Shown here: positions 1 through 64,000 of the stretch, one piece after another
Position numbering within the stretch: position 1 is the stretch's first letter
Layout: every line of letters begins with the position of its first letter
DNA from: Maridesulfovibrio ferrireducens
Lineage (GTDB): Bacteria; Desulfobacterota; Desulfovibrionia; Desulfovibrionales; Desulfovibrionaceae
DNA: 64,000 nt
Direction of reading: 5' to 3'
Assembly: GCF_016342405.1 (NCBI RefSeq)
Contig: NZ_JAEINN010000018.1
Coordinates: 1 to 64,000 of the forward strand
Program-made: the position numbers and the translations under genes
The notes under the pieces: generated by a model
The model's database searches: none
What the model saw: the letters and a program-made list of their open reading frames with translations, nothing else
Told to the model about the DNA's origin: nothing

Positions 1-300
1 ATGTTTTTGAACGGCTACCACATGCCAAGAATGAAAACGACTTAAAAGCCCTACTTCCGCAGTATATGTCAAAGAACGATTGTTGAGCGTACATAATCAG
101 AGCTTCTTTTAAAAGGTGGGCCTCTTCTGACGGTTACAATGATCTATCACAGAAGTTTTTTAGACAAACATGAAGCAGAAATTTCTTTATTCCAATATAT
201 TGAGGCCTACTACAATCGCAGAAGACGTCATTCCAGCAATGGCTGGCAGTCACCTGCTGAATTTGAAATCAACTGTCAGGAAAATGTTTTTGTGGCTTAA
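1..300 (+). pseudogene. IS3-family transposase (OrfB) C-terminal remnant
   Basis: The last 54 codons (139-300) read as the C-terminal end of an IS3-type DDE transposase: LFQYIEAYYNRRRRHSS, then WQSPAEFE, both typical of the rve integrase core end. Upstream, MSKND-C followed by a stop where a Trp is expected, and a SFFKR stretch at about 100-117, match the usual MS-K-G-CWDNA..ESFF region but lie in different frames. I therefore see at least one stop and one frameshift. The 5' part lies outside the window or is lost. It is a dead fragment, not an active transposase. Confidence 0.75.
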
Positions 301-305
301 CTAAC

Positions 306-330
306 TGTCCAGAAAAGTGTGGCAGGATCA
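306..330 (+). repeat. Probable right terminal inverted repeat of the IS3-family element
   Basis: Six bases after the transposase stop the sequence runs TGTCCAGAAAAGTGTG and ends GGCAGGATCA. Read from the outside this starts TGATCC, like the TGA-starting ends of IS3-family elements. The position directly after orfB is where the right end should be. The left end is not in the window, so the pairing cannot be confirmed. Confidence 0.55.
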
Positions 331-335
331 ACTTT

Positions 336-713
336 TTGAAAATTTATAAAAATAACTTTATTTCTTATGACAAAAAACTTAGCAACACCATTGAAGCAAG
401 GCTCATTCCTGTCAATTTCAGAATTATCCGCTGGAATACTTTGGACTGGAAAATTAAGGCTGAACAGGAATGGGAAATTCATCGCTCCATCCCTGATGGA
501 TGGGAACCGGCTGTTGATTTTGACTTGAATGTCCAAGGTCAAATCCACAGGCTTACTATACACTCAGCAACATTAATACGAGACTTGCACCCGTACTCAC
601 AAAATCTGGCACGAGAAGGAAAGAAAATTAAAGATGTCACTACCCGGATGACCATTACTTCTCGGCGTAAGATTAATCCCTCGGTCCGGTTTGAAGCTGT
701 TAAAAAAGTCTAA
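336..713 (+). CDS. Hypothetical protein, probably 5'-truncated by the IS end
   Basis: The open frame of 125 codons begins at a TTG only five bases after the IS end and stays open back through the IS end, so the original start was probably lost when the element inserted. There is no ribosome-binding site before the TTG. The protein is basic and shows no motif I recognise. The best-looking stretch is IRWNTLDWKIKAEQEWEIHR in the middle. It could be the C-terminal part of an island gene or simply a long chance frame. Confidence 0.35.
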   Translation: MKIYKNNFISYDKKLSNTIEARLIPVNFRIIRWNTLDWKIKAEQEWEIHRSIPDGWEPAVDFDLNVQGQIHRLTIHSATLIRDLHPYSQNLAREGKKIKDVTTRMTITSRRKINPSVRFEAVKKV

Positions 714-771
714 AGTACAAAACGAGCCCAATGAAGTGAGCAAAACATGAAGACCCGAAACCTCAGAAAAT

Positions 772-810
772 AAGAGCGGACATAGAGATCATCTCCCTGC
801 ATCCGCTCTT
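772..810 (-). terminator. Possible terminator of the RepA-like operon
   Basis: AAGAGCGGA (772-780) and TCCGCTCTT (802-810) form a 9-bp perfect inverted repeat with a 21-nt loop. On the minus strand the second arm runs into a TTATTTT stretch, so it could end transcription coming from the minus operon that stops at 984. The long loop and imperfect T-run make this a moderate call. Nothing else is evident in 714-983. Confidence 0.4.
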
Positions 811-983
811 CACCACTAACAAACTACGATTTATTCACCACAGCAGATTAACCACAACCTCAACATACTAAAATAAATAGATATTTTATAAAAACAGTCA
901 CGAAATAGTCATAAATTGTACAAAAACAAGCTATATACCATCATTTTTTAGGCATTATATGGCCAAAAAAAAGCATATTTGGG

Positions 984-2090
984 CTATGTGAACCGGCTGT
1001 TTACCCCCCCCATTTTACTGGCAAGGACATACCTGGTACCACTTCTATCCCCCTCTTTGTCGAGCAATTCCTCCTGAACGAGGCCCTTCAAAGCAGCGGA
1101 CACAGAACTATCAGAGTGTCCTTTTTTATCAGACTTGAAATCACCAGCCTTTATCGTTTTTCTCGTATGCGCTAATTCCATCATTTCTTCCTGCAAAGAA
1201 CTTAAACCGTATTCTTTCAGGTCAAGATCAGCCTTATAAGAACTATCCTCATGGATAACTTTTCGAGAAAAGATTCCATTATTATTCGAGTACACGACCC
1301 GAAAAGGACTCAGTTGATCCCCGTGCAAAAACCGGGAATCAACGATTTCGACATCAATAGCAGTACCCTGACTTCTATCACAGTCTTCAGGTCTTGATAA
1401 TCTGACAACCAGATCTGCGTCATCGCTGATCTTACCGGTTCCACGGATCTTACCATCCTTGTTAGTGTGATGAACAAGAATCACACTAACACCTTTAGCA
1501 TTCAATGATCGTATCCATATTTCCAGCTTACGCCAAAGCTCTGGACTTGTTTCTGCTCCAGGGGAAATCAACTTTCCCAGATTGTCGAAAAACACAACTT
1601 TGGACCTTGAGTCCTCAATCTGCTTCTGTATCCAGTTCTGATCAGCACTCTGAGAGATATCCAAAACTTTACCTATTTCACGCATAGGTATGATTCTGAT
1701 GTTTTTTGCATCCGAGTCATTACCGTAAAGAGCTTTGATATTATTCAGCCTCGACTTTATCTCATATCCGGGAAGTTCAGCATCAACAAGAAGCACGCCA
1801 CATGCCTTGGAACACTTAAACCTTGTGTCGTAATCTTTGCCAAGGGCAATTGCCATTAACAAGTCAAATGTGAAAAACGACTTTCCGGTTTTCTGAGCAC
1901 CGTGGATTACGACAAACTCGCCTGCAGCAAACAACGGATCAAGCTGGTATACTTTATTGTCAGTAGACGGCAAACTGTCGATTGAATAAATTTCTTCACG
2001 CCTAGCATCAACAACAGGAGCTGTTATACCATGATCCCGTTCAGCGATCCTGAAGAACCGCTCGACAGACTTTTCAAAAACGCCTTGCAT
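984..2090 (-). CDS. RepA-like hexameric-helicase ATPase (AAA_25/RecA-like fold)
   Basis: The 368-aa protein has a Walker A motif HGAQKTGKS at about residues 63-71, a Walker B strand VVFFDN at about 163-168, and the downstream VILVHHTNKDG...RGTG signature seen in RepA/RSF1010-type and phage-satellite replication ATPases. A C-terminal stretch (about 290-355) looks like a winged helix. An excellent ribosome-binding site (AAGGAG, 7 nt before ATG) fixes the start at 2090, which puts the first 67 bases inside the upstream primase-like gene. The role is probably helicase loading or unwinding at the origin of a plasmid-like or integrative element. The three minus-strand genes look like one operon. 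Confidence 0.75.
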   Translation of the reverse strand: MQGVFEKSVERFFRIAERDHGITAPVVDARREEIYSIDSLPSTDNKVYQLDPLFAAGEFVVIHGAQKTGKSFFTFDLLMAIALGKDYDTRFKCSKACGVLLVDAELPGYEIKSRLNNIKALYGNDSDAKNIRIIPMREIGKVLDISQSADQNWIQKQIEDSRSKVVFFDNLGKLISPGAETSPELWRKLEIWIRSLNAKGVSVILVHHTNKDGKIRGTGKISDDADLVVRLSRPEDCDRSQGTAIDVEIVDSRFLHGDQLSPFRVVYSNNNGIFSRKVIHEDSSYKADLDLKEYGLSSLQEEMMELAHTRKTIKAGDFKSDKKGHSDSSVSAALKGLVQEELLDKEGDRSGTRYVLASKMGGVNSRFT

Positions 2091-3124
2091 TTAATATCTC
2101 CTTTATTAATGAAGTTTGTATTAACTCCAAGTTCCTGAAGCCTTTGATAAAGACGCTTACCTAACTCCATTGAAACTCGACTATGTGTATCGTAGCAATA
2201 GGACACTTCCCGGCCTTTAATAATTTTCCAGTCGATTTCAGAACAGAATGAGAGTTCGCCAGACCACGTAGAAATGAATTCCAACGAATCTTTCAAACGC
2301 CACGCTTCATGCAAATCGCTATAGATTCGCACGGGCAGGTCTCGCTTGTTGTACAACCTGTCTAGATTGAAGATTATCGATGAAGCCGGGGGAGCTACAA
2401 ACTCCCACCTATAACCACCCTGAACACCTGCATGTTGACATGTCCTAAGGAGAAGAACCTGCTCACGGCTAGACGATTTTTTCCAACAACAAACGGAAAA
2501 GGAGGGCCTCCCATACGGATTTAAAAAAGGATAAACCCACCCGGGGGGGCCCAAAACAGGATGACGAATGCAGCCCACATATTCGACCTCATAAGGATCT
2601 GAAATAAACTTAAATCCAGAAACTCTTTGTATTTGCCGTACAGAACTCTGATGGATATCTATGCAGCCATATCTTGCAAGTTCAACAAATGCGTTTTCGT
2701 ATGAACACCCTTTAATATGCTGCGTTAGAGCCAAGATTCCATTACGATAAGAAGGCTGACAACCATATGCATAGGGTTCCATCCACCACTCACCAGACCA
2801 GTGATAAACGTTCCGTGTTCTGATTTGAGGCTGTCCCATACTACCATAAGAAAAATAGCACGATTCCTGTTCTCTATAACACTCATTAAAAGGCTTCAGA
2901 ACATACGAGATATAGCCATCGCTAAAAATATTCCCATTCTTTCGTCCTGCGGGAATCAATTTTTCAAGAATAGGCAGAGGATTAAACTCAGAGGACATAT
3001 AAACTTCATCAAGTTTACGGACAATATCCTGCACGCTTTGTCTTGGGTCTTTAATTCGCAGTTCAAGCGATTCACACGTTATATCCGGCATAGAAAGGAT
3101 ACTGGAAGCAAACATATTAGACAT
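2024..3124 (-). CDS. Primase-like/Toprim-like replication protein of the island
   Basis: The protein is 366 aa from the ATG at 3124; a GTG two codons earlier is possible. I assign a primase-like role mainly from context, since it sits between an AlpA-type regulator and a RepA-like ATPase, the usual order in satellite and ICE replication modules. Features in the sequence: an aromatic-rich middle with PFLNPYGRPSFSVCCWK, a VRIYSDLHEAWRLKDSLEF stretch resembling a Toprim-like core, and a following SYCYDTHS. I see no clear zinc finger. The start overlaps the upstream gene by 8 nt and the 3' end overlaps the ATPase gene by 67 nt, so translation is probably coupled. Confidence 0.5.
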   Translation of the reverse strand: MSNMFASSILSMPDITCESLELRIKDPRQSVQDIVRKLDEVYMSSEFNPLPILEKLIPAGRKNGNIFSDGYISYVLKPFNECYREQESCYFSYGSMGQPQIRTRNVYHWSGEWWMEPYAYGCQPSYRNGILALTQHIKGCSYENAFVELARYGCIDIHQSSVRQIQRVSGFKFISDPYEVEYVGCIRHPVLGPPGWVYPFLNPYGRPSFSVCCWKKSSSREQVLLLRTCQHAGVQGGYRWEFVAPPASSIIFNLDRLYNKRDLPVRIYSDLHEAWRLKDSLEFISTWSGELSFCSEIDWKIIKGREVSYCYDTHSRVSMELGKRLYQRLQELGVNTNFINKGDIKCKAFLKSLSSGSSGSLNGIMV

Positions 3125-3326
3125 GGCCACCCCCCACCCTTTCTACATTAGGATCCACCCTGTGACACATAACAAACTTTTCGACATCTTCGACGAGGTA
3201 GCGAACAGATTTCCCTAGCTTCACATAAGGCATTCCACGCCTGAAATGGCGATCTTTCCTGATTTTAGAAAGGGAGTAGCCAGTCATTTCAGAGACCTTC
3301 TTCTCATTCAACAATTGTAAAGACAT
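3117..3326 (-). CDS. AlpA/excisionase-like helix-turn-helix protein
   Basis: The 69-aa protein starts MSLQLLNEKKVSEMTGYSLS and continues KIRKDRHF..GMPYVKLGKSVRYLVEDVEKFV. This is the compact MerR-like HTH_17/AlpA layout (helix-turn-helix, then the G-x-VRY strand and a short helix). It has a good ribosome-binding site (GGAGG before ATG 3326). Proteins of this family act as regulators or recombination directionality factors in prophages and genomic islands. As first gene of the minus operon it probably controls the replication module or excision. Confidence 0.75.
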   Translation of the reverse strand: MSLQLLNEKKVSEMTGYSLSKIRKDRHFRRGMPYVKLGKSVRYLVEDVEKFVMCHRVDPNVERVGGGHV

Positions 3327-3839
3327 AATTTTACCCTCCAGTTACATTTTTTTGAACACAGAGGACAAGCTAGGGTAGTTAAGAAAAAGACTCTTTGGCG
3401 AGAAAATGGAAAAAATGAAAAACGATCATCCCTGGGGACAACCGTTCTATAATAGGCTCTACTCACGCCACATTTTATTACCTTCTATATACCGCTATAA
3501 ACGTCGCAATGATCCGTATTTATATCCTTAGATACGTTAAGCATGACTCTTGTTATGAGCTGATTTAAACAGGCTGAGGAAATAGTCGAGACAGTAAACA
3601 TACTTGGCAACTGTTGTGACAATGAAGGTATTGATGCAGCAATGTTCGGACTTAAAGGAGCTCTTGATAAAGCATACTCCAGATTGAAGAAATCAAATAG
3701 ACCCGTATGGACGGTTTCGAAATACCTAAGCACTTACTGCTAGCCACAATGACAAACGTTGTCCGAGAACCGCTGAACATGCTTTAAAAGTTAAGCGTAT
3801 TAGTGTAGAATCCAGCCGCTGGCATCGATGATTATGACT
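3327..3839. other. Gene-free stretch with debris of unidentified coding sequence
   Basis: No intact gene is visible. At 3564-3743 a plus-strand frame of 60 codons (FKQAEEIVETVNILGNC...ALDKAYSRLKKS, ending at TAG) reads like part of a real soluble helical protein, but it follows directly on an in-frame TGA and has no start. A second fragment at about 3735-3830 (EHALKVKRISVESSRWHR) is in another frame. I cannot name either. They look like remains of decayed island genes next to the SbcC remnant. Confidence 0.45.
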
Positions 3840-4042
3840 ACGATCAGGGTGAAGTCGCATTCGACCTAACATTTGCCATTGATCCCAAAATGGAGCTTGC
3901 CGCACATGGAAACATTGTCTGACCTGCAGCAGGGCGGCAAACTGATCGGAATCATCTCCCACGTATCTACACTGAAAAAAAGAATCAGCCCCAGATAACC
4001 ATCACACCTGCCTCCGGCGGCCGCAGTTCACTGTCCGGCTCG
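3840..4042 (+). pseudogene. Remnant of the C-terminal end of SbcC-type exonuclease ATPase
   Basis: METLSDLQQGGKLIGIISHV at 3906-3965 is a near-consensus match to the end of SbcC (D/ETLS.LQ..GK.IGIISHVE.LKERI). After a one-base frameshift near 3990 it continues QITITPASGGRSSLSG, the usual SbcC tail. In a third frame just upstream, AIDPKMELAA fits the ALDPE.LE.A stretch after the Walker B. Only about 65 codons survive and the frame is broken at least twice. The last frame reads openly into the DUF262 gene, so the remnant lies directly upstream of it. Confidence 0.7.
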
Positions 4043-4078
4043 GTGAGTAAAAAGGTGGTTAAAAATGAAGGATATGTT

Positions 4079-5917
4079 ATGGATAAACAGACTCTAAGCA
4101 TCTTATTTAGCGGGAAAATTTTCAAAATACCTAATTATCAAAGAGGATACGCCTGGAAAGAAAAGCAATGGAACGAATTAATTGAAGATATTGATGCTCT
4201 TGTTACGGATGAGAGAGTCAAATCACATTATACAGGTACCGTTGTTACCTTTTCCCCCAAGGACAACACAGCTGTTTACAACCGGAAGCCTGTGAAAGTT
4301 GTTGATGTCGTTGACGGGCAACAACGCCTGACTACTGTATGTCTTTATGTTGCTGCCATTATTAGAGCTTTGGTTGCAAATGGGGAGCCTGACTATGCAC
4401 AGGACATCCCTGAATTTCTATATCACGATACTACCTGCCGCCTAACCTTGAACAATTCCACTGATGATCTTTTTTATCAATTGATTAAAGATGGAAAGCC
4501 AAGAAGTGAGGTAGCAACACCTCATCAAAAACGTCTAGTTGCAGCTTCTGAAAAGTTCTCAGGTTATATCGAAAAGCAATTGAACGACAAAAACAGAGGG
4601 ATCGAGCATTTAAAACAACTCTTCGCGGCAATAACGGGTAGCCTAGTGTTTACCTATTACACCATTGAAGAAGAGTGTGAAATCGGAATGACATTTGAAC
4701 TGATGAATTCTCGCGGAAAAGGACTTTCCATTCTTGAACTGTTGAAAAACTATCTCATGCATTGGATATCAAGGAATGGAACAGATGAAGAGAGAAAGCC
4801 GCTAACTGACATTGTCAATAGTGCATGGAGAGATACATACAGCAATATAGGAAAATCCTCTGGAAGCGATGAGCAATGTCTCCGAGTTGCTTGGATTTTG
4901 TATTGCCATCATCTGCCAAAAAACTGGAAGGGTTACGATGGATTTAAATCAAAACAATATATTCCGCTTAGGGAGTTTTCTGTTAAAAGGAGAGACGAGG
5001 TAAAAGACTTCCTTGCATCTTTTACTAATGGCCTTGCTGAGATATCTAAGCATTACAGTGTAATTGTCTCGCCTGCACAAAACAATACACGGAGTAACCG
5101 TGAGCTGGATTGGCTTACAAAAATTCACAACACTGGTAATATTGCCAATTTCCTTCCTCTTATGATAGCTGCACGCATTCTCTGTGAAGACAAAAAGATT
5201 GATGAAGATTTGTATGTCAAGTTGCTTGAATCATTAGAGTGTTTTGCATTCAGGGTCTTTTTGATTGAAGGAAAGAGAAGCAATGCGGGTAAATCGAGCT
5301 TTTATCGCTGGGGTAAAGAACTTTTCAAGAATGAGCATTCAGCAGAAGATATTGTCAGCTTTGTACACAGCCTAATTCGATACTATTCACCTGAAAACGA
5401 GTTTGTTGAAAAGTTGAACAAGCCATCAAGTTGGTACTCTCGACGTCATTCGCTCAAGTACACACTTTTTGAATACGAAAAGCATCTTTTGGATAGCGAG
5501 AGTAAGGGCCAAAAACCACGGGTAACGTGGGCGGATTTATCCAGACATTCAACTATTGAGCATATTTTACCGCAAACTCCAAAGAAAGACTCTCACTGGC
5601 TCAAAGTTTGGAATGTTGATGATATTAATAAATACCTCCATGATATAGGGAACCTAGTTCTCACAAGAGATAACTCAAGCTATTTGAATTTTGAGTTCGT
5701 TAGAAAAAAAGGCGATGTAGGTACTGGTGTTGGATACAGCAATTCCGATATCAGGCAGGAACGAAAAATAGCAACATTCCTTGAATGGGATAAGAAAGCA
5801 GTTGAGACTCGTCGAACAGAATTAGTTAAATGGATAACCTGCCGATGGAAGACTGTTGAGGTTGTAGCCGCATCTGACGTGGATGAAGATGCTGATGAAG
5901 AGCTAATCAGTGAATGA
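4079..5917 (+). CDS. DUF262-DUF1524 protein, GmrSD-type restriction/defence nuclease
   Basis: The protein is 612 aa. I chose ATG 4079 because GAAGGA lies 6 nt upstream; the frame stays open further 5' only because it runs into SbcC debris. The N-terminal DUF262 (GmrS-like) domain shows IPNYQRGYAWKEKQW (about 17-31) and the hallmark DGQQRLTT (about 79-86), used for nucleotide-dependent action. The C-terminal DUF1524 (GmrD-like) HNH domain shows STIEHILPQ with the His at about 495, followed by GNLVLTRDNSSYLN. The family includes modification-dependent type IV restriction enzymes such as GmrSD of E. coli and the related BrxU. The motif residues are intact, so it should be active. It is first in an operon with a decayed ADP-ribosylglycohydrolase and a nuclease-like gene. 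Confidence 0.85.
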   Translation: MDKQTLSILFSGKIFKIPNYQRGYAWKEKQWNELIEDIDALVTDERVKSHYTGTVVTFSPKDNTAVYNRKPVKVVDVVDGQQRLTTVCLYVAAIIRALVANGEPDYAQDIPEFLYHDTTCRLTLNNSTDDLFYQLIKDGKPRSEVATPHQKRLVAASEKFSGYIEKQLNDKNRGIEHLKQLFAAITGSLVFTYYTIEEECEIGMTFELMNSRGKGLSILELLKNYLMHWISRNGTDEERKPLTDIVNSAWRDTYSNIGKSSGSDEQCLRVAWILYCHHLPKNWKGYDGFKSKQYIPLREFSVKRRDEVKDFLASFTNGLAEISKHYSVIVSPAQNNTRSNRELDWLTKIHNTGNIANFLPLMIAARILCEDKKIDEDLYVKLLESLECFAFRVFLIEGKRSNAGKSSFYRWGKELFKNEHSAEDIVSFVHSLIRYYSPENEFVEKLNKPSSWYSRRHSLKYTLFEYEKHLLDSESKGQKPRVTWADLSRHSTIEHILPQTPKKDSHWLKVWNVDDINKYLHDIGNLVLTRDNSSYLNFEFVRKKGDVGTGVGYSNSDIRQERKIATFLEWDKKAVETRRTELVKWITCRWKTVEVVAASDVDEDADEELISE

Positions 5918-5921
5918 CTAT

Positions 5922-6423
5922 ATGTCTGATGTTATAAATCGAACCCAAGACTGCTTGGTTGGCCAGTTCGCCGGTGATGTGCTGGTAAGTCTGGTTAAGT
6001 TCCAGTCCCCGGATGGTGTACGAGAACTGGCGAGATGGCGAGACATGAAATACTATTGCAGGTCAGCCTACCGATGAGTCCGAGATGAGTCTGCACCTTG
6101 CCCGAATGCTGGTGAAAATGGGTTCGCATGATCCGAAGACAGCACGTAAGGAATATCAATCAGGTCAATAGAGCCATGATGCGATCAGCCCGCTCGGTAT
6201 CTTCGGAACCGTATTTAAACTGAATCGGGTGGTTGAATAGGCATGAGGGACACTGTTAGGCGCTGTGTACGGTCGAAAGACTATTCCGGCCCAGTTTTAA
6301 CTCGACTCCCTGCAAAACTGCACAGAGACCGGATATCTGCAAGTACGCCATCCTCGCCCGGAATGCTTCTGGCCGGTTGATGTTCTGGAGCGGTTTGGGC
6401 GGTTGATGGAGAAAAGAACATGA
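5922..6423 (+). pseudogene. Decayed ADP-ribosylglycohydrolase (DraG-like) gene
   Basis: The ATG lies 4 nt after the DUF262 stop and begins MSDVINRTQDCLVGQFAGDV...LVKFQSPDGVREL, a typical ADP-ribosylglycohydrolase N-terminus. The frame breaks and resumes as GQPTDESEMSLHLARMLV, the metal-binding T-D-(D/E)-(S/T)-E-M motif. Another frame gives AISPLGIFG at 6181-6207, a second family hallmark. The rest jumps to GTLLGAVYGRKTIPAQF, a stop, and RPECFWPVDVLERFGRLM, matching the C-terminal end. It carries several frameshifts, a stop and a large internal deletion, and cannot make an enzyme. Its last codons overlap the next gene (ATGA at 6420), so this was once the middle gene of the operon. Confidence 0.8.
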
Positions 6424-7061
6424 ATTTATTAGAAGGTAGCTTTGAAGAAAGGCTTAGGAAGATTATCTCATTTGCATGGCAGGTTTTTATGGAAAAAACA
6501 GGCACGGACTTGTTGCCGATTACCAAAGAAGCATCAATGCAGTTGCAGTATTCGTATATTTTACAACAGGTTATTCCTCTAATCTGTTTCCATGAAAATG
6601 AAACCGTAAAAATTGAACTGGAAACAGGTGTCACAGTTAATGGCAGGAGCCGTGAAATCGATTTAATATTAGACGGAATTAACTCTCAAGGCTGTCACAG
6701 AATCGCTGTCGAAATGAAGTGTTATCGGACACTTGCCTCGTCAGGAGGAAAGCGTGGGGCCACTGATATTTTCATGAAGGATGTCTATGAGGACCTGAGC
6801 TTATTGGAAGAGTATTGTAACTATGCCGGTTTTAATCGTGGTGTCGCCTTGGTTATGAACGATATGGAACGACTTGTATCTCCAAAGAAAAAAGATGGAA
6901 AATGTTGGGACTATGATATTTCACATGGCACCCAAATAAGTGATGTACATCTGACAACTCCGATTGGGGGGAAACAAATCAATATTCGGCTCAACAAAAC
7001 ATACGATTTTATATGGGTCCAAAAGGGTCAATTTTGGTTTTTGGAAAATGAAGGATTGTAG
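6420..7061 (+). CDS. PD-(D/E)XK-like nuclease, probable restriction/defence protein
   Basis: This 213-aa soluble protein has a good ribosome-binding site (GGAG, 8 nt before ATG 6420). A helical N-terminus (1-55) leads to a candidate nuclease core: Asp81 in SREIDLIL, then Glu98-x-Lys100 in RIAVEMKCYR, which is the D-(x)n-ExK pattern on adjacent beta strands. A later helical region follows (DIFMKDVYEDLSLLEEYC, about 116-133) and another strand, GVALVMND. I infer a Mg-dependent nuclease; no family name is certain. The start overlaps the decayed ADP-ribosylglycohydrolase gene by 4 nt, so it belongs to the DUF262 operon. Confidence 0.6.
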   Translation: MNLLEGSFEERLRKIISFAWQVFMEKTGTDLLPITKEASMQLQYSYILQQVIPLICFHENETVKIELETGVTVNGRSREIDLILDGINSQGCHRIAVEMKCYRTLASSGGKRGATDIFMKDVYEDLSLLEEYCNYAGFNRGVALVMNDMERLVSPKKKDGKCWDYDISHGTQISDVHLTTPIGGKQINIRLNKTYDFIWVQKGQFWFLENEGL

Positions 7062-7426
7062 GGATTTGGCCAATCTAACTTGACCTAGAGAGTCGGCTGG
7101 CTTTGCTACTTCCGAACTAACAAGTCTGAGGAACTTCAAAAAAAACTAAATAAACACCGAATTCCCGTTCAGATTTGGAAGGTACCGAGACAACGGTGCG
7201 GCAATGCAAGGCAGATAAAGGCCCCAAAAAAGACCTTAGACTTCTATAAAATGTTTGACGTTGAAATACACTCACAAGTCAGCAAACACATGAGAAGTCC
7301 AATTAAGACCCATGGATACTGAAATCCAGCAATTAAATCTTAATCACAATCAGGATGCCCCATAAGTCTTTCCTTCCATTTTCCTCATTTTCACCCCAAA
7401 GGTTGGACATACGGTTGGACACAAAA
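7062..7426. other. Non-coding end of the island; no integrase gene seen
   Basis: I find no supported gene in either direction between the nuclease gene and the tRNA terminator. An integrase is often found beside the tRNA end of such islands, but no tyrosine-recombinase motif (R..HxxR..Y) is recognisable in any frame here. The only structure is the GGTTGGACA direct repeat at 7401-7421. Confidence 0.4.
7401..7421. repeat. Direct repeat GGTTGGACA x2
   Basis: GGTTGGACA occurs at 7401-7409 and 7413-7421, 12 bp apart, about 50 bp from the 3' end of the tRNA-Arg gene. The period and position would suit integrase or excisionase arm-type sites of an element using this tRNA, but this is inference from position alone. 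Confidence 0.35.
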
Positions 7427-7459
7427 AAAGGTTTACAACAATATATGTCGTAAACCTTT
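7427..7459 (-). terminator. Rho-independent terminator of tRNA-Arg
   Basis: AAAGGTTTAC (7427-7436) and GTAAACCTTT (7450-7459) pair over 10 bp. On the minus strand the second arm is followed by a T-run (7429-7423). It lies 9 nt beyond the tRNA CCA end and so ends the tRNA transcript. Confidence 0.8.
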
Positions 7460-7467
7460 GATTTATA

Positions 7468-7544
7468 TGGTGACCCCGAAAGGAATCGAACCTTTGACAC
7501 CAAGATTAGGAATCTTGCGCTCTATCCGACTGAGCTACGGGGCC
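7468..7544 (-). tRNA. tRNA-Arg (anticodon CCT)
   Basis: The 77-nt minus-strand cloverleaf has acceptor arm GGCCCCG/CGGGGTC with one G-U pair, D arm TAGCTCAGTCGGATAGAGC, anticodon stem CAAGA/TCTTG around loop TTCCTAA (anticodon CCT), T arm GGTTCGATTCC, and an encoded CCA at 7470-7468. It reads AGG codons. tRNA 3' ends are common integration targets, and accessory genes lie directly on its 3' side. Confidence 0.93.
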
Positions 7545-7772
7545 ACTTTATATGAAAACAGGCCGGATAAAGTTATTACCCGCCTGAGCTGAGAAGATAT
7601 ATACAAGTCGGTTTTCTATTGCAAGATTTTTCTTATATTATTTCCAATAAGTCTCAAACTGCGCCACCTCTTTTAAATAGTTCAACATACCGACATAATT
7701 CTTATATAAAAAGTGATTATCTATGTCGCATTTTGTTGACAGCGGTATTTTTTCATGCAAATGAAGCAGCAG

Positions 7773-7787
7773 CTTAACAGTGTTAAG
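7773..7787. promoter_or_regulatory. Palindromic operator candidate of the TetR gene
   Basis: CTTAACA-G-TGTTAAG is a perfect 15-bp palindrome 17 bp before the TetR start codon and overlapping the leader. A TTGACA lies at 7736-7741, although no convincing -10 follows. Position and symmetry fit an autoregulatory TetR site. Confidence 0.55.
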
Positions 7788-7804
7788 TGATGGAGATTTA
7801 CTAG

Positions 7805-8413
7805 ATGACAATACATGCAACGACATTAGAAAGCACTCAGCTTCCGCTTAAAATGCTGATACTTGATGCGGCGCGAAAACTCTTTGCCGAGCACGGCTAC
7901 GCGCAGGTATCCATGCGCAAGCTGGCGACCACCATCGGCTATTCGCCTACTACTATATATCATCACTTCAAAGACAAAAAGGAATTATTCCTGTGTCTGA
8001 CTGAAGAAACATATCGAGAATTTTTGCAGGCAATAAACGAGATCCTTTCCGTTTCGAAATCTCCGAAAGCTGCACTGAAAAATATTTTGCACACTTTCGT
8101 AACAATGGGACTTCAAAATCCTAATGCTTACAGAGTCGGATTTATGATGGAAACAGATCTATGGAATACCAAAGACTCACACTTTGAGCATAATCCTCTG
8201 GGCAAAACCATGTACGACCGCATCAACTCGTGCGTGAAAAAATGTATGCCGCCAGGCTCGTCGGAAGAAGATATTCTTGTGACTTCAAATTCAGTTATAG
8301 CAGCAGCACACGGACTTACCGCCCTGCTGGTAACATACCCGAACTTCGAATGGGGTCCGGTTGAAAAATTAAAAAGACAAGTCATCGACTCTGCAGTAGA
8401 CGCAATCGTCTAA
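7805..8413 (+). CDS. TetR/AcrR-family transcriptional regulator
   Basis: The 202-aa protein has a classic TetR DNA-binding domain at about residues 18-65: ILDAARKLFAEHGYAQVSMR, then IGYSPTTIYHHFKDKKELF. The C-terminal ligand domain is of the TetR_C_33-like type with SAVIAAAHGLTALLV near the end. GGAG lies 9 nt before the ATG. The gene ends 21 bp before the squalene-hopene cyclase gene on the same strand, so it is likely cotranscribed and may control membrane-lipid genes. The 15-bp palindrome just upstream is the probable autoregulatory operator. The effector is unknown. Confidence 0.9.
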   Translation: MTIHATTLESTQLPLKMLILDAARKLFAEHGYAQVSMRKLATTIGYSPTTIYHHFKDKKELFLCLTEETYREFLQAINEILSVSKSPKAALKNILHTFVTMGLQNPNAYRVGFMMETDLWNTKDSHFEHNPLGKTMYDRINSCVKKCMPPGSSEEDILVTSNSVIAAAHGLTALLVTYPNFEWGPVEKLKRQVIDSAVDAIV

Positions 8414-8434
8414 TAGAATAAAAGGATTTATCAA

Positions 8435-10570
8435 ATGAACAAAAATAGAAAGTCACCAAAAAATAATGTGAGCAAAAAAAGCAATAGAAGCCGTAATCAG
8501 GTTGTAGCGCTATTGCAACCCAAAGAAGCTCTTAAACGAGTTGTCAGCCGCTTCCGCTCGCTGCAAAGTCCTGACGGATATTGGGTCTTCGCTCTTGAAG
8601 CTGATGTAACTATTCCATCAGAATATATAATGTTCCAAAGATTTCTGAACCGTAAAATGGACCCGAAAGTTGCTGAAAGACTCGGTAACTATATCCGTTC
8701 CAAACAGATGCCTGACGGTGGCTGGCCCCTTCATGATCACGACGGCCCTGTTAACATCAGTGCCTCTGTAAAAGCCTATATGGCTCTTAAAGTACTTGGC
8801 GATGACAAAGAAGCTGAACACATGGTGCGTGCCCGTCAGATAATCCTTGCAAAAGGCGGCGCGGAAACCGCAAATGTTTTCACACGCATCTGCCTTGCAA
8901 CCTTCGGACAGCTTCCATGGCACTGCCCTCCGGCTATGCCTATTGAAATCGTGCTGTTGCCGAAATGGTTCTTCTTCCATCTGACCAAAGTTTCCTACTG
9001 GTCAAGATCGGTTATTTATCCATTGCTTATTATTTACGCAAAAAAACCTGTATGCAATCTGCGCCCGGAAGAATCCGTTCCTGAGCTTTTCTGCAAGCCT
9101 CAAGAAGAATTGATTTATATCGACAGATATAGAGATAAAGGAATGCGGAAAAATCTCTTTATTCTGCTTGATCGTATCATGAAAAGGACAATACATTTAA
9201 TCCCGGACTCCATTCATAATAAAGCTCTTAAATACGCTGAAAACTGGACCCGTGAACACATGGCCGGACGCGGTGGTATAGGTGCAATTTTCCCAGCAAT
9301 GGCAAATGCCGTAACGGCTATGAGTCTGCTCGGTTATGATGAGTCAGACCCGGATTACGCACGCGGCCTGCAAGCCGTTGATGACCTCATGGTAGACAGA
9401 TTTAATGTAAGCGAAGAATCCCCTTGGGAATTCACAGTCGTAACAGGAGGCCGCGAGCTTTCCGCAGCGCCCGAACTTGACATTTCTCCGAACAAAGGGA
9501 CTGCCGAGAATCTGGAACAATGCATGTGCCAGCCCTGCAACTCTCCTATATGGGACACCTGCCTGACTCTTTCCGCCATAGTCGAGGCCGGAGAAAACAT
9601 AGACAGCAAACTGGTTCAGAGCACAATTAAATGGTTGTTCGACCAGCAGATATTCTTCAAAGGTGACTGGATTTCGAAAGCTCCAAGCCTTGAAGGCGGC
9701 GGATGGGCTTTTCAGTTCGAAAACACTTTCTACCCGGATCTGGACGACACCGCTATGGTCCTGATGGCGATGGCTCGTGCCGGAGTTCTGAAAATGGAAG
9801 AACATCGCGAGAATTTCATTAAATCTGTAAACTGGCTCATCGGAATGCAGTGCACAGGCGGAGGTTATGCAGCGTTTGATATTGATAACGACGCTCTCTA
9901 CCTGAATGATATTCCTTTTGCCGATCATGGAGCACTGCTTGATCCACCTACATCCGACCTGACAGCTCGCGTACTCGAACTGCTCGGTGTTATCGGATAC
10001 AACAAGAGCTTCCGTCCGATTAAAGAAGGAATTGAATTCCTGAAAAAAGAACAGGAAGACGACGGTTCATGGTTCGGACGCTGGGGTGTTAACTACATAT
10101 ACGGAACTTGGTCAGTTCTTTGCGGACTGCGTCAGGTCGGTGAGGATATGAACTCTTCATATGTCTGCAAGGCTGTTGAATGGTTTGAAAATCACCAGAA
10201 TAAAGATGGTGGATGGGGTGAAACCTGCCTAAGCTACAATGATCCCCGCTATGCCGGAATGGGCGAATCAACTCCATCGCAAACATCATGGGCCCTGCTT
10301 GGGCTGATGGCTGCACACAAAGTAAACAGCAAAGCCGTAAGTAAAGGTATCCGCTATCTTCTCGACACCCAGAAAGACGACGGTAGCTGGGATGAAAAAT
10401 ATTTCACAGGTACCGGCTTTCCTAAAGTCTTTTACCTGCGTTATCACGGATACAGTCAGTACTTCCCCATGTGGGCATTAGGCGTGTACGAACGATTCTC
10501 GGCCGGAGAAGATTCTCAGCAAATACTGATGCGTCTCTCATCCCCCTTGGATCTCGGCAAAAAGTGGTAG
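8435..10570 (+). CDS. shc: Squalene-hopene cyclase
   Basis: The 711-aa protein cyclises squalene to hopene/diplopterol, the first committed step to hopanoids, as a monotopic inner-membrane enzyme. The protonating DXDD motif is present as PDLDDTAMV in the middle. Several QW repeats are visible (QMPDGGWPLHDHDG, QEDDGSWFGRWGVNYIYG, NKDGGWGET, QKDDGSWDE), forming the two alpha/alpha-barrel domains. Length is slightly above the roughly 630-680 aa norm because of a basic, Asn/Ser-rich N-terminal extension of about 30 residues. AAAGGA before the ATG supports the start. It sits between a TetR gene and a thioesterase-like gene, 8 bp apart from the latter, so the three probably form one operon. The usual hpn genes are not here. 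Confidence 0.93.
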   Translation: MNKNRKSPKNNVSKKSNRSRNQVVALLQPKEALKRVVSRFRSLQSPDGYWVFALEADVTIPSEYIMFQRFLNRKMDPKVAERLGNYIRSKQMPDGGWPLHDHDGPVNISASVKAYMALKVLGDDKEAEHMVRARQIILAKGGAETANVFTRICLATFGQLPWHCPPAMPIEIVLLPKWFFFHLTKVSYWSRSVIYPLLIIYAKKPVCNLRPEESVPELFCKPQEELIYIDRYRDKGMRKNLFILLDRIMKRTIHLIPDSIHNKALKYAENWTREHMAGRGGIGAIFPAMANAVTAMSLLGYDESDPDYARGLQAVDDLMVDRFNVSEESPWEFTVVTGGRELSAAPELDISPNKGTAENLEQCMCQPCNSPIWDTCLTLSAIVEAGENIDSKLVQSTIKWLFDQQIFFKGDWISKAPSLEGGGWAFQFENTFYPDLDDTAMVLMAMARAGVLKMEEHRENFIKSVNWLIGMQCTGGGYAAFDIDNDALYLNDIPFADHGALLDPPTSDLTARVLELLGVIGYNKSFRPIKEGIEFLKKEQEDDGSWFGRWGVNYIYGTWSVLCGLRQVGEDMNSSYVCKAVEWFENHQNKDGGWGETCLSYNDPRYAGMGESTPSQTSWALLGLMAAHKVNSKAVSKGIRYLLDTQKDDGSWDEKYFTGTGFPKVFYLRYHGYSQYFPMWALGVYERFSAGEDSQQILMRLSSPLDLGKKW

Positions 10571-10578
10571 AAGCGGCG

Positions 10579-11304
10579 ATGAATGATACCATGATTATGA
10601 GCTCTGTCGTCCCGGCATATGAAACCGGCCCGGACGACAGAATGCACTACCATTGGCTGATGTGCCGGTTACAGGAAGCAGCAACCATGCACGCCGACCG
10701 TGAAGGGTTCGGCGTCGCGCAGTTGGGTGGTAAAAATTGCTTCTGGGTGCTGACCTCCATGCGTATCGAGATAAAAAAACTCCCACGGCGGGAAAAAAAC
10801 TTTTCTCTTACTACATGGTCAAAGGGCGCGAAAAGACTCAGAGCATTTCGTGAATTTTCTGGATGCGATGAAAGCGGAAATGAAATTGTCCGTGCAAGCT
10901 CGGAATGGATGATATTAGATTCCGAAACAGGAAAACCCCTTAATATAGATTTATTAGGCTTAGACCTTCTCCCTAAAACTGAATCTATATTTAAAGATGA
11001 ATTAAAGAGAATCCGCCCCGGAAAACCTGAAAATGAACTTAATAGTTTCCGCATCCCCTACAGTTCACTTGACGCAAGCGGTCACGTTAACAACACAGAA
11101 TATTTACGGTGGGGTATGGATGCCCTTCGGACCTACGGCGCTGCCCCGAAAAACATTAATTCGATCCGTATAGCTTTTCTTTCCGAAGTTTTTGAAGGAA
11201 ACACTCTTAAAATTATGGGCTGTGAAAAAAATCAACAAAAATTTGAGTTGATAGGCTTTAACGAAACCGAAAATAAAACGGCCTTTGCTCTTCAAGTGCA
11301 ATGA
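10579..11304 (+). CDS. Acyl-ACP thioesterase-like hotdog protein
   Basis: The protein is 241 aa from ATG 10579, 8 nt after the shc stop; the frame is open further upstream, but only inside shc. It matches the FatA/FatB-like acyl-ACP thioesterase family with two hotdog domains. The N-terminal one holds MHYHWLMCRLQEAA and ends near the SEWMILD strand; the C-terminal one contains SSLDASGHVNNTEYLRW, the D..GHVNN..Y signature. It should release fatty acids from ACP or CoA. Placement directly after squalene-hopene cyclase suggests a joint role in membrane-lipid adjustment, which is inference. There is no signal peptide, so it is cytosolic. Confidence 0.82.
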   Translation: MNDTMIMSSVVPAYETGPDDRMHYHWLMCRLQEAATMHADREGFGVAQLGGKNCFWVLTSMRIEIKKLPRREKNFSLTTWSKGAKRLRAFREFSGCDESGNEIVRASSEWMILDSETGKPLNIDLLGLDLLPKTESIFKDELKRIRPGKPENELNSFRIPYSSLDASGHVNNTEYLRWGMDALRTYGAAPKNINSIRIAFLSEVFEGNTLKIMGCEKNQQKFELIGFNETENKTAFALQVQ

Positions 11305-11448
11305 AAAGCAGTAGATGCGCCGCATACAGCTTGACTTATCAAATCTTATTAGATAAAAATACCGCCTTCCATGTCATATAAAAAATGAAATATTTCAGTT
11401 CAACGCTGATCTTTTTTCCTTTTTCTTATAATGAGCTCGATCAAAACG

Positions 11449-11471
11449 ATATGCTGCAAAATGCAGTATAT
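11449..11471 (+). promoter_or_regulatory. Hairpin in the thrS leader
   Basis: ATATGCTGCA-AAA-TGCAGTATAT pairs over 10 bp with one G-U and lies about 80 bp before the thrS start. It has no T-run. It could be part of a leader structure for thrS control or the end of the thioesterase transcript. The 245-bp gap before thrS holds nothing else I can name. Confidence 0.35.
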
Positions 11472-11549
11472 TTAACGAATTTAAAGTTAAGATTTTATCC
11501 CCGCCAAACGGGATCAATATAAAACGTCTTCCGCAGAGAGAGAGTTGTT

Positions 11550-13478
11550 ATGCTAGTTGCAGGAAATGAAATTGAAGTAGAGCAAGGCGCCACAATCGGC
11601 GAAGTACTCAAAGAAGCCCTGTCTAAAAAACAGTTCAAGAGTGCTGTTGCGGCAAAATGCTGCGACTCATTTATTGACCTTTCATCCCCCGTTCCTGCGG
11701 ACTGCACAACGCTTGAACCTGTCATGGATACGTCTGATGAAGGAATTGAAATAATCCGTCACTCTACAGCTCACCTTATGGCTGAAGCTGTAAAAAAACT
11801 TTTCCCCACAGCAAAAGTAACCATCGGCCCTTCAATTGCCAAAGGCTTTTACTACGATTTCGAATACGAACGCCCTTTTACACCTGAAGACCTTGAAGCT
11901 ATTGAAGCCGAAATGCTTCGCCGTGTAGGAGCTAACGAAGAATTTTCAAGAGAAGAGCTTTCCAGCGCAGATGCCAGAGAAAAATTCGACAAAATGGGTG
12001 AAGCCTACAAGGTGGAACTTATTGACGACCTCGGCGCTGAAACTGTTTCTATCTATACAAACGGTGATTTCTGCGATCTTTGTCGTGGACCTCACGTTGC
12101 CCGCACAGGTATGCTTAAGGCTTTCAAGCTCCTATCTGTTGCAGGAGCCTACTGGCGCGGCGATGAAAATCGTGCCCAGCTTCAGCGTATATACGGAACC
12201 GCTTTTGCGGATGCTAAAACGCTGAAAAAACACCTACACCACCTCGAAGAAGCCAAAAAACGTGATCACCGCAAACTCGGAACTCAGCTGGATCTTTTTT
12301 CAGTGAACAACGAAGTCGGCGCAGGAATGATCATCTGGCATCCGAAAGGCGCTCTCATCAGAGCTGTCCTTGAAGACTTCGAACGTAAAGAACATCTGAA
12401 ACGCGGTTATAGTTTTGTTCAGGGTCCACTTATTCTCAAAAGAGAACTATGGGAACGCTCAGGACATTACGATAACTATCGTGAAAATATGTATTTTACT
12501 GAGATTGACGATCAGGCATACGGTATCAAACCTATGAACTGTCTTTCTCATATGCTGGTTTTTAAATCCAGAATTCGCAGCTATCGCGACCTTCCACAGC
12601 GCTATTTTGAGCTTGGAGTCGTACATCGCCACGAAAAATCAGGTGTTCTGCACGGATTGTTGAGAGTGCGCTCCTTTACTCAGGATGATGCACACATTCT
12701 CTGCCGTCAGGATCAACTCAGAGATGAAATTATCGGCGTAGCAAAATTCGTCGGCGATATAATGAATCTTTTCGGATTTAACTATGAAGCGGAAATCAGC
12801 ACCAAGCCTGAAAAAGCTATCGGTTCCGAAGAAGATTGGGATAAAGCAACTTTTGCACTGAAAGATGCACTCGATACAATGGGCATGGAGTATTCAATTA
12901 ATGAAGGTGATGGAGCTTTTTACGGCCCCAAAATCGACATAATTATCAAAGATGCGCTTGACCGTCGTTGGCAGTGTGCTACTATTCAGTGTGATTTTAC
13001 CTTGCCAGACAGGTTCGACTTAGTATATGTGGGCGAAGACGGTGCGAAACACAGACCAGTAATGCTACATCGCGTCATCCTCGGCTCCATTGAAAGATTC
13101 ATCGGAGTCCTGCTCGAACACACAGGTGGAGCTATGCCCGCTTGGTTATCTCCTGTTCAGGCAAAAATACTTACTGTTACTGACACTCAGAACGAATTCG
13201 CCGAAAAAGTCTTGCGATTTCTGCAAGAAAAGGGCATTCGTGCTGAGGTTGATATACGCAATGAGAAATTGGGCTACAAAGTACGGGAAGCTCAATTAGA
13301 AAAGATCCCGTACATGTTGATAATCGGCGACAACGAGGTCGCAGCGGAATCGGTCAATGTAAGGGCCCGCGACGGGGAAGACCCGGGACTCAAGCCTCTT
13401 GATGAAGCGGCAGAGCTTATTTCGACCGCCATCAACGAACCATTCAAACGCGGAGGCATGAGCTATAGCTTTTCATAA
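11550..13478 (+). CDS. thrS: Threonine-tRNA ligase
   Basis: The 642-aa protein has the same length as E. coli ThrRS. Domain order is visible: TGS (1-60), second additional domain with the [12 protein letters not shown] zinc/editing signature (about 67-78), class II catalytic core and C-terminal anticodon domain. Core motifs include KPMNCLSHM (zinc Cys), [20 protein letters not shown] (motif 2) and [13 protein letters not shown] (motif 3). The start has a purine-rich GAGAGAGAG upstream. It is the first gene of thrS-infC-rpmI-rplT-pheS. Its last 14 bases overlap the infC start. Confidence 0.97.
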
Positions 13479-14013
13479 AGACGGCAGGCGCCCCTATCGC
13501 AGGGAAGACGGAGCCCGACGAAACGAACGTATTCGAGTTCCTCAGGTTAGAGTTATTGATGATCAAGGCGAGCAGTTGGGAGTAATTTCAACAGCTGATG
13601 CGCTTGAACTAGCTATGAGCCGAGGACTTGATTTGGTAGAAGTTGCAGAAAAGGAAGATCCACCTGTATGCAAGATTATGGACTATGGTAAGTTCAAGTA
13701 TCAGCAGCAGAAGCGCAAGCAGGAAGCCAAAAAGAAGCAAACTGTCATCCAGATCAAGGAAGTAAAGTTTCGACCAAAAACCGATGAGCACGATTACCAG
13801 ACAAAGCTCAAGCATATTCGCCGTTTCCTTGATGACGGCGATAGATGCAAGGTCACCATATTTTTCCGAGGACGGGAAATCGTCCACAAGGACAGAGGGT
13901 TGATTGTCTTGGAACGCGTCAGAGAAGATACTAAGGATATCGCCAAAATGGACCAGGCGCCTAGATCTGAAGGCCGCACCATGAACATGATGTTGGCTCC
14001 TATAAAAAAATAA
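13465..14013 (+). CDS. infC: Translation initiation factor IF-3, probable AUA start
   Basis: The protein is 182 aa, close to the 180 of E. coli IF-3. The family's N-terminal consensus [22 protein letters not shown] begins well before the first ATG/GTG/TTG in frame (a TTG at 13576). Extending 5', an ATA codon at 13465 starts [15 protein letters not shown], matching the usual MAF.RD-type start, and GGAGG at 13452-13456 lies 8 nt upstream. IF-3 itself discriminates against such rare starts, and AUU is used for infC in E. coli, so autoregulation is likely. The C-terminal domain has the [13 protein letters not shown] stretch. The gene overlaps the end of thrS by 14 nt. Confidence 0.9.
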
Positions 14014-14064
14014 GGTTTTGTCCGACGCTCTAAGTTGTCGGTTATATCCCAAGGAGGATAGAAA

Positions 14065-14262
14065 ATGCCAAAAATGAAAACTAGAAGAGGCGCTGCAAAG
14101 CGTTTCACTAAAACTGGTACTGGAAAATTCAAGCGCCGCAGACAGGGTCTTCGTCATATCCTGACAAAGAAAAATGCAAAGCGTAAGAGCAGATTAGGTC
14201 AGAGCACAATCGTTGACAGCGCCAACATTGGTCAAGTCAAACGCATGCTCCCCTACGCATAA
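14065..14262 (+). CDS. rpmI: 50S ribosomal protein L35
   Basis: The 65-aa, very basic protein starts MPKMKTRRGAAKRFTKTGTG and contains KRRRQGLRHILTKK, the L35 signature. AAGGAGG precedes the ATG. It lies between infC and rplT in the conserved infC-rpmI-rplT order and is a structural protein of the large subunit. Confidence 0.97.
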   Translation: MPKMKTRRGAAKRFTKTGTGKFKRRRQGLRHILTKKNAKRKSRLGQSTIVDSANIGQVKRMLPYA

Positions 14263-14290
14263 AGCTCTTTTTTAAATTAATAGTATTCCT

Positions 14291-14314
14291 ACCCGTGCTT
14301 AGATGCATACGGGT
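14291..14314 (+). promoter_or_regulatory. Hairpin between rpmI and rplT
   Basis: ACCCGT(GC) at 14291 and (GC)ATACGGGT ending at 14314 form a short stem 20 bp before the rplT start. In many bacteria L20 represses this operon by binding mRNA near here. The hairpin is visible; an L20-binding role is inference. Confidence 0.35.
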
Positions 14315-14334
14315 GGCCTTTCGGAGGATTCGGA

Positions 14335-14688
14335 ATGAGAATTAAACGTGGTATGGCTGCTAAGAAGCGGCACAAAAAATATTTAAAGATGGCCAAAGGT
14401 TTTCGTGGTTCCGGTAGCACTCTGTACCGTACCGCTAGAGAACGTGTAGAACGTTCGCTTTGCATGGCTTACGTCGGACGTAAAGTTCGTAAACGTGAAA
14501 TGCGGAAACTTTGGATTCAGCGTATTAATGCCGCCGCTCGCTTGAATGATATGTCTTACAGTCGTTTCATCAATGGCCTTTCCAAGGCCGGTATTGAACT
14601 CAACCGTAAGATTCTGGCTGACCTGGCCGTAAGCGACACTGTTGCTTTCGCCAAGATCGCTGAGCTAGCTAGAGCACAGGTAAGCTAA
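14335..14688 (+). CDS. rplT: 50S ribosomal protein L20
   Basis: The 117-aa basic protein has [20 protein letters not shown] and [22 protein letters not shown], the L20 hallmarks. The start has GGAGG 7 nt upstream. L20 is needed early in 50S assembly and commonly autoregulates the infC-rpmI-rplT operon. It is followed after 2 nt by pheS. Confidence 0.97.
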
Positions 14689-14690
14689 AG

Positions 14691-15740
14691 ATGTCGGACG
14701 CAAAGTCCCTGCTACAGGAACTGGAAAGCCTGGTCCCGGAGTGTAAAGCTCGTCTGGACCAGGCTTCTTCTTTATCAGATCTGGAAGAACTCAGGATTGA
14801 AAACCTTGGTCGCAAGGGTCGCCTTGCCAAGATTATGTCCGGTCTTCCCTCCCTCTCCAGTGAAGATAAACCTATCGCAGGTAAAAAAGCCAATGAAGTC
14901 AAAACAGCTCTCACAGAACTGATAGAGGGAAGGCAGTCCCAGCTTGAAAGAGCTGCCATAACAGAGAGCTTATCCCGTTTCGACCCGACTATGCCCGGTC
15001 GTACTCCTCACAAAGGATCACTCCATCCTGTCACTTTGGTGATGGATGAAATTTGTGATGTGTTCGTCGGACTTGGTTTTGAAGTCGTAACAGGACCCGA
15101 AGTTGAAAACGACTGGTACAATTTTGAAGCCCTGAACATTCCGCCTGAGCACCCCGCAAGGGACATGCAGGATACTCTGTATATTTCAGACTCTATTTTG
15201 CTGCGCACGCATACTTCACCTTTGCAGATTCGCACCATGAAGGATAGAAATCCTCCTTTGGCTGCAATCGCTCCGGGGAAAGTATACCGCCGGGATTCAG
15301 ATCTTACCCATACCCCGATGTTCCACCAGATTGAAGGCTTTCTGGTAGATCAAAATGTCAGTATGGCGGATCTCAGAGGCACGCTTACCGCATTCGTTCA
15401 TCAGCTTTTCGGACCGAAAACAGAAGTTCGTTTCCGTCCAAGTTTCTTTCCATTTACCGAGCCTAGTGCGGAAGTTGATATTTCCTGCGTTATGTGCGGC
15501 GGAAAAGGACATATCGACGGTAAACCTTGCCGGGTCTGCAAACAGACTGGCTGGGTTGAAATTCTTGGTTGCGGAATGATGGACCCCAACGTCATGGAAG
15601 CGGTCGACTACGACACCGAAAAATATTCCGGTTTCGCATTCGGACTTGGTATCGAACGCGTTGCTATGCTGAAATACGGCATCGGCGATCTGCGTATGTT
15701 TTTTGAAAACGATATCCGGTTTCTAGAACAGTTTTCCTAA
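14691..15740 (+). CDS. pheS: Phenylalanine-tRNA ligase alpha subunit
   Basis: The 349-aa class II synthetase alpha chain has an N-terminal coiled-coil arm (1-90), then the catalytic core. Motif 2 is visible as [20 protein letters not shown] and motif 3 as [19 protein letters not shown] Cys-x2-Cys/Cys-x2-Cys loop ([18 protein letters not shown]) precedes [10 protein letters not shown], as in many bacterial PheS. It pairs with PheT to charge tRNA-Phe. It follows rplT by 2 bp. A strong hairpin and a 146-bp gap separate it from pheT. Confidence 0.97.
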
Positions 15741-15753
15741 CCCTTGCTAAGGG

Positions 15754-15798
15754 ATTGCAGGACAGGATTTTTTTATCCTGTCCTGCAATATTATTTTA
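15754..15798 (+). terminator. Strong hairpin between pheS and pheT
   Basis: ATTGCAGGACAGGAT (15754-15768), loop TTTTTT, and ATCCTGTCCTGCAAT (15775-15789) give a perfect 15-bp stem followed by ATTATTTT. It can end or reduce transcription after pheS, implying separate or attenuated expression of pheT. Confidence 0.65.
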
Positions 15799-15886
15799 AA
15801 GACTGTTCCCCTTTCACGAACATATTCATAAAAATTTTCTGGTCCGTGCACCTTACGAGGTAAAACCGGACCGCCGGAGGCCCCCA

Positions 15887-18286
15887 ATGCTTTTAAGCAT
15901 GCAATGGCTACGCGATTTCGTTCCTTACGAAGGCGAAATTCAGGAACTTGGCGACAGACTGACTATGCTCGGCCTTGAGCTGGAAGAAATTTACAATCCT
16001 TTCGAAGCTATCTCTCCCATAGTGGTCGGACACATTGTTGAATGTGGCGCGCACCCTGAAGCTGAAAAGCTTTCAGTTTGTAAAGTTGATGTCGGAGAAG
16101 CTGAACTTCTTGATATCGTCTGCGGCGCACCCAACGTTGCCAAAGGACAGAATGTCCCCGTAGCAAAAGTCGGTGCAGTTATGCCCGGCGGCCTTAAAAT
16201 AAAAAAGGCTAAGCTTCGCGGTATTAAGTCTCACGGCATGATCTGCTCCGAAAGAGAGCTTGAACTTTCTGATGCCCATAAAGGCATCATGGTTCTTCCT
16301 GAAACATTAAAAGCTGGACAGAATTTTGTAGAGGCGATGAACCTCGAAACAACAATTCTCGACCTTGGAGTCACTCCTAACAGAGCTGACTGTCTTTCTA
16401 TTTTAGGTATAGCCAGAGAAACTGCTCTCGGCTTCAACTTGCCGCTTACCATGCCTGCACTCAATCTTATTGAGTCCGGTGGCAACGCTGCAGATATGTT
16501 GAAAATTAATATCGACGATCCAGACCTCTGTCCTCTTTATCAGGCCAGAATTCTCGAAGGTGCGGCTATCAAACCCTCCCCTGACTGGATGCGTTACCGC
16601 CTTCTTTCAGTCGGAGTTAGACCCATCAACAATATCGTTGACGTTACTAACTATATTCTTTTTGAGCTTGGACAGCCCCTGCACGCCTTTGACCGCGATC
16701 TGCTGAAAGGCAATTCCATCAAAGTCGGACTTGCTTCCGACGGACTTAAGTTCTCCACTCTTGATGAGCAGGAACGTACTCTAAAAGATTCCGATCTGCT
16801 TATCTGGGACTCTGAACGTCCGGTAGCTCTTGCCGGAGTTATGGGCGGCATGAATTCTGAGATCAGCAATGAGTCAAAAAATGTAGTCCTTGAAAGTGCA
16901 GTTTTCAGACCCGGATTAATCCGTAAAACAGCCCGCAGACTCTCTCTGCCTTCTGAGGCTTCTTACAGATTCGAACGCGGCGTAGATCAGCAGCTTAATA
17001 CTTTTGCAATGAACAGAGCCGCTCAGCTTATGAGTGAACTTTCCGGCGCAAAAGTTATTTCAGGAGTTGCCAAGAACGAACCGAAACCTTGGCAGACTCG
17101 CACTCATGATTATCGCCATGCCCGCTGTAATTCATGGCTCGGACTTTCACTCGATCCGGAATTCAGCAAAAATGCGTTCACCCTCATGGGACTCGAAGTA
17201 AATGACTCCGACGCAGACCGCTGGAAAGTAACCACTCCTTCATTCAGACTTGACCTCGAACGTGAGGCTGATCTTTATGAAGAAGTTGCGCGATACTTCG
17301 GTATGGATAAAATTCCTTCCGTTCTTCCTCGCATTTCTAAAACTTTCGATTCAGCTGTACTCGCTGATACACCTTACGGCTTCTTTCGCAGAATTAAGCA
17401 ATGGGGACGCGGTGTAGGCCTTCACGAAGCTATCAACTACAGCTTTGTAGGTGATGAAGATCTGGATCTACTTGGACTTCCCACCGAAGGACGGGTTCAC
17501 ATAGCAAACCCGCTGAGTGAAGATCAGAATGTACTGCGTACCGAGCTTGCTCCGGGAATGCTGAATACTGTCCGCCATAATCTGGCACAGGGCAATACTC
17601 ATATCAGAATTTTTGAAATCGCCAAAAACTTTGTGGAAGATACTACATCCGACACAAACACCCGTGAGCAGACCAGAATAGGCGTCATGCTCACCGGACA
17701 GCGAAATGCGGCTGAATGGCCGCATGAACACGGCGACGTCGACTACCTCGATATTAAAGGGCTTATTGAGCATCTTATTTGTGACCTTAAACTGGAAACT
17801 CCTGAAGTTTCTCTCGTTGAAGGCCACTCATATCTTGAACCTTGTATCAAAATTGAATGCGGCAACGACGAAGTCGGATTCATGGGTATGATCAAACCTG
17901 ATATCGCTGACAAATATCACGCAAAAAAAGAAATTTGGATGGCAGACCTCAATGTCGAAATCCTGCGTGATAAAGTCATGAATCATGATATTCAATTTGC
18001 TCTGCTCCCTGTTTTCCCTCCTTCAAGAAGAGACGTGACCGCAATAGCCCCTGTCTCCCTTCATGCCGAGGCAATCCAAAAGGCAATTCTCGGACTGAAA
18101 CTGCCACTGCTTGAATCTGTCGAACTGGTTACTGTCTTCACCCCGGAAGGACAGGACACCGAACGCAATATATCCTTCCGCCTGACTTACCGTCACGCCA
18201 ATAAGACTCTGAAGGATAAAGAAGTAGATAAGGAACATGCAAAAGTGCTTTCCGCTCTGGAAAAAGCGCTTCCTGTTCGTTTCTAA
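15887..18286 (+). CDS. pheT: Phenylalanine-tRNA ligase beta subunit
   Basis: The 799-aa protein is close to the 795 of E. coli PheT. An N-terminal EMAP/tRNA-binding domain (VGHIVECGAHPEAEKLSVCKV, about 46-66) is followed by the B3/B4 editing region, the B5 domain (LGLSLDPEFSKNAFTLMGLE), a catalytic-like core and the C-terminal ferredoxin-fold anticodon domain (VFPPSRRDVTAI, about 705). The GGAGG ribosome-binding site is 9 nt before the ATG. It forms the alpha2-beta2 enzyme with PheS and clears mischarged Tyr. Confidence 0.97.
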   Translation: MLLSMQWLRDFVPYEGEIQELGDRLTMLGLELEEIYNPFEAISPIVVGHIVECGAHPEAEKLSVCKVDVGEAELLDIVCGAPNVAKGQNVPVAKVGAVMPGGLKIKKAKLRGIKSHGMICSERELELSDAHKGIMVLPETLKAGQNFVEAMNLETTILDLGVTPNRADCLSILGIARETALGFNLPLTMPALNLIESGGNAADMLKINIDDPDLCPLYQARILEGAAIKPSPDWMRYRLLSVGVRPINNIVDVTNYILFELGQPLHAFDRDLLKGNSIKVGLASDGLKFSTLDEQERTLKDSDLLIWDSERPVALAGVMGGMNSEISNESKNVVLESAVFRPGLIRKTARRLSLPSEASYRFERGVDQQLNTFAMNRAAQLMSELSGAKVISGVAKNEPKPWQTRTHDYRHARCNSWLGLSLDPEFSKNAFTLMGLEVNDSDADRWKVTTPSFRLDLEREADLYEEVARYFGMDKIPSVLPRISKTFDSAVLADTPYGFFRRIKQWGRGVGLHEAINYSFVGDEDLDLLGLPTEGRVHIANPLSEDQNVLRTELAPGMLNTVRHNLAQGNTHIRIFEIAKNFVEDTTSDTNTREQTRIGVMLTGQRNAAEWPHEHGDVDYLDIKGLIEHLICDLKLETPEVSLVEGHSYLEPCIKIECGNDEVGFMGMIKPDIADKYHAKKEIWMADLNVEILRDKVMNHDIQFALLPVFPPSRRDVTAIAPVSLHAEAIQKAILGLKLPLLESVELVTVFTPEGQDTERNISFRLTYRHANKTLKDKEVDKEHAKVLSALEKALPVRF

Positions 18287-18309
18287 TACGACACCATAAA
18301 TAGAAACTT

Positions 18310-18346
18310 AATACCCGTGTGGATTTATCCACGCGGGTATTTTAAT
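18310..18346 (+). terminator. Terminator after pheT
   Basis: AATACCCGTGTGGA (18310-18323) and TCCACGCGGGTATT (18328-18341) form a 14-bp stem with one G-U pair and a TTTA loop, followed by TTAATTTT. Confidence 0.85.
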
Positions 18347-18481
18347 TTTCACATAAAAATAAAAAAGCTTTCAAAAAAAATTCAAATTGACCTATTATAA
18401 ATTTAAGATACTGACAAAATTCAGCAGGATGACAAATCCCTCCGAGTCTGTAATAAAAGATTATTATGTCAGTGACTAATT

Positions 18482-18497
18482 TTTATATACATATAAA
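18482..18497. promoter_or_regulatory. Inverted-repeat operator candidate before the second TetR gene
   Basis: TTTATAT-AC-ATATAAA is a 7-bp inverted repeat with a 2-bp centre, 11 bp before the TetR start codon. It is AT-rich, so chance is possible, but placement fits autoregulation. Confidence 0.4.
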
Positions 18498-18508
18498 CGG
18501 GATGAATT

Positions 18509-19126
18509 ATGGCGCGTAAGACCAAAGAAGAAGCAGAAAAGACCAGACAAGCCTTGCTCGCATCTGCTTTTAAAGTATTCAGCACTAAAGGCTATGCTAA
18601 AACAACACTGCAAGATATTGCTGAGGATTCCGGAGTCACCCGAGGCGCAGTCTACTGGCATTTTAAAAATAAAACAGACCTGTTCGAAAAACTGCTTGAT
18701 CATGCTTTTCTTCCCGTTCAAAGTATTATTTTTTCTAAATTTGATGAGAAATCCTCCCCTAAAGAAATTCTTGTCACCCTTATGAAGATATGGCTTAACC
18801 ATGCTACTTCTGACAAAAATTTTCGCACAGCCTTTGAAATAATTTTCAATAAAACCGAATGGTCAGATGAACTTATGCCCTTCAAACTCAAATATAAAGA
18901 CGAAGAGTTTAAGTTTATCAAGCAAGTTGAATTAATTTTTGAAAGGGGAATTAATGAAGGGGTATTCCGTAAGGATTTAAAACCGGCGGTAGCCTCAGCA
19001 TTTTATTACTCCAGTCTTTTCGGACTAGCACAATATTCTCTCTTTTTTGAAAAAGAACTTGATATCAATAAAGAAATTGACATGTTTATAAACATGTTTT
19101 TACACTCATGCCTATGCAAAAATTAA
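18509..19126 (+). CDS. TetR/AcrR-family regulator
   Basis: The 205-aa protein starts MARKTKEEAEKTRQALLASA and continues FSTKGYAKTTLQDIAEDSGV, TRGAVYWHFKNKTDLFEKLL: an AcrR/TtgR-type N-terminal helix-turn-helix in which the GAVYWHF motif is nearly invariant. The C-terminal half fits the AcrR-like ligand-binding domain. AcrR-type regulators usually govern efflux pumps, but here the partner is an outer-membrane protein gene whose start overlaps this gene by 19 nt. The regulator and the porin-like protein are therefore translationally coupled. No RND or MFP gene is nearby. Confidence 0.9.
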   Translation: MARKTKEEAEKTRQALLASAFKVFSTKGYAKTTLQDIAEDSGVTRGAVYWHFKNKTDLFEKLLDHAFLPVQSIIFSKFDEKSSPKEILVTLMKIWLNHATSDKNFRTAFEIIFNKTEWSDELMPFKLKYKDEEFKFIKQVELIFERGINEGVFRKDLKPAVASAFYYSSLFGLAQYSLFFEKELDINKEIDMFINMFLHSCLCKN

Positions 19127-19923
19127 TCACTTTTTTCACACTTTTCATTCTATTACTGGCAAGCTCCGCAAGTTGCGAAGAAAAAATATTGTTCCCGACA
19201 AACGAATTCAAACTCGGTTATCAGGGAATGTACATGTATTATGATGAACCGGATATAATGCACGAAAAAGGCATTATGAATGGCGGATTCGGATCATGGA
19301 CCGGCTATTTCACGGAACACCTGATTATGGTGAATGTGGAAGCTGAGGGTGTTGTAGGTTCGCTTAAATATGACGGACAGCGTAGTGACGGAAGCAAACT
19401 TAAATGCGATACTGATGACTATTTCATCAGTGCCAGAGCTACCGTAGGTAAAGGATTCGACTTCGGAGATATCGGCCTGACTCCTTATACAGGAATTGGC
19501 GGAAGATATTGGTACGACAATATAAAAACCACCGGTGGATACGAAAGAGAAATTAAACAAATCTACGTGCCTGTTGGTGTAAACATCATAGCAAAAATGG
19601 ATGATGACTGGTCTGTCGGCGGAACACTCGAAGGAGATCTCTTTCTCGGTGGAGAAGTTAAAAGCAAACTGTCTCAAGCCGGTCCTGAATACTCAGATGC
19701 CAAAAACACCCAAGAATTTATGAAAGGCGGTGGAGGAAGGGTTTCCATGTTCATGGAATACGACCTTGATTCTTATTCCGTCGGAGTTGAACCATATTTC
19801 CGCTACTGGCAATTTGCCAAATCAAAATCTGACACTGTTCAGTACGGAGGCTCAATGGCAGAAGTTGTTGAACCTAAAAATAAATTCTATATGTCAGGAC
19901 TCAGGGTTTACTTAAAGTTTTAG
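19108..19923 (+). CDS. Outer-membrane beta-barrel protein
   Basis: The 271-aa protein has a clear signal peptide (KLITFFTLFILLLASSASC, cleavage near residue 23) and then alternating aromatic/polar strands typical of a small barrel (FKLGYQGMYMYYDEP, TPYTGIGGRYWYDN, VGVEPYFRYWQFA), ending LRVYLKF with the C-terminal Phe required for BAM insertion. I count room for about 10-12 strands. The specific family is not recognised. Its gene overlaps the TetR gene, so the regulator probably senses a compound related to envelope stress or transport. Confidence 0.75.
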   Translation: MPMQKLITFFTLFILLLASSASCEEKILFPTNEFKLGYQGMYMYYDEPDIMHEKGIMNGGFGSWTGYFTEHLIMVNVEAEGVVGSLKYDGQRSDGSKLKCDTDDYFISARATVGKGFDFGDIGLTPYTGIGGRYWYDNIKTTGGYEREIKQIYVPVGVNIIAKMDDDWSVGGTLEGDLFLGGEVKSKLSQAGPEYSDAKNTQEFMKGGGGRVSMFMEYDLDSYSVGVEPYFRYWQFAKSKSDTVQYGGSMAEVVEPKNKFYMSGLRVYLKF

Positions 19924-19980
19924 TTTAAATTCTAAACCTGACTTTTCAAGATCTATTTACAAAATTTGATCTTAATAATA

Positions 19981-20020
19981 AATCCCTTGCAAAGTATAAA
20001 ACTCTGCAAGGGATTTATTA
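19981..20020. terminator. Bidirectional terminator between OMP and M29 genes
   Basis: AATCCCTTGCA (19981-19991) and TGCAAGGGATT (20005-20015) pair over 11 bp with T-rich flanks on both strands. They lie between convergent genes. Confidence 0.8.
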
Positions 20021-20044
20021 TTAACAAAACACTGTAATATACTG

Positions 20045-21244
20045 TTAAAGCTGGAATTCACCTTTAGCATAGATTACAACTTCACGCCCGTCTTTAAGCT
20101 TGGCATATACTGTTTTATCAAGAGTATTTACTAAGTCCCAATGTAGTGCGGAGCTATTGTAGCCCAACTTTTCTTTCAACTCAGCATCAAGTTTAGTCTG
20201 ATCTCCTGCATAAGTGTCGGCATATGACGCACCGACGGCTACATGACTATTTCCGAACTCTCCGCCATAATTTTCATCATAAAGAGTGTTAGCCATAAAC
20301 TTATCAATTCTGGAGAAGCGACGATCCGTCAACGAAAATTCTCCGAGACGCGAAGCTCCCGGGTCCATGGCAATCTGCTTTTTAACAAAATCTTCGCCTT
20401 CTTTCGCAGAAACATCAGTAACTACCCCATTTTCAAAGGTCAGCTTAACACCTTCAACATAGTTACCGGACCTGAATGAAGGCTGGTCGGCATAAAAAAC
20501 ACCCGAAGTGCCACGCCAGTCCGGTGATATGAATAATTCAAAACTGGGGATATTATGGCCGGAAACACCTATCCACTGCCTCATTTCACCATGCAGGACT
20601 GTCAGGTCCATTCCTTCGGAAACAATACGGTAGGACTTAATATCCAGCCCATTAAGCCAGTCTTTAACTTCAGTAGCCTTATTAAAAACGCCCTTCCAAC
20701 TGGCAGCGGGATCTTCATCATCCAGATAACAGGCTTTTACAATCTGAGCTGTAAAATCTTCGAGTGAAAGCCCGGCTGATTCCGCCATAGCTTTGGTCGG
20801 ATAAGAACAAAGCGTCCAGCCGAGCTCTCCTTCCTGCTCACGGATATCCATAATATCCCGAATATACTTTCTTGCCACTGCAGACTTTCCGATACGTGAT
20901 GGATCAACATCTGCCAGATGAGTTAAAGAAGAAGGTGCAAGAAGCACGATAAGCCCGTTAAGTTTTTTAGTTAATTCTTCATCTCCGGGCGCAATGAAAG
21001 TAACCTGATCATCATTTCCCGAACCATAAAAACTTTTTTCCATAGAAGGAGTAAGACTTAGTCTCGACACAGGATTCAAGCCTTCGTCTATAAGCCTCTT
21101 AAACACAACCTCAGCAAGAGGCAGAGCCTCGGCTTCGTAACGGATCATAATAACGTCGCCCTTCTCGTAGGGCTTAGTTCTGGCGGTAGTAAGGCCCCAC
21201 CATAAAGCTTCAACATATTTTTCAAGTTGCTTTTCAGTCAACAT
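20045..21244 (-). CDS. M29-family metallo-aminopeptidase
   Basis: The 399-aa protein resembles AmpS/aminopeptidase T. The Peptidase_M29 hallmarks are NIPSFELFISPDWRGTSGV, EGVKLTFENG, GEFSLTDRRFSRI, and LYDENYGGEFGNSHVAVGAS followed near the end by LHWDLV. The family's metal ligands are Glu, His and Asp in these blocks (EGV, GE, DEN..SH, H.D), and all are present. It is cytosolic and probably trims peptides using two Co/Zn ions. The start is fixed by AGGAG 5 nt before the ATG. It is transcribed alone, opposite its neighbours. Confidence 0.88.
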   Translation of the reverse strand: MLTEKQLEKYVEALWWGLTTARTKPYEKGDVIMIRYEAEALPLAEVVFKRLIDEGLNPVSRLSLTPSMEKSFYGSGNDDQVTFIAPGDEELTKKLNGLIVLLAPSSLTHLADVDPSRIGKSAVARKYIRDIMDIREQEGELGWTLCSYPTKAMAESAGLSLEDFTAQIVKACYLDDEDPAASWKGVFNKATEVKDWLNGLDIKSYRIVSEGMDLTVLHGEMRQWIGVSGHNIPSFELFISPDWRGTSGVFYADQPSFRSGNYVEGVKLTFENGVVTDVSAKEGEDFVKKQIAMDPGASRLGEFSLTDRRFSRIDKFMANTLYDENYGGEFGNSHVAVGASYADTYAGDQTKLDAELKEKLGYNSSALHWDLVNTLDKTVYAKLKDGREVVIYAKGEFQL

Positions 21245-21390
21245 AATATCTCCTGATTACTTTGCTATATTTATTTGCAGGACAGAGGAACTAATCCCAA
21301 CGGTTGCATACGTTTTGGATACATTTGAAATGGTAATTACATTAAACAAAAAAGCAATAACATTTAATTTTTTTATCTAAACGAACGAAA

Positions 21391-21426
21391 AAAGGAACCT
21401 CGCACCACAAGGTTTCTTTCGTTTTT
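21391..21426. other. Hairpin with T-run in the ferredoxin upstream region
   Basis: AAAGGAACCT (21391-21400) and AGGTTTCTTT (21410-21419) form a 10-bp stem with one mismatch, followed on the plus strand by CGTTTTT. It is terminator-like but no plus-strand gene precedes it. On the minus strand it would lie upstream of the M29 gene. It may end an unseen short transcript or be divergent-promoter structure. The rest of 21245-21440 shows nothing else. Confidence 0.4.
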
Positions 21427-21439
21427 CATCACTGGCTCC

Positions 21440-21468
21440 TTGACACGGGAGAGGCTTGTGGCTATCCA
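21440..21468 (+). promoter_or_regulatory. Candidate sigma-70 promoter of the ferredoxin gene
   Basis: TTGACA (21440-21445), a 17-bp spacer and TATCCA (21463-21468) fit a housekeeping promoter, leaving a leader of about 135 nt before the ferredoxin ATG. Confidence 0.5.
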
Positions 21469-21610
21469 AATTTCAAAAGCCCTGTATCGGGGTGTAAGTT
21501 GGATTACTAAATTCAGCTCAACCATATTGTTAAAGACTGCGCAGCCGTTATGGCATATTTTAGTGCAGACTATCAGTGGCTAAAAAATCAATCTTTTGGA
21601 GGGTAACACC

Positions 21611-21799
21611 ATGGGCTACGCTATCACTATTGATACAGAAAAATGTAATGGCGACGGTGAATGTGTTGATGTTTGTCCTACCGAAGTTTACGAACTTCAG
21701 GACAACAAAGCCGTTGCAGTAAATGAAGAAGAATGTCTTGGTTGCGAATCCTGCATCGAAGTTTGCGAACAGGGCGCTATCACTATCGAGGAACAATAG
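21611..21799 (+). CDS. Two-cluster ferredoxin with an Asp-containing first motif
   Basis: The 62-aa acidic ferredoxin has GGAGG 9 nt before ATG 21611. The second cluster motif is a full CLGCESCIEVC (C-x2-C-x2-C-x3-C). The first is C-N-G-D-G-E-C-V-D-V-C-P, that is C-x2-D-x2-C-x3-CP, so the second cysteine is replaced by Asp. The same substitution is known in Desulfovibrio africanus ferredoxin III and Pyrococcus ferredoxin, where the first cluster can be [3Fe-4S] or an Asp-ligated [4Fe-4S]. I infer a 7Fe/8Fe interconvertible ferredoxin serving low-potential electron transfer in the cytoplasm. It is monocistronic. Confidence 0.95.
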   Translation: MGYAITIDTEKCNGDGECVDVCPTEVYELQDNKAVAVNEEECLGCESCIEVCEQGAITIEEQ

Positions 21800-21826
21800 A
21801 CCGTTCCTTGTCTTGACAAGTTTTAA

Positions 21827-21860
21827 AGGCGGGAATCAGGGTTTACCCGGATTTCCGCCT
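21827..21860 (+). terminator. Terminator after the ferredoxin gene
   Basis: AGGCGGGAATC (21827-21837) pairs with GATTTCCGCCT (21850-21860) over 11 bp with one G-U pair and an inner GGG/CCC, followed by CTCTTTAAAAAATTTT. No gene is visible between it and 22117. Confidence 0.7.
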
Positions 21861-22116
21861 GCTCTTTAAAAAATTTTGGAATCACCGCACACTCAGTATC
21901 GATTCCCCGACGGAGCGTAAATTTCTTTTTTGCCCCCTTTTGATCTCACCGCACAGATGGATTATCTCTACAGATTTTAAATTACTGCCAATTACCGTTA
22001 AAATGCACTTTTTTCAGCCAGAAGATTGACTGCTGAAATTAAAGACTTAGTTAATATGAGTTTAAGCGGAATCAATTCGCAACTCTTTGATTAATATATT
22101 CTACGGAGGTTTAGCT

Positions 22117-22893
22117 TTGGACTTCACCAATATTTTCGAAAAATATGAAGCCCTTGTTGCAGAAGTGGACAAGGCTTTCAAAACAGTATCCGAACAGACA
22201 GATGACGGCATCAAATGCGGAAAAGGTTGCAGCGACTGCTGTCACGCTCTTTTTGACCTAACTTTAGTTGAAGCTATTTACCTGAATCGCAAATTTAATG
22301 AAAATTTCCGCGGAATGAAACGCTCAACAGTGATGCAGCGTTCTGACGTTGCCGACAGAAGCATTCATAAAATTAAAAGAAGAGCCTTCAAAGCCAGTCA
22401 GGCAGGCACATCTGCACATGAAATCATTAAAGAAATTTCACTTGCCCGCGTCAGATGCCCGCTTCTGGGTGACGACGACCTTTGTGAATTATATGATTTC
22501 AGACCTCTCACCTGCCGCATATATGGTGTTCCCATGAACATTGGCGGTGAGGCTCACTCATGCACCAAATCCGGTTTTTCATCCGGCAAGTCCTATCCGA
22601 CAATCAACATGGATAATCTTCAGACAAAACTCGTTGCACTTAGTACCGAACTGACTGAAAGTATCAATTCCAAACTCAAAGCTCTGCCTGAAATGATTGT
22701 TCCTGTATCAATGGCTCTTGTCACAGACTACACTCCTGAATATTTAGGAGAAAACACAGGCAATGCCAAAGAAGAAGTTGAAGCTCCGGTAGCAGCTCCT
22801 TCCGAAGCATGCAGCACCTGCTCTGAAGACAAAAGTGCCTGTGCCAACTGTAATTATACAGTTTCACTCGGTGCCGCTCCAGATGCGGAATAA
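22117..22893 (+). CDS. YkgJ-family cysteine-cluster protein with Cys-rich tail
   Basis: The protein is 258 aa. I place the start at TTG 22117 because GGAGG (22105-22109) lies 7 nt upstream; the frame is open 30 nt further but without a ribosome site. The CxBC/YkgJ pattern is CGKGCSDCC near residue 36, then RCPLLGDDDLCELYDFRPLTCR with the C...RP..CR hallmark, probably a metal or Fe-S site. An unusual tail adds CSTCSEDKSACANC near the C-terminus. The enzyme function of this family is unsettled. It is followed by two small genes in the same direction (29 and 44 bp gaps). Confidence 0.8.
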   Translation: MDFTNIFEKYEALVAEVDKAFKTVSEQTDDGIKCGKGCSDCCHALFDLTLVEAIYLNRKFNENFRGMKRSTVMQRSDVADRSIHKIKRRAFKASQAGTSAHEIIKEISLARVRCPLLGDDDLCELYDFRPLTCRIYGVPMNIGGEAHSCTKSGFSSGKSYPTINMDNLQTKLVALSTELTESINSKLKALPEMIVPVSMALVTDYTPEYLGENTGNAKEEVEAPVAAPSEACSTCSEDKSACANCNYTVSLGAAPDAE

Positions 22894-22922
22894 ATCAGTC
22901 AAGATTCCGAGGAGGCTATATA

Positions 22923-23270
22923 GTGAGCAAGATAACGTTTGAAGAAATAGAAGAACAGAAGAAGATGATGTACGCCAAGCTTTCGCCACGCAGGCGCAGG
23001 TTTGTCGATAAAATTGGATACGATGAATGGGACCCGTTCCAGCTCCCGATGGATCCCATTGACTTGCGTAAAGATGTTACCGGCAGAACTTCTCAGCAGC
23101 TTTGCGAAGAGTTTCTGCAAAATGTTCAAGCAAACAGAAACTCCGAATATGCTCAGGCTGCCTCGGAGTTCGGCGTGACTCTGGTAATGAACTTTGAACG
23201 AGTCAGACCAATTTTTGACTTTTGTGTTTGGTATAACGAGCATCTTGAAAGAGAAGGAAAAAAGGCCTGA
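22923..23270 (+). CDS. Conserved hypothetical protein, 115 aa
   Basis: GTG start at 22923 with GAGGAGG upstream. The small protein, without signal peptide or membrane segment, has a basic patch LSPRRRRFVDKIGYDEWDPF followed by helices (TSQQLCEEFLQN). I do not recognise a family. It lies between the YkgJ-type gene and the TPR gene in an apparent operon, so it may work with them. Confidence 0.6.
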   Translation: MSKITFEEIEEQKKMMYAKLSPRRRRFVDKIGYDEWDPFQLPMDPIDLRKDVTGRTSQQLCEEFLQNVQANRNSEYAQAASEFGVTLVMNFERVRPIFDFCVWYNEHLEREGKKA

Positions 23271-23314
23271 TCTTATCAATTTCAAACCTTTTTCGAAACT
23301 AAGAGGATACTCCT

Positions 23315-23935
23315 GTGCAGAAATTTGATAATATTGATGATTACATTACTGATCTTGAAGATAAAAAAGCAAAAAGCCCGAATTGCAGCAATACACGCTA
23401 CAACCTCGGAGTTGCATATCTTTCCAAAAGAGACTTCATGGAAGCTGAGCGTGAATTTTTAGCTGCTATTGATGAGTCCCCCAAAATGGCTGAAGCATAT
23501 GTTCAGCTTGGCGGAATTGCTTTCCAGCGCGACGACCTCAAAGGCTGCCTCAGCTACAACATAGCGGCTACACAGCAGCGTCCTTTCTTTGCTGTTCCCT
23601 GGGGAAACATTGGATTCGTATACATGCAGCAGGGTGACGTAGAAAAAGCCATCCAAGCTCTGAAACGCGCAATCAAATACGATCACAATTTCGTTCAGGC
23701 TCTTTCTACTCTTGGAAGCGCTTACTACCATCAGGGTGAAGTCGAAGACTGTATTGAAGTTTGCGAAAAAGCTGTAAAGCTCGCAGACACTTTCGGCCCA
23801 GCATGGAACAATCTGGCTCTATGTTACTCCGACAAAGGAGACTACGCTAGAGCTGTTGAATGCATAGACAAAGCAATTGCAACCGGATTCGAAGTCCCTG
23901 CTGAATTTCTTAAGGAAATTGAAGCACACCGTTAA
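23315..23935 (+). CDS. Tetratricopeptide-repeat protein
   Basis: The 206-aa protein (GTG start, AGAGGA upstream) is made of about five TPR units: NTRYNLGVAYLSKRDFMEAE, AEAYVQLGGIAFQRDDLKGC, AVPWGNIGFVYMQQGDVEKA, VQALSTLGSAYYHQGEVEDC and PAWNNLALCYSDKGDYARA. There is no signal peptide, so it is probably a cytosolic scaffold. It is last in the YkgJ - unknown - TPR operon, followed by a strong terminator. Confidence 0.85.
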   Translation: MQKFDNIDDYITDLEDKKAKSPNCSNTRYNLGVAYLSKRDFMEAEREFLAAIDESPKMAEAYVQLGGIAFQRDDLKGCLSYNIAATQQRPFFAVPWGNIGFVYMQQGDVEKAIQALKRAIKYDHNFVQALSTLGSAYYHQGEVEDCIEVCEKAVKLADTFGPAWNNLALCYSDKGDYARAVECIDKAIATGFEVPAEFLKEIEAHR

Positions 23936-23962
23936 TCCGTTCATATAAAAATATTCTTAAAA

Positions 23963-24000
23963 AAACCTTCCGCCCTTAATTGGACGGAAGGTTTTTTTAT
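23963..24000 (+). terminator. Terminator after the TPR gene
   Basis: AACCTTCCG (starting 23964) and CGGAAGGTT form a stem around a short loop, followed by a seven-T run. Confidence 0.85.
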
Positions 24001-24090
24001 TTGCAGATCATTTTTTTTAGAAGTAAAGTCAATCTCGAAAAGTAACACAAACACTCTCTCACACTGCAACCACCTAAAAAGACATATCAA

Positions 24091-24591
24091 ATGCTACCTA
24101 AAAAAACAGATACTCCTGAAATAAGTGCCAAATCTATGGCTAAAATTGCCCCGCGACACTTAATAGCTCCTTGCGGGCTTGATTGCTCCCGCTGCGTAGG
24201 TTGTGTTGAGGGCAGTGTGGCAGAGCATGCGCTTGCAATAGCAGAAACAATGGGAAATAATTTTCAGACCTATGCCGACCGCTTAAAAACATTCAATCCT
24301 GCAATGAATGAATATTCATCTTTCCGTACACTGCTGGACTCCCTTGCAAGCCCGAACTGCGGAGGATGCCGTTCCGAAAACAAAACTTGTCTGCCCTCTT
24401 GTAATATTGCCAACTGTGTAAGCGAACGAAACATCGAATTCTGTTTCGAGTGTACCGATTTCCCCGACTGCAAAAAAACAGGACTTCCCGATTCCTTATT
24501 AGAGCGCTGGAAAAAAAACAATAACTTAATGAAAAACACAGGGATCGAAAATTTTATCAAGGGGCTGGCAGAAAGGCCCCGGTATCCATAA
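24091..24591 (+). CDS. DUF3795-type cysteine-rich protein
   Basis: The 166-aa protein has HLIAPCGLDCSRCVGC near residue 26, then CGGCRSENKTCLPSCNIANC and FCFECTDFPDC, the spaced cysteine pattern of DUF3795 proteins, which probably bind a metal or Fe-S cluster. No function is established. No ribosome-binding site is obvious before ATG 24091, so the start is uncertain. It stands alone between two terminators. Confidence 0.7.
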   Translation: MLPKKTDTPEISAKSMAKIAPRHLIAPCGLDCSRCVGCVEGSVAEHALAIAETMGNNFQTYADRLKTFNPAMNEYSSFRTLLDSLASPNCGGCRSENKTCLPSCNIANCVSERNIEFCFECTDFPDCKKTGLPDSLLERWKKNNNLMKNTGIENFIKGLAERPRYP

Positions 24592-24680
24592 AATGAATAT
24601 CTTAAAAAAAATTTCTTAACGGTTGTATTTTTATATTTCTTTGATATTCTTCAGTTACAGACACAAACTTGGAGGACAAA

Positions 24681-26330
24681 ATGTCACTCAGTCATCTTGC
24701 AGGAAAACCAGCTCCACCTGAAATACTTGAAAATATTCCTAAACTGGTATCGGCCTATTACACGATAAAACCGGACCCATCCGTGCATTCGCAGTTGGTG
24801 GCTTTCGGAACATCAGGTCACAGAGGCTCATCCTTTGACGGTTCCTTTAATCAAGAACATATCTGGGCCATAGCCCAAGCCATATGCGAATACAGAACCT
24901 CAATGGGCTACACCGGACCCTTGTTCATAGGAAAAGATCCGCACGCTCTTTCCGAGCCGGCACAAAGTTCCGCACTCGAGGTTTTTGCTGCCAACGGTAT
25001 TACCGTCTTTGTAAATGACAAAGGATACACTCCTACCCCGGCAATTTCACACGCTATTCTTTCTTACAACAAAGGAAGAAAAGACGGCTTTGCAGATGGA
25101 GTAGTAATCACACCGTCTCATAACCCACCCCGAGATGGTGGATTTAAATATAATCCGCCCAACGGCGGCCCGGCCGGCACAACTTCCACCAGCACTATTC
25201 AGAACAGGGCTAACGAAATTCTGAAAAACGGTCTTAAGGATATTAAACGCATTCCTTTGAATCGTGCATTTTCAGCGGACACAACCCATGAATTTGATTT
25301 TGCGACTCCATATATAAACGACCTCGGTAATATCGTAGATATGGAAGCTATTGCAGCGGCAGGGCTTAGCATCGGTGTTGATCCGCTCGGCGGGGCTGCA
25401 ATTGATTTCTGGGAACCCATTGCTGAAAAATACGGATTAAATCTCAGCGTAGTTAATAAGAAAATCGATCCTGCCTATTCTTTTATGCACGTAGATAAAG
25501 ACGGCAAAATCCGTATGGACTGCTCATCTCCCTACGCAATGGCAGGGCTGATTGAACTTAAAGATAAATACGACATTTCCTTTGCCAACGATCCGGATAC
25601 AGACAGACATGGCATCGTTACCAAAAGCCGCGGGCTGATGAATCCGAATCATTATCTCGCTGTCGCAATTGAATACCTCTATACAAACAGACCTCTATGG
25701 AAAAAAGATCTGGTTGTCGGAAAAACTCTTGTTTCAAGCTCAATGATAGACCGTGTTGCAAAATCCATTGATCGCAAACTCATGGAAGTTCCGGTAGGAT
25801 TCAAATGGTTCGTGGAACCACTTCTTGCCGGCACCTGTGGATTTGGAGGTGAGGAAAGTGCAGGTGCATCCTTCCTTAGAAAAGACGGAACAGTCTGGAC
25901 CACCGATAAGGACGGTATCATTATGAATCTTCTCGCAGCTGAAATAACTGCGAAAACAGATAAAGATCCCGGCGAGCACTATACAGACCTTGAGAAACGA
26001 TTCGGACACCCTGTTTATAAACGGGTTGATGCCCCCGCAACCATGGAGCAGAAAAAAGCTTTCAGCATATTAACGCCTGATATGGTCAAGGCAAAAACCC
26101 TTGCCGGAGAAACTATCGAAGCACGACTGACTGCTGCCCCCGGTAATGGCGAAGCTATCGGCGGACTGAAAGTTGTGACCGAAAACGGCTGGTTTGCAGC
26201 CCGACCTTCAGGTACAGAATCAATATATAAAATTTACGCCGAATCATTCAAAGGACTGGCTCACCTTGTAGCTATTCAGGAAGAAGCCGGAAAAATAGTT
26301 AATGAAGCCTTTGAACAGGCTCTTAAATAA
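24681..26330 (+). CDS. pgm: Phosphoglucomutase (alpha-D-glucose-specific)
   Basis: The protein is 549 aa from ATG 24681 (GGAGG upstream), close to the 546 of E. coli Pgm. Catalytic [11 protein letters not shown] carries the phosphoserine; the metal loop is DPDTDRHG, the sugar-binding loop [10 protein letters not shown], and the phosphate-binding loop RPSGTES near the end. It interconverts glucose-1- and glucose-6-phosphate in the cytoplasm, linking glycogen, trehalose and cell-surface sugar synthesis. It is monocistronic, with a terminator on its 3' side. Confidence 0.96.
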
Positions 26331-26354
26331 AAGTCATCAAAAAAATTCAAAAAA

Positions 26355-26394
26355 AATGAGCAACCCTAATGTGATGGGTTGCTCATTTTTTTAA
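26355..26394. terminator. Bidirectional terminator between pgm and the hybrid kinase
   Basis: AATGAGCAACCC (26355-26366) and GGGTTGCTCATT (26376-26387) form a 12-bp stem with A-rich and T-rich sides, serving both converging units. Confidence 0.85.
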
Positions 26395-26409
26395 CTTTTT
26401 TCACTATAG

Positions 26410-28881
26410 TTAATTCCTCAGTTCAGCCCCCACCTTTTCCGACTCAACTGAAAATTTCTCAACAAAACTGTATACAGCCTCTGAATCTTGACAAAGCACC
26501 GCTTTTTCCAATTGCATAGAAACTTCACATGCACGGGTTGCACAAATCGCAGCACAACTGCTTTTAAATGTATGAACAATTCTCTTAGCTGTTTCATGAT
26601 CATTGCTGAGAACAGCATCATTAAATTTTTTAATTTCATGTGGTACTTCAACTATAAACATATCGCAAAGTTCACGATAAAGAGCCTCATCACCATTATA
26701 CATTTCAATAGCTTTCTCTCTATCAAGAACTAAACTTACACTACTCTCAACATCTGCCTGCTTTTGAATTGATGAATTATCCACATTTACAACCTTTAAA
26801 ATTGCATCTTGTAAATCTGAATACTGAACAGGTTTAGCAATATAATAATTCATTCCGACCAGTTCACATTTTTCCTTCACTCCAGCCATAGCATGGGCAG
26901 ACATTGCAATAATGGGAATTTTTTTATTAGATTCACCAGCCTCTTCGCTACGGATACGCCTGGCAGCTTCAAAACCGTCCATTTCCGGCATCTCAAGATC
27001 CATCAACACAAGATCGACGTCTAACACGGCTAGTCTGCTTAGAGCCTCAACTCCGTTCGAAGCAACATAAACACTATGCCCCATTTTCTGCAAAAGACTG
27101 CTCGCAACCCTAACGTTGATAGGATTATCCTCAACAACTAAAATTCGACATGCTATTTCTAAACTTCCAACCAAGTTACAGTTTCCATCTATATTATCTG
27201 AAGTAAGCTTCGCAGGGTCGCCATGTTGTAAAATGACATCAAAAGTAAAAATACTACCGTATCCTTCAGAGCTTCTAACCCCTATTGAACCACCCATCAT
27301 TTCTACAAGCTCACGGGATATAGCCAGCCCCAAACCGGAACCGCCGAACTTTCTTGTAGTGGAGTCATCAGCTTGCCTAAAGCTTTGAAAGATAAGAGAC
27401 TGCTTGGCTTCGGGAATACCTATCCCGGTATCTCTTACTGAAACTTGAAGAACAATACATTCATCATTTATGCTCTCCAAAGCTGAAATCTGGACAAACA
27501 CACCACCCTGCTCAGTAAACTTCACAGAGTTACCTACAAGATTATATAAAATTTGCTTAAGTCTTGCTTCATCCCCGCAAACAACATCAGGGACTTCTTC
27601 ATCAATATCAATATTAAGAACCAAACCACGACTTAAAGCTTGAGGTTCCATACTTTTAATAACAGCACGAAGGGATTCACTGAGGCGAAAATCTTTCTTT
27701 TCCAGCGTGAGCATACGGGCCTCAACCTTTGAAAGATCAAGAATATCGTTTATTAACGTAAGCAACTGATTTGCTGAAAGACGAACTATTTCTAAATTTT
27801 CAGTCTGCTCATCCGTTAAATCAGACCGCAAAGTCAAATCAGTCATTCCGATTACCCCGTTTAACGGAGTCCGAATCTCATGACTCATGGAAGCGAGAAA
27901 ACGAGATTTCAAACCATTAGCTTTTTCAGCCGTATCACGCGCCTTAATAAGTTCGCGCTCCATTTCTTTACGACCGGTAATCTCAATAAAGGAGGCAACA
28001 GCTCCGCCGGACCGGCCTCGCATAGGAGTAACCTCCAGCATATGCCAAAAACTTTCACCTTTTTGTTTACCTTCAATAGAAAACTCAAGCGAATATCGAT
28101 TTGTCTCGCCGCTTACAACCGAACCAACTCCTTCAAGCAATAGATCAATGTCTTTAATAAGACATCCTGAGGACTCAACAGCCTCCCTGAAATCCAGTCC
28201 TCCGAGGTCCACTTCCGAACGTCCGGGCGCAAATAAATCACGCCACGATTCATTAGCTGCTATCAATTTTGCGTCAGTATCAAGAACAGCAATTTTAGCT
28301 GACATCGAAGCCAAAACGGAGCTTAACTGTTCCTCTCGGGCAATTAACTTCTGATTAGCAATGTCAAGTTGACGCGATTGCAACAGCGTGTTTTCGTAAG
28401 TGGCAAGAAGTAAATGAAAAACCTGCCCGAAGTCAGCCTTCAATGAATGTTTCTCACCGTGAAATTCAAAATCAACTTCCTGCATCATCCCTTGATCGGA
28501 ATCAAATGGACCATGCTTAAAAACAGATTCTATTCTGGAAAGTAAAAAAGCTTCATCGTAAGGCTTGGTAACAAAATTTGTAGCCCCGCTTTTAAGACCT
28601 CTGACAATGTCTCCGGGCTCGGAAAGACTTGTCAGCAGTATGACAGGAACAGTTTTATACACAGGATTGCTGCGAATATGCTCACACAGCTCATATCCAT
28701 CCATCCCCGGCATAACAACATCACTGATTACCAAATCAATTTTTTTATCGGCAAGAATATTGAGAGCCTTTTCACCATCAGAAGCAAGCGAAACGCTAAA
28801 ACCTTTCACGCAAAGGAAATATTCAAGTTTAACAGCCTGAGTAAGACTGTCTTCGACTACAAGAATATGGTAGTTACTCAA
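26410..28881 (-). CDS. Hybrid histidine kinase REC-PAS-HisKA-HATPase-REC-Hpt
   Basis: The 823-aa cytosolic kinase has an N-terminal receiver with Asp54 ([15 protein letters not shown]), a PAS sensor (about 180-310), HisKA with [15 protein letters not shown], an HATPase with DTGIGIPEA and [10 protein letters not shown], a second receiver ([13 protein letters not shown]...[16 protein letters not shown]) and a C-terminal Hpt with [11 protein letters not shown]. Start is a TTG at 28881 that overlaps the CheB stop (TTGA), with GGAG 7 nt upstream. It takes the place of WspR at the end of a Wsp-type cluster. The N-terminal receiver could accept phosphate from the CheA protein, which is inference. 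Confidence 0.9.
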
Positions 28882-29945
28882 CGCTCTTCTCCGTAACTTT
28901 CAAGAACATAGCGAGTGATATCTTCACCTATCTTTTCGAGAGGCAAAACCGACACTGCTGCTCCTAATTTAACAGCTTCACCGGGCATACCGAAAATAAT
29001 TGAAGTTTCTTTATCCTGCGCAATGGTATACCCCCCCTTGCGCCGGATATCCAGTAAACCTTCAGCCCCGTCACGCCCCATTCCGGTAAGCAACACCCCG
29101 ACAACTCCATCTCCAAGGTTTTCTGCAGCAGAACTGAACAGCTCAGCTATTGTTGGACAAATCCCATTGACGGCAGGTCCTTTTGAAAGGCTAACTCTTC
29201 TTTTAGATGATATCTGAATGTGGTGGTCTTCCGGAGCAAAATAAATCACGCCAGCTTGTAATATTTCATTTTGAGCAACAATTTTTACATTATGCCCAGT
29301 ATTCTCACTCAGCCAATTAACCATTCCCTCTAAGAATCCGGTAGATATGTGCTGCACAATCAAAACAGGTACATTAAAATTATTCGGCAGAGACAAAAGT
29401 ACCTGCTTGACAGCCTGCGGACCTCCGGTTGAGGCTCCGATACAGACAATCTTCGCCGCCGCATTTTTCCTTTTATACTCAAAAGCATCGGACCCCTCAG
29501 GCGAACTGAGAGCATCCTTTTTTTTCAATTTAATCCGACGACGAACAACTTTTACTTCAGACATCAGACGAACTGACATAATAATTTCAGCCATCTTCTC
29601 ATTAAAAAATTTATCATTTATGGCCGGCTTGTTATGAAAAGCAAGCGCTCCGGTATCAAGCATTTTAAAACCGAGTTCCGCATCGGAAGCACTGTAGACG
29701 GCACTGATAATAACGATAGGTACAGGATTCTGTTCCATAATAAGACGGGTAACCACAAAACCATCATAGTCTGGCAGATTAACATCCATTGTAACAACAT
29801 CAGGCTTTAATTTACGAACCATCCGGAGAGCTGATTCTCCGTCCTCAGCACATCCCACAACCTCGAAATCAGGCTCACGCGAGAAAAATTCAGTAAAAAA
29901 CTGACGGACAGAGATAGAATCGTCCACAATTAAGATTTTAATCAC
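28878..29945 (-). CDS. cheB: CheB-type chemoreceptor methylesterase (WspF-like)
   Basis: The 355-aa protein has an N-terminal receiver (Asp54 in [13 protein letters not shown]) and a C-terminal methylesterase domain with the catalytic Ser in [10 protein letters not shown], His in IVQHIST and Asp in [12 protein letters not shown]. It removes methyl groups from receptor glutamates, giving adaptation. It is fifth in the CheW-CheR-CheW-CheA-CheB series and overlaps the hybrid kinase gene by 4 nt. No receptor gene is in the cluster, so its substrate is encoded elsewhere. Confidence 0.93.
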
Positions 29946-30072
29946 TGCAACTCCACTTTAAATTTAAGCAAATCAACGTACTAAATAATATATATTGCAT
30001 TATATAAATGCATTGAAGTCACAATCAAAAGACATAGAAAGGAAATTACATATCAAAAAAACTTAACGCAAA

Positions 30073-32334
30073 TTAAGCTAAGCGTTGAATAACCTCAAGC
30101 AAATTACCCTGATCAAAACTAGACTTGATTATATAAGCATCTGCACCAGCCTCAACCCCTTTTTCGCGATGCTCCTGTGATCCTAATGACGTTACCAAAA
30201 CTATCGGCAAATTAGCACTGCCGGACATTTTTCTAACTTCAGATGTGAGAGTAAAACCGTCCATATGCGGCATTTCAACATCAGTAACAAGAAGATCCGG
30301 CAACTCAGCCTTGATTTTATTAAGTGCATCAAGACCGTCTACAGCTGTAAGGACTCTATATCCTGCGGCTTCAAGAACATTTTTAAGAAGCGTACGCGAA
30401 GTAATAGAATCCTCTGCAACAAGAATTGTTTTGACCGTTTTCTCACCTTTTTGATGTGAAAATGTTTGCCCCTTAGCGCCGGAACTTACGCCAAGAGCAG
30501 TGCGAATCATATCCGGAGCATGTAAAATGGGCACAAGTCTTCCCGAGCCAAGCACGCTGAACCCAGAAACATTACGCACTCTTTTCAAAAGCGGCCCCAT
30601 AGCTTTGGCCATAACATCTTGTTCGCCATAAAGCTCATCCATACTGACAGCTACAGTCTTTACTCCTTCCCCCATTATAAAGGCTGGAAATGTATTTTTT
30701 TCAACTTTTCCAGAATCAAGTTCCAGCACATCGGAAAGACTAATAATAGGAATTGGCCGGTCGGAATAGACAATTGATTCTCTGCTGCTGACTGATTGAA
30801 TATCTTCCTGCCGGACCAGCACAACCTTTCTCACCCCGGATTTCGGAACAACAAATTTTTGCCCGCACGATTCAACAACAATCCCTCTGAACGAAGTCAA
30901 CGCAACGGGGATATTCAAAACAAACCTTACCCCTTGCCCCAAAACACTCGTAACCGCGACACTTCCACCAAGAGACTCGACTGCGTCGCGGACGATAGCC
31001 ATCCCAAGGCCTCTTCCTGAAATATCTGTAATAATATCACTGGTGGACATACCGGAAAGAAAGATCAACTCCAATGCAGATCGACGGTCCAACTCAGAAG
31101 CTTCTTCTTTACTGAACAGCCCCTGCTTCAATGCAAGTCCCTTTATTTTTTCTGAGTCAATTCCCCGCCCATCATCTCCGATTACAATTTTGACGACATC
31201 TCGCTCAGTCTGCGTAATATCAATAAAAAATTTCCCGGCAGAAGGCTTTCCTTTTGCCAACCTGTCTTCGGGAATTTCAATACCATGACCAACCGAATTA
31301 CGTACCATGTGCATAAGAGGATCATGGAACATCTCAAGGACTCTGCGATCAATCCTAACATTATCACCACTGACTTTAAACTCGCATTGCTTACCCGTCT
31401 CCGCACTGAGCGTTCTGACTATCCGAGGAAAATCATCCAGCAAAGAAGAAAAGGGTAGCAGCATAGAACTCTTGAATTCACTTAAAAGCGTATCCACTTT
31501 AGAAGATAATTCCCAATGGGCTTTGTAGGAGACAGAAGCAAGCTGACCGAGTCTTTTTGAAAACGACTCAACATTTTTCTCCATCTTTAAATAAAAAGAA
31601 GCTTCATTTTCATTCGCAGAACTTTTCTTTTCTGTAATAATCTCTTTAAAAAATTTTGAAAACTCTGAAAATTTACTATTTAAATCATCCGCTTCCTGAG
31701 CTCTTAATTTTTGAGAATTTCGAGTGGAAAGCAGATCTTCTGTCTGCAACAACAAACCTGTAAGAAATGAAGAACTAATCCTGACCGTCTCAGTCATGGA
31801 CATCCTAGCTGGAGTAGCCGTGATTTCAGCTAAATCACAGCTTGAATCAGGATCGCCCTTAGTTGCAACTTCAGATTTAGATTCAGAATTGTGAGAATTG
31901 ACTGAGCAGGAAATAAGAGCGGGAGATTCAGTAAATTCTTTCATTTTTGCAAGAGCTACAACTATAGGAGCAGAAGAAAGACTAGCTTCGGAGCTATCTT
32001 CTTTATGAATAAGATCTTCAAGGATATCGAGCCAACCGATCATTGAACCGGCTACTTCCTTTGACGGAATAAGACCACTTTTCTTAAGAACAGAAAAAAA
32101 AGATTCCAACGTCTGGCAGAAACGCTCAACAGCGCCAAGTCCGACAGCTCTTGCAGCCCCTTTCAAACTATGTACTTCACGATATGAAGATTCAATCAAA
32201 AGAGCTGCCCCCTTTGGATCTCCTCTTTTTTCCAACTTCATAAAATCAGAAGAAAGAACCTGCAGCCGTTCTCTGCACTCCCCTCTGAAAGCTCCGAGAA
32301 GCCTTTCTCGTAAATCTCCGTCAATCTTGGACAT
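30073..32334 (-). CDS. CheA-type kinase with C-terminal receiver (WspE-like)
   Basis: The 753-aa protein has an Hpt domain at the N-terminus (SSYREVHSLKGAARAVG, His55), a long Ser-rich linker, a CheA-type HATPase (PLMHMVRNSVGHGIE; DDGRGIDSEKI; SGRGLGMAIVRDAVE), a CheW-like domain and a C-terminal receiver (VKTILVAEDSITSRTLL...LLVTDVEMPHMDGFTL). This CheA-REC fusion is typical of WspE/FrzE-type systems. It autophosphorylates in response to receptor arrays bridged by the neighbouring CheW proteins and passes phosphate to its own or partner receivers. A 127-bp gap separates it from cheB. Confidence 0.92.
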   Translation of the reverse strand: MSKIDGDLRERLLGAFRGECRERLQVLSSDFMKLEKRGDPKGAALLIESSYREVHSLKGAARAVGLGAVERFCQTLESFFSVLKKSGLIPSKEVAGSMIGWLDILEDLIHKEDSSEASLSSAPIVVALAKMKEFTESPALISCSVNSHNSESKSEVATKGDPDSSCDLAEITATPARMSMTETVRISSSFLTGLLLQTEDLLSTRNSQKLRAQEADDLNSKFSEFSKFFKEIITEKKSSANENEASFYLKMEKNVESFSKRLGQLASVSYKAHWELSSKVDTLLSEFKSSMLLPFSSLLDDFPRIVRTLSAETGKQCEFKVSGDNVRIDRRVLEMFHDPLMHMVRNSVGHGIEIPEDRLAKGKPSAGKFFIDITQTERDVVKIVIGDDGRGIDSEKIKGLALKQGLFSKEEASELDRRSALELIFLSGMSTSDIITDISGRGLGMAIVRDAVESLGGSVAVTSVLGQGVRFVLNIPVALTSFRGIVVESCGQKFVVPKSGVRKVVLVRQEDIQSVSSRESIVYSDRPIPIISLSDVLELDSGKVEKNTFPAFIMGEGVKTVAVSMDELYGEQDVMAKAMGPLLKRVRNVSGFSVLGSGRLVPILHAPDMIRTALGVSSGAKGQTFSHQKGEKTVKTILVAEDSITSRTLLKNVLEAAGYRVLTAVDGLDALNKIKAELPDLLVTDVEMPHMDGFTLTSEVRKMSGSANLPIVLVTSLGSQEHREKGVEAGADAYIIKSSFDQGNLLEVIQRLA

Positions 32335-32404
32335 TTATCTTATCCGAATAGTTTATAGATCTTGCTGAGGATCTGATTAATGAAGCATTCCACTAAGAAA
32401 AAAA

Positions 32405-32995
32405 CTACCTGTTACTTATCGACCCGCCGACAACTTCGTTTACAATCAAAGCGGGATCAATCAAAATTTTAGAACCATCCAATACAACAATTCTTTCGTT
32501 AATTATCCCTACCGAAAATCTATCAGAAGCCGCACTGCCGACAGAAAGAGGCTTAATCTCTTCATCCAAAACAGAAAAAACATCCGTTATTTCATCGATT
32601 AAAACACCGAATCCCATCTCAGATGAGGACAAAAAAAGCACCTTATTTCCTGACACTTCATCCACCCGATTATCCCTGCCGGGGAGTCCTAAAAAAGAGC
32701 ATAGATCAATTACCGGACATATATGCCCGCGAACGCTTACAATACCCTTAATAAAGTCGGGAGTGCATGGAACAGCTACAATTTCTTCAGGCTCTAGAAC
32801 TTCCTTTACTATGGAAGTATCAAAAGCATAGGCATCACTCCCCAAATTGAATTGAACATAATCCCGAGAGTTTCCGCTTCGATTAGTATCCGTTTCTAAT
32901 TCAGCTAAAGTTATTTTGCGGGCAAGCTTTATTGCTCTTTCATTGAGCAATTCCAGAGCATTTTTATTTTTTTTCATAATTTTGCCGTTATTCAA
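32405..32995 (-). CDS. CheW-domain coupling protein (WspD-like)
   Basis: The 196-aa protein begins with TTG at 32995 overlapping the CheR stop (TTGA); ATG 32977 is an alternative, and neither has a strong ribosome site. After a charged 50-residue N-terminus comes a CheW fold: VQFNLGSDAYAFDTSIVKEV, then VRGHICPVIDLCSFLGL, GVLIDEITDVFSV. It should couple receptors to the CheA-REC kinase encoded next. A second CheW gene flanks the CheR gene on the other side, as in wspBCD. Confidence 0.88.
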   Translation of the reverse strand: MNNGKIMKKNKNALELLNERAIKLARKITLAELETDTNRSGNSRDYVQFNLGSDAYAFDTSIVKEVLEPEEIVAVPCTPDFIKGIVSVRGHICPVIDLCSFLGLPGRDNRVDEVSGNKVLFLSSSEMGFGVLIDEITDVFSVLDEEIKPLSVGSAASDRFSVGIINERIVVLDGSKILIDPALIVNEVVGGSISNR

Positions 32996-34548
32996 ACAAT
33001 ATTATTTTTTACCAGTTTTATCATTTCAACGAGCCTTCCTGCTGTGGCTCCATCAGAATGGGGAACAGGCATATCCTTGTCAATCTTTTCAAGCTCTTGC
33101 AACGAAATACGAAAATGACGCACAGCAGCAGAATTATTCTTTTGAGATAAATAAATATTTCCGAGAACAAAATGAGCCATGATAAAACTGCCATCAAGAA
33201 AAACTGCTTTACGAATTTCACATAAAGCTGCATCAAAATCACCCTCAGCCATTCGAATTTGCCCCAAAAGGAAATGAGGATATGAGGCAACCCTGTCTGC
33301 CTCAATTGACTTATTGCACCAATGAGCAGCTTCATCCAATAAACCGGAGTCAGCCTTTATCTCAGCAATAGCGAGAAGGACTTCAGCCGCAGTACTACGC
33401 GGTAAATTGTTATCAAGCGATCTTTTTAACAGAGACAGGGCCGCGGCGTAGTCTCCTTTTTCTCTAAGAACACAAGCCTCTTCAATCGGGTTTAAATTTT
33501 CGGGGGATACAAAATTATCAGCAGGACCGCTAACAAGATCAGAAGCAGCATATGGTTCAATGCGGTCATGAGCGAGCGGATCAGGTTCAGGATCGCAAAA
33601 AATATAATTATCGCTATCAAAATTTAACGCATCATCAAGGTCATCGCCATCTGACAATTCATTAAATTCCTTTTCATAAAAATTATTCAGAACTTCATTG
33701 AAATTTTTTGATAAATATTCTTTGTTCTTTCTAAAAACTAAAACAGACCCGATACTTACATGTTCAAATTTGCCATGAGCAATAACTAATGCAGATTCAC
33801 TGGGGGTAACGACTAACCATCCGCCGGAATTAAGGCTTTCCCATATTTTATCCAGAACCAGCCTGACTCCGTTTTCTGAAAAATATATCAACACATTCCG
33901 ACACAGAACAACATCCATGCCCCATAAGTACGTCGGAAGTGCATCGCCGATCAGGTTCAGCCTTGAAAAACTAACCATGTCTTTGATTGATTGGTCCAAC
34001 TGAAAAAAATTGGGGGCGCCCGGCTTGAAATAAACCTCTTTAAAATTATTGGATTCGATGCGAAAAGACCATTTACGATAACGACCTTCAGCCGCTTTAA
34101 GGAGAGCTTCACTATCAATATCTGTCCCGAATATCTCAGAACACACCTTCGACCTACGGCACATCATAGCAACAGTGTATGGCTCTTCACCCGTAGCACA
34201 GGCCATGGACCAGACTCGGACAGCGCCATATCGACCGCTTCCATTGCCATTTATTTTCAGCAGAATATCCCGTTCTAAAACTTCCAGCGTTCCGGGGTCA
34301 CGAAAAAAGTATGTTTCACCAATAGTAAGCTGATTAATAAAAAGTTCGAGAGCTTTTTCACCGACTTGAGGCGACAGAAGATAATCAAGGCACTCTTCAG
34401 CTGATTTAAATTTACCGAGCTCACGTCCGGCTTTTACAACAGCAGCTTTTAAATCATTCCACCTGTCAGGAGAAAATTTTAATCCATAAATATCTCTGAC
34501 CATTTGAGACAGAAGATCTATTTTTTCATCGGAAATAAAATCAATCAT
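32992..34548 (-). CDS. CheR-type methyltransferase with TPR tail (WspC-like)
   Basis: The protein is 518 aa from ATG 34548; a TTG 9 nt earlier leaves no room for the GGGAGAG ribosome site, so I reject it. The CheR core (1-275) has the SAM-binding VWSMACATGEEPYTVAMM, IFGTDIDSEALLKA and VLCRNVLIYF. An acidic linker (about 285-330) leads to three or so C-terminal TPR repeats (AASYPHFLLGQIRMAEGDFD, MAHFVLGNIYLSQKNNSAA). It methylates receptor glutamates. It overlaps both CheW genes (8 and 4 nt), so the three are translationally coupled. Confidence 0.92.
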   Translation of the reverse strand: MIDFISDEKIDLLSQMVRDIYGLKFSPDRWNDLKAAVVKAGRELGKFKSAEECLDYLLSPQVGEKALELFINQLTIGETYFFRDPGTLEVLERDILLKINGNGSGRYGAVRVWSMACATGEEPYTVAMMCRRSKVCSEIFGTDIDSEALLKAAEGRYRKWSFRIESNNFKEVYFKPGAPNFFQLDQSIKDMVSFSRLNLIGDALPTYLWGMDVVLCRNVLIYFSENGVRLVLDKIWESLNSGGWLVVTPSESALVIAHGKFEHVSIGSVLVFRKNKEYLSKNFNEVLNNFYEKEFNELSDGDDLDDALNFDSDNYIFCDPEPDPLAHDRIEPYAASDLVSGPADNFVSPENLNPIEEACVLREKGDYAAALSLLKRSLDNNLPRSTAAEVLLAIAEIKADSGLLDEAAHWCNKSIEADRVASYPHFLLGQIRMAEGDFDAALCEIRKAVFLDGSFIMAHFVLGNIYLSQKNNSAAVRHFRISLQELEKIDKDMPVPHSDGATAGRLVEMIKLVKNNIV

Positions 34549-35032
34549 CCGTATCAATCTCTCCCTGCTTTACAAATGCTTCAAGAGCTTCAGACAAAGT
34601 CTTTTCCTGTTCTGAATTCAAAATAGAATTGAGATCCTGCACCAATATTATATCTTCCCCCATGCCGGCGAAAGATTTCAAATAAAAAACTCCGGGCCAA
34701 ATCTGGTTTGATTCCTGAGACATGCCGGGAGGTATCTCAATTACATCATTTACTTCGTCTGCAAGAATGGCGATCTTCCTGTCCCCTAATCGGCTGAAAA
34801 GTAAACGGTCGGAAAGAATAACATCCCGCTCTTCATTGCCGATCTTTCTGCGCACTCCGACAACCGGAACAATTGTTCCACCGTCACTTACAACCCCTAA
34901 AACCGGATACGGTGCGTCCGGTACAGGAGAAAGCGAAACCGCCAGCTCGACCTTATCGACAAGAGAAGAAGACACAGCAAATTTACAGGAGTCAACTTTA
35001 AAGACAACATAATCATGTTCATTCATAGACAA
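34541..35032 (-). CDS. CheW-domain coupling protein (WspB-like)
   Basis: The 163-aa protein is almost entirely a CheW domain: DYVVFKVDSCKFAVSSSLV, LGVVSDGGTIVPVVGVRRKIG, KIAILADEVNDVIEIP. The start at ATG 35032 has GGAGGAG upstream. It should dock receptors to the CheA-REC kinase. It is first of the five Wsp-ordered genes and lies 24 bp after the lytic transglycosylase gene. Confidence 0.88.
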   Translation of the reverse strand: MSMNEHDYVVFKVDSCKFAVSSSLVDKVELAVSLSPVPDAPYPVLGVVSDGGTIVPVVGVRRKIGNEERDVILSDRLLFSRLGDRKIAILADEVNDVIEIPPGMSQESNQIWPGVFYLKSFAGMGEDIILVQDLNSILNSEQEKTLSEALEAFVKQGEIDTDD

Positions 35033-35056
35033 CTCCTCCGCAATGATAACAACAAA

Positions 35057-35659
35057 TTACTTCTTGTTTGACTGAGATTTATCCAATAATTTTTTATACT
35101 TTTCCATAACCCTGACAGCGTATTTTTTTGAACGTTCCGGAAGATTATCCGGAGAGCCTGTATGATATGCACCTATTGCCCGCCAGTTATACCCATAGCG
35201 ATCAAGACAATAACGCAATATCCATGCTCCGAGTCTGACATTTTCTTCAGGATCAAGAGCCTTAGCAGCACTGAGATTAAATTTCCTGAGCCAATAAGAA
35301 TTAACCTGCATCAAACCGACATCATAACTTTTAATCTTATTTTTTTTCAGTACAGCCAAAGCCTCATCCTTTGATTCAGGATAAATGCTCTGCCCTTCGA
35401 TATTCAAAGCCCATGGATTGTAGCCGCTTTCATGATCGGCAATAGCACGTAAAATTTCCGGTTGCAGAGCAAATTCCTGCGCTACCTGATTAAAAAGAGG
35501 AGCCACCGAAATGCGTTGTCCACTTCCTAATTTTACACGTTGCTGAACATCGTGTCTGAATGTCTGCGAGAATTCTCTTTCTTCATTGATCGGAATAAAC
35601 ATAAGGAACGCAATAGTACCGCATACAATAAGGTATAATGCGATTAAAAATCTTGGCAC
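35057..35659 (-). CDS. Lytic transglycosylase (SLT domain), membrane-anchored
   Basis: The 200-aa protein has an N-terminal hydrophobic anchor (FLIALYLIVCGTIAFLMFI) and an SLT/Goose-lysozyme-like core: AIADHESGYNPWALN with the catalytic Glu, then YDVGLMQVNSYWLRKF and AIGAYHTGS. It cleaves the glycan strand of peptidoglycan in the periplasm. The start is GTG 35659, 4 nt after the GGDEF-TPR stop, so the two are coupled. Sharing an operon with chemosensory genes hints at cell-wall opening for an envelope machine, which is inference. Confidence 0.88.
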   Translation of the reverse strand: MPRFLIALYLIVCGTIAFLMFIPINEEREFSQTFRHDVQQRVKLGSGQRISVAPLFNQVAQEFALQPEILRAIADHESGYNPWALNIEGQSIYPESKDEALAVLKKNKIKSYDVGLMQVNSYWLRKFNLSAAKALDPEENVRLGAWILRYCLDRYGYNWRAIGAYHTGSPDNLPERSKKYAVRVMEKYKKLLDKSQSNKK

Positions 35660-35663
35660 AGTC

Positions 35664-38078
35664 TTAAAGTCTTGAGCGAACCTGCTCAGCCTCTATATTT
35701 TTACCTTGAACTTCAAGTGCCATAGCAAGAGTTTCCCAAAATTCTTCTTTTCCGGGTTTAAGAGCAGCACTCTGACGGGCAAGAACCTCGGCAATCTGAG
35801 GATCTTCTCCACTTTCCAAATAGAGCCGGGCCAAAAGATTCATAGCGTAGGCATCGTTATGATTGGCGTTCAGTGCCAAATGAAGATATTCGCGGGCTTT
35901 TTCCACATCTTGACGTGCGTAGGCAATTCTCGCGAGATGTCTCATGGTGAGAGAATCTCCGCCTTTAAGTTCCGAAGCTTTAAGATAAAACTGCTCCGCC
36001 TCATCAAGTCCGAGATCCTGCTCTGCCAGCACTCCGAGCCTTACAAGGCTGAAAACATTGCCAGGTTCCAACTCGAGGCAGCGTTCGTAAGCATCTCTTG
36101 CTGTTTCGCGATTCCCGAGCATCTGACATGCCCAACCCAGATTATACAGCGCCATAATATTGCTGGGTGTTATTTCGAGAACCTGCTCAAACTGCTTGCG
36201 CGCCTGTTCCGGCTTACCGAGCTGGGCATAGCATATACCGAGTGAGTTACGCGCTAAAATATTATCAGGATCAGCCAGAAGAGCCAGTCTGAACTCTTCT
36301 ACTGCGCCATAAATATCACCATCAACATAAAGTCTGTCAGCAGCGATATTAAGCGAAACAGAATCAAACTGTGCGACCATGGGCTTTTCCATCATCATTG
36401 CATGGTCAAGTCCCTTACGGCAGTTATCAAGAATTTCGCTGCGCCTGTAATTCAGGAACGGAAATGACGCCAGCCCGGCGGATAAACCGATATCGAAATC
36501 AGTTTCGCACTCTCTGACAAGTTTCAGAATCATTTCCATAACAAAATCAGAATCCTGTTTCGGAAAAAAGTAAATCAAGCTGTTCAGGCTATACCGGCCA
36601 CCTGTATGGGAAACTTCAAAAACGTTCTCAGCTCTTGATGCAACCTTCTGAACTTCGGCATCGGTAAGTTTCTGAAAATTGCCGCCCTGATCGGCAGGTC
36701 CGGCCGCAAGCCTTAACACTGCGACAGAAAAGTTATCCATATTCTGCCGCAATCGACTGTAGCGTCCGATAAATTCTTTATAGCGGAAAAGCCCGGTAAC
36801 AATATCCCGCTGGGGAGTTGCCGAGGACTCCGGTCCGGCCTGTGCATCAAAAAAGCTATCCTTCTCATCAAGCAAAGTAAGCCTGTCACCGGCCGTTACA
36901 GGCCACGCCGTATCACTCAAATGAAGGATTTCAGCGAAGGCAATCTCTTCCTGTACTTCAATGACAACAACTTCAGCCTTATACATAGTAGGATAAGTAC
37001 CCGATATTCTTTCATCTTCTGTAAGTTTAGCCTGAGCTCCGGACTGAAAGTCAGGAGACCACACGAGAAATCTTCCACCCTCACGAGTGTCAACGCTCTG
37101 CCCAATGCTGAGAGCAAGGCGTTGCAACGGAAGCACTTCAAGAACTTTACCGCCCTTCTGTAAAATATCGGAATACGCAAAAACACAATTTCGACCGGAA
37201 TCTTTCGCAGTGGCAACAGCTTTAGCAGCCTTACGCATAAGAATTCTGCCCTGCTCGGTTGCACTCCGCTTAAAATGAGGCCCTGAAAGACTTTGAGGAT
37301 AATTTGCAAACCCGGCACTGGTACTGATCTTTAAAATATCACCTGTCACAGGGTCCTCGACAGGAATACGCTCGACAATTAAACGCATTTTTTCAGCAAG
37401 CTGAGCACAGACTTTGGGTCTTCCGTCAGGAATAAGGAATGCGAATTTATCTTCGAAAAGGCGAGCACAGACTACGGACTCGAATGCAGCTTCACTGACA
37501 GCTCTACCGACTTCCGCCACAATAGAATCACCTAAAGTATATCCGTAGCGGTCATTAATGCGCTGAAAATTATCAAGATCAAGAACAACAACCCCGACAG
37601 AACCGCTGAAAGTAGGAATTCCCGGATCTTTACACCCACCCGGTGCCGGCATCATGCAATTTTGAATCAGATCCAGCTCTTTGACCAGCTTGACCATGAA
37701 ATGTTCACGAGTAGCCATTCCGGTGAGGCTGTCTGTAATTGAGGTTTTATAAAGCAAAATTTTTTCAAGAGAGCTTGTCGCTAATGCCTCAAGATATTGA
37801 GGAGCAGTCTTTGGCGCTTTGATATTAACGCCTCTGGCTATAAAATAGCAGAGATCGCGCCCTTGCAGCTTCAAAGGAAGCATTAAATGTTTCTCTTCCA
37901 GGTTATAGCGCGTGGCAAGAGGCTGCTGCGCCTTTCCGGCTACAGGCTTAGGAAAATAAAGGCTGTAGGAGTCAAAAGGCAGAAACTCATAAATCAGATC
38001 CTTAAGTGTATGCTCATACCGGATCAGATCTTGCGGAGTCAGACATATTCCATCTTTAAAAAGGCTGTCCTTGTTCAT
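35664..38078 (-). CDS. Degenerate GGDEF - GGDEF - TPR protein
   Basis: The protein is 804 aa from ATG 38078; a TTG seven codons upstream is possible. A GAF-like N-terminus (1-115) is followed by a GGDEF domain (SLTGMATREHF, VVVLDLDNFQRINDRYGYTLGD) in which the signature is LFEDKF instead of (R)GGDEF, so diguanylate cyclase activity is unlikely. A second GGDEF-like domain (about 430-570) is also degenerate. The last 200 residues are TPR repeats (ARNSLGICYAQLGKPEQARK, MALYNLGWACQMLGNRETA). It probably binds c-di-GMP or protein partners rather than making c-di-GMP. It heads the chemosensory operon. Confidence 0.85.
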   Translation of the reverse strand: MNKDSLFKDGICLTPQDLIRYEHTLKDLIYEFLPFDSYSLYFPKPVAGKAQQPLATRYNLEEKHLMLPLKLQGRDLCYFIARGVNIKAPKTAPQYLEALATSSLEKILLYKTSITDSLTGMATREHFMVKLVKELDLIQNCMMPAPGGCKDPGIPTFSGSVGVVVLDLDNFQRINDRYGYTLGDSIVAEVGRAVSEAAFESVVCARLFEDKFAFLIPDGRPKVCAQLAEKMRLIVERIPVEDPVTGDILKISTSAGFANYPQSLSGPHFKRSATEQGRILMRKAAKAVATAKDSGRNCVFAYSDILQKGGKVLEVLPLQRLALSIGQSVDTREGGRFLVWSPDFQSGAQAKLTEDERISGTYPTMYKAEVVVIEVQEEIAFAEILHLSDTAWPVTAGDRLTLLDEKDSFFDAQAGPESSATPQRDIVTGLFRYKEFIGRYSRLRQNMDNFSVAVLRLAAGPADQGGNFQKLTDAEVQKVASRAENVFEVSHTGGRYSLNSLIYFFPKQDSDFVMEMILKLVRECETDFDIGLSAGLASFPFLNYRRSEILDNCRKGLDHAMMMEKPMVAQFDSVSLNIAADRLYVDGDIYGAVEEFRLALLADPDNILARNSLGICYAQLGKPEQARKQFEQVLEITPSNIMALYNLGWACQMLGNRETARDAYERCLELEPGNVFSLVRLGVLAEQDLGLDEAEQFYLKASELKGGDSLTMRHLARIAYARQDVEKAREYLHLALNANHNDAYAMNLLARLYLESGEDPQIAEVLARQSAALKPGKEEFWETLAMALEVQGKNIEAEQVRSRL

Positions 38079-38285
38079 AAAAAAGGCAATAACCCGCAAC
38101 GCGCTTCAATACAAGCAGCTATTTAAACCGTGTGGCAGAATATTTTTTAAATATTGTTTTTTAGTCACCAAAATCGCCCCCAAACTATGGACAGCCGAAA
38201 CTGATGAGAGTAACTCAAAACCCCTGCCTATCATTGTCTACAAAATTAATTTTAAGTATAAGCAACCTGCAAAAGGTAACCGAAT

Positions 38286-39134
38286 ATGATCATAATTAAA
38301 GATCCAAAAGAATTGCAGCAAATGAGCATTGATCTGCGCCGTCAGGGAAAAACCATCGCTCTGGTCCCGACAATGGGCTATTTTCATGAAGGACACCTTA
38401 GTCTGATGGACGCTGCCCAAAAAAAAGCTGATAAAGTTATTGTATCTCTTTTCGTCAACCCTACACAGTTCGGTCCAAATGAAGACTTGGACAACTATCC
38501 GCACGACCTGCAAAGAGATTCAGACCTTGCTCGCGAAAGAGGTGTTGATATCCTTTTTGCACCGGAAAAGAATGAAATGTACTATCCCGATCATTCCACA
38601 TGGGTCGAAGTTCCCGGTCTAGCCACAAATCTATGCGGAAAATCACGCCCTGTGCACTTTCGGGGAGTAACCACAATTGTGACCAAACTCTTTATGACCG
38701 CACTCCCGGATATTGCCGTTTTCGGAGAGAAAGACTGGCAGCAACTTGCTATAATCAAGCGAATGGTAAGAGATTTAAATATTCCGGTTGAAGTCGTAGG
38801 ACATCCTATCGTCCGTAACTCTGAAGGATTAGCTTTAAGCTCCCGCAATGTATATTTGACTGACGATGAAAAAAAACTTGCTCCTCTGCTCCAGAAGGGA
38901 CTAAGGACAATTAAAGACCTTGTCGATAAAGGTGAACATGATGCCGAAATACTCATTAATAAACTCACTGAGTTTTATAAAGAAATGATACCCGGCAGTG
39001 AGATTGACTATATACAAATCGTACACCCCGAGAATATCACGGTAATTGAAGAAGTAAGCGGCCCGGCATTGTGCGCTGTGGCTGTCCGTTTCGGAAAAGC
39101 AAGATTATTGGACAATTTGCTCATTAAACGGTAG
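38286..39134 (+). CDS. panC: Pantothenate synthetase
   Basis: The 282-aa protein joins pantoate and beta-alanine using ATP in CoA synthesis. Visible hallmarks: VPTMGYFHEGHLSLM (ATP-binding HxGH), SLFVNPTQFGPNEDL, FRGVTTIVTKLF, FGEKDWQQL and ALSSRNVYL. It is of normal length. It is transcribed divergently from the GGDEF-TPR gene. panB and panD are not in the window. Confidence 0.96.
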   Translation: MIIIKDPKELQQMSIDLRRQGKTIALVPTMGYFHEGHLSLMDAAQKKADKVIVSLFVNPTQFGPNEDLDNYPHDLQRDSDLARERGVDILFAPEKNEMYYPDHSTWVEVPGLATNLCGKSRPVHFRGVTTIVTKLFMTALPDIAVFGEKDWQQLAIIKRMVRDLNIPVEVVGHPIVRNSEGLALSSRNVYLTDDEKKLAPLLQKGLRTIKDLVDKGEHDAEILINKLTEFYKEMIPGSEIDYIQIVHPENITVIEEVSGPALCAVAVRFGKARLLDNLLIKR

Positions 39135-39256
39135 GGTGCATGGGTTATTTGGTCCTGTTAATAAAAACAGAACGCAAGCTTTATAATTTCTAAAAGAGTA
39201 TTAACGGAAAACGTTTCTGTTAAACTCAGTTTCATTTCACTTCAGGAGGAACTTTA

Positions 39257-40426
39257 ATGATCTGCAGCAAAGGCAAGTACTTTTTTACCTCTGAATCCGT
39301 AACAGAAGGTCACCCAGATAAAGTGGCCGACCAGATTTCCGACTCAATCCTTGATGCCCTGCTCACGCAGGACCCCAATGCAAGAGTAGCATGTGAAACT
39401 CTGGTAACCACCGGCATGGCTTTCATCGCCGGCGAAATTACTACAAGCGGATATGCCGACTTTCAGGCAATCGTTCGCGACACTATCCGTGAAATCGGCT
39501 ACGTCAATTCAGACATGGGTTTTGACGCAGACACTTGCGCGGTTATCTCTTCTATCGACAAACAGTCTGTAGATATTGCTCAGGGTGTTGACCGCAACTC
39601 CCCTGAAAATCAGGGTGCCGGCGATCAAGGTATGATGTTCGGTTTCGCATGTAAGGAAACTGACGCACTCATGCCTGCTCCTATTTACTGGGCACACAAG
39701 CTGTCCCGTAAACTTGCAGGCGTCCGCAAAGAAAACGTTCTAGACTACCTTCGTCCTGACGGAAAAACAGAAATATCCTTTGAATACTTCAACGGCAAAC
39801 CTGTCCGCATTGCAGACGTTGTTATCGCTGCCCAGCACGATGACGGAATCGAACAGCAGCAGATTTATGAAGATATCAAAAGAGAAGTAGTTCTCGCAAC
39901 TCTTCCTGCTGATATGATTGACGAAAAAACCAAAATATACATTAACACCACTGGACGCTTCGTAATCGGCGGCCCCATGGGTGACTGCGGCCTTACCGGA
40001 CGTAAGATCATCAATGACACCTACGGTGGAATGGGTAATCACGGCGGCGGCGCTTTCTCCGGAAAAGACCCGTCCAAAGTTGACCGTTCCGGTGCATACA
40101 TGGCTCGCTACATTGCCAAAAACATCGTAGCTGCCGGCCTTGCAGAACGCGCGGAAGTTCAGGTTGCTTACGCTATCGGCGTGGCTGAGCCTGTTTCTGT
40201 TCTGGCAACTTCTCACGGAACCGGTGAGGTCGACGATGAAGTCTTGACTAAAGCAGTCAAAGACGTATTCGACCTGCGCCCATGGTACATCTCTCAGAGA
40301 CTTGATCTCAGACGTCCTATCTACAAAGATTCCGCTTGTTACGGTCACTTCGGCCGCAACAACCCCAACTTTACTTGGGAACAGACTGATGCAGTCGCGG
40401 ACCTCAGAACTGCCTGCAAAATCTAG
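39257..40426 (+). CDS. metK: S-adenosylmethionine synthetase
   Basis: The 389-aa protein makes SAM from ATP and methionine. The ATP motif [12 protein letters not shown] is near residue 19, the methionine loop follows, and the hallmark [16 protein letters not shown] is near residue 260. It has a strong ribosome site (GGAGGA). The 122-bp leader shows no SAM riboswitch I can recognise. A strong terminator follows. Confidence 0.97.
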
Positions 40427-40454
40427 CAGTAATCTGAATTCACTTTGCTATAAA

Positions 40455-40494
40455 AATCCCCGGAGACCATTATTGGTTTCCGGGGATTTTTTTT
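40455..40494 (+). terminator. Terminator after metK
   Basis: AATCCCCGGAGACC (40455-40468) and GGTTTCCGGGGATT (40475-40488) pair over 14 bp with one G-U pair, followed by a T-run. Confidence 0.9.
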
Positions 40495-40564
40495 ACACTT
40501 GAGGGTCTGGCTCGAACCATGTAAAGGACTCCTTACAAATTGAAAACAAGCAAGGAGATAATAT

Positions 40565-41089
40565 ATGAACACTCTTAAAATATCAGAAATTAAAGCCACA
40601 CCGGAATTCAACATCTTTTATTTTGCTGAATTGAACGGTTCCACCCGGGTCGAACAATCCTTGATGGTAAGCCTTGAAGAACATTGGAACAAATGGCTTC
40701 CATTTCTAAAAGCATACAGACTCGAAAAACCTAAGAACGGAAAAGGAACTGATTTTCTACTCTTGTTTCTCGATAAAGACGTTGAAGATGCTGTTGAGGA
40801 AATCTGGCAGGAAACGCCTACAGAAGGTCTTGCACATCACAACCTTGCAATCACACTGATCATGTCCGCTGCGCAGAGCCTGCTTCCAGAACTGGAAGAA
40901 GGTAAATGTGCTCCGCTGCCTAAACCGGGCGAAGCAGCCCTTGCAGCTTTCAAATCGCTGGGACTTGAATGGAATCAGGAAGGAACTGTAAGCAGACAAT
41001 ACGCAGTATTCACCCCTTATCCTTATTCCGGAGGATGTGAAGTCTGTTATCTTGAAGAAAATTGCCCTAAAAGTAAGTTACGTAAATAA
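40565..41089 (+). CDS. Hypothetical protein, 174 aa, C-terminal Cys motif
   Basis: It has an AGGAG ribosome site and a clean terminator behind it, so it is a real monocistronic gene. The protein is soluble and acidic. The N-terminal half has FYFAELNGSTRVEQSLMVSL and the end carries CEVCYLEENC, a possible metal or Fe-S motif. I do not recognise a family. It may be a lineage-specific Desulfovibrionaceae protein. Confidence 0.7.
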   Translation: MNTLKISEIKATPEFNIFYFAELNGSTRVEQSLMVSLEEHWNKWLPFLKAYRLEKPKNGKGTDFLLLFLDKDVEDAVEEIWQETPTEGLAHHNLAITLIMSAAQSLLPELEEGKCAPLPKPGEAALAAFKSLGLEWNQEGTVSRQYAVFTPYPYSGGCEVCYLEENCPKSKLRK

Positions 41090-41092
41090 GCA

Positions 41093-41134
41093 ACACCCCG
41101 CCGAAACAATTGTCTCGGCGGGGTGTCTTTTTTT
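41093..41134. terminator. Terminator between the two hypothetical genes
   Basis: ACACCCCGCCGA (41093-41104) and TCGGCGGGGTGT (41115-41126) form a perfect 12-bp stem followed by CTTTTTTT. Confidence 0.9.
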
Positions 41135-41150
41135 ACTATAGAATTACTGG

Positions 41151-41621
41151 CTAATCTGTGAAAGCGACTGACTGCAAAAGAGTTCGCTCACCAAAAAAAG
41201 CATCAAGCTTTTCGCGTTCCGAAGAAAGTATCTGCATATCCGAAAGCCCGATATCGCCGATTACCCCGCCATACATCTTAAGCGCCTGATCAATAAATTC
41301 AGCTTCAACAAAACAAGCGCTCAAAGCATAGGTGCGCCCGTCCCATTTAAGTTTGATTTTTATCAGCGGATTACGGGTCTCGGCGGCAGAAACTATATTT
41401 CCAGTTCTAACCAGAGTTTCCCGCACATTTTGTTTAAGCATTACACTGAACTTACTTAAATTTTCTGTAAATGAAGGCTCGAAAGCCACATAATAATAGG
41501 GGTCTACCTTCAGTGCTATAGACTTGCCCGGAATATTAAATATGAAAGGATTCTCGGCAAAAGCTTTACCAAGTCCTTTTTGCAACCGATCTATGCGAGT
41601 CTGATAATCTTGTAAGGACAT
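41151..41621 (-). CDS. Hypothetical protein, 156 aa
   Basis: It has a strong ribosome site (AGGGGGG, 6-7 nt before ATG). The soluble protein has YQTRIDRLQKGLGKAFAENP at the start and KIKLKWDGRTYALSACFVEA in the middle, suggesting an alpha/beta fold. No family recognised. It is transcribed in the same direction as the spore-photoproduct-lyase gene 55 bp upstream, so it may be the third gene of that operon. Confidence 0.65.
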   Translation of the reverse strand: MSLQDYQTRIDRLQKGLGKAFAENPFIFNIPGKSIALKVDPYYYVAFEPSFTENLSKFSVMLKQNVRETLVRTGNIVSAAETRNPLIKIKLKWDGRTYALSACFVEAEFIDQALKMYGGVIGDIGLSDMQILSSEREKLDAFFGERTLLQSVAFTD

Positions 41622-41676
41622 ATAATCCCCCTTTGAAAATCTTAATACATCAACTTTACCAGTATTTCAAAGTATT

Positions 41677-42777
41677 TTAGTCTCCAAAAGCCTGTTTCAT
41701 CAGATGCTTTCCAAGTCCGCCAAGATCCTTCGGAGTGTAGCCGAACACATCCTGCCAATTTTCTGTTGATTCCATACAGAAATACATCTGCTTATCCATT
41801 CCATGCTTCCGTAATCTATCAACTATAAATTTAAACTGACGCACACGCAATGGACGGAGCAAACGCATCTTATTATCATTTCCGATGATGAACTCATCAT
41901 AAATATAAGTTGTTTCAGGGAAATTGCGCTCTATAATAGGCTTTAAATGAGGCATGTGCCTGAAAGATCCTATGCTCAGATAAGCTATATTCTCGGGCTT
42001 CAGATAATCAAATATCATATCGACAATTTCAGCATAACCTTCACGCCAACCATCAAAACGAATCATCGGATCAAAATGGAGACACACTTTAAATCCTGCA
42101 TCAGCGCAAATTTTTGCAGCTTCCAGTCTTTCCCTCAAAGTTGACACACCAAATTCTTCGTGTTCGTTAACAAACGGAGCATTCAGTGACCATGCCGGTA
42201 AAATTCTGTCGGTTCTTTTTACGACATCCATCCATGAAAGATCTATCACCTTGGACTTAAGTTCAAGGCAGACATTAGGATAATCTCCTAAAAACTTAAC
42301 AAGATCGCGGCTGTATCCTGTGACAGCTTCAAGGGCCAGCGAATCCGTATATTCCCCGGTTCCAACGCGGAAACGCGCATCCCGATCAACAGAAAAAGAT
42401 TTGCCGAGCTCATCAAACAGATCTTCCTGATTAGCCCATACTTTTAGAACCTTGTCGTGAAAATATGCCTGCAATATACAATATGAACAGGCCATAGGAC
42501 AATTTTCGCCGATATGAATAATGCGATATCCGCAACAATGATAATAACGAGTGCCAGGGCAAAACTTTAAAAAGTTACCTTTATACTCTTTAAGGTAAAG
42601 CGACTGCCCTTCTCCCAGAGCTTCGTGAGGGAAATTTTCAGGATCGACAATTTCAACTGGAATGTGAGGAATACGACCAGTAACTCTTTCCGTCAAAGGA
42701 GCTTCAACCATACTCCGGTCCACATAAATTTTTTCTATCCCTGCAAGGTGTGATGGAACCTGAATCTTGTTTTCCAT
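41677..42777 (-). CDS. Spore-photoproduct-lyase-like radical SAM protein
   Basis: The 366-aa protein has the radical SAM motif IHIGENCPMACSYCILQAY (C-x3-C-x2-C), placed as in SplB, and further SPL hallmarks: RFRVGTGEYTDSLALE, NVCLELKSKV, AWSLNAPFV and FDPMIRFDGWREGY. SplB repairs the spore photoproduct (thymine dimer) in Bacillus spore DNA. This lineage does not sporulate, so the substrate may differ. The ATG overlaps the stop of a ParB-like gene by one base (TAATG), implying that the two act together. Confidence 0.88.
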   Translation of the reverse strand: MENKIQVPSHLAGIEKIYVDRSMVEAPLTERVTGRIPHIPVEIVDPENFPHEALGEGQSLYLKEYKGNFLKFCPGTRYYHCCGYRIIHIGENCPMACSYCILQAYFHDKVLKVWANQEDLFDELGKSFSVDRDARFRVGTGEYTDSLALEAVTGYSRDLVKFLGDYPNVCLELKSKVIDLSWMDVVKRTDRILPAWSLNAPFVNEHEEFGVSTLRERLEAAKICADAGFKVCLHFDPMIRFDGWREGYAEIVDMIFDYLKPENIAYLSIGSFRHMPHLKPIIERNFPETTYIYDEFIIGNDNKMRLLRPLRVRQFKFIVDRLRKHGMDKQMYFCMESTENWQDVFGYTPKDLGGLGKHLMKQAFGD

Positions 42778-43730
42778 TATTTTTCCCTGCCAATCTCAAA
42801 AAGCTTATCCCAACCGTCCGACTTCTGGATAGAATCCAAATCTTCGATAGCCTTCTGCATAACATCCCGCGACTTAAAACGCGTCTGAAGCACAACTTCA
42901 CCTGTTTCAAAGTTACCTACCGATTCAACCCGCCACTTTGTACCAACGCAGATTTCACCGACTATATTTTCCTTAGTTTTAAGAAGATCGCTGAATAGCG
43001 GAAAACGAAGCATTTTAGCAGCCTTGCAAAGCCGTGCCACTCCATCTTTAGGAGATTCATTTTCCTTCGCAGGAGAAAGCCCATGCTCCGAAATAAGAGC
43101 AGACACAGACTTCATGTCCCGCCTGGAGGTCTCATAAAGCCAAGTAAGAAAATTTACAGCATTGGAACGGGACCAGCCTAATTTTTCAAAATAAGGCAGT
43201 ATCGCTTTTTTATCCTCATCAGAAAATTTAGAAAAAACCGAAACAGCCGCAAGAGGGAAATTGCCGCACTGGAGAACTACATCAAAGTCCTGTGGTAGAG
43301 CCAGCCATTCGAGCCAGAGTTTCAAATCTCTAGCTTTAGGCTTCATACCGAGAAGCGGTGCTACCCGCTGCGAAAGATCTTTTTCAGCTATACGCGTATG
43401 AAAAAACCTGAAAACATGCAGCTTAAGCGCATCATCTGCAACCCGCGCCCGATTTTCTTCCATATGAACAAATGCCCGTGAAACTTCATCCTCGGCATCC
43501 ACAAAAATACCCGACACTTTCAAACCTAATTTTTCAGCAGCCAGAACACGCGACCGTCCGGCAACCAGAATAATTTTATTCCCGTCCTTTGCAAAAAGAA
43601 CAGGGACAAGCTGTCCCACTGTTTTTATAGAACTGATAAACCCTTCATCAAATAAAGAAGAATAAAGCAACCATTCGCCTGAACAGTCTATTTCAGCAGG
43701 GTCAAAACTGTATATTTGAGCATCAGTCAC
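42777..43730 (-). CDS. ParB/sulfiredoxin-fold DNA-binding-like protein
   Basis: The 317-aa protein begins at GTG 43730 (GGAGG upstream). The N-terminal domain fits the ParB/Srx nuclease-like fold: SIKTVGQLVPVLFA, then ILVAGRSRVLAAEKLGL, the G-x-R-x-x-A-A signature, followed by a VHMEENRAR stretch like the ParB box. A helical middle and C-terminal part follow. It is not beside parA, so it is not the chromosome-partition ParB. It is coupled to the spore-photoproduct-lyase-like gene. Confidence 0.72.
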   Translation of the reverse strand: MTDAQIYSFDPAEIDCSGEWLLYSSLFDEGFISSIKTVGQLVPVLFAKDGNKIILVAGRSRVLAAEKLGLKVSGIFVDAEDEVSRAFVHMEENRARVADDALKLHVFRFFHTRIAEKDLSQRVAPLLGMKPKARDLKLWLEWLALPQDFDVVLQCGNFPLAAVSVFSKFSDEDKKAILPYFEKLGWSRSNAVNFLTWLYETSRRDMKSVSALISEHGLSPAKENESPKDGVARLCKAAKMLRFPLFSDLLKTKENIVGEICVGTKWRVESVGNFETGEVVLQTRFKSRDVMQKAIEDLDSIQKSDGWDKLFEIGREK

Positions 43731-43811
43731 CTTAATTACCTCCGAATCAATTCATTATTTTTATCTTGTTTAACGGATACCTGCATAGCAACATTCATCA
43801 GTTCTCTATGC

Positions 43812-43841
43812 TTGACATGTTGGCGCTGGTGTCCCAATATG
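43812..43841 (+). promoter_or_regulatory. Candidate promoter of the EF-G-like gene
   Basis: TTGACA (43812-43817) and CAATAT/AATATG at 43835-43841 with 17-18 bp spacing fit a sigma-70 promoter, about 95 bp before the ATG. The flanking TTGACAT...ATGTGTCAA is also a loose dyad. Confidence 0.4.
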
Positions 43842-43935
43842 TGTCAACCATGTAGAAGTATAAGTTGCACAATCGTACTGGAAGCAGGGACTTTTTGTTC
43901 CGGCTAGTTGAACATTCAGAGAAACGGAGTTGTGA

Positions 43936-45999
43936 ATGTCTGAAGCCTTAAAAAACCAACGGACTTATGCACTTGTAGGACATAGCGGTTGTGGTAAAAC
44001 ATCAACCGCAGAAATGCTACTTTTTAACACAGGCGTCATTGATCGTCTCGGCAAAATTGAAGAAGGAACAACAGCCCTCGACAACGAACCGGAAGAAATA
44101 AAACGCCGCGGATCAATTCAACCGGGATTTGCCGGTTACAAATGGAAGAAGAATAATCATTACCTTATTGATACTCCGGGTGATCCTAATTTTTGCGGAG
44201 ACCTTCCATACTCTTTAACCGCATCAGACGGTGTTATCTTTACCATCGACGCAGTAGACGGCGTCAAGCCTCTTTCCCGCAAAGTATGGGCGGCAGTCGA
44301 AAAAGCCGAACTTCCTACCGTAATTTTTATCAATAAAATGGATCGTGATCGAGCGGACTTTGACTTCTCTTTTAACAGCCTGAATTCCGCGCTCGGGATC
44401 AGCCCCGTACTGCTCCAGTATCCAATAGGAAGCAAGGAAAATTTTAAAGGCATTGTGGATATGCTTTCCGGCACAGCCTATATGTTCGAAGAAAACGGTA
44501 AGATGTCCAAGGGCGAAATCCCTGACGATATCGCAGAAGAAATAGAAATTCTGCGTGAAACCATGATTGAAAACATCGCTGAAAGTGATGAAGAACTCAT
44601 GGAAAAATACCTCGAAGTAGGCGAACTGACCCCTGACGAAATTACTCAGGGACTCTCCTCAGGTGTAAAAAAACGTACTATTTTCCCTGTCTGCCTAGGT
44701 TCAGCAATTGAAAATAAAGGGGGATCTTTCTTACTTGATATGGTTCAGACCTACCTTCCTTCTCCGCTGGAACACCCGGACTGGAAAAGTGAAGACGGCT
44801 CAACCAGAGCTTCTGACCCGGATGCACCTGTTGCATGTTTTGTTTTCAAAACTCTGGCAGATCCATTTGCCGGACAGCTCACCCTCTGCCGCGTTCTGTC
44901 AGGAACAGTATCCGGTGACCTTACCCTTATCAATCCCGGCAGAGAATCCAAAGAAAGACTCGGCACCATTCAGTTACTTAACGGTAAAGACCAGCGGCCC
45001 GTGAAAGACTCTGTCGGCCCCGGAGCAATCATAACCCTTGCCAAGCTCAAGGAAACATTCACCGGCGACACTCTATGCGATGAAAAAGCTCCTTTTGAAA
45101 TGCTAAAACCGAACGTCGCCCCCCAACTGATAACATTTGCTTTAGCTCCGGCAGAAAAAGGCGAGGAAGATAAAGTTTTCCAAGCTATTATGAAGCTGCT
45201 TGTCGAAGATATTAATTTGACACTTTCCCGCGACGAAGAATCCGGAGACATTCTTCTTTCCGGCATGGGGCAGAATCACATTGAAATTTCAGTAGAAAAA
45301 GCTAGACGTCGCTACAAGACCGATATCATTCTTAAAACACCTAAAGTACCTTACCGCGAAACAATTAAAGGGACAGCCGAAGTTCAGGGTCGTTATAAGA
45401 AACAATCCGGCGGACGCGGGCAATTCGGAGATTGCTGGATCAAACTTGAACCTCTTGAAAAAGGTGCAGGCTATGAATTTGTTAATGCAATCGTCGGCGG
45501 AGTAATCCCGAAACAATATATTCCTGCCGTGGACAAAGGTGTTCAGGAGAGTGCGGCAAAAGGAATCCTTGCAGGTGCACCTATCATTGATTTTAAGGTC
45601 ACCCTTTATGATGGAACATATCATGCTGTGGATTCATCTGAAATGGCTTTCAAAGTTGCAGGTTCAATGGCTTTCAAAAAAGCATGTGAGACTGCGGGAA
45701 TATCTCTGCTTGAACCTCTTATGAATATACTTGTTGAAGTTCCTGATGAATTCATGGGAGACATTATAGGCGACCTTTCCAGCCGCAGAGGAAAAGTCCT
45801 CGGTTCCGGCTCAACATCGGGAGTCACTGAAGTTAAAGCACATGTTCCCATGTCAGAGATACTGCAATACGCACCGGACCTGCGGTCAATGACCGGAGGG
45901 CAGGGAACCTTCACAATGGAACTTTCCCACTACGAAGAATGCCCGGCTCAGATAGCAGAAAAAATTATATCAGACCGCGAAAGTCCTTCTGATGATTAA
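43936..45999 (+). CDS. Elongation factor G-like GTPase (EF-G2 type)
   Basis: The 687-aa protein has the full EF-G domain set. P-loop ALVGHSGCGKTST is near residue 14, NKMD (G4) near 134; domain IV has SGGRGQFGDCWIKLEP and domain V a regular tail. Switch II reads DTPGDPNFCGD instead of DTPGHVDF, so the catalytic His (about residue 83) is Asp. It is a paralogue, not the main translocase, since the canonical fusA is normally in the str operon. GGAG precedes the ATG. The role may be in stress or ribosome-linked functions; this is inference. Confidence 0.9.
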   Translation: MSEALKNQRTYALVGHSGCGKTSTAEMLLFNTGVIDRLGKIEEGTTALDNEPEEIKRRGSIQPGFAGYKWKKNNHYLIDTPGDPNFCGDLPYSLTASDGVIFTIDAVDGVKPLSRKVWAAVEKAELPTVIFINKMDRDRADFDFSFNSLNSALGISPVLLQYPIGSKENFKGIVDMLSGTAYMFEENGKMSKGEIPDDIAEEIEILRETMIENIAESDEELMEKYLEVGELTPDEITQGLSSGVKKRTIFPVCLGSAIENKGGSFLLDMVQTYLPSPLEHPDWKSEDGSTRASDPDAPVACFVFKTLADPFAGQLTLCRVLSGTVSGDLTLINPGRESKERLGTIQLLNGKDQRPVKDSVGPGAIITLAKLKETFTGDTLCDEKAPFEMLKPNVAPQLITFALAPAEKGEEDKVFQAIMKLLVEDINLTLSRDEESGDILLSGMGQNHIEISVEKARRRYKTDIILKTPKVPYRETIKGTAEVQGRYKKQSGGRGQFGDCWIKLEPLEKGAGYEFVNAIVGGVIPKQYIPAVDKGVQESAAKGILAGAPIIDFKVTLYDGTYHAVDSSEMAFKVAGSMAFKKACETAGISLLEPLMNILVEVPDEFMGDIIGDLSSRRGKVLGSGSTSGVTEVKAHVPMSEILQYAPDLRSMTGGQGTFTMELSHYEECPAQIAEKIISDRESPSDD

Positions 46000-46020
46000 A
46001 ATTAATCTGAAGACACTTTA

Positions 46021-46067
46021 AAATTATAAAGGCCGCTCATTTTTATGAGTGGCCTTTATAATTTTCA
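46021..46067 (+). terminator. Terminator after the EF-G-like gene
   Basis: AAATTATAAAGGCCGCTCAT (46021-46040) and ATGAGTGGCCTTTATAATTT form a stem of about 20 bp with a TTTT loop. The 200 bp from here to plsC holds nothing else I can name. Confidence 0.85.
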
Positions 46068-46265
46068 TGAGGCAACATCGTTACACATTTAACTTTTTAC
46101 TTTTTAGGATCTGCTCTTGTTTCCCGTGCCAAATTACACTATCAAGTTAATTATCGAAGAGAGCAGAACTCCTGACCGCATAATTAAAAAGTAAAAAATA
46201 TCTTCGCTTTGTAAAAACTAAAATTTAGATTAACTTCTAACCCCCAAAAAGCTAACGACTAAAAC

Positions 46266-46973
46266 ATGTTAAGACTCATATATTTCTACCTATTACTATT
46301 ACCGCTTACTATTTTTTACTCCCTCGTAATCATTTTTTCAAAAACACAAAAAAATTTCCACTGGAGCGAAAGATCCTGGGGAAAGGCCGTACTGGATGCC
46401 AGCGGTTGCGAATTTGATGTTGACCTTAGCGCTCTTGATAAAAATCAGACTTACGTTTTTATGGTCAACCATCAGAGTTTCTTTGACATTCCTCTGTTGT
46501 TCCATTTTTTGAGCCCTTGGCAGTTCAAATTCGTTGCCAAAAAATCTTTATTTAATTTTCCCATATTCGGACATGCAATGGCAGCGGCAAAACATATTTC
46601 AATAGACAGAGACAACAGCAGACAAGGAATGAAAGACATCCAGCATGCTGTTGAAGTAGCAAACAGCGGACACTCTCCGTTAATTTTTCCTGAAGGAACA
46701 CGTAATCCTGATCCTAATAAACTTCTGCCTTTTAAAATCGGCGGAATGATTCTGGCTTTAAAATGTCAAAAGCCCATAGCTCCTATTTTGATGGTCGGAC
46801 CGGAAAAAGTTCTGTACAAAGGCAAACTTATCATGAGTCCCTGCCAGAAAATTAGAATTAAAGCTCTCCCCCCCATAGATACTACCAAATATACTTTGAA
46901 GGACAGAGAGAAAATAAAAGAATATTTACAGGAAATTATGAACAAAGCTTATGCGGAGATGAGGCATGAGTGA
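46266..46973 (+). CDS. 1-acyl-sn-glycerol-3-phosphate acyltransferase (PlsC family)
   Basis: The 235-aa protein has a hydrophobic N-terminal anchor (LIYFYLLLLPLTIFYSLVII), the acyltransferase motif NHQSFFDIPLL (NHx4D) and FPEGTRNPDPNKLLPFKIGG. It acylates lysophosphatidate at the inner membrane in phospholipid synthesis. No ribosome site is evident at the ATG. Its last codons overlap the RNase J start by 8 nt. Confidence 0.92.
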   Translation: MLRLIYFYLLLLPLTIFYSLVIIFSKTQKNFHWSERSWGKAVLDASGCEFDVDLSALDKNQTYVFMVNHQSFFDIPLLFHFLSPWQFKFVAKKSLFNFPIFGHAMAAAKHISIDRDNSRQGMKDIQHAVEVANSGHSPLIFPEGTRNPDPNKLLPFKIGGMILALKCQKPIAPILMVGPEKVLYKGKLIMSPCQKIRIKALPPIDTTKYTLKDREKIKEYLQEIMNKAYAEMRHE

Positions 46974-48660
46974 GCACCAGTTAACGGTATGCCCACTCGG
47001 AGGACTTGGAGAAATCGGTCTTAACTGCATGATGCTCAGCACTGAGGAAACTGTCGTTGTTGTTGATTGCGGATTAATCTTTCCCGACAACGCTCTTTTC
47101 GGTGTAGATATTGCCATCCCGCGCTTTGACCATATTCTTGCTCTGAAACATCGCCTCAAAGCGATTGTTTTAACACACGGACACGAAGATCATATCGGAG
47201 CACTGCCGTGGCTTCTTCCTTATATTAATGTACCTGTCTATGGTTCAAAATTTACTCTTGGACTTGTTGAAAACAAACTGAAAGAACACAATCTCATTGA
47301 TTATATAGATCTGCATGAAGTTAAAGCTCATGATAGAGTTCAGCTCGGTGATTTATTTTTTAACTTTTTTCCCGTCTGCCATTCTATAGTAGATGGTTTT
47401 GCGCTCGGGATTGAAACTCCTGTCGGACGAATAATTCACACTGGTGATTTTAAAATCGACCGCACTCCTCTTGACGGACATAAAACAGACCTTGATGGCA
47501 TCAGCAAATTTTCCGAGCAAGGAGTCACCCTGCTTCTCTCAGACTCAACCAATGTCGAACAGGATGGGCATGCCCTGACTGAAAGAGACATTAAAGGGTC
47601 CATGAGAGGGATTTTTGAAGAAGCTGAAGGACGCATTTTAGTTACTCTTTTTTCAAGCCACATCCAGCGCATGCAGGAAATATTCGACCTTGCAGTTGAA
47701 ACTGACAGAAAAGTCGGAATCAGCGGACGAAGCCTTGCGAGAAATATCGACCTAGCTCGTGATCTGGGGCAGCTGCATATTTCATCTTCTACAATTATCG
47801 AGATAGAAGACCTGCCGTATTACGACGACCATGAAGTAGTTCTGCTTGTCACAGGCTCGCAAGGGGAACCTCTTGCTGCACTTTCAAGACTATCGACAGG
47901 GGAACATCGCCAGCTCAGGATAAAAAAAGGTGATCTCATCCTGATGTCTTCCCGCTCCATTCCCGGCAATACAAAAGCCATTACACGGGTCATCAACAGC
48001 CTCTACAAGCTCGGTGCTGAAGTTCTTCATGAGCAAAAACACGGCATTCATGCATCAGGCCACGCGTACAAAGAAGAACTGCGTACCATGCTTGAAACCG
48101 TTAAACCGAAATATTTCATCCCTGTTCATGGCGAATACAGACATCTGGTCAAGCATTCCAGACTTGCTGTGGAAACAGGAGTTGATCCTGAAAAAGCTTT
48201 AGTTATAGAAGACGGCGAACCTATAACTTTTCTGACTCATGGAATCCGTGTTGAAAAGGTTATCCCAGTTCAATGCACACTCGTGGATGGCAAAGGGGTT
48301 GGAGATGTCGGACAGACTGTCATTAAAGAACGTCAGCTTTTAGCCGGAGAAGGACTCGTCATTGTAACCATAGTGATTGACGTCAACACCGGAGAAATTA
48401 TCCGAGGACCGGAAGTCACCTCCAAAGGGTTTGTTTTTGAACAACAATACTCACATCTTCTCGAAGACGCTAAATGCATTATTCTGGATGTTTTTGAAAA
48501 TATACCTCCGGGACAGACTATTAAATTAAAAGAAAGAATTCGTTCTGCGTTACGAAGATTTTTCCGTAAAGTCCTAGGCCGCGACCCGGTAGTTATCCCA
48601 CTCATTATCACGCTGACCGGAAATGAAGCTCAGGAAATAGACTCCCGATGCGATGTGTAA
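46966..48660 (+). CDS. rnj: Ribonuclease J
   Basis: The 564-aa metallo-beta-lactamase/beta-CASP RNase carries metal motif TLTHGHEDHIGALPW-type block (VLTHGHEDHIGALPW), CHSIVDGFALG, IHTGDFKID, SGRSLARN in the beta-CASP part and IPVHGEYRHL near 380. It has 5'-exo and endonuclease activity and replaces RNase E-type turnover roles. GGAG lies before the ATG; it overlaps plsC by 8 nt. Confidence 0.93.
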   Translation: MSEHQLTVCPLGGLGEIGLNCMMLSTEETVVVVDCGLIFPDNALFGVDIAIPRFDHILALKHRLKAIVLTHGHEDHIGALPWLLPYINVPVYGSKFTLGLVENKLKEHNLIDYIDLHEVKAHDRVQLGDLFFNFFPVCHSIVDGFALGIETPVGRIIHTGDFKIDRTPLDGHKTDLDGISKFSEQGVTLLLSDSTNVEQDGHALTERDIKGSMRGIFEEAEGRILVTLFSSHIQRMQEIFDLAVETDRKVGISGRSLARNIDLARDLGQLHISSSTIIEIEDLPYYDDHEVVLLVTGSQGEPLAALSRLSTGEHRQLRIKKGDLILMSSRSIPGNTKAITRVINSLYKLGAEVLHEQKHGIHASGHAYKEELRTMLETVKPKYFIPVHGEYRHLVKHSRLAVETGVDPEKALVIEDGEPITFLTHGIRVEKVIPVQCTLVDGKGVGDVGQTVIKERQLLAGEGLVIVTIVIDVNTGEIIRGPEVTSKGFVFEQQYSHLLEDAKCIILDVFENIPPGQTIKLKERIRSALRRFFRKVLGRDPVVIPLIITLTGNEAQEIDSRCDV

Positions 48661-48756
48661 ATAAGTAGTATTTACCCCAAAAGACTTATATGAATTTTAT
48701 AACAAATTGTGCTACGTTGTCACAATTATAATTAAAAAACAGCTTAAAGGGTTATA

Positions 48757-49530
48757 ATGAAAGTATTCAGAATTAAACATAACGGAGCTATCTTTTACGC
48801 AACATTTGAAGAGGGAGATGTTTTCAAGCCGCTCCTGTCAAAAAATGGTACCCAAAACGCATTTCCGATATCTGAATGCACAATACTTCCGATTGCTGTC
48901 CCTTCAAAAATAATATGTGCAGGTCTTAACTATAAAGAACATGCACGTGAACTGAATATGGACCTCCCGGAAGAACCACTGATATTCCTTAAGCCACCAT
49001 CCTCAGTAATAGGTAACGGCGGTAAAATCATCATTCCGGCCATGTCCGAACAGATTGACTATGAAGGCGAACTGGCAATTGTAATAGGTCAGGCCGGAAA
49101 AAACATACTGCCTGAAAATGCAGCAAAACATGTATTCGGATATACTTGCGCCAACGACGTAACGGCTCGAGATTTACAGAAAAAAGATAAACTTTTCGCA
49201 CGGGCTAAAGGATTTGACACTTTTGCCCCGATAGGCCCCTGTATCGAAACAGCGGTTGCCGATCCTAACTCTCTGACACTGAGAACCAGTGTTAACGGCA
49301 AAGTAAGGCAGGAAGGAAATACATCAGATATGATATACAAACCTTCGGAACTTATCAGCTTTATTTCGCACGTCATGACTCTCACCCCGGGTGATGTTAT
49401 TTTAACAGGCACCCCGCCGGGAATCGGAACTTTATCAGCTGGAGACTCGGTCGAAGTCGAAATTGAAGGAATAGGAATCTTAACCAATACAGTGGTAAAA
49501 GATGAGTCGATCCGGACTCCTGTTCAATAA
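48757..49530 (+). CDS. Fumarylacetoacetate hydrolase-family protein
   Basis: The 257-aa protein is of the FAH/FAHD1 type: KIICAGLNYKEHARELNM, IFLKPPSSVIG, IDYEGELAIVIGQ with the metal Glu residues, GYTCANDVTARDLQKKD, KGFDTFAPIGPC and VILTGTPPGIG. These enzymes act on acylpyruvates, oxaloacetate or related diketo acids; the exact substrate cannot be told from sequence. It precedes the rpsB operon by about 200 bp. Confidence 0.9.
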   Translation: MKVFRIKHNGAIFYATFEEGDVFKPLLSKNGTQNAFPISECTILPIAVPSKIICAGLNYKEHARELNMDLPEEPLIFLKPPSSVIGNGGKIIIPAMSEQIDYEGELAIVIGQAGKNILPENAAKHVFGYTCANDVTARDLQKKDKLFARAKGFDTFAPIGPCIETAVADPNSLTLRTSVNGKVRQEGNTSDMIYKPSELISFISHVMTLTPGDVILTGTPPGIGTLSAGDSVEVEIEGIGILTNTVVKDESIRTPVQ

Positions 49531-49627
49531 TATCAGGGCTTGGCTAAAAGGGTTAAACCCGACAGTTTCAAACTATTTTTTTTTTGCTCGCACCAAGGGT
49601 TGATTTCAAATCAATTTTCCCGTAGTT

Positions 49628-49686
49628 GTGCGTAGCTAAATTCGCACATTCCGGTCGAATAAGGGTGCTTCACAATTGTTGTGAAG
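49628..49686 (+). promoter_or_regulatory. Structured leader before rpsB
   Basis: Two hairpins are visible: GTGCG (49628-49632)/CGCAC (49643-49647), and CTTCACAA-TTG-TTGTGAAG (49668-49686), an 8-bp perfect stem with 3-nt loop, 42 nt before the rpsB ATG. In proteobacteria rpsB is often autoregulated through its leader RNA; this may be the S2-binding site here (inference). Confidence 0.4.
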
Positions 49687-49728
49687 TCTGTTGATGCCGG
49701 GATGGAAGAAAAACCCAGGAGAATTATT

Positions 49729-50526
49729 ATGGCATATGTAACTATGAAACAGATGCTGGAAACAGGCGTTCATTTCGGTCACCAGACCCGTAGATGGAAT
49801 CCAAAAATGCGTCCTTACATCTTCGGCGCACGTAACGGAATCCACATCATGGACCTCCAGCAGACTGTTAAGCTTTTCCGTAAAGCTCACGATTTCATTT
49901 CTGACTCTGTCGCAAAAGGTGGAAAAGTTCTTTTCATCGGTACTAAGCGTCAGGCTCAGGAAGCTGTTGCAACTGAAGCTACCCGTGCAGGTATGTTTCA
50001 TGTAACACATCGCTGGATGGGTGGAACTCTTACCAACTTCCAGACAATCAAACGCCGCATTGATCGCCTTAAAAATCTTGAAGAAATGTTCGAAGACGGT
50101 TCCATCAAACGTTTCCCAAAAAAGGAAATCGTAATGATGGGCCGCGAGGTTAAAAAACTTACCCTCGCACTCGGCGGCATTAAAGACCTTAACGGTGCTC
50201 CTGCTGTCGCATTCGTCATTGACCCCAAGCGTGAACATATTGCTATTCTAGAATGCCGCAAACTCGGTATCCCTGTAGTTGCTGTTGTTGACTCAAACTG
50301 CGACCCGGACATGGTTGATTATATCATCCCCGGTAACGATGACGCTATCCGTGCCATTAAGCTTTTCGCAGCTCACATGGCTGATGCTTGTCTCGAAGGC
50401 GCAGCTCGTCGTAAAGAAGACAACGAAATGGCAGAAGAAAAAGTTAAAGCAACTGAAAAAGCTGTTGCTCCTGAAACTAAAGTTGAAGAAGTTAAAGCTG
50501 AAGCAACTACTCCGGAGGCTGTTTAG
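49729..50526 (+). CDS. rpsB: 30S ribosomal protein S2
   Basis: The protein is 265 aa from ATG 49729 (AGGAGA upstream); an upstream GTG frame has no ribosome site. It shows [20 protein letters not shown] and [17 protein letters not shown], then [11 protein letters not shown], the S2 hallmarks. An Ala/Glu/Lys-rich C-terminal tail is typical. First of rpsB-tsf, 2 bp apart. Confidence 0.97.
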
Positions 50527-50528
50527 TC

Positions 50529-51161
50529 ATGGCTGCTGTTACTGCTCAGATGGTAAAATCCCTGCGTGAACTAACCGGCGTAGGCATGATGGACTGCAAA
50601 AAAGCTCTTGCTGAATGTGATGGAAATGAAGAAAAAGCTATCACATACCTTCGCGAAAAAGGACTTTCAAAGGCAGCTAAAAAAGCTGGCCGTGCTACAA
50701 GTGAAGGACTTATCGGTTCTTACATGCACAGCAACGGCAAACTCTCCGCTATCGTTGAAATTAGATGTGAAACAGACTTTGTTGCTAAATCCGACCAGTT
50801 CATTCAGTTGACCAAAGATGTTGCTATGCAGGTTGCTGCAACCAGCCCTCTTTGTGTCAGCCCTGACGAACTTCCTCAGGATGTTCTTGAAAAAGAAAGA
50901 GCAATCTATCTACAGCAGGCTATCGAAGAAGGTAAACCTGCTAATATTGCTGAAAAGATCGTCGATGGACGTATTAAAAAATACTACAAAGAAGTCTGTC
51001 TCCTTGAGCAGCCTTTTATTAAGGATGACAAGAAGTCAATCAAAGACATCCTGAACGAAACCATCGCTATTCTCGGTGAGAATATGCAGATCGGACGATT
51101 TGCCCGCATCAACCTTGCTGAAACAGCAAATGGTGCAGCAGAAGAAGCCGAAGAAGAATAA
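50529..51161 (+). CDS. tsf: Elongation factor Ts (short form)
   Basis: The 210-aa nucleotide-exchange factor for EF-Tu has the N-terminal UBA-like domain (LRELTGVGMMDCKKALAECD) and the core ALKWLREKG-type signature (AITYLREKGLSKAAKKAGR), with EIRCETDFVAKSDQF. At 210 aa it is shorter than the 283 aa of E. coli, having a single core half like Thermus EF-Ts. It ends in a strong terminator. Confidence 0.96.
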   Translation: MAAVTAQMVKSLRELTGVGMMDCKKALAECDGNEEKAITYLREKGLSKAAKKAGRATSEGLIGSYMHSNGKLSAIVEIRCETDFVAKSDQFIQLTKDVAMQVAATSPLCVSPDELPQDVLEKERAIYLQQAIEEGKPANIAEKIVDGRIKKYYKEVCLLEQPFIKDDKKSIKDILNETIAILGENMQIGRFARINLAETANGAAEEAEEE

Positions 51162-51172
51162 GACGGAATATA

Positions 51173-51199
51173 AAACGGGCCGCAAGGCCCGTTTTTTTT
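51173..51199 (+). terminator. Terminator after tsf
   Basis: AAACGGGCC-GCAA-GGCCCGTTT with a T-run; perfect 9-bp stem. Confidence 0.93.
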
Positions 51200-51599
51200 G
51201 CCCGATTTTTAAAAACTCGGCAGAGCTCTTGCCGAAGGACGAGATTGGTAGAAAACTACTTCCCTATATTGCCTTAAAACCACGCAGGAAACACCCGAAC
51301 CGGAAGCCAGCACAATCCGGATTTATGGAGATATCAGCGATGGAAAATATTTCAGCTCAAATTCAATACGAACTAACAACCCGTAAGAATTTGAGTTTTT
51401 TTAGGGAACAATTTTACCATGCCGAGTTTATTGAAGCAGAATCTCTGTTCTCATAAAACTCATACAGATTTTTTAAAGCAATAGTTAATGCTAACCGGAA
51501 GCATTAGCGGGGAATTCTTTCCCTCTGCTCAGAATTAGGCTTATCCGGATCTGCTTCTACTCATAACCGGACAAAGTCCGCGGAAAAACGGGGTAAACT
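51200..51599. other. 400-bp intergenic stretch between tsf and pyrH
   Basis: No established gene or RNA is recognised. Apart from a possible small frame at 51340-51456, the stretch shows a loose GC-rich inverted region near 51540-51590 (TCCGGA, CCGGAC, GTCCGCGG) just before the pyrH ribosome site, possibly a leader structure or promoter region. Confidence 0.35.
51340..51456 (+). CDS. Possible 38-aa small protein
   Basis: ATG 51340 has GGAG 9 nt upstream and reads MENISAQIQYELTTRKNLSF, ending ...FIEAESLFS. The frame is open further 5' but only because tsf and its terminator happen to lack stops. A short amphipathic peptide is possible; chance is equally likely. Confidence 0.2.
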   Translation: MENISAQIQYELTTRKNLSFFREQFYHAEFIEAESLFS

Positions 51600-52328
51600 A
51601 TGGACAAATTGCACTATTCACGAGTAATGATCAAACTCAGCGGTGAAGCTCTCGCCGGAGATCAACAATTCGGTATTGAGCCAGCAGCAATCAGCAAATT
51701 CTGTGGAGAAATTGCAGCTGTAGCCAAAACCGGAGTACAGGTCGCTTTGGTTATCGGCGGAGGTAATATTTTTAGAGGTTTATCCGCTTCCGCTAAAGGA
51801 ATGGATAGATCTTCAGCCGATTACATGGGAATGCTTGCAACTGTCATGAATGCCCTTGCAGTTCAAGACGCACTGGAAAAACTAGACTGTGACACACGAG
51901 TATTATCCGCAATTCCAATGCAGGCTGTTGCCGAACCATATGTCCGCCGCAGAGCGATTCGCCATCTTGAAAAAGGACGTGTAGTTATTTGTGCTGCCGG
52001 AACCGGAAACCCCTTTTTCACAACGGATACAGCCGCGGCTCTTAGAGCAATGGAATTAAAAGCTGAAGCTATTATCAAAGCTACCAAAGTTGACGGTGTC
52101 TACGATAAAGACCCTATGAAACATTCAGATGCAGTAAAATTTGAATCTATCACCTATATTGAAACTCTTGAGAAAAGACTCGGGGTTATGGATTCCACAG
52201 CGATTTCATTAGCAATGGATAACAACCTGCCAATCATTGTCTTCAACCTTTTTGAAGAAGGAAACATTACAAGGGTTGTTAAAGGTGAAAAGATCGGAAC
52301 AATAGTCCATGGAGGAAAGAATGATTAA
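51600..52328 (+). CDS. pyrH: Uridylate kinase
   Basis: The 242-aa amino-acid-kinase-fold protein phosphorylates UMP to UDP. Visible: [42 protein letters not shown] and [18 protein letters not shown], with [14 protein letters not shown] lies before the ATG. It overlaps frr by 8 nt, and is allosterically regulated by GTP/UTP in other bacteria. Confidence 0.96.
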
Positions 52329-52878
52329 AGAAGTTATGTCAGATGGCATTAAAAGAATGGAAGGAGCTCTAACCAGTCTCAGTGGAGACTTTGTAAGACT
52401 CCGCACAGGAAGGGCTTCAACCGGACTGATTGATCATATTATGGTCGATTATTATGGAACTCCTACTCCAATCAACCAGGTGGCTTCAGTAGCTGTACCG
52501 GACTCCCGTACCATTACTATTCAGCCGTGGGACAAAGGAGCTTTTGCTCTGATTGATAAAGCTCTGCTTAAATCAGACTTGGGCTTGAACCCTGTTAACG
52601 ACGGAAAAGTTATTCGTATATGCATTCCGCCTTTGACAGAAGAACGCCGTAAAGATCTAGTCAAGGTCGCTAAAAAATTCACTGAAGAATCCAAAATCGC
52701 TATCCGCAATGTCCGTCGCGACTTGAACGACAGCTTTAAAAAACTGGAAAAAGATAAAGATATCAATGAAGATGATCTGCATAAATCTCAGGATGATGTG
52801 CAAAAACTTACTGATGAATTCATCAAAAAATGTGATGAACTCTTTTTAGCAAAAGAAAAGGAAATTCTGGAAATATAA
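52321..52878 (+). CDS. frr: Ribosome recycling factor
   Basis: The protein is 185 aa from ATG 52321, identical in length to E. coli RRF, and the GGAGGAAAGA ribosome site lies inside the end of pyrH. Hallmarks: [28 protein letters not shown] and [18 protein letters not shown]. It splits the post-termination ribosome together with EF-G, so the presence of a second EF-G upstream is of interest. Confidence 0.96.
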
Positions 52879-52882
52879 CATA

Positions 52883-53578
52883 ATGATGCCCCGACATTTA
52901 GCCATCATCATGGATGGTAATGGTAGATGGGCAAAGGCTCGTGATCTGTCGCGCAGCGAGGGTCATAAAGCCGGCACTGAAGCAGCAAAAGCTATTGTAA
53001 CCCAATGTCGAAAACTCGGCATTAAGCATCTGACTCTTTACACCTTTTCCAAGGAGAACTGGGCCAGACCTAAGGATGAAATAGCTCAACTCTTCAACCT
53101 GCTGACAGTTTTTTTGAAAACTGAACTGGTTAACCTGTGTGAACAGGATATACGCCTTAAAATTTTAGGTGAACTTTCAGAGTTTCCCTTTGGCGTAAAG
53201 CAGGTTGTGGCCCATACCATAAAAAAGACTCAGCATTGTAGCTCGATGACATTAAACCTTGCATTGAATTATTCAGGCAGGGATGAATTAGTGCGGGCTT
53301 GTAGAAAAATGATATCTTCGGGACTGAGAGAAGATCAGGTAACCGTTGAAACCCTTTCTGATAATTTATATACAGCCGGGCAACCGGACCCGGATTTAAT
53401 TATCCGCACCAGCGGAGAAAAACGGCTTTCTAACTATCTATTGTTTCAAGCCGCATACTCCGAGCTGTACTTTACTGACATTTACTGGCCGGACTTTAAT
53501 TCAGAAGAACTGGATAAAGCCCTGGCAGAATTCACTAAAAGACAGCGTAGGTTTGGTAAAATCGGCGAACAAGTGTAA
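52883..53578 (+). CDS. uppS: Undecaprenyl diphosphate synthase (cis-prenyltransferase)
   Basis: The 231-aa protein makes the C55 carrier lipid for peptidoglycan. Motifs: HLAIIMDGNGRWA with the catalytic Asp, TLYTFSKENWARPKDE, LNYSGRDELV, and the C-terminal PDLIIRTSGEKRLSNYLLFQ and YSELYFTDIYWPDF. The start is 4 nt after frr with a weak ribosome site, implying coupling. Confidence 0.96.
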   Translation: MMPRHLAIIMDGNGRWAKARDLSRSEGHKAGTEAAKAIVTQCRKLGIKHLTLYTFSKENWARPKDEIAQLFNLLTVFLKTELVNLCEQDIRLKILGELSEFPFGVKQVVAHTIKKTQHCSSMTLNLALNYSGRDELVRACRKMISSGLREDQVTVETLSDNLYTAGQPDPDLIIRTSGEKRLSNYLLFQAAYSELYFTDIYWPDFNSEELDKALAEFTKRQRRFGKIGEQV

Positions 53579-53606
53579 ATATATACCTTAAATATAAGGT
53601 TTATAA

Positions 53607-53640
53607 CCCCTCACAGTTTAAAAACTATGAGGGGCTTTTT
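53607..53640 (+). terminator. Terminator after uppS
   Basis: CCCCTCA.AGTTT..AACTA.TGAGGGG followed by CTTTTT; ends rpsB-uppS. Confidence 0.85.
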
Positions 53641-53805
53641 CTTTTATAAAAACTATCCTCGAGACTTAAAAAAAAACTACACCTCTTTATTTTATTCACA
53701 AAATATGCGAAATTAAAAACCAATCTAGGAAGATTTTTTACATTTAGATTTTCTTTACAAAGTCTACCGTAACTATAAAACAGATCTTTTCGGGGAGATT
53801 TTTTT

Positions 53806-55527
53806 ATGTGTTTAAAAATATTGACCAGCATGATAATTTCTTTCAGCCTAATTTATTCCGGTTGCATTCCCCAGCAAAAGCCCTCACCTCAAAACTCAAT
53901 TCAGAGCCAAACAGCAACGCAAACTGTAATAATTACGCCCATAGTAACAGGTACCGCTGTTTTAAAAAGTAATGTTCGGGAAAAAGCGGCTTCAGAATCA
54001 CATATAGTGGATATTTTGCCGAAAGGGACTCAAGTTGAACTTATCGGTAAACAAAAAAACTGGTATCGAGTTAAACGCACAGATAATTCTAAATCGCCTG
54101 GGTACGTATTCCACACGCTCATCTATCTTGATTTTGAAAACTACCTAGGAACAAGAGGGAGAAACAAAGAAGCTGTATCAATCCACAACTCCCCGTCAAG
54201 ACGCTCAAAAACCGCTTTGGAATTAGCACCGAATACTGAATTTGATATCTTGGGTGTCGAAAATAGTTTTTACAAAATTAGAGGCGATTATTTTGAAGGG
54301 TTTGTAATTGCAGAACTATGCGTTGCCGACCCCGAAAACCCAATCGCAAAAACTGAAACAGTCAGTCGCAGCTCTTCAACCGGCACTAAATCCAAAACGA
54401 TATACAGTACAACTTCACCGACTCAAAAAAACCCCACGACAACCTACAATTCTTCTCCACCTCCAAAAAAAACAACTAAAAGAACAACACAAAGTTCAAA
54501 CAATGCCCTAAATCTTTTCGGAGCTTTTGCTGCGGCTCTTACCGGAACAGCCCCCGATCGAAGCACTTCGACTCAGGTAAAAAGTGAGGATGATGCTTTA
54601 AAAGAAATCCTTAAATCCGTAAGTGCTTCAAAAGAACTTGCTAAGAAAACTGTAGAAATCAGAGAACAGATGCTTCGGGCACTAAATGAGACCAGAGCTC
54701 TTCAGTCACTTGTAGGTGCAACAGTCTCCACCATGAATCGAAATTATAAAACAGCAATAGATACAGCTCAAGGTGTGTGCTCAACAGGGATGGAAAAAAT
54801 TTCTATCAAGGCATTTATTAATGACTTATCTTACGAACCGACAAATTCAATTGAAGGCGCTTCCGTAAAAATCACTGAAAATGCGAAAATGCTCAGCAGC
54901 TTGGAAAGACAGATTAAAGTTGAAGCTGATGCCTTCTCTAAACTTAATGCGAGTCAGATTCAAAACATGGATTCAATAATTAAATCATTTTCAAATAACC
55001 TTCATGCGTCAAATGCAATGTATGATTTCAGTATTGATAAATCCAGCAACGTTATTCTCGGGATAGACAGAGCCATTAACGCTTACGAAGAAAAATCCGG
55101 TCCACTGACTGTGGAAGCGACTAAACAGATTGGAATTCTTACCATTTCTGGAACTCAACTAGTATCGCAAATCAGCAACGCTCAATCTAATCCAGTACAG
55201 GCGCTCACTGTTCTGCCACGTTTGATGGAAATACAAGAAGAATTATCTGATTTGAGCACTCTGCTTTCAGACTTCAAAAATGATTACGATTACATTGAAA
55301 AAAATTCAGCTCTTATTGCAAAACAAGGGGCCGACATAAGTAGAATTATTATGACAGCCCGTCGCAAAAACACTCAGATAACAACAACACTTGAGTCTTA
55401 TTACAAAAAAAAATTAGCACTCAGCGAAAGATTAAAAGATTCTTATTCGCGCCAGACTCAGGAAGGATTTAAGATGGTGGAAAAGAAAGCTGACTCTGTA
55501 GCATTGGCAGAAGATCTTCTTGATTAA
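53806..55527 (+). CDS. Exported SH3-domain and coiled-coil protein, probable lipoprotein
   Basis: The 573-aa protein has a short hydrophobic leader ending SLIYSGC (lipobox-like). Two bacterial SH3 domains follow (about 45-100 and 118-168), e.g. GTAVLKSNVREKAASESHIV and WYRVKRTDNSKSPGYV. A long Ser/Thr/Pro-rich linker (about 180-245) leads to a helical C-terminal half (260-560) with heptad-like charged residues, ending in basic helices. It resembles a periplasmic, peptidoglycan-facing anchor. It is first of four same-strand envelope genes (gaps 25, 4, 12 bp). I cannot name a family. Confidence 0.75.
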   Translation: MCLKILTSMIISFSLIYSGCIPQQKPSPQNSIQSQTATQTVIITPIVTGTAVLKSNVREKAASESHIVDILPKGTQVELIGKQKNWYRVKRTDNSKSPGYVFHTLIYLDFENYLGTRGRNKEAVSIHNSPSRRSKTALELAPNTEFDILGVENSFYKIRGDYFEGFVIAELCVADPENPIAKTETVSRSSSTGTKSKTIYSTTSPTQKNPTTTYNSSPPPKKTTKRTTQSSNNALNLFGAFAAALTGTAPDRSTSTQVKSEDDALKEILKSVSASKELAKKTVEIREQMLRALNETRALQSLVGATVSTMNRNYKTAIDTAQGVCSTGMEKISIKAFINDLSYEPTNSIEGASVKITENAKMLSSLERQIKVEADAFSKLNASQIQNMDSIIKSFSNNLHASNAMYDFSIDKSSNVILGIDRAINAYEEKSGPLTVEATKQIGILTISGTQLVSQISNAQSNPVQALTVLPRLMEIQEELSDLSTLLSDFKNDYDYIEKNSALIAKQGADISRIIMTARRKNTQITTTLESYYKKKLALSERLKDSYSRQTQEGFKMVEKKADSVALAEDLLD

Positions 55528-55552
55528 CTAAAAAAAAACCAAAGAGGTTAAC

Positions 55553-55765
55553 ATGAAAAAAATTAAACTTATTATTCTATGTATGGCTACAATGTTGCTT
55601 CTCGTCAGCTGTGGATTCAAAAACGCTGACACGGCTCGAAACTCGATGCGTGATGTTAACAGTTCCGCAGGTGAACTAAAAAATGAAACGGAATCATCAC
55701 AGCAGTGTACCGAAGAACTAAAAGAAAAGGAAAAAAGAGATTCAATAGAAGAGCACAAGTGGTAA
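55553..55765 (+). CDS. Small lipoprotein, 70 aa
   Basis: The signal and lipobox are clear: MKKIKLIILCMATMLLLVSC, with the lipid-carrying Cys at residue 20. After it comes a hydrophilic, Glu/Lys-rich, probably helical segment (DTARNSMRDVNSSAGELKN) with the look of a coiled coil. AGAGG precedes the ATG. Second gene of the four-gene envelope operon. Function unknown. Confidence 0.75.
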   Translation: MKKIKLIILCMATMLLLVSCGFKNADTARNSMRDVNSSAGELKNETESSQQCTEELKEKEKRDSIEEHKW

Positions 55766-55769
55766 GAGT

Positions 55770-56882
55770 ATGACTCGTAAACTATGCTATGTCCTTGTTC
55801 TGCTTTGTATTTTGCTGCCATCCTCTCAGGTTCAGGCAAAAGATCTCTATTTAATGGTTCCAGCCATTGGCAAAGTTAAAAACAAAGAAAAGGATAGGCA
55901 TAAAGATGAGCTGAACAAGATTCTTAGTAATAAAGATTTCAAAAAAGAACTTAGAAAAGGCATCTTAGGATTTCTGAAAAGAGCCACCATCAAAAACGAT
56001 GGCATCAACATCAAACGAGCGGGTTTCGATACTAAATTCGATGCCGGGGCCATCCTGATTCCATTATTATTTGTAGATAATGTTATCTCATTTGTTGATG
56101 AATTCGGTTCTGCCGAGCAAAATCTCTATAAGGGAACTGTTTATATCGGCATAAATTTTCTAATTTTTCAAGCTGAATCAGAATCACTTGTATACTCTGT
56201 CCCGTTAATCGTGTCAGTTCCCTATTTAAACAAGACAAAAAGTTTCAGTCTTAAACCTCTTGCCGGACAGATACGCTCCGCAATAGTGACCTTCTTTACT
56301 GACCGCAAAACACTTAAACCGAATGCACAGGAATCACTGGCGAACTGCCTTGCAGACATAGAATATCTTTTTGCAACAAAAACATGTTCCGTTTCAGGCA
56401 TAAACATTTCACAAGGAACTCTTAAAAGGATTAAAGATTCAAAAAAATATTCTGCACTCGCGGAAATGCTTACAGCACAGGCTCTCTCCGAAAAACATCT
56501 TGTTCTTCCTGCGAAATCCAGATTTCCGGCTATACGCAGAGGACTTCATGCCGCTGTTTCTATGTTCGGAGTATCATTTCAACAGGGCTCCGAAAAAGGA
56601 TTCTCAGAACGCGACAACGTCTATCAGACAAAAATGCGTATGCCTGAACCGGAAATTAAGTATACGCTGACCATCAAAACCGGAGTGAAAGACGTGGATC
56701 TAGGTCCATACACTGAACGCAATTACACCACAGCTTGTTACCTCGAAGGCGGAGGAGATAAAATTAAATGTATAAAAGGGATACAAATACCTGTTTCCAA
56801 AAGACACACCAAAGTCTCGGACGTACATTTCTACAACAGCCTAATTAATGCTTTGTCAGACATTGATTCATGCACACGCTAA
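55770..56882 (+). CDS. Exported protein of unknown family, 370 aa
   Basis: The Sec signal is evident (KLCYVLVLLCILLPSSQVQA, cleavage near 23). The mature part starts KDLYLMVPAIGKVKNK and carries a mixed alpha/beta core: a helical basic stretch (30-70), a hydrophobic middle (DAGAILIPLLFVDNVISFV and YIGINFLIFQAE) and several cysteines (NCLADI, TKTCSV, TACYLEG, IKCIKG, DSCTR) that could form disulfides. Probably periplasmic or outer-membrane-associated. The gap to the small lipoprotein gene is 4 bp. Confidence 0.65.
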   Translation: MTRKLCYVLVLLCILLPSSQVQAKDLYLMVPAIGKVKNKEKDRHKDELNKILSNKDFKKELRKGILGFLKRATIKNDGINIKRAGFDTKFDAGAILIPLLFVDNVISFVDEFGSAEQNLYKGTVYIGINFLIFQAESESLVYSVPLIVSVPYLNKTKSFSLKPLAGQIRSAIVTFFTDRKTLKPNAQESLANCLADIEYLFATKTCSVSGINISQGTLKRIKDSKKYSALAEMLTAQALSEKHLVLPAKSRFPAIRRGLHAAVSMFGVSFQQGSEKGFSERDNVYQTKMRMPEPEIKYTLTIKTGVKDVDLGPYTERNYTTACYLEGGGDKIKCIKGIQIPVSKRHTKVSDVHFYNSLINALSDIDSCTR

Positions 56883-56894
56883 GGAACATCTTTT

Positions 56895-57527
56895 ATGAAA
56901 AAAACACGCTTTGTCATATTCAACATTACTTTCATACTGCTGCTATTCACTGCATCATGCGCTTTTAGCGGACAGGACGGATTCAAGGTTTATGAAAAAT
57001 CCGGCAAACCTACTATTGTTTTTTCCTTGGTGCCTAGAATAAAAAATGAAAATCTTTCACTCCAAGAATGCGATAATCTCATTCGAAACCTGAATAAATC
57101 CCTGCAACAGGAATTTAATGAAGCTGGATTTGAAACCCACCGGGACAGAATGATCACGGGATTTCTTTTAGATTCATGCAAAAGATCTTACGCCACGCAA
57201 CAACAGACCGTAACAGAAGATGAAATTATCGCCATTGCACGGGATAACGCGGTTGATTACGTAGTTATCGGACTTTCAGAAATTTCTATCACCTTTGATG
57301 AAGATTACGAGCAATACACAGCTCTTGTCGATATCAACGGAGATTTTCTCGGAGTTGAAAATGATCCCCCGGTTTCATATGCACTGAATCTTACCGGTGA
57401 ATATATGCACCCTGAAAAAGATAGACTCATAAAACTTGCTCTGATCGACATCTCCAGAAAAATTGCCAGACTCAGAACAATCGATACAGTGCTGAAACAC
57501 TGGGAACGCAACGCTAAGAAAAAATAG
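56895..57527 (+). CDS. Exported protein/lipoprotein with CsgG/LpoB-like look, 210 aa
   Basis: Signal with lipobox-like FTASC near residue 22. The mature part has FKVYEKSGKPTIVFSLVPRI, a helical stretch, and DNAVDYVVIGLSEISITF, a strand-turn pattern reminiscent of the (A/V)DYVV.G strand of CsgG/LpoB-type lipoproteins. That resemblance is weak and inferential. It is last of the four-gene operon and ends 86 bp before the convergent exporter gene. Confidence 0.6.
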   Translation: MKKTRFVIFNITFILLLFTASCAFSGQDGFKVYEKSGKPTIVFSLVPRIKNENLSLQECDNLIRNLNKSLQQEFNEAGFETHRDRMITGFLLDSCKRSYATQQQTVTEDEIIAIARDNAVDYVVIGLSEISITFDEDYEQYTALVDINGDFLGVENDPPVSYALNLTGEYMHPEKDRLIKLALIDISRKIARLRTIDTVLKHWERNAKKK

Positions 57528-57613
57528 CTGATTCTGATATTTATGATTATAAACCGGGCTTGCTTTTAAAAAGACAGCCAAGTTTATTTTATGAGAAATT
57601 ACACAAATAAATA

Positions 57614-58975
57614 TTATGGGAAAAATATCAAAATTCCGCCGGCATGAAGAGCATTCAGAGAAATTGCTATTCCCGCAAGCATAACGAGCCCCGCACTTAC
57701 AACAGGTAAGTTTTCAATCCATCGGCGTGAACCTGTGAACTTCTCAGTAAGTTTTGAAGCCTTAACCGTTAAAATTCCGATAAAAATAAGTACTGCGGCA
57801 AGACCGAGACTAAATGCCGAGATCAACATAAGCCCGAAAGTAATACGCGCCAATGCAACCGCCGCAAGCAATACGACAAGAGCTGTGGGACAAGGAACCA
57901 TACCTCCTGCAATTCCAAGACTTAACATGGACCACCACGACAACGACTCACTCCCCTCTTTCGACTCATGATCATGATGGTGATGATGTCCATGCAAAGC
58001 TCGTTTCGCAAGCATAAGATATCCTACCAAAAAAACCAGACCTCCTGAAAAAGCTCCTAGCCATGGATACAGATCACCCGGCAAAAAATATCGTGAGAGA
58101 AATAAAGCTATCAATCCTAGCACAATAACACTGGCGACATGGGTAATAGTAACAATTATGCCCAGAGTAAAAGCATCTTTAATTTTTCCACTACGACCGA
58201 TCAAATAGGCCGCCACCATAGCCTTACCATGTCCGGGACTTAAAGCGTGCCCCATTCCTAAAACAAATGCCAGCCCGAGAGCAAACAGAGCAGCTCCGGT
58301 TCCTAAATTTTCTCTTGAAAGGTATTCTCGCAAAACAGCCTGACTTGAATCTTCCTTCGGTTCCGGTCCAAGTCCCTTTTCTAAACCGGGATTGTTGCCG
58401 GAAGTCATGGAAGATCCTGCTAGTTCATTGCCAGTCGCAAGACTTGAGAAAATAAAGTTCAAAGTTCTAGAATTCGCGGAAGTAGCAACCTTGCTGACAC
58501 TCGGGTCTGCCTGAATAAACCACTTTAACCATTTAAGTTCTCCGGCCTTAAAATTATTGTCTGAAACTTGTAGTTCATGAATCGCCGAATTAACCGCAAT
58601 CGGAATTGAATATATAAGATTTGCGCGCAAACCGTTATTATATCCTCCGGTTGTAGGAGCCATGGATTCATAATAAAGATCCATAACAACAGGCTTACCA
58701 TCTAAAATAACTTCTATATTCGGATACAGAATTCTATGAATTACCCGCGCAAGCTCTGCTTCTTCCGAAGAAGTAACTTTACCATCACGATCAAAATCCG
58801 GAACAAGCGTTGCTGTTATGGATGGGCCAATAGCCGTTCGATAAATGATTAAAATACGTGTCCCTTCATTCTGAACAGTAGTCTCTTGCACAACCTCGCC
58901 AAGCGGATGCGCTGAAAGCGAAAAAGGAGCCAGACACATAACGAATAGCACCACACTTAACCAAGCAAATCTCAT
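57614..58975 (-). CDS. Nickel/cobalt exporter-like protein with periplasmic EF-hand domain
   Basis: The 453-aa protein has a signal peptide, then a periplasmic N-terminal domain (25-200) containing a perfect EF-hand loop DFDRDGKVTSSE (residues 60-71). The membrane part (about 225-450) is RcnA/NiCoT-like, with GHALSPGHGKAMVAAYLIG, a cytosolic His-rich stretch HGHHHHHDHES and GGMVPCPTALVVLL. This points to metal efflux driven by ions across the inner membrane. GAGG lies 9 nt before the ATG. The EF-hand is unusual for this family. Confidence 0.85.
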   Translation of the reverse strand: MRFAWLSVVLFVMCLAPFSLSAHPLGEVVQETTVQNEGTRILIIYRTAIGPSITATLVPDFDRDGKVTSSEEAELARVIHRILYPNIEVILDGKPVVMDLYYESMAPTTGGYNNGLRANLIYSIPIAVNSAIHELQVSDNNFKAGELKWLKWFIQADPSVSKVATSANSRTLNFIFSSLATGNELAGSSMTSGNNPGLEKGLGPEPKEDSSQAVLREYLSRENLGTGAALFALGLAFVLGMGHALSPGHGKAMVAAYLIGRSGKIKDAFTLGIIVTITHVASVIVLGLIALFLSRYFLPGDLYPWLGAFSGGLVFLVGYLMLAKRALHGHHHHHDHESKEGSESLSWWSMLSLGIAGGMVPCPTALVVLLAAVALARITFGLMLISAFSLGLAAVLIFIGILTVKASKLTEKFTGSRRWIENLPVVSAGLVMLAGIAISLNALHAGGILIFFP

Positions 58976-59163
58976 TTAATTTGAACCTCATTTTTATCGC
59001 TAATATATGAAATCGAACATAACAGAATAATTAAATAGAAACGAACTGCGTAAACTGACAAGTCAATAGATAAGTAACTCATTATCAAGCACAATAATAC
59101 ACCAGAGAACTCTGCCGAATACCCTTGACAGCTTTGTACCTCAAAGCTATACATCTTAAAACA

Positions 59164-59186
59164 TGACCAGCGGTCACTTTGTGACC
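59164..59186. promoter_or_regulatory. Dyad operator candidate before the third TetR gene
   Basis: Three half-sites overlap: TGACC-AGC-GGTCA (59164-59176) and GGTCAC-TTT-GTGACC (59172-59186). The second pair is a perfect inverted repeat. It lies 33 bp before the probable TetR start (59220), within the upstream open frame, and supports an operator reading. Confidence 0.6.
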
Positions 59187-59219
59187 ATCGGCCGCAACAA
59201 TGTTTATGGAGAAAGCCAA

Positions 59220-59813
59220 ATGGCTAGAAAACAACAGGAAAAATCTAAACAAACCAAAAAAGAATTAATGGATTCTGCCGAAGAACTTTTCGGATTAAAA
59301 GGATTCATAGCAACAACTGTAGCAGAAATTACTACTCATGCAGGCTATTCAAAAGGAAGCTTTTACCGGCACTGGGTGAGCAAGGATAAACTGTTCTTAG
59401 AAATAGTTGAGAACAAACTCGCAGCATATCGAAACTCAAGAGATCAACGACTGGATGAAGCTCAAAATCTTGAAGAAGTAATGCACATTATCTGGGATTT
59501 TTTAGAAATAATTGTAAGCGATTATAATTGGGCAAAAGTTTTTCTCGAATTTACAGTCTATGCCTCACGCATCCCGGAATTACGTGATGATTTAGGCCTC
59601 AGTCAATATCGATTATCTGAAACAGTTTTTGCGAACTTGGTCGGAAAATTCATTGAAACAGACTATCCGCCTGAAAAATTAGGTGCATTCAACACCGTTC
59701 TTTTTGAGGGCTTCATGGTTCAAAATGCTCTTGAAACCGGAATTGTAAATTTAAAAGATGTTCGCGAGGCAGCTGTTACGCTTGCTATGGCAAATGGATT
59801 AAAAAAAAATTAG
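59220..59813 (+). CDS. TetR-family regulator of the TRAP operon
   Basis: The protein is 197 aa from ATG 59220 (GGAG 8 nt upstream); the frame starts 57 nt earlier but that region is the dyad operator. The N-terminal domain has KKELMDSAEELFGLKGFIAT and TTHAGYSKGSFYRHWVSKDK, a TetR helix-turn-helix. The C-terminal part resembles the TetR_C_6-like ligand domain. It lies 39 bp before dctP, same strand, so likely represses itself and the TRAP transporter. Confidence 0.87.
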   Translation: MARKQQEKSKQTKKELMDSAEELFGLKGFIATTVAEITTHAGYSKGSFYRHWVSKDKLFLEIVENKLAAYRNSRDQRLDEAQNLEEVMHIIWDFLEIIVSDYNWAKVFLEFTVYASRIPELRDDLGLSQYRLSETVFANLVGKFIETDYPPEKLGAFNTVLFEGFMVQNALETGIVNLKDVREAAVTLAMANGLKKN

Positions 59814-59852
59814 CAGCTTTAATTTAAGACAACCACTCTTCATGGAGAAATC

Positions 59853-60869
59853 ATGAAAAAAATACTATTTACGATCATAGCCCTAGTCATCGGCTTTTCC
59901 GCAATGCCGCTATCAGCGAACGCAGAAACCATTACTCTCACCTACTCCAATTTTTTCCCGCCGACACACGTTCAGTCGAAACTTGCTCAGTCATGGTGTG
60001 ATGAAGTTGAAAAACGTACAGACGGCAAAGTCAGAGTATCTTACTTCCCGGGCGGAACTCTCACCAAAGCTAAGCAATGTTATGATGGTGTTGTTGAAGG
60101 AATCTCCGACATCGGACTTTCAGCTCTCGCATATTCACGCGGACGTTTCCCCACAATGGCTGCCGTTGATCTTCCATTAGGTTATAAATCAGGTGCGGCA
60201 GCAACAAAAGTCGCCAACGAAGTATTCGAAAAATTTACACCAAAAGAATTTGACGATGTTGCCCCCATGTACTTCCATGCCCATGGCCCCGGACTGCTTT
60301 TCACAGCAAAAAATCAGGTAACAACTTTAGAAGATATAAATGGACTAAAATTGCGCGGCACAGGCAACTCTGGAAAACTAATCAAAACTCTCGGCGGCGC
60401 ACCTGTTGCGATGTCCATGCCGGACTCTTATCAGGCCATTCGTAAAGGCGTTGTAAGCGGCGGTATGTATCCGATGGAAAGCAATAAAGGCTGGAAAATG
60501 GCAGAGGTAGTTGATTATTGCACGCTTGATTTCCCTGTTGCATACACCACCACCTTTTTTGTTGTTATGAACAAAAACAAATGGAACTCAATTCCAGCTG
60601 ACCTTCAGAAAATTATCACGGAGATCAACCAAGAATGGGCTGTTAAACACGGTCAGGCTTGGGATGAAAGTGATGCAGCAGGTAAAGAATTCTTTGTTTC
60701 TAAAGGAGGAAAGTTTATCACTATGAGCGAATCCGAAGGAAATATTTGGAAAGAAAAAGCTTCCCCAATGATGACAGAATACATCAAAAAAACTGACAGC
60801 AAGGGACTTAATGGAAAAGAAATCCTCGATTTCACTGTAAGTTCACTTGCAAAATGCAATAGTAAATAA
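59853..60869 (+). CDS. dctP: TRAP transporter substrate-binding protein
   Basis: The 338-aa protein has a signal peptide (KKILFTIIALVIGFSAMPLS, cleavage near 24) and the DctP fold: ITLTYSNFFPPTHVQSKL, YFPGGTLTKAKQCYDGVVEG, LRGTGNSGKLIKTLGG and VSGGMYPMESNKGWK. Arg in LRGTGN probably binds the carboxylate of the substrate. It delivers a C4-type or other organic acid to DctQM. GGAG precedes the ATG. A hairpin follows. Confidence 0.93.
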   Translation: MKKILFTIIALVIGFSAMPLSANAETITLTYSNFFPPTHVQSKLAQSWCDEVEKRTDGKVRVSYFPGGTLTKAKQCYDGVVEGISDIGLSALAYSRGRFPTMAAVDLPLGYKSGAAATKVANEVFEKFTPKEFDDVAPMYFHAHGPGLLFTAKNQVTTLEDINGLKLRGTGNSGKLIKTLGGAPVAMSMPDSYQAIRKGVVSGGMYPMESNKGWKMAEVVDYCTLDFPVAYTTTFFVVMNKNKWNSIPADLQKIITEINQEWAVKHGQAWDESDAAGKEFFVSKGGKFITMSESEGNIWKEKASPMMTEYIKKTDSKGLNGKEILDFTVSSLAKCNSK

Positions 60870-60909
60870 AGCATTCTCATATAAGAAAGTTATATTATTT
60901 TAAAGGATT

Positions 60910-60956
60910 AAAAGTTCAAGACCTCACATTAATGGTGTGCGGTCTTGAACTTTTTT
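60910..60956 (+). terminator. Strong hairpin between dctP and dctQ
   Basis: AAAAGTTCAAGACC (60910-60923) and GGTCTTGAACTTTT (60941-60954) form a perfect 14-bp stem, extended inside by CACA/TGTG. A T-run follows. It likely lets much more dctP than dctQM be made. Confidence 0.75.
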
Positions 60957-61003
60957 ACAGAATAAAGAACATAAAGCCTTCCACGTTTATAACGGAGAAA
61001 CCT

Positions 61004-61492
61004 GTGAGCGAATTAAAAATTTCAACCTTTGTTAACAAGCTTGAGGGCGTGCTGAAAAATATTGCGGCCTTTTGCCTTATCAGCATGGCCCTGCTAACGG
61101 GGGCAGACATTATATCCCGTGGGGCATTTGGCTCTCCTATTTTCGGAGTTGAAGAAATCGTTGCGGTGTTAGCGGTGTTAACCATCGGCCTTGCTCTAGG
61201 ATACACCCATTCGCAGAAAAGTAATATCGGAGTAGAATTCTTAGTCAGCAAACTCAATAGAAAACTCCGCCATAATATTCGCTGTGGGACCAATATTACA
61301 AGCGCTATACTTTTCGGAGTGGTTACGTGGAGACTGGCTCTTTACGCTCAGAGCCTAAAAGCCGCGGGTGAAGTTACCATGACTCTGGAATTGCCCACAT
61401 ATATGATAATCTACGCACTCTCGTTCGGATTTGCCTGCTTCACTCTGACTCTACTTAAAGAAGTAGCCGAACATATTCTGGGGGAAAAGTAA
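61004..61492 (+). CDS. dctQ: TRAP transporter small permease
   Basis: The protein is 162 aa from GTG 61004 (ACGGAG 7 nt upstream), where the DctQ homology starts; an ATG further up lies inside the hairpin region. Four membrane segments are visible (IAAFCLISMALLTGADIIS; EEIVAVLAVLTIGLALGY; ITSAILFGVVTWRLALYA; YMIIYALSFGFACFTLT). The gene sits 1 bp before dctM, so it works as the small subunit. Confidence 0.88.
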   Translation: MSELKISTFVNKLEGVLKNIAAFCLISMALLTGADIISRGAFGSPIFGVEEIVAVLAVLTIGLALGYTHSQKSNIGVEFLVSKLNRKLRHNIRCGTNITSAILFGVVTWRLALYAQSLKAAGEVTMTLELPTYMIIYALSFGFACFTLTLLKEVAEHILGEK

Positions 61493-61493
61493 T

Positions 61494-62807
61494 ATGGAAC
61501 CGAGTACTGCCGGAATCATCGGAGTTTTAGTAATGCTGGCACTTTTTCTAACCCGCATGCCAGTTGCATATGTAATGACACTCGTGGGTTTTAGCGGATT
61601 TTCAATACTCATCTCTATGAAAGGAGGATTGAATTTATTATCCAGAAGCTTTTACGACTCATTTTCTTCATACAGTCTAGCAACTATTCCTCTTTTTATT
61701 TTGATGGGCCAGCTTGCTTTCAATAGCGGCATAAGTCGCAAGCTCTACCGGGCAGCTTACCATTTCCTCGGAAACATTCAGGGCGGATTAGCAATGGCAA
61801 CAGTGGCCGCATGTACTGCCTTCGGGGCTGTATGCGGCTCAAGTCCTGCCACAGCAGCTACAATGGCGACAGTTGGTATCCCTGAAATGAAACGATATGG
61901 ATATGCAAATTCCCTCGCAGCCGGCTCGGTAGCATCAGGCGGAGGACTTGGAATGATAATGCCGCCCAGTGTTGTTCTAATCGTTTATGGTGTCCTGACT
62001 GAGCAATCTATCGGCGCATTATTCATGGCAGGAATAATTCCATCATTTGTTCTTACCGTACTTTTTATTATCGCAATCGCTATTCAATGTCACAGAAACC
62101 CGGCTCTCGGACCCAAAGGTGAAACATTCACTTTTACTGAAAAGATACGTTCACTTGTCGGCCTTGCTGACACATTTGCAATATTCGGACTTGTAATCGG
62201 TGGAATGTTTTATGGCTTTTTCACCCCGAACGAATCTGCCGCAGTCGGTGTTCTTGGTATTCTAGTTCTTGGAATTATCAAACGACAACTAACATGGCAG
62301 GCTTTTGTGAATTCTCTTCACGAAACACTACGAACATCCTGCATGGTGCTTCTGCTAGTGGCCGGAGCAGTTATATTCGGTAAGTTTTTAGCCGTTACAA
62401 GAATTCCGTTCAACGTAGCAGAATGGACAGCTTCGTTTGACCTGCACCCACTTATCATCATGACCATGATCCTTAGCATATATTTCATAGGCGGATGTTT
62501 CATGGATGCTCTCGCGCTGATAATGCTCACAATCCCTGTTTTTTATCCTGTAGTAATGGCACTTGGATTTGACCCGATCTGGTTCGGAATAATCATCGTT
62601 CTGGTAACACAGATAGGAGTTATCACTCCTCCGGTAGGAATTAATGTCTATGTTGTTTACGGAATGGCGCAAAAGTTTGAACAATCAATAACTCTTGAAG
62701 AAATATTTAAGGGAACAATTCCATTCTTACTTGCGATCATAGTTGGACTTATTCTGTTCGCTATCTTCCCGCAAATTATTCTATTTTTGCCTGAAGCTAT
62801 GTATTAA
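61494..62807 (+). CDS. dctM: TRAP transporter large permease
   Basis: The 437-aa protein is the DctM channel. About 12 membrane segments are visible, with VCGSSPATAATMATVGIPEM (Na+-site region), SGGGLGMIMPPSVVLIVYG and GVITPPVGINVYVV. It imports the DctP-bound organic acid with sodium. GGGG lies before the ATG. It is last in the TetR-dctPQM operon. Confidence 0.93.
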   Translation: MEPSTAGIIGVLVMLALFLTRMPVAYVMTLVGFSGFSILISMKGGLNLLSRSFYDSFSSYSLATIPLFILMGQLAFNSGISRKLYRAAYHFLGNIQGGLAMATVAACTAFGAVCGSSPATAATMATVGIPEMKRYGYANSLAAGSVASGGGLGMIMPPSVVLIVYGVLTEQSIGALFMAGIIPSFVLTVLFIIAIAIQCHRNPALGPKGETFTFTEKIRSLVGLADTFAIFGLVIGGMFYGFFTPNESAAVGVLGILVLGIIKRQLTWQAFVNSLHETLRTSCMVLLLVAGAVIFGKFLAVTRIPFNVAEWTASFDLHPLIIMTMILSIYFIGGCFMDALALIMLTIPVFYPVVMALGFDPIWFGIIIVLVTQIGVITPPVGINVYVVYGMAQKFEQSITLEEIFKGTIPFLLAIIVGLILFAIFPQIILFLPEAMY

Positions 62808-62867
62808 AAACAAAAGCTATCAGCACGTCGTAGCGCTGTTCATTAACCGTTTAGAATAAAACCAAAA

Positions 62868-62901
62868 GGGTTTCTCACTTCAAATGAGAAACCCTTTTTT
62901 T
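62868..62901 (+). terminator. Terminator after dctM
   Basis: GGGTTTCTCA (62868-62877) and TGAGAAACCC (62885-62894) pair perfectly over 10 bp, followed by seven Ts. Confidence 0.92.
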
Positions 62902-62931
62902 AATGCTTACACGAAAAGCCCTTACAACAAA

Positions 62932-62962
62932 AAACCCGGTACATAAAATATGTACCGGGTTT
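62932..62962 (-). terminator. Terminator of the 5S rRNA
   Basis: AAACCCGGTACATA (62932-62945) and TATGTACCGGGTTT (62949-62962) form a perfect 14-bp stem with T-runs for minus-strand transcripts. It lies 12 nt beyond the 5S 3' end. Confidence 0.85.
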
Positions 62963-62974
62963 TTCTAAAAAAAA

Positions 62975-63092
62975 GTCCTTGCGACGACCTAGTTTCCCAC
63001 CAGCTACCTGGCAGTATCATCGGCGATGGAGGTCTTAACTTCCGAGTTCGGAAAGGGATCGGGTGTGGCCCCTCCTCAATGGTCACAAGGAC
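62975..63092 (-). rRNA. 5S ribosomal RNA (orphan)
   Basis: The 118-nt minus-strand gene has helix I arms GTCCTTGTGAC and GTCGCAAGGAC (one G-U) and the conserved internal blocks CCACACCCGATCCC, TTCCGAACTCGGAAG and AAGACCTCCATCGCCGATGAT. It runs from 63092 to 62975. No 23S or 16S lies upstream: a GGDEF gene begins only 137 bp away, so this copy stands apart from an rRNA operon. Confidence 0.93.
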
Positions 63093-63167
63093 AAATATCA
63101 AAAATATTTGTAATCACCTTGAAGGTGTTTCTCTTAAAGAACGCATCTTGCTAAAGCAAGAGAGCAA

Positions 63168-63196
63168 TAACTATAGAAAGCGCTGCACTCTGTCAA
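63168..63196 (-). promoter_or_regulatory. Candidate promoter of the orphan 5S rRNA
   Basis: On the minus strand TTGACA (63196-63191) is followed after 15 bp by TATAGT or after 17 bp by TAGTTA. About 75 bp then lead to the 5S 5' end. This would give the 5S its own transcript; spacing is not ideal. Confidence 0.4.
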
Positions 63197-63229
63197 TAAC
63201 TATAAAATATTCTTTGAAAACAAATCCTC

Positions 63230-64000
63230 TTAATCACTATAAGACACCTGATTACGTCCACTGTCTTTGGCATCATACAACATCTTGTCAGCAACAAGGA
63301 CCATTTCATCTAAAGAAGACATCATCTTGGAGCAAACACCGATACTTACTGTTACAAAAATTTCATGCTCACCCACTTTTACAGCCTTATTATCGATATC
63401 ACTCTTAACATTGTCAAAGACATGCTTAATTTCCTCAGGCTTCATATCTGCACACAACAAACAAAATTCATCACCACCGTAGCGAGACACAACATCTCCC
63501 TTACGAAAACGGCTAGCCAGCAAATCAGCAACAGTTTTAATGACTTTATCTCCGGCAACATGACCATAAGTGTCATTACAATTTTTAAATTCGTCAATAT
63601 CGATCATGGCAGCCACCATAGTAGCCCCATGGCGTTGCTGCTGAGAAAAAAGCTTTTCACCAAATTTAAAAAATGAACGCCTGTTGTAAATTCCGGTAAG
63701 ATAGTCGATCTCAGACATTTCTTTTATTGTGCTGATATATTCGGAATTTTCAATATTATGAGAAACCCGGCAGTAAAATTCTTCAACAAGAAACGGTTTA
63801 TGAATATAATCATTAGCCCCGGCTTTCAAAAAATAAGCTGAAGTGGTAGCCCCACCAACTCCGGACAAACCAATTATAGGAAGAGCTGACTTTGAAAATT
63901 TACGACGAATCTCTTTTACAAGAGTCAAGCCATCCATTATCGGCATATAATGATCAGCAATAACAAGACGAATCTCATTATCAGAATTAACCAAATCCAA
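63230..64000 (-). CDS. Receiver-GGDEF diguanylate cyclase, 5' end outside the window
   Basis: The C-terminal 256 aa are visible. The receiver part has LVIADHYMPIMDGLTLVKEI with the phospho-Asp in IADHYMP and the conserved Lys in YIHKPF; its first strand lies beyond 64000. The GGDEF domain has LTGIYNRRSFF, AAMIDIDEFKNCNDTYGHVAGD and an intact RYGGDEF, so it should make c-di-GMP. No inhibitory-site RxxD is obvious just before GGDEF. It is not part of the Wsp-like cluster but could be its output. Confidence 0.9.
   Translation of the reverse strand: MDLVNSDNEIRLVIADHYMPIMDGLTLVKEIRRKFSKSALPIIGLSGVGGATTSAYFLKAGANDYIHKPFLVEEFYCRVSHNIENSEYISTIKEMSEIDYLTGIYNRRSFFKFGEKLFSQQQRHGATMVAAMIDIDEFKNCNDTYGHVAGDKVIKTVADLLASRFRKGDVVSRYGGDEFCLLCADMKPEEIKHVFDNVKSDIDNKAVKVGEHEIFVTVSIGVCSKMMSSLDEMVLVADKMLYDAKDSGRNQVSYSD

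What the first reader, a model, noticed from the sequence alone, without database searches (positions are those of the whole stretch)
4079..7061. DUF262/DUF1524 + ADP-ribosylglycohydrolase (decayed) + PD-(D/E)XK-like operon
Seen in sequence: an intact DUF262-DUF1524 gene, 4 bp later the start of a broken ADP-ribosylglycohydrolase gene, and a 4-nt ATGA overlap from its end into an intact gene with a D81..E98-x-K100 core. These native junctions show a former three-gene operon. DUF262/DUF1524 proteins are modification-dependent restriction enzymes; ADP-ribosylglycohydrolases remove ADP-ribose. The combination suggests a defence system that once used or countered ADP-ribosylation of nucleic acid or protein. 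Loss of only the middle gene suggests it had become dispensable or harmful.
Basis: partly seen in the sequence, partly recalled or inferred. Interest (0 to 1): 0.8.

Follow-up and report, generated by a model that had tools for sequence, protein, structure and literature searches.

The report
Broken ADP-ribose eraser inside defence operon
A bacterial anti-virus gene cluster carries an intact DNA-cutting enzyme, the wreck of an enzyme that strips ADP-ribose tags, and a second likely DNA-cutting enzyme; intact relatives of the wrecked gene end several other defence clusters, where they may undo tags that viruses use to switch defences off.

Summary
4079-5917 is an intact GmrSD gene; 5922-6422 is a decayed ADP-ribosylglycohydrolase (ARH) starting 4 bp after it and ending in an ATGA overlap with 6420-7061, an intact gene ('G3') with invariant E37/D81/E98/K100 and a confident PD-(D/E)XK-like model. 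No intact GmrSD-ARH-G3 trio was found in the samples searched, but two related gammaproteobacterial MAGs have GmrSD, an ARH-tail relic and G3 in that order. The relic groups (100/97, about 70% identity) with intact ARHs ending Mrr-McrBC operons; relatives end a Hachiman operon, a BrxL-Mrr-ATPase cluster and a PDC-S68 operon, twice followed by another REase. Best reading: an accessory eraser that reverses phage ADP-ribosylation. That mechanism is inferred; published Brig1/Brig3 islands also carry an ARH that was not needed against T4. ARH-REase systems were predicted in 2022; exchangeable placement behind named restriction systems, and loss with both nucleases intact, are the added points. G3 is a separate defence-island family (39 loci, no Pfam, PADLOC or NCBIfam model). 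New variant of a known kind.

The parts
4079..5917 (+). Intact GmrSD-type (DUF262-DUF1524) restriction enzyme gene, 612 aa
   Evidence: Pfam GmrSD_N 2.6e-32 and GmrSD_C 8.2e-21; PADLOC HEC-06 1.9e-63; only match in the genome at E 0.001; motifs
5922..6422 (+). Decayed ADP-ribosylglycohydrolase gene: four collinear pieces in two frames, in-frame stops, internal deletion
   Evidence: Subfamily profile hits 5925-6026, 6028-6162, 6184-6243, 6244-6414; plasmid ARHs best E 7e-14; place in the tree
6420..7061 (+). Intact gene G3, 213 aa, predicted PD-(D/E)XK nuclease of a family without a Pfam, PADLOC or NCBIfam model
3906..3995 (+). Piece resembling the SbcC C-terminus in a degraded stretch upstream of GmrSD (weak)
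   Evidence: phmmer against PDB: SbcCD subunit C residues 999-1025 of 1048, E 0.11
7468..7544 (-). tRNA-Arg (CCT) whose 3' end faces the cluster; possible island boundary (inference)
   Evidence: ARAGORN; no 14-base repeat of 7301-7600 elsewhere in the window, which begins at the contig start

Best explanation
A defence-island operon. GmrSD cuts modified phage DNA (established for the family, not tested here); G3 is a second, PD-(D/E)XK-type nuclease (inferred from fold and residues); between them stood an ARH of a subfamily that is attached, exchangeably, to the 3' end of different defence systems (seen). The ARH most likely acted as an eraser that removed ADP-ribose put by phage transferases on defence enzymes or other host proteins (inferred). 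As an accessory it could be lost while both nucleases stayed open, as seen here and in the L008/L010 lineage.
For: Junctions and collinear ARH pieces. The relic groups with ARHs that end Mrr-McrBC operons, support 100/97, 70% identity over 152 columns. Related ARHs directly follow the last gene of a BrxL-Mrr-SMC-like cluster (L060), PDC-S68 (L062) and Hachiman HamAB (L127); L129 has two short HamB-like pieces (29 and 27 residues, E 2e-6 and 3e-4) just upstream of its ARH, as if Hachiman was lost there. Defence label clusters on the tree, 0 of 500 shuffles as low. PF22558, 'Restriction Endonuclease associating with ARP', follows the ARH in L067, a 64% identical protein in L127. TDDS and GGDTDTN invariant in 10 of 10 aligned intact relatives (their role in metal binding is recalled). 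ARH-tail relic before G3 in L008 and L010. In print: phages ADP-ribosylate immune proteins (T4 Alt on MazF, AcrIF11 on Cas8f/Csy1; PMC10286901 passages; PMC12421852 passages) and human MacroD2 removed the tag from Csy1 in lysate; Iyer et al. predict ARG-centred host systems against viral ADP-ribosylation with REase add-ons (PMC9503650, section 3.8 read in full).
Against: No substrate or activity was tested. Brig1 and Brig3, defence DNA glycosylases beside a predicted ARH, protect against T4-type phages without it: the ARH fragment alone gave no protection and ORF1 (Brig3) was solely responsible (PMC13160076, one section read; PMC11078745, passages); T4 carries transferases, so an eraser was not needed there. 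Whether those ARHs belong to this subfamily was not tested. In PMC12421852 over-expressed macrodomains did not restore immunity in cells. Loss of the ARH also fits a useless passenger. In the window's phylum only 1 of 11 subfamily genes found in 395 genomes lies in a recognisable defence operon (L127); neighbours of most others were judged by eye, one (L137) has its upstream side cut off, and L129 has the HamB-like pieces. Five distinct partners are few and three McrBC loci are near copies. No Nudix/WYL regulator or phosphatase, common in the published systems, among six window proteins scanned.
Confidence: 0.38

Rival explanations
1. The ARH is cargo: it travelled with defence islands, had no part in defence, and decayed because it was useless.
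For: Lost in two lineages while both nucleases stay open. 51% GC against 39-40% for its neighbours; third-position GC 0.51 against 0.36 and 0.39. Many subfamily members have no recognised defence neighbour. The ARH beside Brig3 was not needed for defence.
Against: Overlaps or gaps of a few bases with the last gene of several unrelated systems and clustering of that context on the tree suggest co-transcription kept by selection.
Confidence: 0.29
2. The ARH acts on nucleic acid: it removes ADP-ribose from DNA or RNA so that nucleases can cut or the host survives.
For: Its partners in the tight operons act on nucleic acid (Mrr, McrBC, GmrSD, HamB, PDC-S68 helicase, REase-ARP).
Against: PMC9503650 argues that ARG domains prefer macromolecular adducts and that characterised members act on proteins. 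No DNA-modifying transferase was seen beside them.
Confidence: 0.15
3. The ARH reverses the product of an own ADP-ribosyltransferase, as DraG does for DraT or an antitoxin for a toxin.
For: Classical role of DraG-type ARHs (established knowledge).
Against: No transferase among the neighbours scanned (not exhaustive), and the ARH was lost here with no other PF03747 match in the genome, which an antitoxin would not allow while its toxin is active.
Confidence: 0.06
4. Orthogonal to the others: G3 and GmrSD are independent neighbours in a defence island and the ARH belonged to only one of them.
For: G3 has 39 loci in varied settings; a GmrSD like the window's is found by tblastn in 3 of the 39 (L008, L010, L042).
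Against: ATGA overlap of ARH and G3, 4-bp gap from GmrSD, and the same order in L008/L010, though with a GmrSD only 26-27% identical.
Confidence: 0.3

Closest known systems
ARG-centred host systems of Iyer et al. 2022 (PMC9503650, section 3.8)
   Same: ARH without a linked transferase, restriction-endonuclease-fold and helicase add-ons, rapid gene exchange; proposed role against viral ADP-ribosylation.
   Different: There the core is Nudix/WYL regulators, phosphatases and chaperones. Here the ARH ends an already complete defence operon (GmrSD, Mrr-McrBC, Hachiman and others). McrB, GmrS, DUF262, Hachiman and BREX do not occur in that paper's main text.
Brig1 and Brig3 islands (PMC11078745, PMC13160076)
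   Same: A defence gene with a predicted ADP-ribosyl glycohydrolase beside it.
   Different: Partner is a DNA glycosylase; the ARH was dismissed for defence against T4(5hmC). Kinship to this subfamily not tested.
GmrSD type IV restriction enzymes (PF03235/PF07510; PADLOC HEC-06)
   Same: Both domains in one chain, DGQQR and HNH-like motifs.
   Different: Followed by a decayed ARH and a second nuclease.
Pfam PF22558 REase-ARP
   Same: Restriction-endonuclease family directly after an ARH of this subfamily in L067 and L127.
   Different: G3 takes that place in the window but has no Pfam hit to PF22558 at E 1.
DarTG and CmdTAC
   Same: ADP-ribose chemistry in phage defence (listing; otherwise recalled).
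   Different: They carry the transferase; here only an eraser is seen.

Membership tests
GmrSD | GmrSD_N and GmrSD_C domains above Pfam cut-off | tested here: met
   113 and 74.8 bits against 33.2 and 23
GmrSD | Cleavage of modified DNA | not testable with these tools
   Needs an assay
ADP-ribosylglycohydrolase (subfamily of profile A3) | Homology along the domain | tested here: met
   Three significant and one weak collinear piece
ADP-ribosylglycohydrolase (subfamily of profile A3) | Match to Pfam PF03747 | tested here: not met
   0 matches at E 0.001 in the own genome; probably because the pieces are short (inference)
ADP-ribosylglycohydrolase (subfamily of profile A3) | Open frame with both metal-site motifs | tested here: not met
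   Stops, a frame change and missing profile positions 145-257
PD-(D/E)XK nuclease (G3) | Invariant D...(D/E)xK | tested here: met
   D81, E98, K100 and E37 invariant in 33 rows
PD-(D/E)XK nuclease (G3) | Helix, three-strand sheet, helix, strand core | tested here: met
   H37-55, E62-73, E76-88, E91-102, H115-135, E140-147, mean pLDDT 94.5
PD-(D/E)XK nuclease (G3) | Clear match to a solved member | tested here: inconclusive
PD-(D/E)XK nuclease (G3) | Nuclease activity | not testable with these tools
   Needs an assay
ARG-centred systems (Iyer 2022) | ARH without linked ADP-ribosyltransferase | tested here: inconclusive
   None among six window proteins scanned; not exhaustive
ARG-centred systems (Iyer 2022) | Nudix or WYL regulator, or phosphatase, beside the ARH | tested here: not met
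   None among six window proteins scanned; in the paper over 42% and a little over 55% of systems, so common, not universal
ARG-centred systems (Iyer 2022) | REase-fold gene tightly coupled to the ARH | tested here: met
   G3 start overlaps the relic's stop by 4 bases; that G3 has the fold is itself a prediction

The most novel reading that the evidence does not exclude
One ARH subfamily is a portable anti-anti-defence module: it is clipped to the 3' end of unrelated systems (GmrSD, Mrr-McrBC, Hachiman, BrxL-Mrr, PDC-S68), at times with its own nuclease, and keeps them working by erasing ADP-ribose put on by phage transferases; where phages lack such weapons it is lost, as in this window.
Probability: 0.25. 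Interest if true: 0.8.

Novelty: new variant of a known kind. Interest (0 to 1): 0.5.

Why it matters
[quoted passage not shown] ARHs built into defence operons are concrete candidates for erasers, testable by deleting the gene from an operon and challenging with phages that do or do not carry transferases. The G3 family adds a widespread, unmodelled defence-island nuclease candidate.

Tried and rejected
Intact trio: not found. GmrSD side: none but the own in 395 genomes at E 1e-50 (weaker matches not viewed), none in viral contigs; the 568 plasmid and 16 phage records with GmrSD relatives were not examined for neighbours. ARH side: neighbours viewed for 12 of 41 viral loci (those), 14 genome regions and 3 of 43 plasmid records. 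All are samples, so an intact trio may exist.

PF03747 in the 37 searchable genomes that hold G3 loci (L034 not held): 14 of 37 have some ARH, none inside the held G3 loci.

A tmRNA reading of the sequence behind several ARH cassettes was dropped: ARAGORN finds no tmRNA in 36 loci, Rfam nothing at E 1 in five. SbcC remnant: no Pfam match, no second copy in the own genome, PDB only E 0.11. GC of the ARH: partly its amino-acid make-up; third-position GC is above all compared operon genes in the window, L061, L062 and L127, equal to one of two in L060, and in five orphan controls above all in one, mixed in one and below all in three, so only suggestive.

Tree rows: 28 intact ARHs, two of them outgroups, and the window pieces. 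Left out: partial copies L071 and L137, L059 (37% identity), 29 more distant viral loci, other ARHs and other plasmid ARHs. L063 (McrBC on the other strand, 90 bp away) was labelled 'other', L129 and L138 'unknown'. The split of all defence plus unknown rows from the others has weak support (54/85).

In print: the spelling mattered. Searches with 'ADP-ribosylglycohydrolase' found no paper joining it to DUF262 or Hachiman; of 310 papers only 25 were listed, each with 0 uses of that word. Of the 8 papers, three were opened for passages. That led to Brig3, and ('ADP-ribosyl glycohydrolase', 6 papers) to Brig1; the other papers were seen as listings, save PMC9503650-type ones cited. So ARHs beside defence genes are in print; I saw none with GmrSD, McrBC or Hachiman, in an open-access library. 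After this check I lowered the best reading from 0.42 to 0.38, the novel case from 0.30 to 0.25 and interest from 0.55 to 0.50, and raised the cargo rival from 0.25 to 0.29.
Full report
What is there. Three neighbouring features on the + strand: an intact GmrSD gene (4079-5917), a wrecked ARH gene (5922-6422) and an intact small gene, G3 (6420-7061). Both Pfam domains of GmrSD score above cut-off and the genome has no second match. A profile of the fitting ARH subfamily finds, in the 4.2-Mb genome and at E up to 10, only this place, in four collinear pieces, three of them significant; profile positions 145-257 are gone and the rest lies in two frames with stops. The 4-bp gap after GmrSD and the ATGA overlap into G3 are what a tight operon looks like, so the relic is in its native place rather than a later insertion (inference).

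The order is not unique. In two gammaproteobacterial MAGs (L008, L010) a GmrSD (26-27% identical to the window's) is followed by 142 bp and then G3 (72 and 71% identical). Those 142 bp hold a match to the ARH tail just before G3, 23 of 27 bases, the best of 39 upstream stretches compared (scores 29 and 29, next 18); none of 2000 swap-based shuffles reached it in either (highest 24 for L008, 28 for L010). The protein-level match is weak (tblastx E 0.001 and above). The order GmrSD-(ARH)-G3 thus probably existed at least twice, with different GmrSD proteins, and the ARH broke both times. The two MAGs come from one family and count as one case.

Where the ARH belongs. Intact relatives came from viral contigs (12 loci), plasmids and genomes (11 of 395 of the window's phylum and 1 of 369 of the L008 class at E 1e-80; 2 of 398 of the L008 phylum with a single query at E 1e-60). 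In a maximum-likelihood tree of 29 rows the window relic groups with three ARHs that end an Mrr-McrB-McrC operon (L061, L067, L069, near copies of one another), support 100/97, up to 70% identity. L060 joins them with moderate support (87/83): BrxL, Mrr, an SMC-like ATPase, then the ARH. A second set (100/99) holds L062 (1251-aa PDC-S68 helicase, then ARH), L127 (HamA, HamB, ARH, REase), L129 (ARH with two short HamB-like pieces just upstream, downstream side cut by the contig end) and L138 (dynamin-like genes upstream and a helicase downstream, each over 300 bp away). Seven rows were labelled defence, 20 other, two unknown; the labels cluster (0 of 500 shuffles as low), with the caution that near copies help. 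That the two defence sets form one clade is not shown. L067 has PF22558, 'Restriction Endonuclease associating with ARP', after the ARH (E 4.7e-59), L127 a 64% identical protein there. The window's G3 sits in the same slot but is another family. Of the 11 subfamily genes of the window's phylum only L127 lies in a defence operon that I recognise (mostly by eye).

How it most likely works. Shown: context, conservation of ARH motifs in 10 aligned intact relatives, loss of the ARH with both nucleases still open. Inferred: GmrSD restricts modified phage DNA (established family knowledge), G3 cuts nucleic acid, and the ARH removes ADP-ribose that phage transferases attach to defence enzymes or other host proteins. 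In print: Iyer et al. (PMC9503650, section 3.8 read in full) argue that ARHs without a linked transferase should counter viral ADP-ribosylation and note REase and helicase add-ons; PMC12421852 (passages) shows that AcrIF11 ADP-ribosylates Csy1 and that human MacroD2 removes the tag in lysate, but immunity did not return in cells. Against: a predicted ARH lies beside the defence glycosylases Brig1 and Brig3; in the Brig3 island a fragment with the ARH gave no protection and Brig3 alone gave it against T4(5hmC) (PMC13160076, one section read; PMC11078745, passages). That shows that an ARH is not needed for that system, not what it does in others. An antitoxin role is unlikely, since this genome has no other PF03747 match.

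What is new. ARH plus REase as a counter to viral ADP-ribosylation is a published prediction, and ARHs beside defence glycosylases are in print. The exchangeable placement of one ARH subfamily behind GmrSD, Mrr-McrBC, Hachiman, BrxL-Mrr and PDC-S68, the GmrSD case with its second nuclease, and the decay in two lineages I did not see described (open-access library, see Tried and rejected for how much was opened). I rate it a new variant of a known kind, interest 0.5.

Limits.

Noticed in passing
Set 1: L061:9187-9421, L067:9931-10163, L069:9725-9940; set 2: L062:9827-10078, L127:7570-7831, L060:9220-9313 and 11723-11898: Behind the ARH cassette (with no, one or a small extra gene between) lies a conserved sequence of about 230-260 bp, in two sets (90-93% and 80-95% identical within a set; the sets are alike only by eye). 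By eye it has a tRNA T-arm-like stretch and ends in CCTCCACCA. ARAGORN and Rfam see nothing. In L060 it is split by about 2.4 kb. Possibly an attachment site.
   Followed up: partly
L034, L036, L038, L044 (scanned); L037, L039, L042, L146 (by eye): G3 relatives of 30-49% identity lie among type I restriction genes, after HsdS or before HsdR: a nuclease add-on to type I systems.
   Followed up: partly
window 984-3326: Minus-strand genes that look like a phage satellite or integrative element: a 69-aa protein with a sub-threshold HTH_17 match, a 368-aa protein without family and an AAA_25 ATPase.
   Followed up: no
window 3330-4078: Degraded stretch with an SbcC C-terminus-like piece at 3906-3995 directly before GmrSD; perhaps a further lost operon member.
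   Followed up: partly
L046 (genome G005, contig 2, 17314-17391): A same-genus genome keeps only a 26-position relic of G3 with a stop, so the cluster has also been lost in a near relative.
   Followed up: no
L129:1118-1291: Two HamB-like pieces just upstream of an intact ARH: a Hachiman operon that seems to have lost Hachiman and kept the ARH, the reverse of the window's case.
   Followed up: partly
L049: In the genome of locus L037 (Flavobacterium bizetiae): a 485-aa protein with a macro-like start and an ARH match, a KptA-like gene and a second ARH in a row; names other than ARH judged by eye.
   Followed up: no
L057:5161-7547: Rhodobacter plasmid: a protein annotated as inositol monophosphatase that holds an ARH match, followed by a NUDIX hydrolase gene.
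   Followed up: no
L011:269-901: A G3 copy with two stop codons: G3 itself also decays in places.
   Followed up: no
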